A DNA stretch of 23,714 nt, from the IMG/VR virus record IMGVR_UViG_3300038701_002134, positions 1 through 23,714 of that record. The stretch is one strand, 5' to 3'. Below are positions 1 through 23,714 of the stretch, in pieces. The position numbers and the translations under genes were made by a program. The DNA comes from a virus. Below the pieces are notes generated by a model. It had not been told where the DNA came from. It did not search any database and worked only from the letters and a program-made list of their open reading frames with translations. Within the stretch, counting starts at the first letter, position 1; every line of letters starts with the position of its first letter.

Positions 1-2
1 GA

Positions 3-1160
3 ATCATGAACGGCGTGACCGTGCCGCTTGATGAGCCGTTCGCCGTGCCGACCAAATACGGCACTACCGAAAACCTCATGTTTCCGGGAGATCCAGACGG
101 ATCGGCGGCCAACATTATCGGTTGCCGGTGTGGACAGGTTTACGTCCCGGCGGATTTCGACATTCCCGACGACGACAACGACGATGGCGGCGCACTGGCG
201 ACACCCCCGGGGCCCGACCTGAGCGCCCGCGAGCGCCTCCTAGATCAGATCTATGGGGAGCAGGCGGTTTTCACTGCCAACCAGAGCGACGCCTTTATCG
301 ACGCCCCAGAGGAGCTCCTAAAAGCGATCCTAGCGTCGGGCGATATCCAGCGCATGATCCGCGATACCGGCGCCTATGCTGATTTCGATGGCGGCATATC
401 GATGGGCCGGCACACCCCGGGGGCCGAGGATTACCGCCGGGTATTCCGCCACGAATACGGCCATTTCGTCGACCTGCGGATCGCACAGTCGCGCGACGGC
501 CGACAGGGGCGCTTTGCCTCATGGGTGGCGGCAAGTGACATGCACGCGGACGGCCTCGAGCTACAGGCCGCCCGGTCTAAAACATTCATGGGCGACAAGC
601 GGGCCGCCATCGACGTCGCCAAACGCAACGAGGCAGCGTATTTCGGGGCCGTCAACGACATTGGGGCCCGCTATGAGGACGCCACAGATCTCCTGCGGGC
701 CGAGATCCCAGAGGTCGATCCGGAGGATATCTGGCGCCTATATGGAGCCACAGACCGCAGCAAGGGGGCCGCTGCGATGATTGCCGCAGCATGGCAACGG
801 CGGGACGTGGGGCAGGCCATCGCGGATCTGCCTCAGTTGTTGAGCGGCCAGCGTGTGAGCCACGCCTCGGCCTTCGCAGGCCTACAGGACACGTTCGAGG
901 CCAGCACAGGCGGGAACATCCGTATCGGGTTCGGCCACGGTAAGGCCTATTACACCTCCCGTAACAAGTGGTCTGATGCCTTTGGATTGTCCGCGCGGTT
1001 TGGACGCAACAAATACAACGCATTCGCGACCGGGCAGGCGTTCGCTAACTGGTTTGAGGCCTATGGCGACGGGAACCCGGCCGCTTACGCACTCTATCGG
1101 CGCCTGTTCCCGCGCACAGCTGAGGCGTTCGAGAAGCTGATCGAGGAGTTCACGGCATGA
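3..1160 (+). CDS. MuF-type minor head protein with C-terminal zinc-metallopeptidase-like domain (5' partial)
   Basis: The reading frame is open to the left edge, so the true N-terminus lies outside the window; the ATG at base 6 is probably internal. Counting from that Met, residues 26-46 hold a P-G-D-P-x-G...N-I-I-G-C-R-C pattern, the usual end of Mu gpF-like (MuF) minor head domains. An Asp-rich linker follows (about 51-62). A second domain then carries H149-E-Y-G-H153 followed by D156, a zincin HExxH motif, and a distal F-A-N-W-F-E351 segment that could give the third zinc ligand, as in ATLF-like and PolyVal-type metallopeptidases. MuF proteins normally sit between portal and prohead protease, which fits the next genes. 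The extra domain could be a virion-carried protease delivered with DNA, a toxin-like effector, or a maturation protease. Enzyme activity is inferred from motifs only. Confidence 0.8.
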   Translation: MMNGVTVPLDEPFAVPTKYGTTENLMFPGDPDGSAANIIGCRCGQVYVPADFDIPDDDNDDGGALATPPGPDLSARERLLDQIYGEQAVFTANQSDAFIDAPEELLKAILASGDIQRMIRDTGAYADFDGGISMGRHTPGAEDYRRVFRHEYGHFVDLRIAQSRDGRQGRFASWVAASDMHADGLELQAARSKTFMGDKRAAIDVAKRNEAAYFGAVNDIGARYEDATDLLRAEIPEVDPEDIWRLYGATDRSKGAAAMIAAAWQRRDVGQAIADLPQLLSGQRVSHASAFAGLQDTFEASTGGNIRIGFGHGKAYYTSRNKWSDAFGLSARFGRNKYNAFATGQAFANWFEAYGDGNPAAYALYRRLFPRTAEAFEKLIEEFTA

Positions 1161-1357
1161 CCCTTTTTGACGACGACAACGCTGTGATGAAGCGATATGT
1201 CGAGCTCTACGGCCCAATCCCCGATGCCCGGGCGATGAGTAACGAGGACGCCCTGTTGATCCCTGATAAGGCCCGCGAGGGGTTGCACCGGGGGCGGCGC
1301 CTGACCCTGCGCGAATGGGGCGTCCCGGACGATATCCCGGATAACGTCACTATCTAG
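1157..1357 (+). CDS. Small acidic hypothetical protein coupled to the MuF gene
   Basis: This 66-residue protein starts at an ATG that overlaps the previous stop (ATGA), so it is probably translated by coupling. It is acidic overall, with an N-terminal D-D-D run and a P-D-D-I-P-D segment near the C-terminus; no membrane segment is seen. I do not recognise the family. Because it directly follows a MuF protein with a peptidase-like tail, it could be a cognate inhibitor or immunity protein, by analogy with MuF polymorphic-toxin loci. That is inference from position; it could equally be a minor virion or assembly protein. Confidence 0.65.
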   Translation: MTLFDDDNAVMKRYVELYGPIPDARAMSNEDALLIPDKAREGLHRGRRLTLREWGVPDDIPDNVTI

Positions 1358-1388
1358 TTGGACAAGATCCGGGGTTTTGGGCTATATA

Positions 1389-1419
1389 TTGGGCCAATCA
1401 GAGAGCCCGTGTATATACT
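1389..1419 (+). promoter_or_regulatory. Possible promoter upstream of prohead protease
   Basis: The 83-nt gap before the protease is more AT-rich than its surroundings. It has two direct TTGGGC copies 12 bp apart (1377 and 1389) and a TATACT box at 1414-1419. The second TTGGGC would be a -35 with a long 19-nt spacer, so the match is weak. A purine-rich GAGGCGAGG (1422-1430) is the likely ribosome site for the ATG at 1441. Confidence 0.3.
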
Positions 1420-1440
1420 TTGAGGCGAGGAATACCCTAG

Positions 1441-2109
1441 ATGAAACTGACCAACATGGCGCTAAACCTGCAGATCAAGCAGGTATCCGAGGAGGGGGCA
1501 TTCGAGGGCTACGCCTCGCAAATGACGCGGGATCGCGGCGGGGATATCGTCGATATGGGCGCGTTTGACCGCTCCATCGCCAAGCACAAGGCAAACAACA
1601 CCATGCCGAAAATGCTGTGGCAGCACGATCCTTCAAAGGTGGTGGGCGTGTGGGATGAAATGCGGCAGGACGAAAACGGCCTCTATGTCAAAGGCCGCTG
1701 CGTTCGCTCCACATCCCTAGGCAAAGACTGTCATGAGCTCCTGCGCGCCGGGGCTATCGACAGTATGTCTATCGGATACGTCACCCTTGACAGCGAATAT
1801 GAGGACGGGGGCGACACCCGCCGTCTGAAAGAGGTGGACCTGTGGGAGATCTCCCTTGTCACCTTCCCCATGAATGAGGATGCCCGCGTTACCGCAGTGA
1901 AGCGGATAGAGAGCATCCGTGACGTCGAGCGCCTACTCCGTGATGGAGGGGTTCCCGGCCAATTTGCCAAACTTGTAGCCCTGCACGGCTTTGAGGAGGC
2001 AAAAGCGCGAATTGATGCACGCCGGGACGGCGGCAACGAGGCGCTCGCAAAGGCCCTGAAAGAGCTCGGGGCATCGCTGAAACGCAAACAGGAGAACTAC
2101 AATGCGTAA
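1441..2109 (+). CDS. HK97-family prohead protease
   Basis: This is the capsid maturation protease (peptidase U35/S78 type), which cuts the scaffolding region of the capsid protein inside the prohead. The 222-residue protein shows the family pattern in order: an N-terminal F-E-G-Y-A-S strand, W-Q-H62-D-P with the candidate catalytic His, the A-I-D-S-M-S110-I-G-Y motif with the candidate nucleophile Ser, and L-W-E136-I-S-L-V-T-F-P-M, placed like the third HK97 residue. The C-terminal third (about 155-222) is charged and likely helical. Length is typical. It lies directly before the major capsid gene, which overlaps its stop by 8 nt, the standard arrangement. Start chosen at 1441 because GAGGCGAGG lies 10 nt upstream. 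Confidence 0.93.
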   Translation: MKLTNMALNLQIKQVSEEGAFEGYASQMTRDRGGDIVDMGAFDRSIAKHKANNTMPKMLWQHDPSKVVGVWDEMRQDENGLYVKGRCVRSTSLGKDCHELLRAGAIDSMSIGYVTLDSEYEDGGDTRRLKEVDLWEISLVTFPMNEDARVTAVKRIESIRDVERLLRDGGVPGQFAKLVALHGFEEAKARIDARRDGGNEALAKALKELGASLKRKQENYNA

Positions 2110-3550
2110 ACAGATGATGATTGCGGCGACTGGCCGTCTCGCGCTGGGCTTCGCCCTGCCGGGTATGAGCGCCGTCGCCTACAAGGGGCCGGTTTTCAAC
2201 GCCCCCGATGAAGTGGGCGCGGCTCTGGCCGACGTCAAAAAGGCCGTGGATGATGGCAACCGCGCATTCAATGAGTTCAAGCAGAAGAACGACGAACGCC
2301 TGAAAGAGATCGAAGCCAAGGGTTTCGACGATGTGGTTCGTCGCGATGAGCTCGAGCGCATCAATACGGCGATTGACACGGCGCAGAAGGCTAACGACCA
2401 GTTCGCGGCACGCCTGAAACGCATTTCCCTGTATGGCAACCCGGACACCGACAGCCAGTCGGCCGAGGAGCGGCAGGAAAAGGCATTCCGCTGGTGGGCC
2501 GCACGCGAGCACGCGAAAGGCATCAAGCGTGTCAGCCGTGACGACTTCACCGATGAAGCGCAAGAGCAGGTTTCGGCCTACAAGCACGCATTCGAGGCCT
2601 ATGTCCGCCACAATGGCGATGAGCGGTCAATGTCTCCTGAGCAGCTGAAAGCCCTGAGCGTCGGCTCTGATCCCGATGGCGGCTACGTGGTCGACGCCGA
2701 CACCGGCGGCCGCATTGTGTCGCGGATCTTCGAGTCTTCGCCCATGCGCCAATATGCATCTGTGCAGTCCATCGGCACCGACGCGCTCGAAGGCCTGCAC
2801 GACAACGATGAGGCCGGTTTTGGCTGGGTCGGTGAAACTGGTGCCCGGACTGAGACGACTTCGCCGAAGCTGGAAAAATGGCGCATTCCTGTTCATGAAA
2901 TGTATGCGAAGCCAGCGGCGACGCAGAAGCTTCTGGATGATGCCTTGATCAACATGGAAGCCTGGCTGCAGGGCAAGGTCTCCTCGCGCTTCGCCCGGGC
3001 GGAGAACGCTGCATTTGTGGACGGCAACGGTGTTGACCGCCCGCGCGGCTTCCTCTCCTACCCGGATCGCCAGTCGGCAGACACGTTCGAGCTCAACGCC
3101 ATCGAGCGCTTCAATACCGGCGTGAACGGCGGTTTTGCTGCAGCGCCGAACGGCGGCGACGTGCTGATCGATGCCTTGTATGGTTTGAAAGCGCAGTATC
3201 GCAACAATGCGACGTGGTTCATGAACCGCAAAACCACTGGGACCGTGCGGCAGCTGAAAGACAGCGACGGCGCCTACCTGTGGGCGATGGGCATCGCAGC
3301 GGGTCAGCCTGCTACCCTGCTTGGCTACCCGTCCGCGTCGTTCGAGGACATGCCGAACATCGCCACAGGGTCGCTCTCCATGGCGGTGGGCGATATGCGC
3401 GAGGCGTATCAGATTGTTGACCGTATGGGCGTCCGCGTCCTGCGCGATCCGTTCTCGAATAAGCCTTTCGTCGAGTTCTATTCGACCAAGCGCACCGGCG
3501 GCGACATGGTGAACTTTGAGGCGCTGAAACTGGTCGAATTCTCGACCTAA
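2102..3550 (+). CDS. Major capsid protein, HK97 fold
   Basis: This 482-residue protein is the main shell subunit. Residues about 35-110 are charged and heptad-like, matching the delta (scaffold) domain that the upstream protease removes. The region around 183-200 (S-V-G-S-D-P-D-G-G-Y-V-V) matches the family's S-D-x-x-G-G-Y-x-V signature. It is followed by the I-F-E-S-S-P-M-R, V-G-E-T-G-A-R and F-V-D-G-N-G...P-R-G-F-L segments typical of HK97-like capsids. The start at 2102 has AGGAGA 6 nt upstream and overlaps the protease stop. The first 25 residues are unusually hydrophobic, almost signal-like, which may be an artefact of the helical scaffold domain. Arg and Gly codons lean strongly to CGC/CGT and GGC, as expected for the most abundant phage protein. 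Confidence 0.95.
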   Translation: MRKQMMIAATGRLALGFALPGMSAVAYKGPVFNAPDEVGAALADVKKAVDDGNRAFNEFKQKNDERLKEIEAKGFDDVVRRDELERINTAIDTAQKANDQFAARLKRISLYGNPDTDSQSAEERQEKAFRWWAAREHAKGIKRVSRDDFTDEAQEQVSAYKHAFEAYVRHNGDERSMSPEQLKALSVGSDPDGGYVVDADTGGRIVSRIFESSPMRQYASVQSIGTDALEGLHDNDEAGFGWVGETGARTETTSPKLEKWRIPVHEMYAKPAATQKLLDDALINMEAWLQGKVSSRFARAENAAFVDGNGVDRPRGFLSYPDRQSADTFELNAIERFNTGVNGGFAAAPNGGDVLIDALYGLKAQYRNNATWFMNRKTTGTVRQLKDSDGAYLWAMGIAAGQPATLLGYPSASFEDMPNIATGSLSMAVGDMREAYQIVDRMGVRVLRDPFSNKPFVEFYSTKRTGGDMVNFEALKLVEFST

Positions 3551-3563
3551 TCAGATCATGGGC

Positions 3564-3580
3564 GGCCCCACGCCGGGGCC
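3564..3580 (+). terminator. GC hairpin after the capsid gene (weak)
   Basis: GGCCCC and GGGGCC form a perfect 6-bp stem around a 5-nt loop, 13 nt after the capsid stop. No T-run follows, so it is not a classical intrinsic terminator. It may stabilise the 3' end of the capsid message or attenuate transcription. Confidence 0.3.
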
Positions 3581-3616
3581 CCCTCCCAACGCGAGCTAAA
3601 CAGGAGGTAGAAACCC

Positions 3617-4033
3617 ATGTATCGCGACAGCAATTCAAACCTTGCGGCGCTGGAAAGCGTCCGCCCCCAAGTGGCAACGGCCGATGTGGACGGCGAAACC
3701 GTCGACCTGCGTGGCTATGACAGCGCGACCGTCGTTGTCTCGATTGGCGCCATCACTGGCACCGCCGGGGATGCCGTCGTTACGCTCGAGGAGAGCGACG
3801 ACGGGACCACTTTCACCGACGTAGCGAACGCCGATATTCTGGGCTCTGAGCCCACGCTTGCGGCGAACAACGACTACCAGTTCGGCTACATCGGCTCGAA
3901 ACGCTACGTCCGCGCAGCGTTCGCGCTGGGCGGTGAAACGAACGTGGCGGTTGCGGCTATGGTGATCGCGGGCCATCCGCACACCGCGCCGACCGATGAG
4001 AGCGGCGCCGCGCCGACCTACACCGGCACCTAA
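3617..4033 (+). CDS. Probable capsid decoration protein
   Basis: This 138-residue, beta-rich protein lies between the capsid gene and a terminator, and has a strong AGGAGG ribosome site (3602-3607). It contains V-D-L-R-G-Y-D-S-A-T-V-V-V and L-E-E-S-D-D-G-T-T-F-T-D-V stretches, then Y-I-G-S-K-R-Y-V-R-A, a pattern I associate with small structural proteins encoded just after HK97-type capsid genes. No Cys, membrane segment or catalytic motif is seen. The C-terminal tail (from about 122) is Thr/Ala/Pro-rich and probably flexible. Being transcribed with the capsid gene before a terminator fits a product needed in capsid-like amounts. Function is assigned from position and general character, not from a firm family match. 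Confidence 0.7.
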   Translation: MYRDSNSNLAALESVRPQVATADVDGETVDLRGYDSATVVVSIGAITGTAGDAVVTLEESDDGTTFTDVANADILGSEPTLAANNDYQFGYIGSKRYVRAAFALGGETNVAVAAMVIAGHPHTAPTDESGAAPTYTGT

Positions 4034-4056
4034 GCCGGGGGCAACACTCCCCACCT

Positions 4057-4086
4057 CCCGGGGCGCTACGGCGTCCCGGGCCTTTT
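4057..4086 (+). terminator. Rho-independent terminator with UACG tetraloop
   Basis: CCCGGGGCGC (4057-4066) pairs with GCGTCCCGGG (4071-4080) in a 10-bp stem with one G-T wobble. The loop TACG is closed by C-G, giving a cUACGg tetraloop, and CCTTTT follows. It sits 23 nt after the decoration-protein stop and so bounds a capsid/decoration transcript, possibly with read-through into the connector genes. Confidence 0.78.
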
Positions 4087-4109
4087 CCACAGGAGAATGA
4101 GGGCTCAAA

Positions 4110-4358
4110 ATGTCAAAAGTTGCACGCCTGCGCGTCTCATATGGCCGCTATAAGACCGGCGAGACGATCCGGGGCACACTTGCCGCCGAACTGATCGAAA
4201 AGCAGATGGCCGACGATATCACCCCGAAAAAGAAGCCTGCCAAAAAGGCCGCCCCGGCCAAAAAGGCGCAGGGCAAGGCGCCTGAGAACAAGGCGCAGGG
4301 CAAGGCGCCTGAGAACAAGGCGCAGGACGACAGCGGGTTCGACCCCAATGCGGGTTAA
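4110..4358 (+). CDS. Small Lys/Ala-rich protein with tandem 9-residue repeats
   Basis: This 82-residue protein has two parts. Residues 1-33 form a probable strand-turn-helix module (V-A-R-L-R-V-S-Y...G-E-T-I-R-G-T-L-A-A-E-L-I). Residues 38-75 are a Lys/Ala/Pro tail with two perfect copies of A-Q-G-K-A-P-E-N-K. The module recalls small phage proteins encoded between head and connector genes, in which a short strand leads to a helix ending in an aliphatic/Gly turn. The tail may bind nucleic acid or another virion protein. Candidate ribosome site AGGAGAATGAGGG lies 6-18 nt upstream. The function is not known to me. The next small gene begins inside its last codons and has a related N-terminal pattern. 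Confidence 0.7.
   Translation: MSKVARLRVSYGRYKTGETIRGTLAAELIEKQMADDITPKKKPAKKAAPAKKAQGKAPENKAQGKAPENKAQDDSGFDPNAG
4263..4325 (+). repeat. 27-bp tandem repeat inside the Lys/Ala-rich gene
   Basis: Two identical 27-bp units (4263-4289 and 4290-4316) are followed by a 9-bp partial third copy (4317-4325). The unit keeps the frame and encodes nine residues, so copy-number changes would lengthen or shorten the protein without a frameshift. Confidence 0.9.
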
Positions 4359-4494
4359 GCTGTCAAAAGACTGGCGGCGCTGGGCAAAGGGCAAAGAGCT
4401 CACTGGCGGCGCCGCTCGCGAGGCCCTTGCCGACAAGGCCGGTAAGGTGATGAAACCGGGCAAGGCCGAGGAGGCCGCACCCGAGGAGGAGTGA
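4348..4494 (+). CDS. 48-residue basic hypothetical protein
   Basis: An ATG at 4348 opens inside the end of the previous gene (11-nt overlap) and reads through to TGA at 4492-4494, just before the connector gene. The product begins M-R-V-K-L-S-K-D-W, has a G-K-E-L-T-G-G-A-A-R-E-A-L helix-like stretch, and ends in an acidic tail (E-E-A-A-P-E-E-E). Its first half has the same spacing as the module of the preceding gene (strand, aromatic, G-x-x-L/I-x-G, then an Ala-rich helix), suggesting the two are distant paralogues. No strong ribosome site is seen, so coupling is likely. Without this gene the interval 4359-4500 would be empty, which is unusual in so packed a region. Confidence 0.6.
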   Translation: MRVKLSKDWRRWAKGKELTGGAAREALADKAGKVMKPGKAEEAAPEEE

Positions 4495-4500
4495 CGACCG

Positions 4501-5184
4501 ATGGCACTGCGAAACCCCCGCCTGTTGAACGACTACCAAGGCAACCGGCTGGATACGGGGCCAGCTGCAGAGCCGGTTACGGTCGAGGAGCTCAAAACCC
4601 ACCTGCGGATCTCTGGCAGTGATGAGGACACGTATCTCGAGGGCCTGATCACCGAAGCCCGGCAGGAGATCGAGGACGCGACCGGGATCGCGTTTATCAC
4701 CCAAACATGGCAGCTGACCCTTGATCGCTGGCCTGCAGCGCGCGAGGAATGGTGGGACGGCGAGCGCGAGGCGCATATCAACGTGCTCTATGGCGGGAAC
4801 CGGCAGAATTACGCCTCTGTCCGCCTGCCCCGCTACCCCCTGCAGAACGTCACCGCGATCAACGTTTATGATGAGGCCGGGAACGCCACGGCCGTCACCG
4901 TTGCCGACGTCTTCGACATTGATACGCAGCAAATCCGGGGGCGTCTGACGATCAAGCGGGGCGCCACATGGCCGATTGCTCTGCGGGCCAATAATGCCAT
5001 TGAAATCACCTATGTCGCAGGCTACGGGGCCGCTGCGTCCGCCCTTCCCGCGCCGCTGAAACGCGCAGTCCGCCAGATGGCCGGCTACATGTACGAACAT
5101 CGGGGCGACTGCGGTGGCGAGGATGCATTTATCGCCAGTGGAGCCAAAAGTATCTTGGGGCGCTATCGCGACGTCGAGGTCTGA
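4501..5184 (+). CDS. Head-tail connector protein, phiE125 gp8 / HK97 gp6-like
   Basis: This 227-residue protein should form the adaptor ring under the portal. Residues 24-60 (E-P-V-T-V-E-E-L-K-T-H-L-R-I...D-x-Y-L-E-G-L-I-T-E-A-R) and the following E-D-A-T-G-I-A-F-I-T-Q-T-W are characteristic of the phiE125 gp8 family. The middle part has the usual R-L-P-R-Y-P-L-Q-N-V-T-A-I-N-V-Y-D strand. The C-terminal I-T-Y-V-A-G-Y-G...P-L-K-R-A-V-R-Q-M-A-G-Y-M-Y-E-H-R-G segment is the helical end typical of the family. Length is normal. GAGGAGGAG lies about 10 nt upstream of the ATG. It follows the capsid genes and precedes the head-closure gene, but three extra genes intervene. Confidence 0.9.
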   Translation: MALRNPRLLNDYQGNRLDTGPAAEPVTVEELKTHLRISGSDEDTYLEGLITEARQEIEDATGIAFITQTWQLTLDRWPAAREEWWDGEREAHINVLYGGNRQNYASVRLPRYPLQNVTAINVYDEAGNATAVTVADVFDIDTQQIRGRLTIKRGATWPIALRANNAIEITYVAGYGAAASALPAPLKRAVRQMAGYMYEHRGDCGGEDAFIASGAKSILGRYRDVEV

Positions 5185-5187
5185 GCC

Positions 5188-5541
5188 ATGAAAACGCAGC
5201 GAGTGGAGATTACGCAGGAGGCATGGGTCGAACTGGCCCTAGGGTCTGCGGCATTGATTGTTGAGAGCCTGAGCTCGGGCCCGTTCCTCCTGCATTTCTC
5301 AAACTCGGCCACAGCCCCGGATCTCGACGCGCCAGCGCACGAGGTCCAGACGTTTCGCGCCGTGTTCGACTTCGACATTATGGCGTTAGCGCTGGGGCAG
5401 CGCGTGTGGGCCCGCGCGAAAGAAGGCACCGCGTCCCTGATTGTCTCCCGTGACGTCGACGTGTGGGTCGGGTTCCTTCCGCTCAACAGCGATGCCCTGA
5501 TCACGTCGTCAGGGAATACGTTCACAGTTAAGGAGGCCTGA
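5188..5541 (+). CDS. Unrecognised small structural-region protein
   Basis: This 117-residue protein starts 3 nt after the connector stop, with GAGGT upstream. It appears all-beta: alternating hydrophobic strands, an F-L-L-H-F-S-N-S segment (about residues 32-39), a V-W-A-R-A-K-E-G-T-A-S-L-I-V-S strand pair, and no Cys or membrane segment. The H-F-S-N and V-W-A-R patterns occur in small phage virion proteins I cannot name with certainty. It is probably a virion or head-tail junction component because of its place between connector and closure genes. Other roles cannot be excluded. Confidence 0.7.
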   Translation: MKTQRVEITQEAWVELALGSAALIVESLSSGPFLLHFSNSATAPDLDAPAHEVQTFRAVFDFDIMALALGQRVWARAKEGTASLIVSRDVDVWVGFLPLNSDALITSSGNTFTVKEA

Positions 5542-5545
5542 CCAC

Positions 5546-6085
5546 ATGGCAGACTATCAATCAGCCTACACCGGCGCAGAGATCGACGCAGCGGTCGCCC
5601 GGGCGCAGGGTGCCGTCCAATATACCGAAACCGGCTGGGCACAGTACAGCGATACCCAATATACCTCGGGATCTCCTCTGGCGATCTCGGCCGACACCGA
5701 CACGGTTCTCCCCAATAACGCCGGGGCCGTCATTGAGAGCCAGAAGCCAACCGATATCACGTCTTTTTATGCCGATGGAAAGATCACCGGCCGGAATGGC
5801 GACGGCCTCCTGATCACAGTCAACGCCAAGCTGTTGCCGACGTCCGCGTCGACGTCTTTGGCTGAGATCTGGTTTGATATCGGGGGGTCCGTCGGCGAGA
5901 TCTACCGGCGCCCTATCTCATTCCCGAAAGGTAACGGGATTGTGCGGCCTTTCAGCTTCACCGTGGCGGCCTACACGCTGGGCACGTGGGAGGCGAACGG
6001 GGCGACACCCTACATCCGGGCAAATGGGACGCTCTCGATCTATGATATCGACTATATCCTGACCCGTAGTCACAAGGCGAGGTAA
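5546..6085 (+). CDS. Putative head fibre or decoration protein with jelly-roll-like C-terminus
   Basis: This 179-residue protein starts after a strong AAGGAGG (5531-5537). Its N-terminus (Y-T-G-A-E-I-D-A-A-V-A-R, residues 8-19) is a short helix often found at the start of phage fibre and appendage proteins, where it tends to be the anchor. The remainder, with D-T-D-T-V-L-P-N-N, F-D-I-G-G-S-V and a final L-S-I-Y-D-I-D-Y-I-L-T-R strand, looks like a single beta-sandwich of the TNF/C1q or jelly-roll type that trimerises in fibres. Its place among head-connector genes, far from the tail fibres, points to a head fibre or neck appendage. Family identity is inferred from these patterns. Confidence 0.65.
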   Translation: MADYQSAYTGAEIDAAVARAQGAVQYTETGWAQYSDTQYTSGSPLAISADTDTVLPNNAGAVIESQKPTDITSFYADGKITGRNGDGLLITVNAKLLPTSASTSLAEIWFDIGGSVGEIYRRPISFPKGNGIVRPFSFTVAAYTLGTWEANGATPYIRANGTLSIYDIDYILTRSHKAR

Positions 6086-6091
6086 CAGGCT

Positions 6092-6403
6092 ATGAGCGGA
6101 CTTGCAAAAGCACTTCCTTGGCTCCCGGTCGCGGTTGTCGCCGCCGGGGTGATCGGTACGGCAGCGGTCGACAGTTGGCGCCTGAGCGCACAGGCCGCAG
6201 AGATCGGCGATATCGTCGACGACGTGAAAGAGAACGAGGACACAATCGAGTTGATCCAACGCCGCCTGATCGAGCGACAGGGCGAGGTCGAGTTACGGAC
6301 GCAGCGGATCGAGATTGAACAGCGCGCACAGAGCGAGGATTTAGAGCAGATCCTGAGACTGTTGCGCCAGATCCAGCGGGGAGGGGGCGATTTTGCCGAC
6401 TAA
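6092..6403 (+). CDS. Membrane-anchored coiled-coil protein within the connector genes
   Basis: This 103-residue protein has one N-terminal hydrophobic segment (about residues 8-25, L-P-W-L-P-V-A-V-V-A-A-G-V-I-G). A long charged heptad-like helix follows (about 35-95), rich in Glu, Gln, Arg, Ile and Leu. The layout resembles phage lysis accessory and inner-membrane proteins more than head-tail joining proteins. It shares its design, though not obvious sequence, with the larger protein just before the muramidase (15892-16563). The last 11 nt overlap the TTG-started closure gene. It may be a lysis or entry-related factor, or a stray moron. Function unknown. Confidence 0.7.
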   Translation: MSGLAKALPWLPVAVVAAGVIGTAAVDSWRLSAQAAEIGDIVDDVKENEDTIELIQRRLIERQGEVELRTQRIEIEQRAQSEDLEQILRLLRQIQRGGGDFAD

Positions 6404-6761
6404 ATGCTGCGATATCCGCGCAGGGGATCTGCGATCACTGATCTATATCGAGCGTAACACGCCCGTAAGCGACGGCGAGGGGGGTTTTGTGGACGCATGG
6501 GCCGCAGATCCCGCCGGGGGCGCTTGGGCCCGTGTGCGAGCATCCAGCGGGGCAGAGCGGTTTTTTGCGCAACGCCTGACCCCCGGGAACCGCTTTAAGT
6601 TCGTCATTCGCTTCCGAGGTGACGCCAACGGGGCGCCCTACTACTCGGCCGCCGACCGGATCATCCACAACGGACGGACCTACGGTATCGAGGGCGTGGT
6701 CGACGTCGAGGACGACCGGCGTTATCTTGAAATAACGGCGGTAGAGAACAAGGCGTCATGA
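6393..6761 (+). CDS. Head closure / head-tail adaptor protein
   Basis: This 122-residue protein matches the SPP1 gp16 / HK97-type head-closure family. Features are an early R-A-G-D-L-R-S-L-I-Y-I-E-R strand (residues 9-21), a central W-A-R-V-R-A-S-S-G-A-E strand, the F-K-F-V-I-R-F-R motif and a D-R-I-I-H-N-G-R-T-Y-G-I-E-G-V turn near the end. It plugs the connector and receives the tail. The start used is TTG at 6393, because the family motif begins nine residues in and no in-frame ATG lies before it. A GGGAGGGGGCG stretch supplies the ribosome site, and the start overlaps the preceding gene by 11 nt. Confidence 0.85.
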   Translation: MPTKCCDIRAGDLRSLIYIERNTPVSDGEGGFVDAWAADPAGGAWARVRASSGAERFFAQRLTPGNRFKFVIRFRGDANGAPYYSAADRIIHNGRTYGIEGVVDVEDDRRYLEITAVENKAS

Positions 6762-6762
6762 C

Positions 6763-7215
6763 ATGCAGATCCAGCTAACAGGGACAGAAGCGTTCTTTGC
6801 GGCCCTCGCGCAGGTGCGAGAGGCTGGCGAGGATGCCGTTGTCGATTTCGTGACCATCGCCACGCTGTCCCTGCATCGTCGCGCCGTGCGCAGCATCCAG
6901 CGCGGGCCTGCATCCGGCCGGATCTACCAGAAATACAACCCCCGGCGGACACACCAAGCATCAGCCCCGGGCGAGGCGCCAATGTCGGATCAAGGTGGAC
7001 TGGTCCGGTCGATCCAGTTTGAACTGCCGTCCTCTGGCGATAAGAAGCCGGAGGGGGTGGTCGGGACCAACCTCCCGTATGGTAAGTTTTTGGAGCTCAA
7101 ACCGTCGACCCGTGGTGGCCGTCCGTGGCTGAAACCGGCGTTTGACCGCACCGCCGCAGACGCCCAAAGGCTTCTGACAAGCACCTACAAGGCGCAGGCC
7201 CGCAAACGCAAATAG
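6763..7215 (+). CDS. HK97 gp10-like tail component
   Basis: This 150-residue protein belongs to the HK97 gp10 family of neck/tail-completion proteins. The evidence is an N-terminal amphipathic strand-helix (M-Q-I-Q-L-T-G-T-E-A-F-F-A-A-L), an S-A-P-G-E-A-P-M-S-D-Q-G-G-L-V-R-S-I segment (about 67-84; the family has A-P-x-x-T-G-x-L-x-x-S-I), and N-L-P-Y-G-K-F-L-E-L followed by R-P-W-L-K-P-A-F (about 105-128), the two best-conserved family motifs. Its ATG lies 1 nt after the head-closure stop. Position between head closure and the tail terminator is canonical. Confidence 0.9.
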   Translation: MQIQLTGTEAFFAALAQVREAGEDAVVDFVTIATLSLHRRAVRSIQRGPASGRIYQKYNPRRTHQASAPGEAPMSDQGGLVRSIQFELPSSGDKKPEGVVGTNLPYGKFLELKPSTRGGRPWLKPAFDRTAADAQRLLTSTYKAQARKRK

Positions 7216-7229
7216 GAGGGGCGACAGGT

Positions 7230-7643
7230 ATGGCTACAGATTTCCATTCGACAGCGAAAACGCTGATATTCAACGCCCTTGATGGAAATATCACGGGCGC
7301 GCAGGTTTACGATCACGTCCCGTTTGAGCCAGAGGGGATGCCCGATGGCAACTTCCCTTATGCGTCCATCGGCGAGGACAGCGAGTTGACGCCCTTTGAT
7401 ACCGACGATACCCGGGGGGCGTATGTGGACGTCACTGTCCACCTGTGGAGCCGCTACAAAGGGCGCAAAGAGGTCAACGGGCTTTTGGATCAGATCTACA
7501 ACCTGTTGCACAGGGCCACGCTGTCCGCAGCGGGCTACAATATCCTTGACTGCCTGTTTTCGTTCTCCGACGTCTCGACAGAGGAAGATGGGATCACGCG
7601 TCATGGTGTGATAAGGTTCCGGCTGACAGTACAGGAGGCATAA
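7230..7643 (+). CDS. Tail terminator / completion protein (DUF3168)
   Basis: This 137-residue protein fits the DUF3168 family, whose members cap the tail tube and join it to the head. It shows the V-Y-D-H-V-P motif (about 27-32), F-P-Y-A-S-I-G-E (about 43-50), a V-D-V-T-V-H-L-W-S strand (about 67-75) and G-R-K-E-V-N-G-L-L-D-Q-I-Y-N-L-L-H (about 79-95), in the family's order. The C-terminus H-G-V-I-R-F-R-L-T-V is the closing strand. A strong AGGAGGGG precedes the ATG. It lies directly before the major tail protein, as expected. Confidence 0.9.
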   Translation: MATDFHSTAKTLIFNALDGNITGAQVYDHVPFEPEGMPDGNFPYASIGEDSELTPFDTDDTRGAYVDVTVHLWSRYKGRKEVNGLLDQIYNLLHRATLSAAGYNILDCLFSFSDVSTEEDGITRHGVIRFRLTVQEA

Positions 7644-7646
7644 AAC

Positions 7647-8057
7647 ATGGCTGGTTTTAACGGACGGGAGTTGACCGTCGATTTCGATAGCACAACCCTT
7701 GTAGGGGTGCGCACCCGGGGGCTCTCAATCTCTGCAGAGCCTGTGGACGTGACCACGGACGACGACAGCGGGGAGCGCACGCTTTTGGCTGATCCGGGAT
7801 CGCGTAGCGCTGAGATCAGCGTCGCGGGCATTACCTCTGATGAGGTTCTTATTGCAGAGATCCTTTCCGGGATCACCGGGCGCACGCTGAAAGGCGCACA
7901 GGTCAACCTGCCGTCCAATCTGGCAACCCCGGGAAATGTGACGTTCGACGCCTTTGTGTCGAGTGTCGAAATCACGGGCGAGCATGATGGCGCGGTCGAG
8001 TTTACCGGCACCCTCATGAGCGCCGGGGCGATCACCTACACCGCGTCGGCGGCGTAA
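7647..8057 (+). CDS. Major tail (tube) protein
   Basis: This 136-residue protein is the likely tail-tube subunit. It is beta-rich, with the family layout of a G-R-E-L-T-V-D-F strand, a long beta-hairpin (V-D-V-T-T-D-D-D-S-G-E-R-T-L-L), an S-A-E-I-S-V-A-G-I segment and a final V-E-F-T-G-T-L-M-S-A-G strand, matching short TP901-1-like and GTA-like tail-tube proteins. It starts 3 nt after the tail terminator with AGGAGG upstream. The chaperone and tape measure genes follow in the standard order. The subunit is short and shows no extra Ig-like domain. Confidence 0.88.
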   Translation: MAGFNGRELTVDFDSTTLVGVRTRGLSISAEPVDVTTDDDSGERTLLADPGSRSAEISVAGITSDEVLIAEILSGITGRTLKGAQVNLPSNLATPGNVTFDAFVSSVEITGEHDGAVEFTGTLMSAGAITYTASAA

Positions 8058-8083
8058 ACTGAAACCCTGCTAGGAGAGAGCAC

Positions 8084-8482
8084 ATGCGGGATTTGACAAT
8101 CGAGGCGGCAACCGGGGAGACGCACACCCTCACTGCCACTTGGAAAGCAAGCATCGAGATCGCCGATAAGGTCGGCGATCCACTCATGATCGCGCGGGAG
8201 AGCGCACTCGAAAACGCCATGTTGGCGGCGCGAATGCCGTACCAACCCAAATTCTCATTTACCGCCAAGAACGTCGCGCAGGTGGTCCATATCGGTCTGC
8301 GGGCGGCGGGGTCCGACATGACCATCGAAGACGTGCAGAATATGGTTTTCGACAAAGGGCTCCTGCACGCGCAGCTGTGGGCGGCCGACTATATCGCGCT
8401 CCTAGTTACCCCCAAGCCGAACAAGATCGGCGATGATGTGATTGATGAGGTGGACGACGCGACCGAAGCGGGAAACGCCTGA
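8084..8482 (+). CDS. Tail assembly chaperone gpG-like protein (zero-frame product)
   Basis: This 132-residue protein lies between the tail-tube and tape measure genes, the position of lambda gpG. It is an alpha/beta protein with an N-terminal strand pair (L-T-I-E-A, H-T-L-T-A-T-W) followed by helices, and an acidic end (D-D-V-I-D-E-V-D-D-A-T-E). Such chaperones coat the tape measure protein and recruit tail-tube subunits. The zero frame ends at TGA (8480-8482), one codon after a GGGAAAC slippery heptamer. Ribosome site AGGAGAG lies close upstream. See the fusion product entry for the alternative translation. Confidence 0.85.
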   Translation: MRDLTIEAATGETHTLTATWKASIEIADKVGDPLMIARESALENAMLAARMPYQPKFSFTAKNVAQVVHIGLRAAGSDMTIEDVQNMVFDKGLLHAQLWAADYIALLVTPKPNKIGDDVIDEVDDATEAGNA

Positions 8483-8739
8483 CGCTCCAAGGCTGGCGCG
8501 GTCGGGTTGAATATCTCTACACGACTGCCCGGGTTTGGGGCATACAACCATCGGAATTCTGGGGTATGTCGCCTTGGGAGTTTTGGCTAGAATTTGACCG
8601 CCGCGTCGACGATCATAGGCGCGCAGAACAAATGCAGGTAGGCGGCAAGTCCGCCCCGGCGTCGGCAGTCCGAGAGGCGCAGGCCACGGCCCGGCGACTG
8701 CACAAGGCCAAGATGCAGAAGAAGGAGGCCGCCAAGTGA
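8084..8739 (+). CDS. Tail assembly chaperone gpG-T fusion by -1 programmed frameshift
   Basis: A -1 shift at 8470-8476 joins the first 131 codons of the gpG-like gene to an 87-codon extension ending at TGA 8737-8739, giving a 218-residue protein. The extension frame has no start codon upstream of its conserved part: its first ATG (8566) falls inside the motif, so expression needs the shift. The extension contains L-Y-T-T-A-R-V-W-G-I-Q-P-S-E-F-W-G-M-S-P-W-E-F, a pattern typical of tail assembly chaperones (x-P-x-E-F-W-x-L-T-P-x-E), then a basic helical tail. Its end overlaps the tape measure GTG start by 4 nt. This reproduces the lambda gpG/gpGT design; the shift frequency cannot be read from sequence. 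Confidence 0.85.
8470..8476 (+). other. Slippery heptamer GGGAAAC for -1 ribosomal frameshift
   Basis: In the zero frame the codons read gcG GGA AAC, exactly the X-XXY-YYZ pattern. GCC TGA follows, so the zero-frame stop lies 4-6 nt downstream of the heptamer. Lambda uses GGGAAAG at the equivalent place. No long stem-loop is obvious just downstream by eye. Confidence 0.88.
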
Positions 8740-10529
8740 CAACCCTCGCCGCCCTACACGCCCGGATCACAGGCGACGCCAGCGATTACGTCGCCACGAC
8801 GAACGAGGCCGGAAAGGCCACTGACACTTTCGTCAACAAGGTCGGCCGGTCGCCAACGCAGGGCGCAACCGGGGCAATGGGTCGCCTCAAAACATCCCTT
8901 ACCGGCCTGTCACGCTCACAGGGGGCGCGAATGCTTCCTCTGCAGCTGTCACAGGTAGCGCAGCAGGCGGCGGCCGGTACGCCAGTTCTTAACGCCCTTG
9001 CGATCCAAGCGGCGGATATCGGTCTGATCTTTGGCACGGTCGGGGCCATCGCGGGGACGCTGGCAACCGTCGCCATGCCGGTTCTGATTGGGGCGTTCTC
9101 TGCCACTGAGGAGGAGGCAGAGACGCTCAACGAGCGGCTTGATGGGTTCCGGGCGGCACTTGAGCGGGGCACAGAGGCGGCAGAGATCGCACAGACCCCG
9201 CTGCATGAATTGCGCAAGACATACGGCGCCCTCGCTGAGCAGATCCAGTTTACCGCCCGGATCGCGGCACAGGCGGCGTTTTCAGACGCGATCCGAGAGT
9301 TTGACGCAGCGGTCGACGAATTGGAGCCGACCCTAGGGGCCCTCAGCGGCGCCCTGCAGGAGTATGGCAAACGTTCCGAGGAACTCGCGATCATCCAACG
9401 GACCCTAGGGGAGCGTACACTGTTGAACGCCTCGGCCTTTGATGAGGCAGAGGCAGCGCTTGATCGCGCGGCCGCCAAACTGGGTGAAGTGGCGGCCACT
9501 ATGGGCCTATCGAGCGGCGAGGCGGTGCGGCTGCGCGCCGCTCTGGATAAGGTCGCAGGCGCGCAGGGCATGGAGGCCGTAGGGGTCGCGGCCGGTGAAG
9601 CGCTCGAACAGATTACCGGGATGTATGATGAGACGCAGAACATCCCGCCGGAGGTCGCCAAGGTCATTGACCAATTGCGGGCCATGCAGGTAGAGGCCGC
9701 AAAGGCTACGGCCCAAATGGCGGCTCTCGCGGACGAGAGCGAGCGTGTAGCGAATGCAGGCGCGGGCGACAAACCCAGCGGCAAACAGACAGACAGCGAC
9801 GATAAGGGGGGCGATAAGGGCACTTCCGACGTAACGCCCCCGGAAACCGGTCGCGGCGGCGGCGGCCGGGCACGATCTCAGGACACATTTCAGCGGGATC
9901 TTGAACGCCTGCGCGAACAACTCGCGACAGAGATCGAAGTCGAACAGGAGATGAACGACGCCCGGCTCGAAATGCTGCGGCAGGCGCACGAAAACGAACT
10001 CCTGACCCAACAAGAATATCAAGACTTGATGGAGCGCGAAAAGAAGCGCCACGCAGAGCGCATGGCGGAGATCGACGTCTGGCAATACGGCACGTCTCTG
10101 GACAAGTTGGAGACGTTCCTAGGCGGGATGGCTACTGCATTTGCATCCGGCAACGAACGCATGATGCAGATCGCTAAGGTGTTCGGCGCTGGCGAAGCCT
10201 TGATCAATGCTTGGCGGACCTATTCGCAGGTCATGGCAGACCCGTCTTTGCCGTGGTATGCGAAACTACCTGCAGCGCTCTCGCTTTTCGGGTCGGCCGT
10301 GCAAGCCGTTAAGGCTATCCAAGGCGTCGGCAAGGGCGGATCAGGACAGCGGGCCGCAGGAGGTGGCGCAGCGGGCGGGAATGAAGCGCAACCCGTACAG
10401 GCAGAGGCACAGCGGCAGAACCGCACGCTTACCTTGATCGGGGATCGGTTCAACCGGCAACAGGCGATCCAGATCGCCGAATTCATGAACGACGGGACAG
10501 ACGACGGCCTGCGGATCAGGGGGAGATAA
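8736..10529 (+). CDS. Tail tape measure protein
   Basis: This 597-residue protein sets tail length. It begins with GTG at 8736, which overlaps the gpT-frame stop (GTGA) and has AAGGAGG 6 nt upstream. The N-terminus has the usual L-x-A-R-I-T-G-D-A-S-D-Y-V motif. Residues 95-121 are a long hydrophobic segment (I-G-L-I-F-G-T-V-G-A-I-A-G-T-L), as in many tape measures. Long Ala/Glu-rich helical stretches follow, a Gly/Asp/Lys-rich linker lies near 340-380, and a charged coiled coil spans about 385-450. The C-terminal A-W-R-T-Y-S-Q-V-M-A-D-P-S-L-P-W-Y-A-K-L-P-A-A-L segment is a common tape-measure end. At about 1.5 angstroms per residue the tail would be near 90 nm. Confidence 0.92.
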   Translation: MTTLAALHARITGDASDYVATTNEAGKATDTFVNKVGRSPTQGATGAMGRLKTSLTGLSRSQGARMLPLQLSQVAQQAAAGTPVLNALAIQAADIGLIFGTVGAIAGTLATVAMPVLIGAFSATEEEAETLNERLDGFRAALERGTEAAEIAQTPLHELRKTYGALAEQIQFTARIAAQAAFSDAIREFDAAVDELEPTLGALSGALQEYGKRSEELAIIQRTLGERTLLNASAFDEAEAALDRAAAKLGEVAATMGLSSGEAVRLRAALDKVAGAQGMEAVGVAAGEALEQITGMYDETQNIPPEVAKVIDQLRAMQVEAAKATAQMAALADESERVANAGAGDKPSGKQTDSDDKGGDKGTSDVTPPETGRGGGGRARSQDTFQRDLERLREQLATEIEVEQEMNDARLEMLRQAHENELLTQQEYQDLMEREKKRHAERMAEIDVWQYGTSLDKLETFLGGMATAFASGNERMMQIAKVFGAGEALINAWRTYSQVMADPSLPWYAKLPAALSLFGSAVQAVKAIQGVGKGGSGQRAAGGGAAGGNEAQPVQAEAQRQNRTLTLIGDRFNRQQAIQIAEFMNDGTDDGLRIRGR

Positions 10530-10533
10530 GCAT

Positions 10534-11787
10534 ATGCCTATTGCGATTTCGGGCACTCTGGCAAACGGGAAATATCCGCGCATCCTGCACAGCGGAAACC
10601 GGTTGAAGCCCCACACGTTCGATCCGGGGGTCCAGCAAGACGACAACTACCCGGCCTTTGCAATCGACGATGGATCGACCGTCGATCGATGGCGTCCGTT
10701 TACCAATTCTCTAAGCAATCCCAACAGCTTGGAGGAATGGCAGACGCTCAATTGCACAATTGAGGACGACAACCAGACGGTGACGGCCGACAACATTTCC
10801 GGGGCCTGCCGGATCTCCCTTACCGGGCAGCAAACGTCTGCACAGGGCTTTATTATTGCGGCCAAAATCGCGCCCCTGACCTATGGTTTTATCCGCCTGT
10901 CCTATGACGACGGGACAACGACGCATGAGGCAAATTTTGACCTGACCGACAATACGGTCATTTCGACCGGCGGGGGCGCTTTTGCGGAGACGATTACCCG
11001 GCAGATCGATGGGTCGATCATGCTCAAATTCGCCGCGAACATGAGCTCGAGCTCTGCAGGTATCATGCAGCTGCACTTTATTGACGACGCAGGCGGCAAC
11101 ACGCCGACCCTGACGACAGCGGATAAATTCAAGGTGCTCGAGCTCTATAAACACCTCAATTTTGCGAGCGTCGACATTTTCACTCTGGGGGCAAAACCCG
11201 CCAATATCTTTTGCGCCGCAGGGCTCAACATGGCGGACAGTGGCGGCCGCATCCAGATCTTGCACGACGAAAACGAAAACGGGATCTATACGCAGATCGA
11301 TCAGTTGGACCCGACGGATCGCGGCCCGGCAATGTTCCTGTTTGACGAAATCACGTCCGCGCGCTGGCGGATCTCGATCTCGCGAACCGTTATGCCAGAG
11401 ATCGCGGTCGGCTGGTTTGGCGACGCTCTGGTGTTCGAGCGTCCGTTCTATGGCGGCTTCACAGTGCCCCGAATGGATCGCAACACGCAGATCATGGGGA
11501 ACATCAGCGGCACCGGGGAGCTCCTCGGGCGGTCCAAAAAGCGCACAACCCTGAGCGCCTCTTATTCGTGGTCAAACCTGACCTACGATTGGGTCCGGGC
11601 CAACCTCGACGGGCCCGACGGCCTGATCCAGTCGGCGGAGAGCGAGCCCTTGTTCGTCGCGTGGCGGCCATCCGAAACGCAAGACGTTGACTATCTCATG
11701 AGGGCGCAGGTACAGGCCCCCCGGGCCGCAGGATCGCGCGACCTGCATTCTTTCGGGATGAGTGGGGAGGCTTACGCCTATGAGTGA
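10534..11787 (+). CDS. Distal tail / tip protein with discoidin-like fold and inserted beta-sandwich
   Basis: This 417-residue protein lies straight after the tape measure, where distal-tail proteins are encoded. Residues about 15-60 (W-R-P-F-T-N) and 213-330 (F-T-L-G-A-K-P-A-N-I-F-C-A-A-G-L-N) match an F5/8 discoidin-like arrangement seen in alphaproteobacterial siphophage tip proteins. It is followed by the L-V-F-E-R-P-F-Y-G-G-F and L-L-G-R-S-K-K-R-T-T segments and F-V-A-W-R-P-S-E near the end. Between them, about residues 62-210 form a second all-beta domain (W-Q-T-L-N-C-T-I-E-D, then G-F-I-R-L-S-Y-D-D-G) that looks like an inserted carbohydrate-binding-type sandwich. The ATG follows GGGGGAGA. 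The last 8 nt overlap the next gene. Confidence 0.75.
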   Translation: MPIAISGTLANGKYPRILHSGNRLKPHTFDPGVQQDDNYPAFAIDDGSTVDRWRPFTNSLSNPNSLEEWQTLNCTIEDDNQTVTADNISGACRISLTGQQTSAQGFIIAAKIAPLTYGFIRLSYDDGTTTHEANFDLTDNTVISTGGGAFAETITRQIDGSIMLKFAANMSSSSAGIMQLHFIDDAGGNTPTLTTADKFKVLELYKHLNFASVDIFTLGAKPANIFCAAGLNMADSGGRIQILHDENENGIYTQIDQLDPTDRGPAMFLFDEITSARWRISISRTVMPEIAVGWFGDALVFERPFYGGFTVPRMDRNTQIMGNISGTGELLGRSKKRTTLSASYSWSNLTYDWVRANLDGPDGLIQSAESEPLFVAWRPSETQDVDYLMRAQVQAPRAAGSRDLHSFGMSGEAYAYE

Positions 11788-14065
11788 CAAAGACAGCCTT
11801 GACCGGGAGCCTATCGAACTAGTGGAAATCGTCCTGCCCCGGTGCATCAACACCTATGGCGTAGCGCCCTGCACAGCGTCCGGGGGCACCGGCTCGGAAT
11901 GCTTCAATTGCCGGGCCACCTGCCAAGACGTAGACAACTACCGCGACACGCCAGACCGGCACCTTACACCGGATCTGATCCTTACGCAGGGTGACGACGT
12001 GGGCAGCGGGGCGGTTACACGCAGCGCCGATATATTCGCGGCGTTCGAGGTGTGGTTCTCGGCAACACCTTCCGGCGTGATCTGGGAACAAGGGGGCGCG
12101 GCCAACGGCTCCTATCTGGGGGTTGATAGCGGCAACCTTGTTTTCGAGGTGTTCTCGAGCAACACCGGCACGATATCGGTGGACGCATCACAGTTCGCCG
12201 GGAAAACCATGTTCCTTTACGTCGAGATCGATTTCGTCGCGTCCACCTCGGCCGACATGATCCTTTGGGCGTTCGATCCGGTCGAACTCTCGCTAACCCA
12301 GCTGGGCACCGCGTCTTTGGTGCCCGGTGGGCAGTGGGCGGGTAACGGTGTTGGCGGGATCGGCTTTACCTCTGGCGCCACTATCGGCGGGCGCGATGAT
12401 ACCGACTGGTCCGGGACAGTGAGCACTGCCCGGTTTTACGACAGCCAGACCGCCCCGGCGGATATGTCAGACAACTTCGCCGCATCCCTGTGGCTGGGAA
12501 AAGGGGTCAAGGGCGAACCTGTGGATGAAAAATACATCCTCCCCTGCCTGCAGGACGTCGGGACCATTGGGACGCGCATCAATCTGAGCGCCTCAGACGA
12601 TAACTATGAACCGTTGGGGCGTCGGGCGACTATGAGTTTCACGGCCTCAGATTTCACCCACTCCGACATTACGCAAGACCCCTATGTCGCGACACGGCCC
12701 TACAATCCGAAAGAGCGCTCAACGTTCTGGCGCAAGTGGCTTGCCCGGCAGAAATTCGGCAAGGTGGGCGCCCTTGTCCGCCGTCACGTGGGCTATGCCG
12801 GCCAACCCCTGAGCGCCTATGAGCGACAGGCGTTTATCCTCGACAAGGCCACTTGGATCGAGGATGGGGTTGATTTTTACTGCCGGGATATCTTGTCGCG
12901 CACAGAGTTTCGCAAGGCACAGATCCCGGCGCCCTCTGGGGCATCACTGAATGCGGCAATCACCGATACCGACGTTTCATTTACGGTCGACGACGACGTA
13001 ACGGCGGATTACCCGGCAAGCGGCACGGTGCGGATCAATGATGAGATCATGACATACACGGCCATCGCGGCGGCCGGGGCCCCAGTGGTCACGACGTTCT
13101 CTGGCCTGACCCGTGGAACCGACGGATCGACCGCCGAGGCCCATGATATCGACGATCTGGTCCAAGTATGCCGCCGGTACACATCCGCCGACATAGACGA
13201 CGTTTTGCGCGAATGGCTGATCGAGGACAGCCGGATCGAAGGGCAATTCGTCAACATGGATGAAATCGAGGATGAGGTCGCGGCCTATCTGGGGGCCTAC
13301 AGCATCACAACCCTTTTGACCGAACCGACCGGCGTTGATCAACTTGTCGGCCGCCTCAGCGCTGAGTGTTCGTTTTTCGTCTGGTGGGATGAGCGCGACC
13401 AGCAAATCCGCTTCCGGGCTATCCGGGCAGTGAGCTCTGGCGACGTGGTGGCTAACCTGTCTTATGGCGACAACATCATTGCGGATCGGTTCCAGTTGAC
13501 AGAGAAACCCAAAGAGCGCTTGAACGTGATCGCGTTCTATTACAACCCAATCGACTTTTCGGGGGATCTCGACAAGGCGACCAACTTCAAGAACGGGCTG
13601 AAAGTCGTCAACGGGACGACAAGCCTGCCGGAACAATACGGGAACCTGATCCAGTCACGGGATATTTACTCGATCTTTTTGACCACTGAGGCCGAGGCAA
13701 ACCAAACCTCGAGCCGCTTGGCCGTCCGTTACGCAGATATCCCGGTCTACGCAGAAATGTATGTTGACGCCAAGGATCGCGAGATCTGGGTCGGGGATGT
13801 GGTGACGGTCGAACATCCAACCCTTGTAGACGCGACAGGCACGCCGCTGGACCGCCGGTGGCTTGTGATCGAGGCCGAGGAGGTCGACCCGGGGCATATT
13901 GTGCGGTATGTTTGCGCAGATATCACGCTTGATGGGATCATTTACCGGATCACAGAGAACGGGATCGGCACCTATACGGCGGAACTATTTGCCGCAGGGA
14001 ATGCGTTTATCACAGACAACGCAGGCCTGAACGCGGACGGATCAACAGGAGCGACGATTAACTGA
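11780..14065 (+). CDS. Tail hub / baseplate protein with Cys cluster and LamG-like insert
   Basis: This 761-residue protein (start ATG 11780; GGGGAGG lies 9 nt upstream, better than the in-frame GTG at 11762) is the central tail-tip protein. Its N-terminus has Cys residues 22, 31, 41, 44 and 48 in L-P-R-C...C-T-A-S-G...E-C-F-N-C-R-A-T-C-Q-D, a motif I associate with siphophage hub proteins that may bind an Fe-S cluster as lambda gpL does. Residues about 62-250 are a LamG/concanavalin-like beta-sandwich that interrupts the hub before Y-I-L-P-C256. The hub continues with L-G-R-R-A-T-M-S-F-T, F-W-R-K-W-L-A-R-Q and a small beta domain (R-I-N-D-E-I-M-T-Y-T). Residues 480-740 carry the tip region. 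Metal binding and sugar binding are inferences. Confidence 0.8.
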   Translation: MSDKDSLDREPIELVEIVLPRCINTYGVAPCTASGGTGSECFNCRATCQDVDNYRDTPDRHLTPDLILTQGDDVGSGAVTRSADIFAAFEVWFSATPSGVIWEQGGAANGSYLGVDSGNLVFEVFSSNTGTISVDASQFAGKTMFLYVEIDFVASTSADMILWAFDPVELSLTQLGTASLVPGGQWAGNGVGGIGFTSGATIGGRDDTDWSGTVSTARFYDSQTAPADMSDNFAASLWLGKGVKGEPVDEKYILPCLQDVGTIGTRINLSASDDNYEPLGRRATMSFTASDFTHSDITQDPYVATRPYNPKERSTFWRKWLARQKFGKVGALVRRHVGYAGQPLSAYERQAFILDKATWIEDGVDFYCRDILSRTEFRKAQIPAPSGASLNAAITDTDVSFTVDDDVTADYPASGTVRINDEIMTYTAIAAAGAPVVTTFSGLTRGTDGSTAEAHDIDDLVQVCRRYTSADIDDVLREWLIEDSRIEGQFVNMDEIEDEVAAYLGAYSITTLLTEPTGVDQLVGRLSAECSFFVWWDERDQQIRFRAIRAVSSGDVVANLSYGDNIIADRFQLTEKPKERLNVIAFYYNPIDFSGDLDKATNFKNGLKVVNGTTSLPEQYGNLIQSRDIYSIFLTTEAEANQTSSRLAVRYADIPVYAEMYVDAKDREIWVGDVVTVEHPTLVDATGTPLDRRWLVIEAEEVDPGHIVRYVCADITLDGIIYRITENGIGTYTAELFAAGNAFITDNAGLNADGSTGATIN

Positions 14066-14066
14066 T

Positions 14067-14948
14067 ATGGCCGTAGCTTGGACAGATATCACAAACGCGC
14101 AGGTTGCCGCGGGGGCGGCCGTTACGACAGCCCTCATGACAGCCTTGCGCGACAACCCAGAAGGCATCGCACAGCGCGCCCCGGGGGCTCCCAAGATCTT
14201 TGGGACGCCATACGACTATCAAGAGTTCACATCCTCGGGCACTTGGACAAAGCCGTCCAACGCAGAGAGCGGCGACAAGGTGGTCGTTCAAGTCGTGGCA
14301 GGCGGCGGCGGTGGGGCCCGTGCATCCACCCCAGCGCAGGGCGGACAGGGCGGCGCTGGGTCTTATCACAAATATGAGGATATCGACGATTTGGGGGCGA
14401 CTGAGAGCGTCACAGTCGGCGCAGGCGGTACATCCTCGGGCAGTTCCGGGGGCAACGGCGGCGATAGCACGTTCGGCACTGGTGGCGCTGCATCCGGTGG
14501 CGTGTCGCCTATTTTCCAGTATGCCGAGGGCGGGCGCGGCGGAACAACTCTCGCCTCGACCAACACCCAAAAAGGCAAAGTTTCATGGGGTAGTAGCGCT
14601 CTGCGTACTTTGGCCGATATATTCCATTTTGGGTTTATCGGGGGCGCGGGTGGAGACTCCTCATCCACTGCACCTGCAGGCGGCGGCTGCACTTTCGGCG
14701 GCGGCGGTGGAGGCGGCAACACGGGCGGCGTGCCGTCAACTACCGGATCAGCTGGCGGCCACTCTGCCTACGCCGGTTATGGCGGCCAAGGGACCGGCAA
14801 CTCTGGGGATGTCAACACGTGGGAGATTGACGGCCAATTTCCCGGAGGCGGTGGCGGGGCAGTCCATACCGGCCTATCTAACGACACCGTTGGAGGGACC
14901 GGCGGGGCCGGTGTGGTCCGGGTCTGGTGCTATCGGGAGGAAGCGTAA
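14067..14948 (+). CDS. Glycine-rich tail tip adhesin (receptor-binding candidate)
   Basis: This 293-residue protein begins 1 nt after the hub stop. Residues 1-45 form an anchor-like segment (A-V-A-W-T-D-I-T-N-A-Q-V). Then comes F-T-S-S-G-T-W-T-K-P-S (about 53-63) and V-V-V-Q-V-V-A-G-G-G-G-G, the hallmark of Gly-rich fibre tips. From about 75 to 285 the chain is dominated by Gly with Ser/Thr/Ala, with several G-G-x-G-G runs, and it ends in G-G-A-G-V-V-R-V-W-C-Y. Such domains form polyglycine-II helices or loop-rich tips that contact host receptors, as in T-even gp38-type adhesins. By place and composition it is the best receptor-binding candidate here. The receptor cannot be told. Confidence 0.75.
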   Translation: MAVAWTDITNAQVAAGAAVTTALMTALRDNPEGIAQRAPGAPKIFGTPYDYQEFTSSGTWTKPSNAESGDKVVVQVVAGGGGGARASTPAQGGQGGAGSYHKYEDIDDLGATESVTVGAGGTSSGSSGGNGGDSTFGTGGAASGGVSPIFQYAEGGRGGTTLASTNTQKGKVSWGSSALRTLADIFHFGFIGGAGGDSSSTAPAGGGCTFGGGGGGGNTGGVPSTTGSAGGHSAYAGYGGQGTGNSGDVNTWEIDGQFPGGGGGAVHTGLSNDTVGGTGGAGVVRVWCYREEA

Positions 14949-14951
14949 GCG

Positions 14952-15887
14952 ATGGCGAATGATTTTGAGCGTGCGGTCGTGGTCGACCCTGATGGCTATT
15001 TCATGGCGGCTCTGCAGTGGGAAAAGGGAACCCCCGCGCCGGATCTGCAAACACGTCTGACCAAGGGGTCGGCACCTAAGCTGATCATGCTGCGCGACCC
15101 CTACGCTATCGAGCACGTCAGCCCGGCGTATCGGTGGGACTTTACCCCCGTTAGGGAGCAACCAGACCCGGACGGCCCAACGCATTTTGTGCGTGCCGGG
15201 ACATGGCAGAAACCGACCGAACGTCGCTGGATTGTCAGCCAACGGCGTGATTTCCCGGATCTGTGGTTTCTTACAGGCGAGCGCGCGATCTGGCCTGAGC
15301 GTCCGCCACGGCTGGCAGAGGGCGCCAAGTTTGTCGACGCCGAGCCCCCGGCGGATCGCACAAATAAACCCATATGGCATGATGCACGCGGCGAGTGGGT
15401 TCTGCCCCGGCGGTTCCTTGTCTGCGACGCGGACGGCTGCGTCCTGAATACCGTTCTGTCCTATATCGAGGAGGATCGCCCCGAACTGCCCGACGGCGGG
15501 TATTTCGTCGAGGAGGTCGAGCCGTTGACCGGGATCGACAGTCGCGGCGAGACGGTGCCGGTCGCACAGGGCGATATTGTCCGCCCGGACGGATCGGTCG
15601 AGATCCGCGCAACGCCGCAATATCGCGAGGTGCCGGTCGAGCACCTTATCCGGGCTATGGAGGGCGCCAAAGTGTTCGATGCCTTTGTCGGCTTCCTGCG
15701 CGACAAAGGTATCTCTGTTGACGCATTCCGGGGGCTCGGGAGCGCCAGCATCGGAACCGTTGTTATCCGGGACTTCATCGATCAGGCGGACGGACTGTCT
15801 ACGTCTGAGGCCTATCAACAGATACAACTGCGAGCCGAGGAAAAGCACGACGCAGAGCTCGCCTTGCTGGCAGTAATGCGGGGGTGA
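14952..15887 (+). CDS. Tail-fibre-associated protein of unknown function
   Basis: This 311-residue protein starts 3 nt after the adhesin, with GGGAGG upstream. It holds two similar segments: V-V-V-D-P-D-G-Y-F-M-A-A-L (about 9-21) and F-L-V-C-D-A-D-G-C-V-L-N-T (about 155-167), each followed by a Pro/Glu-rich turn, suggesting an internal duplication. Residues 140-152 (P-I-W-H-D-A-R-G-E-W-V-L-P) recall the W-rich stretches of tail-fibre assembly proteins. The C-terminal 80 residues are helical with a charged end. It may be an assembly chaperone for the adhesin or a second tip subunit. I do not recognise a named family. Confidence 0.6.
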   Translation: MANDFERAVVVDPDGYFMAALQWEKGTPAPDLQTRLTKGSAPKLIMLRDPYAIEHVSPAYRWDFTPVREQPDPDGPTHFVRAGTWQKPTERRWIVSQRRDFPDLWFLTGERAIWPERPPRLAEGAKFVDAEPPADRTNKPIWHDARGEWVLPRRFLVCDADGCVLNTVLSYIEEDRPELPDGGYFVEEVEPLTGIDSRGETVPVAQGDIVRPDGSVEIRATPQYREVPVEHLIRAMEGAKVFDAFVGFLRDKGISVDAFRGLGSASIGTVVIRDFIDQADGLSTSEAYQQIQLRAEEKHDAELALLAVMRG

Positions 15888-15891
15888 TCGA

Positions 15892-16563
15892 ATGACGGTT
15901 AAGGAGGCGGTAGAACGGGATAGCGTGGGGATGCGATGGGTGCGGACAGCCGCAACCACAATAACAGCCGTTGCGGGCGCGCTTGTGGTGGTCTGGGCTA
16001 CTGTAGTTTGGACGGTGGGCCCGCGTGTGAACGCATGGGCCAACGACTTGATTGATGATGCAACCAAGGATTTGCAGATCGAAGCGAGTAAATCGGCCGC
16101 ACACCTCGACCGGCTCGACAAGGTGGTCGAGCGACTGGAAAAGAACGTCACGGCATTAGGGGAGGCGGTTGCCCAGAACGTCGCCCCGTCGTGGCGGTTC
16201 TCCTTACCCGACACCAGCATCAGTGACGGCCGTATCGGCGGCAAGGTTATAATCACGGCCGGGGGCTACAAATTGCGCGAATGCGGTATCCCCCGCGTGG
16301 ATCTCTATTTTATCAACGGCGGGGGCGCCTATCACCGTTTTGTAAAGTCGTCCCTCCTGTCAGACACCAATCGCGGCGTCGCACTCCCCATGGACCCCGA
16401 CCGGCTGCAGGTCATAAGCTACACCGCCGAAATCCCTGCGGACGACGGCGTATCCCCCGGGCGCGGGCACGGCTATATCTCCGTCACCTACCCCGACAAC
16501 TGCCCCGGCGTCCGAGAGGAGACAGCCGGGCCCCTACAGTTCAGGATTTTGCCCAATGGCTAG
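15892..16563 (+). CDS. Membrane/coiled-coil protein with C-terminal beta domain, upstream of muramidase
   Basis: This 223-residue protein has an N-terminal membrane segment (about residues 19-43, T-A-A-T-T-I-T-A-V-A-G-A-L-V-V-V-W). A heptad-like helix follows (about 48-95). Then comes a separate beta domain (about 105-223) with Cys134 and Cys208 (counted by eye), which may form a disulphide. The domain contains I-P-R-V-D-L-Y-F-I-N-G-G-G-A-Y and ends near F-R-I-L-P. Topology would put the C-terminal domain in the periplasm. It overlaps the muramidase start by 8 nt, so a lysis or spanin-like role is possible. It could instead be a surface-acting protein such as an exclusion factor. No family recognised. 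Confidence 0.65.
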   Translation: MTVKEAVERDSVGMRWVRTAATTITAVAGALVVVWATVVWTVGPRVNAWANDLIDDATKDLQIEASKSAAHLDRLDKVVERLEKNVTALGEAVAQNVAPSWRFSLPDTSISDGRIGGKVIITAGGYKLRECGIPRVDLYFINGGGAYHRFVKSSLLSDTNRGVALPMDPDRLQVISYTAEIPADDGVSPGRGHGYISVTYPDNCPGVREETAGPLQFRILPNG

Positions 16564-17356
16564 GAATAATTTTGGCCCCGTCATGGATCAAGTTTACAAG
16601 CATGAAGGCGGCTATGTGGACCACCCCAAAGATCCCGGCGGGGCGACAAACATGGGGATCACCCATAGAACCCTTGCAGCTGAGCGGGGTCGGCCCGTCA
16701 CAAAACAGGACGTGCGCGCCCTCTCGCGCGATGAGGCGGACGAAATATATCGCCGCAGATACTGGCAAGCCGTCAAGGCCGACGCGCTCCCTTACGGCCT
16801 CGATCTGGTGGCGATGGATGGCGCAGTAAACTCAGGCCCAGCGCGCGGCGCAAAGTGGCTGCAGATCGGCGTCGGCGCCAAGGCGGACGGCAAGGTCGGC
16901 CCCGAGACAATCACCAAGGCACAGGGCGCCAGTGTGCGGGCTATTGAGGTGGCCTGTGACGCGCGAATGTCGTTCCTGCGGGCTCTGCGCCACTGGGGCA
17001 CCTTTGGCCGTGGGTGGAGCCGCAGGGTGGCGTCTGTGGAGGCGGTAGGGACACGCATGTATCTTATGTCAGCGCACGGGCGCACCGTGACCCGTTCCGG
17101 GCTCGAGGAGCGCGTTACCGTCGCAGAGGAGCAGGCACAGGATGAGCGTCGCGCAGGCGGCGTGCAGGCTGCAAGCACTGGTGCGGGTGCAGGCAGTGGG
17201 GCAATGGCGGCCGACTTGTCGCCCGCAATGATCTCGGCCCTAGCTCTCGGGGTCGGGGTCATTGTGGCCCTGTTGATTTGGCGGGCGGTACGAAAGGCCC
17301 GTTACCATGAGGATCGCCGCGAAGCGTTTGCGGCTCAAATGGAGTATATCAAATGA
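16556..17356 (+). CDS. GH108 N-acetylmuramidase endolysin with C-terminal membrane anchor
   Basis: This 266-residue protein cleaves peptidoglycan. Residues 11-33 hold V-Y-K-H-E17-G-G-Y-V-D-H-P-K-D-P-G-G-A-T-N, the GH108 signature with its catalytic Glu, followed by M-G-I-T. The domain continues with W-Q-A-V, A-M-D-G-A-V-N-S-G-P and a D-G-K-V-G-P-E-T peptidoglycan-binding-3 segment (about 111-118). After an Ala/Gly-rich linker, residues 222-243 form one membrane helix followed by a basic tail (R-K-A-R-Y-H). The layout matches proteins usually called holin-associated N-acetylmuramidase in Alphaproteobacteria. The catalytic domain would face the periplasm with the tail inside, although no N-terminal signal is present. 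AGGA lies 9 nt upstream, and the end overlaps the next ATG. Confidence 0.9.
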   Translation: MARNNFGPVMDQVYKHEGGYVDHPKDPGGATNMGITHRTLAAERGRPVTKQDVRALSRDEADEIYRRRYWQAVKADALPYGLDLVAMDGAVNSGPARGAKWLQIGVGAKADGKVGPETITKAQGASVRAIEVACDARMSFLRALRHWGTFGRGWSRRVASVEAVGTRMYLMSAHGRTVTRSGLEERVTVAEEQAQDERRAGGVQAASTGAGAGSGAMAADLSPAMISALALGVGVIVALLIWRAVRKARYHEDRREAFAAQMEYIK

Positions 17357-17562
17357 AAGGTTTCAGAACCCTAGCCGTGAACGCGGTGGCGGCCCTCCCG
17401 GTCGTCGCTAACGTCGTTGTTTCGCTCAACTCTGAGGGGCTGGCAGCGTTGATCCCGGCGCAATATATGGGGCTGTACACGCTGGCGGTGATCATCGCTA
17501 ACGTCTACCTGCGGTCCATCACCACGACACCCATAGGCCGTCGCGACCGGGCGGGGCCCTGA
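17353..17562 (+). CDS. Small two-helix membrane protein, holin-like
   Basis: This 69-residue protein starts at an ATGA that overlaps the muramidase stop. It has two hydrophobic helices (about 8-25, A-V-N-A-V-A-A-L-P-V-V-A-N-V-V-V, and 36-53, Y-M-G-L-Y-T-L-A-V-I-I-A-N-V-Y-L) and a basic C-terminus (R-R-D-R-A). Size, topology and place between the muramidase and a second membrane protein fit a holin or antiholin. No catalytic motif is present. Which of the two adjacent membrane proteins makes the lethal hole cannot be decided here. Confidence 0.75.
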   Translation: MKGFRTLAVNAVAALPVVANVVVSLNSEGLAALIPAQYMGLYTLAVIIANVYLRSITTTPIGRRDRAGP

Positions 17563-17563
17563 T

Positions 17564-17935
17564 ATGTGGGGCGCTATCTGGAATTTTCTGACCGGGGGCG
17601 CGCTAAATCGCGTGCTTGATACCGTCGACAAGCGGATCGAGACTGACCAAAACCGCGACAAGATCAAAGGCGATATCCTTATCGCCTCGATCCGCTCCCG
17701 TGGCGACTGGATGAGGGCCGGGGGCTTTGTGCTTATGCTCCTGTTTGCGGTCCCTCTGGCGGCCTACTTCGCCTATGTTTTGGCCTACTCAGCCCTGTGG
17801 TGCTCGCGGTGTATATATCCACAGGACTTTATTGTCGCGGCTCTGCCCCCGCCGTTCGACGAATGGTCGGCGGCGATCATTGTGTCGATCTTTGGGGTCG
17901 TCGGCGTCGGCCTTGTGACCGGTAAGGGCAAATAA
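17564..17935 (+). CDS. Holin family protein (GTA-type)
   Basis: This 123-residue protein has a short amphipathic N-terminus (W-G-A-I-W-N-F-L-T-G-G-A-L-N-R-V-L-D), a charged stretch with I-E-T-D-Q-N-R-D-K, then R-G-D-W-M-R-A-G-G-F-V-L-M-L-L leading to two membrane helices (about 53-75 and 101-119). This arrangement resembles the phage/GTA holins of Alphaproteobacteria. It closes the rightward structural and lysis block, starting 1 nt after the small membrane protein. The helices are linked by a loop with two Cys and a Pro-rich stretch. Role inferred from context and topology. Confidence 0.78.
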   Translation: MWGAIWNFLTGGALNRVLDTVDKRIETDQNRDKIKGDILIASIRSRGDWMRAGGFVLMLLFAVPLAAYFAYVLAYSALWCSRCIYPQDFIVAALPPPFDEWSAAIIVSIFGVVGVGLVTGKGK

Positions 17936-17960
17936 AAGAAGCCCCGAGCGAACCCGGGGC
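17931..17960 (-). terminator. Leftward rho-independent terminator ending the accessory operon
   Basis: Read leftward, GCCCCG and CGGGGC form a 6-bp stem around an 8-nt loop, followed by TTCTTTTATT. The T-run lies only on the minus strand, so it stops the leftward operon, while the same stem lies just after the holin stop for rightward transcription. It is 72 nt past the last leftward stop codon. Confidence 0.72.
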
Positions 17961-17974
17961 CAGTGAGGCAAGCC

Positions 17975-18088
17975 ATGAAAGGCTTTGAGCAGTATTCAAA
18001 CGGCAAACTTGTCGCCTTGAACGCATCCAGACTAGCCGCGATCCCCTTTGAGTGGCAACCGGAAAAACGCCTTTCCGGTGCGCAGTGA
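17975..18088 (+). CDS. Possible 37-residue protein, antisense to the end of the leftward operon
   Basis: An ATG at 17975 with GTGAGG about 8 nt upstream opens a frame to TGA at 18086-18088. The product has an N-G-K-L-V-A-L-N-A-S-R-L-A-A-I-P stretch that reads like a short beta-hairpin with a natural residue mix. Its last 57 nt overlap, on the other strand, the end of the 82-residue gene. It would be the last gene of the rightward block, beyond a hairpin. It is short, so it may be chance. Confidence 0.4.
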   Translation: MKGFEQYSNGKLVALNASRLAAIPFEWQPEKRLSGAQ

Positions 18089-18280
18089 CTGCAGGCCGAC
18101 GGACAGGGCGAGCGCCAGAGAGGACGCATCCTCAAAAGGCACGGCAACTAACAAGGTTTTGGCGTTCGCCGGGATCTCACTCTCGAAAGAGCGCAGCTGC
18201 TCTATAAGGGTTTCGAGGTTCTGCGCGTCGCGGTCAGAGATCGAGAGGGGCACGCCTTCTAGGAATTTGTTAAGGTCCAT
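18032..18280 (-). CDS. Hypothetical protein, last gene of leftward operon
   Basis: This 82-residue protein starts at ATG 18280, where AAAGGG lies about 7 nt upstream and the start overlaps the previous stop by 11 nt. An alternative ATG at 18295 would add five residues. Residues about 16-36 (I-S-D-R-D-A-Q-N-L-E-T-L-I-E-Q-L) look helical, followed by K-T-L-L-V-A-V-P-F-E-D-A-S-S-L-A-L-A-L-S, a strand-helix pair. No Cys or membrane segment is evident. Family not recognised. It precedes the leftward terminator. Confidence 0.65.
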   Translation of the reverse strand: MDLNKFLEGVPLSISDRDAQNLETLIEQLRSFESEIPANAKTLLVAVPFEDASSLALALSVGLQSLRTGKAFFRLPLKGDRG

Positions 18281-18482
18281 TTCGAGCCCTTTCATGCGCC
18301 GCGCGGCCGAGGCGATTTGCCAGCTGGTCCAGCTGATCGGGTGACAGCCCCGGGTGGTCGGCAAGGACGGTGTAGGCGATATTCAAGAGGTCGTCGCCTT
18401 TGATACGGGCGAATGCGTCCCTTGCCATTTCGGTCGCCACATAGCAGCGTTCGCGCTGCAGATCTGTTCTGCGGGACGTCAT
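18270..18482 (-). CDS. Small helical hypothetical protein
   Basis: This 70-residue protein begins at an ATGA overlap with the upstream gene (ATG 18482), which decides the start against a longer frame with no such coupling. It is charged and mostly helical, with R-E-R-C-Y-V-A-T-E-M-A-R-D-A-F near the N-terminus and L-S-P-D-Q-L-D-Q-L-A-N-R-L-G-R-A-A-H-E near the end, the latter an amphipathic helix. It could bind nucleic acid or another protein. No named family is recognised. Confidence 0.65.
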   Translation of the reverse strand: MTSRRTDLQRERCYVATEMARDAFARIKGDDLLNIAYTVLADHPGLSPDQLDQLANRLGRAAHERARNGP

Positions 18483-18769
18483 GACGGACCCCCAATACGC
18501 AGGCGCCCTGCCGTCTGATCGTCCAGCAATGTGCGGCCTTCTCCGAAGGATACGCACAGGCGCCCCAGCTGGTCGACATAGAGTGGCGCGTCGAGGGCCA
18601 GAGCGTCGATGCCAAGCTTATCCTTTGACGTCGAGCCGTTGGCATACAGGCGGACGTATCCCCCGGCCGCAGCGGCAAACAGCTTGCCCTCCCGTTCGTA
18701 CAAGTCGGCCACTTTGAACACGCCTCCGATTTTCAGGATAGCGGTTTCACCTTCAAGCTGTTTGAACAT
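18479..18769 (-). CDS. Hypothetical beta-rich protein
   Basis: This 96-residue protein starts at ATG 18769, one base into the previous stop (TGATG). It is mainly beta: T-A-I-L-K-I-G-G-V-F-K-V-A-D-L-Y, then G-K-L-F-A-A-A-A-G-G-Y-V-R-L-Y, a T-S-K-D-K-L turn, and L-G-R-L-C-V. The pattern of a Gly/aromatic strand pair followed by G-S-T-S is like small conserved proteins of Rhodobacteraceae phages, but I cannot name a family. It has no signal peptide, unlike the two genes before it, and probably acts in the cytoplasm. Confidence 0.7.
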   Translation of the reverse strand: MFKQLEGETAILKIGGVFKVADLYEREGKLFAAAAGGYVRLYANGSTSKDKLGIDALALDAPLYVDQLGRLCVSFGEGRTLLDDQTAGRLRIGGPS

Positions 18770-19140
18770 CAGAACGCCCCCCGGCAGTGTTCATCCATCA
18801 TGGCGCGCAGGGCTTCGCGCTCCCGGGGCCAGTCGCCAGCGATAGCAACCCCGGCCAGCGCGTATGCAAGGTTGATGATTTTCTCGACGACGCGGATCTC
18901 GCGCGGATCGGTCAATTCAGCGCCCGGCGCACCGGTCACGGCCTCGATATTTTGGCGGATCGTAACCAGATCCTGCCCGGTGCGGTCGTGGATATCCACG
19001 GCCATAGTGGCGACCGTGATCGTTACCGGGCCGCAGGGGTCGATTTTGGGGCGCGATGATTTGCCGTTCGATATGTCCTGAGCCTGCGCCGAGATCCCGA
19101 CGGTAAGGGCCAGAGCGGTGGCTGTGATTGTCTTAAACAT
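18769..19140 (-). CDS. Exported small protein with two Cys
   Basis: This 123-residue protein starts at ATG 19140, chosen because AGGAG lies about 9 nt upstream and it begins with a signal peptide. Residues 1-20 are M-F-K followed by a hydrophobic core (T-A-L-A-L-T-V-G-I), with probable cleavage after A18-Q-A20. The mature part has Cys36 (D-P-C-G-P) and Cys119 (E-H-C-R-G), which may form a disulphide, and a long helical middle (R-V-V-E-K-I-I-N-L-A-Y-A-L-A-G-V-A-I-A). It probably works in the periplasm. It may change the host envelope or block other phages, but this is inferred only from export and operon context. Confidence 0.7.
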   Translation of the reverse strand: MFKTITATALALTVGISAQAQDISNGKSSRPKIDPCGPVTITVATMAVDIHDRTGQDLVTIRQNIEAVTGAPGAELTDPREIRVVEKIINLAYALAGVAIAGDWPREREALRAMMDEHCRGAF

Positions 19141-19157
19141 GGCAGGGGGCTCCTGTG

Positions 19158-19703
19158 TTAGAGTGGGGTGGCTTTGATGTACCGGCGGCACTTGTCGAGC
19201 TCTCGAACGCCATCGGCAGATCCGCGTAGGGAAAAGTTTAGCAGGCCTTTGCCCTCGCGGTCGATCACGTCAAGTTTGTGGTAGGCCATGAAGTCTGCCA
19301 CAAAGCCGCGCTGTGCTGGATCTTGCCCGAACACAAATTCGACGACATAAAGGCCCTTCTCTCGGTAGTATTTCGACCGGGCACCGCTGAGGCTCCACTG
19401 TGTCGACTGCCTGCCGGGCGAGCGCATTTCGATATCCACGGTAACGGTGTTCCCGTTGGAATGCGTGCCGTTGATCGCATAGAGCAGCAGCGTATAGACG
19501 CCATCGGGGTCGACCATCAAGGTTAGCTGGCCCTCGCCCTTGTGGGTGTTGGACAGCTTGCAATAGAAGCCTTCAAGCTCTGTATCCACGGCGGACACGT
19601 TCCAGAACCCGCCCGACCACAAGGGGAACTCCTCGGCCGCGACCGGCTGGGCAAGTGATGCCCAACCAGCGAGCAAGACGGAGAGCGCCTTACGAAATTT
19701 CAT
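19158..19703 (-). CDS. Exported beta-rich protein with a conserved Cys pair
   Basis: This 181-residue protein starts at ATG 19703 (GAGGAGG about 10 nt upstream). Residues 1-23 form a signal peptide (M-K-F-R-K, a hydrophobic core, V-A-A with cleavage before E24). The mature chain is beta-rich, with Cys48 (F-Y-C-K-L) and Cys172 (D-K-C-R-R) as a likely disulphide. The L-N-F-S-L-R-G-S-A-D-G-V-R-E-L-D-K-C ending recalls small periplasmic proteins of Alphaproteobacteria such as the IalB-like group, but the match is weak. It lies next to a second exported protein in one operon, so the phage probably alters the envelope. Start overlaps the previous stop by 14 nt. Confidence 0.72.
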   Translation of the reverse strand: MKFRKALSVLLAGWASLAQPVAAEEFPLWSGGFWNVSAVDTELEGFYCKLSNTHKGEGQLTLMVDPDGVYTLLLYAINGTHSNGNTVTVDIEMRSPGRQSTQWSLSGARSKYYREKGLYVVEFVFGQDPAQRGFVADFMAYHKLDVIDREGKGLLNFSLRGSADGVRELDKCRRYIKATPL

Positions 19704-20235
19704 CGGCCTTGCCCTCCTCGATCTGTTTGGCGTCTGCAGGGGAGCTAACGGCAAAGGCCGTGTGATCGACGCCCAGCGCTGCAAGGTGCTCTTGTGCGGC
19801 TTTGGCGGCCTGTGAGGCGGCCAATTTACGCCCCGCCTCGGCGTCGTGCTCTACGCTCTGATTGAACAGCTTCACCGGGTCGGAGATACGCTGATTGATC
19901 CAGAGGAGCGGCTTTGAGCGGTCGTAGTCGATACGGTTCGTCGCGTCGTCCACAATCCGGGCCACTTTGATTTCGCGACCGTTATTGATCGGGACAAGCA
20001 CCCAGTCACCTTTGTCGAACACCTCGGCGCTTTTGTAGCTGTAGACGCCGGTAGAGTAGTGGAATTTCAGGGGTTCATGCGTGAAATATCCGGCGCCGTC
20101 TTCGATATCATCATCGTCAGAGTGAGCCTGCAAGGAGCGGGTTTTCGGTTTGCTCGGGTTCTGCAGGAATTTGACCGAATACACGCGGACGTTATTCATT
20201 ACCTGCAGGGCGAGAATTGAGTTATGGATTTGCAT
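19690..20235 (-). CDS. Hypothetical protein with SH3/KOW-like segment
   Basis: This 181-residue protein starts at ATG 20235, with AAAGGA about 10 nt upstream. Residues about 15-35 (V-R-V-Y-S-V-K-F-L-Q-N) begin a beta domain. A D-D-D-D-I-E-D acidic turn lies near 40. The core G-D-W-V-L-V-P-I-N-N-G-R-E-I-K-V-A-R-I-V (about 76-95) resembles the G-D-x-V-x-V...G-R-x-x-V-A-x-V strand-turn-strand of SH3 or KOW-like nucleic-acid or protein-binding domains. The C-terminal part (120-181) is Ala-rich and helical with charged ends. No export signal. Its function is not known. Confidence 0.65.
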   Translation of the reverse strand: MQIHNSILALQVMNNVRVYSVKFLQNPSKPKTRSLQAHSDDDDIEDGAGYFTHEPLKFHYSTGVYSYKSAEVFDKGDWVLVPINNGREIKVARIVDDATNRIDYDRSKPLLWINQRISDPVKLFNQSVEHDAEAGRKLAASQAAKAAQEHLAALGVDHTAFAVSSPADAKQIEEGKADEIS

Positions 20236-20265
20236 AATAGGGGGTTCCTTTGGTTTCGTTGGTGG

Positions 20266-20466
20266 TTAGAATGGGGGCTCATCGCCCGGGTGGTTCGGTC
20301 GCCACGGTGGCGGGTTATTTGGTGGAGCGTCCGGGGATCGAACCCGGCGGGCGTGGCGTTTAAATTCCGACCCGGCAACCTGCACACCCCTTGATAGAAC
20401 ACCTAGGCGATTGAGCTCGGCCTCGACATGCGGGGGCAGTTTCAAACGCCTAGTTTGGCTGCACAT
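20266..20466 (-). CDS. Small hypothetical protein, overlapping the tRNA-like segment
   Basis: An ATG at 20466 with AGAGGG about 12 nt upstream gives a 66-residue protein that overlaps the end of the DUF6011 gene. It has a helical L-P-P-H-V-E-A-E-L-N-R-L-G-V-L-S motif, an Arg-rich middle and a Pro-rich C-terminus (P-P-N-N-P-P-P-W-R-P-N-H-P). The segment that looks like a tRNA 3' end codes for its R-R-V-R-S-P-D-A-P-P stretch. If that segment is an attachment core, this frame may be partly chance. An earlier in-frame start at 20529 lies deep in the neighbour and is less likely. Family not recognised. Confidence 0.5.
   Translation of the reverse strand: MCSQTRRLKLPPHVEAELNRLGVLSRGVQVAGSEFKRHARRVRSPDAPPNNPPPWRPNHPGDEPPF
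20320..20347 (-). other. tRNA/tmRNA 3'-end-like sequence, candidate attP core
   Basis: Read leftward, CCGGG-TTCGATC-CCCGG (20347-20331) is a perfect 5-bp T-arm with consensus T-loop. It is followed by ACGCTCC, discriminator A and CCA (20330-20320). The T at acceptor position 70 is what tRNA-Ala and tmRNA have. Upstream, GGGGTGT (20384-20390) can pair with the acceptor through two G-T wobbles, but no sound anticodon arm forms and the span is only 71 nt. A full tRNA is therefore unlikely. Phage attP sites often copy the 3' end of a host tRNA, so an integration core is plausible. No integrase gene is in the window. Confidence 0.5.
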
Positions 20467-20867
20467 TCGGGGCCGAGCCCTCTTGCGATACTTTCGGGAT
20501 CTGTCAGCCTGCGTTTGCAGCGGCTGCATCGCCCATTATGCCAGAGCTCCACAGTAGTGGGCATGTGGCCGGATTTCAACGCCCCCAAAAGCCATTTGAG
20601 CGCCTTGAACGCTGGGTCTTGTGCGTCGCCGTTCCGTCCAGAATGCAGCACCGGGCCGCTCTTTGTGGCGCGCAGATAGCCGATGTAGTTATCGGCCACC
20701 CCATAGCGGACAAGTAGGGTGGAGACGCCGCGACTGATCTTATAGTCGAGCCTCTGGCCCGTGCGAGCCGACACAAGGCCGAACTCTGCGGCCCCTCCCG
20801 TGATGTAGGAGAGGGCGGCCTTGGGGTCGACTATTAAGCCGACAGGGGGTTGTGGTGTGGTTTGCAT
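20442..20867 (-). CDS. DUF6011-type zinc-binding protein
   Basis: This 141-residue protein ends in the DUF6011 pattern: W-H110-N-G-R-C114-S-R-C117-K-R-R-L-T-D-P-E-S-I-A-R-G-L-G-P-E-C135-A-A-K-L-G. The three Cys (and perhaps His110) suit one zinc site. The N-terminal 100 residues are mixed alpha/beta with D-Y-K-I-S-R-G and Y-I-G-Y-L-R strands, of unknown fold. Such domains occur in phage and plasmid proteins, often near replication or recombination genes, but the activity is not established. Start chosen at ATG 20867, with AAGGGG about 9 nt upstream. It is the third gene of the leftward operon. Confidence 0.82.
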   Translation of the reverse strand: MQTTPQPPVGLIVDPKAALSYITGGAAEFGLVSARTGQRLDYKISRGVSTLLVRYGVADNYIGYLRATKSGPVLHSGRNGDAQDPAFKALKWLLGALKSGHMPTTVELWHNGRCSRCKRRLTDPESIARGLGPECAAKLGV

Positions 20868-20879
20868 AGTCTCGGCCCC

Positions 20880-21128
20880 TTACAACGCGATCACAAGGCC
20901 AGCGGCGTGCAGCTTACTCTCTACCACGCCCCGGATATCGTGATGGACTTGGATCGTCAGGCGACGTTGATCGCCACGCAACATCGGCCCCAGAACGTCG
21001 CCAAGATCGCAGAGGCCCGGCATGGCCTTCTGCAGTCGCTTCATATGCACGCGGTAGGTGCTGGGGGTCGTCACGCAGCTGATAGTGCAGATATCGCTGG
21101 CGGTGCGGATCAGGGCTTTATCGGTCAT
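20880..21128 (-). CDS. Small hypothetical protein with own promoter
   Basis: This 82-residue protein starts at ATG 21128, with AAGGAAG about 9 nt upstream. It is basic and mixed alpha/beta, with Y-R-V-H-M-K-R-L-Q-K-A-M-P-G-L-C-D-L near the middle, the kind of helix seen in small DNA-binding proteins. A promoter with a perfect -35 lies 35-62 nt upstream. It may be a regulator, but no clear helix-turn-helix can be claimed. Function unknown. Confidence 0.65.
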   Translation of the reverse strand: MTDKALIRTASDICTISCVTTPSTYRVHMKRLQKAMPGLCDLGDVLGPMLRGDQRRLTIQVHHDIRGVVESKLHAAGLVIAL

Positions 21129-21162
21129 GGCGGGTCTTCCTTGTGTCTAGCTTATGTGGGAC

Positions 21163-21190
21163 AGAATACGGATTACGCTCTACCTGTCAA
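21163..21190 (-). promoter_or_regulatory. Leftward sigma-70-like promoter
   Basis: On the minus strand TTGACA (21190-21185) is a perfect -35. A 16-nt spacer follows, then TATTCT (21168-21163). It lies in the last codons of the 103-residue gene and points at the 82-residue gene, so it is an internal promoter of the leftward operon. Confidence 0.6.
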
Positions 21191-21484
21191 CAGCCTTTTT
21201 AGGCGCCCCTCGGCGAGATCTGTGTCGCCCCGGCGCACGGCGTCGAGCGCCCAACGGATTTCGTGCTCAAATGTGGACCCCCCGGTCGCCTTGCGTGGCG
21301 GTATTGTCGGAGGTGCCGGCCTTTCGAGGCGCAGGCGCAATGCGAGCCCGGACAGCGTGCCGCGAACATGCTGTAGGGCCTCGCGCCGGTCGGCCTCTGG
21401 GGCATCGCGCAGGAGTTGGGCCAGCGCGTCACAGTGGCGGCATATCGCTTGGATCTCTGATTTTGGGGTTCGCTTGAATAGCAT
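21173..21484 (-). CDS. Hypothetical helical protein, first gene of leftward operon
   Basis: This 103-residue protein starts at ATG 21484, with GGAG about 11 nt upstream; a longer frame to 21664 would run through the control region and is rejected. It is mostly helical and basic: S-E-I-Q-A-I-C-R-H-C-D-A-L-A-Q-L-L-R-D (Cys15, Cys18), A-L-Q-H-V-R-G-T-L-S-G-L-A-L-R-L-R-L, and a terminal E-H-E-I-R-W-A-L-D-A-V-R-R-G-D-T-D-L-A-E. The closing helical pair is TPR-like in character. It follows directly on the divergent promoter region. No named family. Confidence 0.65.
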   Translation of the reverse strand: MLFKRTPKSEIQAICRHCDALAQLLRDAPEADRREALQHVRGTLSGLALRLRLERPAPPTIPPRKATGGSTFEHEIRWALDAVRRGDTDLAEGRLKRLLTGRA

Positions 21485-21511
21485 AGTAGGGGCTCCGTTT
21501 CTGGTGCTGGC

Positions 21512-21540
21512 AGTTTCGGATATATTGTTATCCGGGTCAA
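21512..21540 (-). promoter_or_regulatory. Possible leftward promoter driving the accessory operon
   Basis: On the minus strand TTGACC (21540-21535) would be the -35, followed by a 17-nt spacer and GAAACT (21517-21512). The -10 is poor. The inverted repeat at 21517-21534 fills the spacer, as a repressor site would. TATATC inside the repeat is another -10 candidate, but it has no good -35. Confidence 0.4.
21517..21534. promoter_or_regulatory. Inverted-repeat operator candidate
   Basis: CGGATA (21517-21522) and TATCCG (21529-21534) form a perfect 6-bp inverted repeat around a 6-nt spacer. It lies in the region between the two divergent operons, inside the spacer of the possible leftward promoter and 42 nt upstream of the rightward -35. 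This is a typical place for a dimeric repressor site. Confidence 0.5.
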
Positions 21541-21575
21541 TCGCGAAAAACCACCCATACAGGGGGCGAAACCTG

Positions 21576-21604
21576 TTGACTAGGGTAAGAGTATATGGGA
21601 TAGT
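21576..21604 (+). promoter_or_regulatory. Rightward sigma-70-like promoter
   Basis: TTGACT (21576-21581) and GATAGT (21599-21604) are separated by 17 nt. They match five of six and four of six consensus bases. The predicted start lies about 30 nt before the ATG of the 138-residue gene, whose ribosome site is AAGGA. Confidence 0.65.
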
Positions 21605-21644
21605 CACTACATCGAAACGAGCTAGACACCAAGGAATAAAGCAA

Positions 21645-22061
21645 ATGACTAAAGCATTTACCAAAGGCCAGAAAGTTCACTACATCGCACGCTGGGACGG
21701 CGTTCAATTCACCGTTCGCACCGCCATTGTGTATTCCTGCGGCAAAAAGCGCATGGTTCTGACCGACGCGGTAAGCGGTAAGGAAATGGGCCGCAACTTC
21801 AACCCCAACGGCGTCGACAGCTACATCGTAGAGTGCGGCACCGTTACCGCTGGCACCTTCGCGGGGCTGACCGATGAGGAAGCGCTGGCCAAGGCAAAGG
21901 AAGCAAGCGCGGCTTACATCAAGAGCGAGATTGAGTTCTACACCAAGGCAGCAAAGGCACAACAGTTCGGCACCGCCTACACCACCAGCATGGCGGACAA
22001 GCTGGCAGAGGCCAAAAAGGCACAGCCTAGCGCCATCGAGTACCCTGCAAAATACCGCTAA
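21645..22061 (+). CDS. Hypothetical protein, first gene of small rightward operon
   Basis: This 138-residue protein starts at ATG 21645 (AAGGA about 10 nt upstream); the frame is open far upstream but crosses the promoter, so that part is not coding. Residues 1-60 look like a beta domain (K-G-Q-K-V-H-Y-I-A-R-W-D, then T-A-I-V-Y-S-C-G-K-K-R-M-V-L-T-D), similar in spacing to small KOW/SH3-like folds. A helix follows (L-T-D-E-E-A-L-A-K-A-K-E-A-S-A-A-Y-I). All five Arg codons are CGC and most Gly are GGC, the usage of a highly expressed gene and like the capsid gene. It is probably an early protein. Function unknown. Confidence 0.75.
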   Translation: MTKAFTKGQKVHYIARWDGVQFTVRTAIVYSCGKKRMVLTDAVSGKEMGRNFNPNGVDSYIVECGTVTAGTFAGLTDEEALAKAKEASAAYIKSEIEFYTKAAKAQQFGTAYTTSMADKLAEAKKAQPSAIEYPAKYR

Positions 22062-22109
22062 CCAGACGGGGGCTGCAAGCCCCCCAGCCACCCCGGAAAG
22101 GATCTGACC

Positions 22110-22235
22110 ATGACCCAGCAATTTGAAACCCTCGCAAAAATGTTTGCAGCAGCAGAGCGCAACCGATGCGCAACCAACAGTGACCGTGATTTCGTGTTGA
22201 AAGAGGCGGCCAAGCTTTCCGAAAAGAAATCATAG
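22110..22235 (+). CDS. 41-residue hypothetical protein
   Basis: An ATG at 22110 with AAGGA 8 nt upstream gives a 41-residue frame to TAG at 22233-22235. The product is helical, with F-E-T-L-A-K-M-F-A-A-A-E-R-N-R near the N-terminus and F-V-L-K-E-A-A-K-L-S-E-K at the end, the first part amphipathic. It lies in the same direction and with the same strong-start design as its neighbours, so I take it as a real gene. No family. Confidence 0.6.
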   Translation: MTQQFETLAKMFAAAERNRCATNSDRDFVLKEAAKLSEKKS

Positions 22236-22265
22236 AAACCCAACCACCCCCTAGGAGATCCTCCC

Positions 22266-22520
22266 ATGCAACAAGATAAACGCTTCACCGCTACCGACAT
22301 GCATAACGCCGCTTATGTCCTGTGTACGTTCTTTGAGGCAAAGGCCGCATTTGAGCGGACAAAGAGCCGCTATTTCCTCGGCAAACGGGCAAGCCTTCTT
22401 TTAGGCGCGGCCGAACTGGTCCAGCGGTTTGAGAGGTGCAACGAAATCATCCTGATCGACACTGAAAGCGATACGGCGGTCATTGCGGCCCGGAACGTTG
22501 TCGAACTGAGCACGAAATGA
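22266..22520 (+). CDS. Hypothetical helical protein
   Basis: This 84-residue protein starts at ATG 22266, with TAGGAG about 9 nt upstream. It is mostly helical (A-T-D-M-H-N-A-A-Y-V-L-C-T-F-F-E-A-K-A-A-F-E-R) with a basic middle (K-R-A-S-L-L-L-G-A-A-E-L-V-Q-R-F) and a final strand (E-I-I-L-I-D-T-E-S-D-T-A-V-I-A-A-R). Cys20 and Cys58 are present. Family and function are unknown. It overlaps the next gene at ATGA, so the two are coupled. Confidence 0.65.
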   Translation: MQQDKRFTATDMHNAAYVLCTFFEAKAAFERTKSRYFLGKRASLLLGAAELVQRFERCNEIILIDTESDTAVIAARNVVELSTK

Positions 22521-22762
22521 TGCGCCCAGCTGTTTTTGCCTCTCTTATAGCGGCTACAGTCTTTATCCCCTTGGCCGTGGCTTACGGCATTGTCGCACTG
22601 ATCACGTGGGATGGGTTGTGGTTCTGCCAACTCGGGCACCTGCACACATTGACGCGGATCGTGGCCCTACTCCTGTTCGCCGTTTTGTGGGCGGCGCTGA
22701 TCGTGGTCGCAGCGTTCATAGGTCAGGTGACGGCTGACATATACCGCAACAAGTCGAAATGA
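22517..22762 (+). CDS. Small two-helix membrane protein
   Basis: This 81-residue protein starts at ATG 22517, overlapping the previous stop. Two hydrophobic helices are clear (about 7-30, F-A-S-L-I-A-A-T-V-F-I-P-L-A-V-A-Y, and 46-70, T-R-I-V-A-L-L-L-F-A-V-L-W-A-A-L-I-V-V-A), with a basic C-terminus (Y-R-N-K-S-K). It could be a membrane-level exclusion factor or another lysis-linked protein; the sequence does not tell. It ends the rightward operon, 2 nt before the terminator stem. Confidence 0.7.
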   Translation: MMRPAVFASLIAATVFIPLAVAYGIVALITWDGLWFCQLGHLHTLTRIVALLLFAVLWAALIVVAAFIGQVTADIYRNKSK

Positions 22763-22764
22763 AT

Positions 22765-22790
22765 AAGGGGGCCAGCTGGCCCTCTTTTCT
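22765..22790 (+). terminator. Rho-independent terminator between convergent operons
   Basis: AAGGGGGCC (22765-22773) pairs with GGCCCTCTT (22778-22786) with one G-T wobble and an AGCT loop, followed by TTCTTAT. It serves the rightward operon. Read leftward, the stem is followed by CCTTATTC, so it may also weakly stop the leftward unit that ends at 22790. Confidence 0.72.
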
Positions 22791-23242
22791 TATGTCAGGT
22801 CGTACAGAAACACCGCACCCCCCACCTGTACCGTAGACAGGCAGATCTGGATACGGTGCGGGCTCTCATCGTCTTTTGGGTTCCACGGCTGACCGGCAAG
22901 CCACGTCTCGACCTTTCGTCCGACAAAGAATGACAGGGCCGGGCCGTTGGTGCCTGCATCAAACAGGGTGGGGTGGGCGAGGCCTGCGCGTTTCAGTTTC
23001 ATCAGATCGTCGGCGTATGGGTCATTGTTGTCGATCAGCAGGCGTTCGTGGAACAGGTCGCGGATCATTTCGTCGAGATCCGCAAGCCCTTTATCGGGAA
23101 TGACTGTGGCGCCGTACCCGGCGGTAGGGACTTTGATCACAAAATCGAGCTCGATCTCTACCGGCAAACCCACTAGGCCCCCGTCCGGGCGGCGAAAAAC
23201 GCAATCCATCGGGCCCGATTTGTATCGCTGATAAAATGGCAT
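22790..23242 (-). CDS. Hypothetical protein of leftward unit
   Basis: This 150-residue protein starts at ATG 23242, chosen because GCAGGAGG lies 7 nt upstream; the longer frame from 23263 lacks this. It begins about 2 nt after the previous stop. Visible features are P-V-E-I-E-L-D-F-V-I-K-V-P (about 29-41), L-A-D-L-D-E-M-I-R-D-L-F-H-E-R-L-L-I-D-N-N-D-P-Y (about 53-76), and a final beta pair ending L-S-T-V-Q-V-G-G-A-V-F-L-Y. The D-L-D...D-N-x-D stretch faintly recalls RusA-type resolvases, and the overall order faintly recalls QueD-like proteins, but key motifs of both are absent. I would not assign a function. Confidence 0.7.
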   Translation of the reverse strand: MPFYQRYKSGPMDCVFRRPDGGLVGLPVEIELDFVIKVPTAGYGATVIPDKGLADLDEMIRDLFHERLLIDNNDPYADDLMKLKRAGLAHPTLFDAGTNGPALSFFVGRKVETWLAGQPWNPKDDESPHRIQICLSTVQVGGAVFLYDLT

Positions 23243-23243
23243 C

Positions 23244-23714
23244 CTATTTCCTCCTGCGGTCATGGTGTTGGCCCGCGCTTGTCAGGCCGTGGAACTTACG
23301 CCAGCGGGGGAATGCCGATTTCATCAACTCGGCAGTGACGCCGGGCAGGTGTGCCGCCACTTCGCCGCGTTTCGGGGTCCGCCCCAGCCTGCGATATACG
23401 ACGTCCGCCATATCCCACACCTCGCGCGATTTGGTGCCTAGGGCGGGCTCCTGAACGCCGTTGCAAACCTTGGCAGCGGTCGGCTTGAAAAACGGCCGCA
23501 GAGCCGCAGGCGAGCGACTACGTGCCCGGGCCCGGCGGATCGACTTGTCGAGGCCCTTCTCGCCGCGCACCTTGGCATAGTAGACCTTGGCGGTGTTCGG
23601 GTTGACCCCCAGAGCCACAAGGGCTTTGAGCGCCTCTGTGCGCTCATCTAGGCGCCCCTCCTCATGCCACTTGTTCAAGAGATCCCGGCACACCTTGGCA
23701 GGGTTCTTGACCGT
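23244..23714 (-). CDS. Probable DNA-binding protein, cut by the right edge
   Basis: The frame is open to the right edge, so the N-terminus is probably outside; the first candidate start inside is a GTG at 23693 without a good ribosome site. The visible 156 residues hold two helix-turn-helix-like stretches: A-L-K-A-L-V-A-L-G-V-N-P-N-T-A-K-V-Y-Y-A-K-V-R and, near the C-terminus, A-D-V-V-Y-R-R-L-G-R-T-P-K-R-G-E-V-A-A-H. Between them runs an Arg-rich stretch (R-R-A-R-A-R-S-R). The basic C-terminus is G-Q-H-H-D-R-R-R-K. It is probably a small regulator or nucleoprotein. It lies 1 nt upstream of the next leftward gene. Confidence 0.65.
   Translation of the reverse strand, partial: TVKNPAKVCRDLLNKWHEEGRLDERTEALKALVALGVNPNTAKVYYAKVRGEKGLDKSIRRARARSRSPAALRPFFKPTAAKVCNGVQEPALGTKSREVWDMADVVYRRLGRTPKRGEVAAHLPGVTAELMKSAFPRWRKFHGLTSAGQHHDRRRK

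Follow-up and report, generated by a model that had tools for sequence, protein, structure and literature searches.

A lambda-type G/GT tail assembly chaperone pair, probably made by programmed -1 ribosomal frameshifting, in an under-annotated phage family

The 23.7-kb virus record analysed here, referred to below as the window (the whole stretch of 23,714 nucleotides), carries a siphophage-like structural module that encodes, in order, a prohead protease, an HK97-type capsid protein, a connector, head completion and tail completion proteins, the tail tube, a gpG-like ORF, a T frame and the tape measure. The genes considered here are all on the plus strand. The major tail (tube) protein gene (7647–8057) matches Pfam Phage_tail_2 (E 2.5e-17) and PHROG 1407, major tail protein, and is followed by the gpG-like tail assembly chaperone ORF, 132 aa in the zero frame at 8084–8482. 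A 597-aa ORF with a GTG start (8736–10529) is identified as the tape measure protein gene by PHROG 9483 (tail length tape measure, E 1e-17) and by tblastn matches to annotated phage tape measures. Between these two ORFs, the frame -1 to gpG, designated T, is open for 87 codons and a TGA (8476–8739), and this TGA (8737–8739) overlaps the tape-measure GTG (8736–8738), as stated in a preliminary description of this DNA. The gene order is therefore tail tube, G, T, tape measure, with T in the -1 frame relative to G, the lambda-type G/GT layout. T is absent from a mechanically generated list of ORFs and, as also described previously, has no early start codon; the first ATG, GTG or TTG in the frame is the ATG at 8566, codon 31, and the closest relatives likewise have none of these codons near the start of T. 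On the minus strand, opposite G/T, there is a probably spurious 122-codon GTG ORF (8402–8770) that a gene caller might accept instead of T.

The gpG ORF ends with GCG GGA AAC GCC TGA, so that G_GGA_AAC (8470–8476), the -1 shift site, is in X_XXY_YYZ phase. The three bases GCC separate the heptamer from the stop codon at 8480–8482, and the distance of four bases given in the preliminary description holds when the count runs to the first base of the stop. After a backward slip of one base, reading would continue CGC CTG ACG CTC CAA... from 8476, and joining 131 gpG residues to the 87 residues of T gives a GT fusion of 218 aa, the length originally proposed. Across the junction this product would read ...DDATEAGN-RLTLQGWR..., and its mass would be about 24.4 kDa as compared with 14.3 kDa for gpG. 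Within the window, 17.3 kb is likely to be coding, and XXXYYYZ occurs in phase six times in it. Five of these heptamers open 0 to 36 codons of -1 frame, whereas the site at 8470 opens 87 and is 3 nt from the stop. Much stronger evidence against a chance occurrence comes from the comparison with relatives.

As tblastn searches of annotated phages with G and T gave no matches, relatives were taken from IMG/VR contigs, identified by searches with T (up to 80 loci per scan) and so selected on T rather than on the heptamer. The window and 77 relatives provided 78 viral pairs with distinct junction sequences. A canonical in-phase X_XXY_YYZ heptamer is present in the overlap in 54 of these 78 pairs, as compared with a mean of 6.6 and a maximum of 13 when the zero-frame codons were shuffled; the loci are related and so the counts are not independent trials, and in AT-rich relatives poly-A tracts raise the number of chance heptamers. 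Heptamers in the other two phases are far less frequent, at 16 loci in total. In a further 23 pairs the zero-frame stop comes immediately after GGGGGAG (21) or GGGGGAA (2), so that a recognised slip site is present in 77 of the 78 pairs. The sole exception is L143 (IMGVR_UViG_3300025236_000001), in which G ends CCG GAA AAG TAG. Loss of the heptamer from relatives that keep both frames had been named at the outset as an observation that would count against frameshifting; instead, all but this one pair retain a slip site. In the nearest relatives the heptamer is GGGAAAC (Gly-Asn) or AAAAAAC (Lys-Asn), so that a Gly residue is changed to Lys with the slipperiness kept, and the zero-frame stop that follows the heptamer after 3 nt in the window follows it after 30 nt. 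With the stop distance variable and the heptamer constant, conservation applies to the slip site rather than to the end of gpG. GGGGGAG is an unusual slip site, outside XXXYYYZ. It is invariant directly before the stop of the G ORF in L010–L013, L015, L017, L019–L024, L026–L028, L031–L036, L038 and L082; the rare GGGGGAA variant is found, for example, in L135 and L156.

T has relatives that are 63–67% identical to the window sequence, and the motif WGIQPSEFWxMSPxEFW is conserved. As had been suggested, the extension was searched with profiles for tail assembly chaperones, and a distant match to PF09550 (Phage_TAC_6) was obtained. For the window T this match is weak (14.6 bits, E 0.044; curated cut-off 23.4 bits), but all 17 aligned T homologues match, the best at 2.6e-5. 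Similarly, gpG from the window matches PF11836 (Phage_TAC_11/GTA-gp10) with 22.7 bits (E 1e-4; curated cut-off 27.8 bits), as do 13 of 17 aligned gpG homologues, the best at 7e-6. With the window scores below both cut-offs, T and gpG are distant relatives, and not members, of these families. Searches of NCBIfam gave no matches, and those of PHROGs with T gave only matches of unknown function. A profile scan of genome contigs with the T alignment returned three loci only; the G alignment was too variable for use in scanning. The structure of gpG is predicted with confidence (pLDDT 88), and the model matches, with weak E-values, predicted viral structures that include several annotated tail assembly chaperones and the GT of phage N15. 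No credible match to the gpG model was obtained in fold searches of the PDB, but novelty of the fold does not follow from this.

Sequence differences in the T frame between the window and its closest relatives are chiefly at third codon positions. The dN/dS values are mostly 0.13–0.25, with two pairs at 0.46 and 0.67 and one saturated pair for which the ratio could not be estimated, and, judged from these comparisons, the T frame is under purifying selection. It is almost inconceivable that T is an unexpressed remnant of an in-frame fusion gene, generated by decay or by a sequencing error: a one-base difference would indeed restore a single frame, but the -1 arrangement is present at varied positions in 77 other contigs, all but one with a slip site, and the T frame is under purifying selection.

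Folding of the RNA downstream of the heptamer, proposed earlier as a check for a stimulator, identified an extended 58-nt hairpin at 8484–8541 (-34.7 kcal/mol, z -4.6, from a fold of 8477–8546), with nothing comparable in the 70 nt upstream. Five relatives likewise have the hairpin (z -4.2 to -6.5). The consensus of seven sequences has 24 pairs, with 92% of cells paired and six pairs that are doubly changed, that is, compensatory. There are 11 doubly changed cells, as compared with 3.6 in shuffles (0 of 500 reach 11) and 0–4 when the partner was slid. The spacer between the heptamer and the hairpin (8477–8483), which contains the gpG stop, is 7 nt and so within the usual range of 5–9 nt between a heptamer and its stimulator (PMC5009743). 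Hairpin 8484–8541 is thus a probable frameshift stimulator. The lineage with GGGGGAG has a different hairpin, of 10 pairs, that starts 5 nt after the slip site and has 17 doubly changed cells as compared with 5.6 in shuffles. Slippage by RNA polymerase, rather than by the ribosome, could also change the frame, and A-runs of seven or more might permit transcriptional slippage in some distant relatives. The site in the window has only GGG and AAA runs, however, and a hairpin in the translated RNA at a distance of 7 nt fits ribosomal shifting, so that a transcriptional origin is extremely unlikely here.

T could, alternatively, be a separate gene translated by termination-reinitiation, either from a non-standard start such as the CTG at 8479–8481, which overlaps the gpG stop in the window (CTGA), or from the internal ATG at 8566. 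There is a precedent, as many homologous pairs in gene transfer agent (GTA)-like loci use an ATG or GTG that overlaps the upstream stop. Reinitiation at CTG 8479 is rejected for lack of conservation of the codon, which in relatives is replaced by GCA, AGA or another triplet, and the stop of the relatives is ~30 nt further on. A start at ATG 8566 would remove conserved residues of the T domain, and with either start there would be no reason for the heptamer and hairpin to be conserved. Reinitiation is, overall, very unlikely.

The conserved slip site, the chaperone homology and the covarying hairpin support the fusion originally proposed, and we assign a probability of about 0.93 to G and T in the window being a lambda-type G/GT tail assembly chaperone pair expressed by -1 programmed ribosomal frameshifting. 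Most ribosomes would translate gpG and terminate at the TGA at 8480. A minority, paused at hairpin 8484–8541 with tRNA-Gly and tRNA-Asn on GGA AAC, would re-pair one base upstream, on GGG AAA, and then read the -1 frame to 8739, so that the 218-residue GT fusion would be made at a low level beside gpG. If the pair works as in lambda (PMC5009743), gpG would coat the tape measure protein, and the T part of GT would bring in the tail tube protein, with the tube then polymerising around the tape measure.

Searches for PF09550 and PF11836 in alphaproteobacterial genomes gave 54 non-identical, -1-overlapping pairs, a set that includes two phage records, L255 and L256. Twelve of the loci were inspected; their surroundings are mostly GTA-like, with a following ORF of about 200–240 aa. 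Where T has no ATG, GTG or TTG, an in-phase slip site, mostly CCCTTTC, is present in 20 of 22 pairs (those in L101 and L113, 33 and 48 nt from the stop, are weak evidence). Where T has an ATG or GTG, nearly all of which overlap the g10 stop, there is no slip site in any of 28 pairs, and where TTG is the only start at the g10 stop, there is a slip site in 4 of 4. The association of start codon with slip site has a Fisher p of 6e-9 to 2e-13, with lineages that are not independent. The heptamer pattern, in which Y was initially A or T, was widened after AAACCCT was seen, and the AAACCCT part of this result is therefore post hoc. CCCTTTC has, in addition, a coding role, as CCC TTT specifies the conserved Pro-Phe of PFPW; from codon usage, the chance per locus is 0.06–0.3. 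The GTA-like loci L085–L114 and L225–L256 are thus of two types: those with an ATG or GTG on the g10 stop lack a slip site, and those without a start have CCCTTTC, GGGAAAG or AAACCCT. Frameshifting is not mentioned for g10/g10.1 in the searchable GTA literature. Some alphaproteobacterial GTAs may well make a frameshifted g10-g10.1 chaperone, with T having switched between -1 frameshifting (at CCCTTTC, GGGAAAG or AAACCCT, with no T start) and coupling through an ATG or GTG on the g10 stop, and with frameshifting, together with a dedicated covarying hairpin, retained in the phage family of the window. The data suggest frameshifting in GTAs as a good lead, and not as a result.

Gene callers miss or truncate T in the family to which the window belongs, and with the slip sites and hairpins known, GT could be correctly annotated in many phages. 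In the two phage records noted above (L255, MW462191.1; L256, MW091529.1), T is deposited as a short separate hypothetical gene that starts inside the T frame; AAACCCT ends right before the G stop in both, which suggests missed frameshift fusions. The GTA lead would allow a direct test of whether the frameshift, which sets the G:GT ratio for assembly to tail length, has been retained or lost in domesticated phage particles.

Several known systems can be compared with G/T of the window. A functional analogue of G/GT, SPP1 gp17.5/17.5*, has a putative -1 shift at UUUUUUC (PMC6316719), a different heptamer, and no sequence match to it was found in the searches. GGGGGAA is the 'fivetwo' motif of PRFect, reported for the tail chaperones of SEA-PHAGES (PMC10885494). 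In the related lineage within the family of the window, the zero-frame stop is directly preceded by one of GGGGGAG and GGGGGAA; unlike in these chaperones, GGGGGAG predominates and a covarying hairpin follows 5 nt downstream, and the window itself has a canonical heptamer. Both halves of the window pair are distantly related to g10/g10.1 of RcGTA (rcc01692/rcc01693, alias g10.5; PF11836 and PF09550) and precede the tape measure in the same order, and in RcGTA-type loci T is usually in the -1 frame relative to g10, as in the window. In many GTA-like clusters, however, g10.1 has its own ATG or GTG overlapping the g10 stop, where the window has no start and a slip site instead, and the tape measure is 597 aa in the window as opposed to about 200–240 aa in GTA-like loci. 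Lambda gpG/gpGT has its -1 shift at G_GGA_AAG. The gene order of tail tube, G, T and tape measure is the same, in both G is short and has a -1 extension, T has no start of its own, and the heptamers are of one class, differing only in the last base (G_GGA_AAG versus G_GGA_AAC), with Asn rather than Lys as the A-site tRNA in the window. The searches detected no sequence match to lambda G/T and, unlike lambda, the window has a strong, covarying hairpin 7 nt downstream of the heptamer. The G/T pair is, then, an ordinary lambda-type system in an under-annotated family; the new elements are the hairpins, GGGGGAG as the slip site of one lineage, and the possible extension to GTAs.
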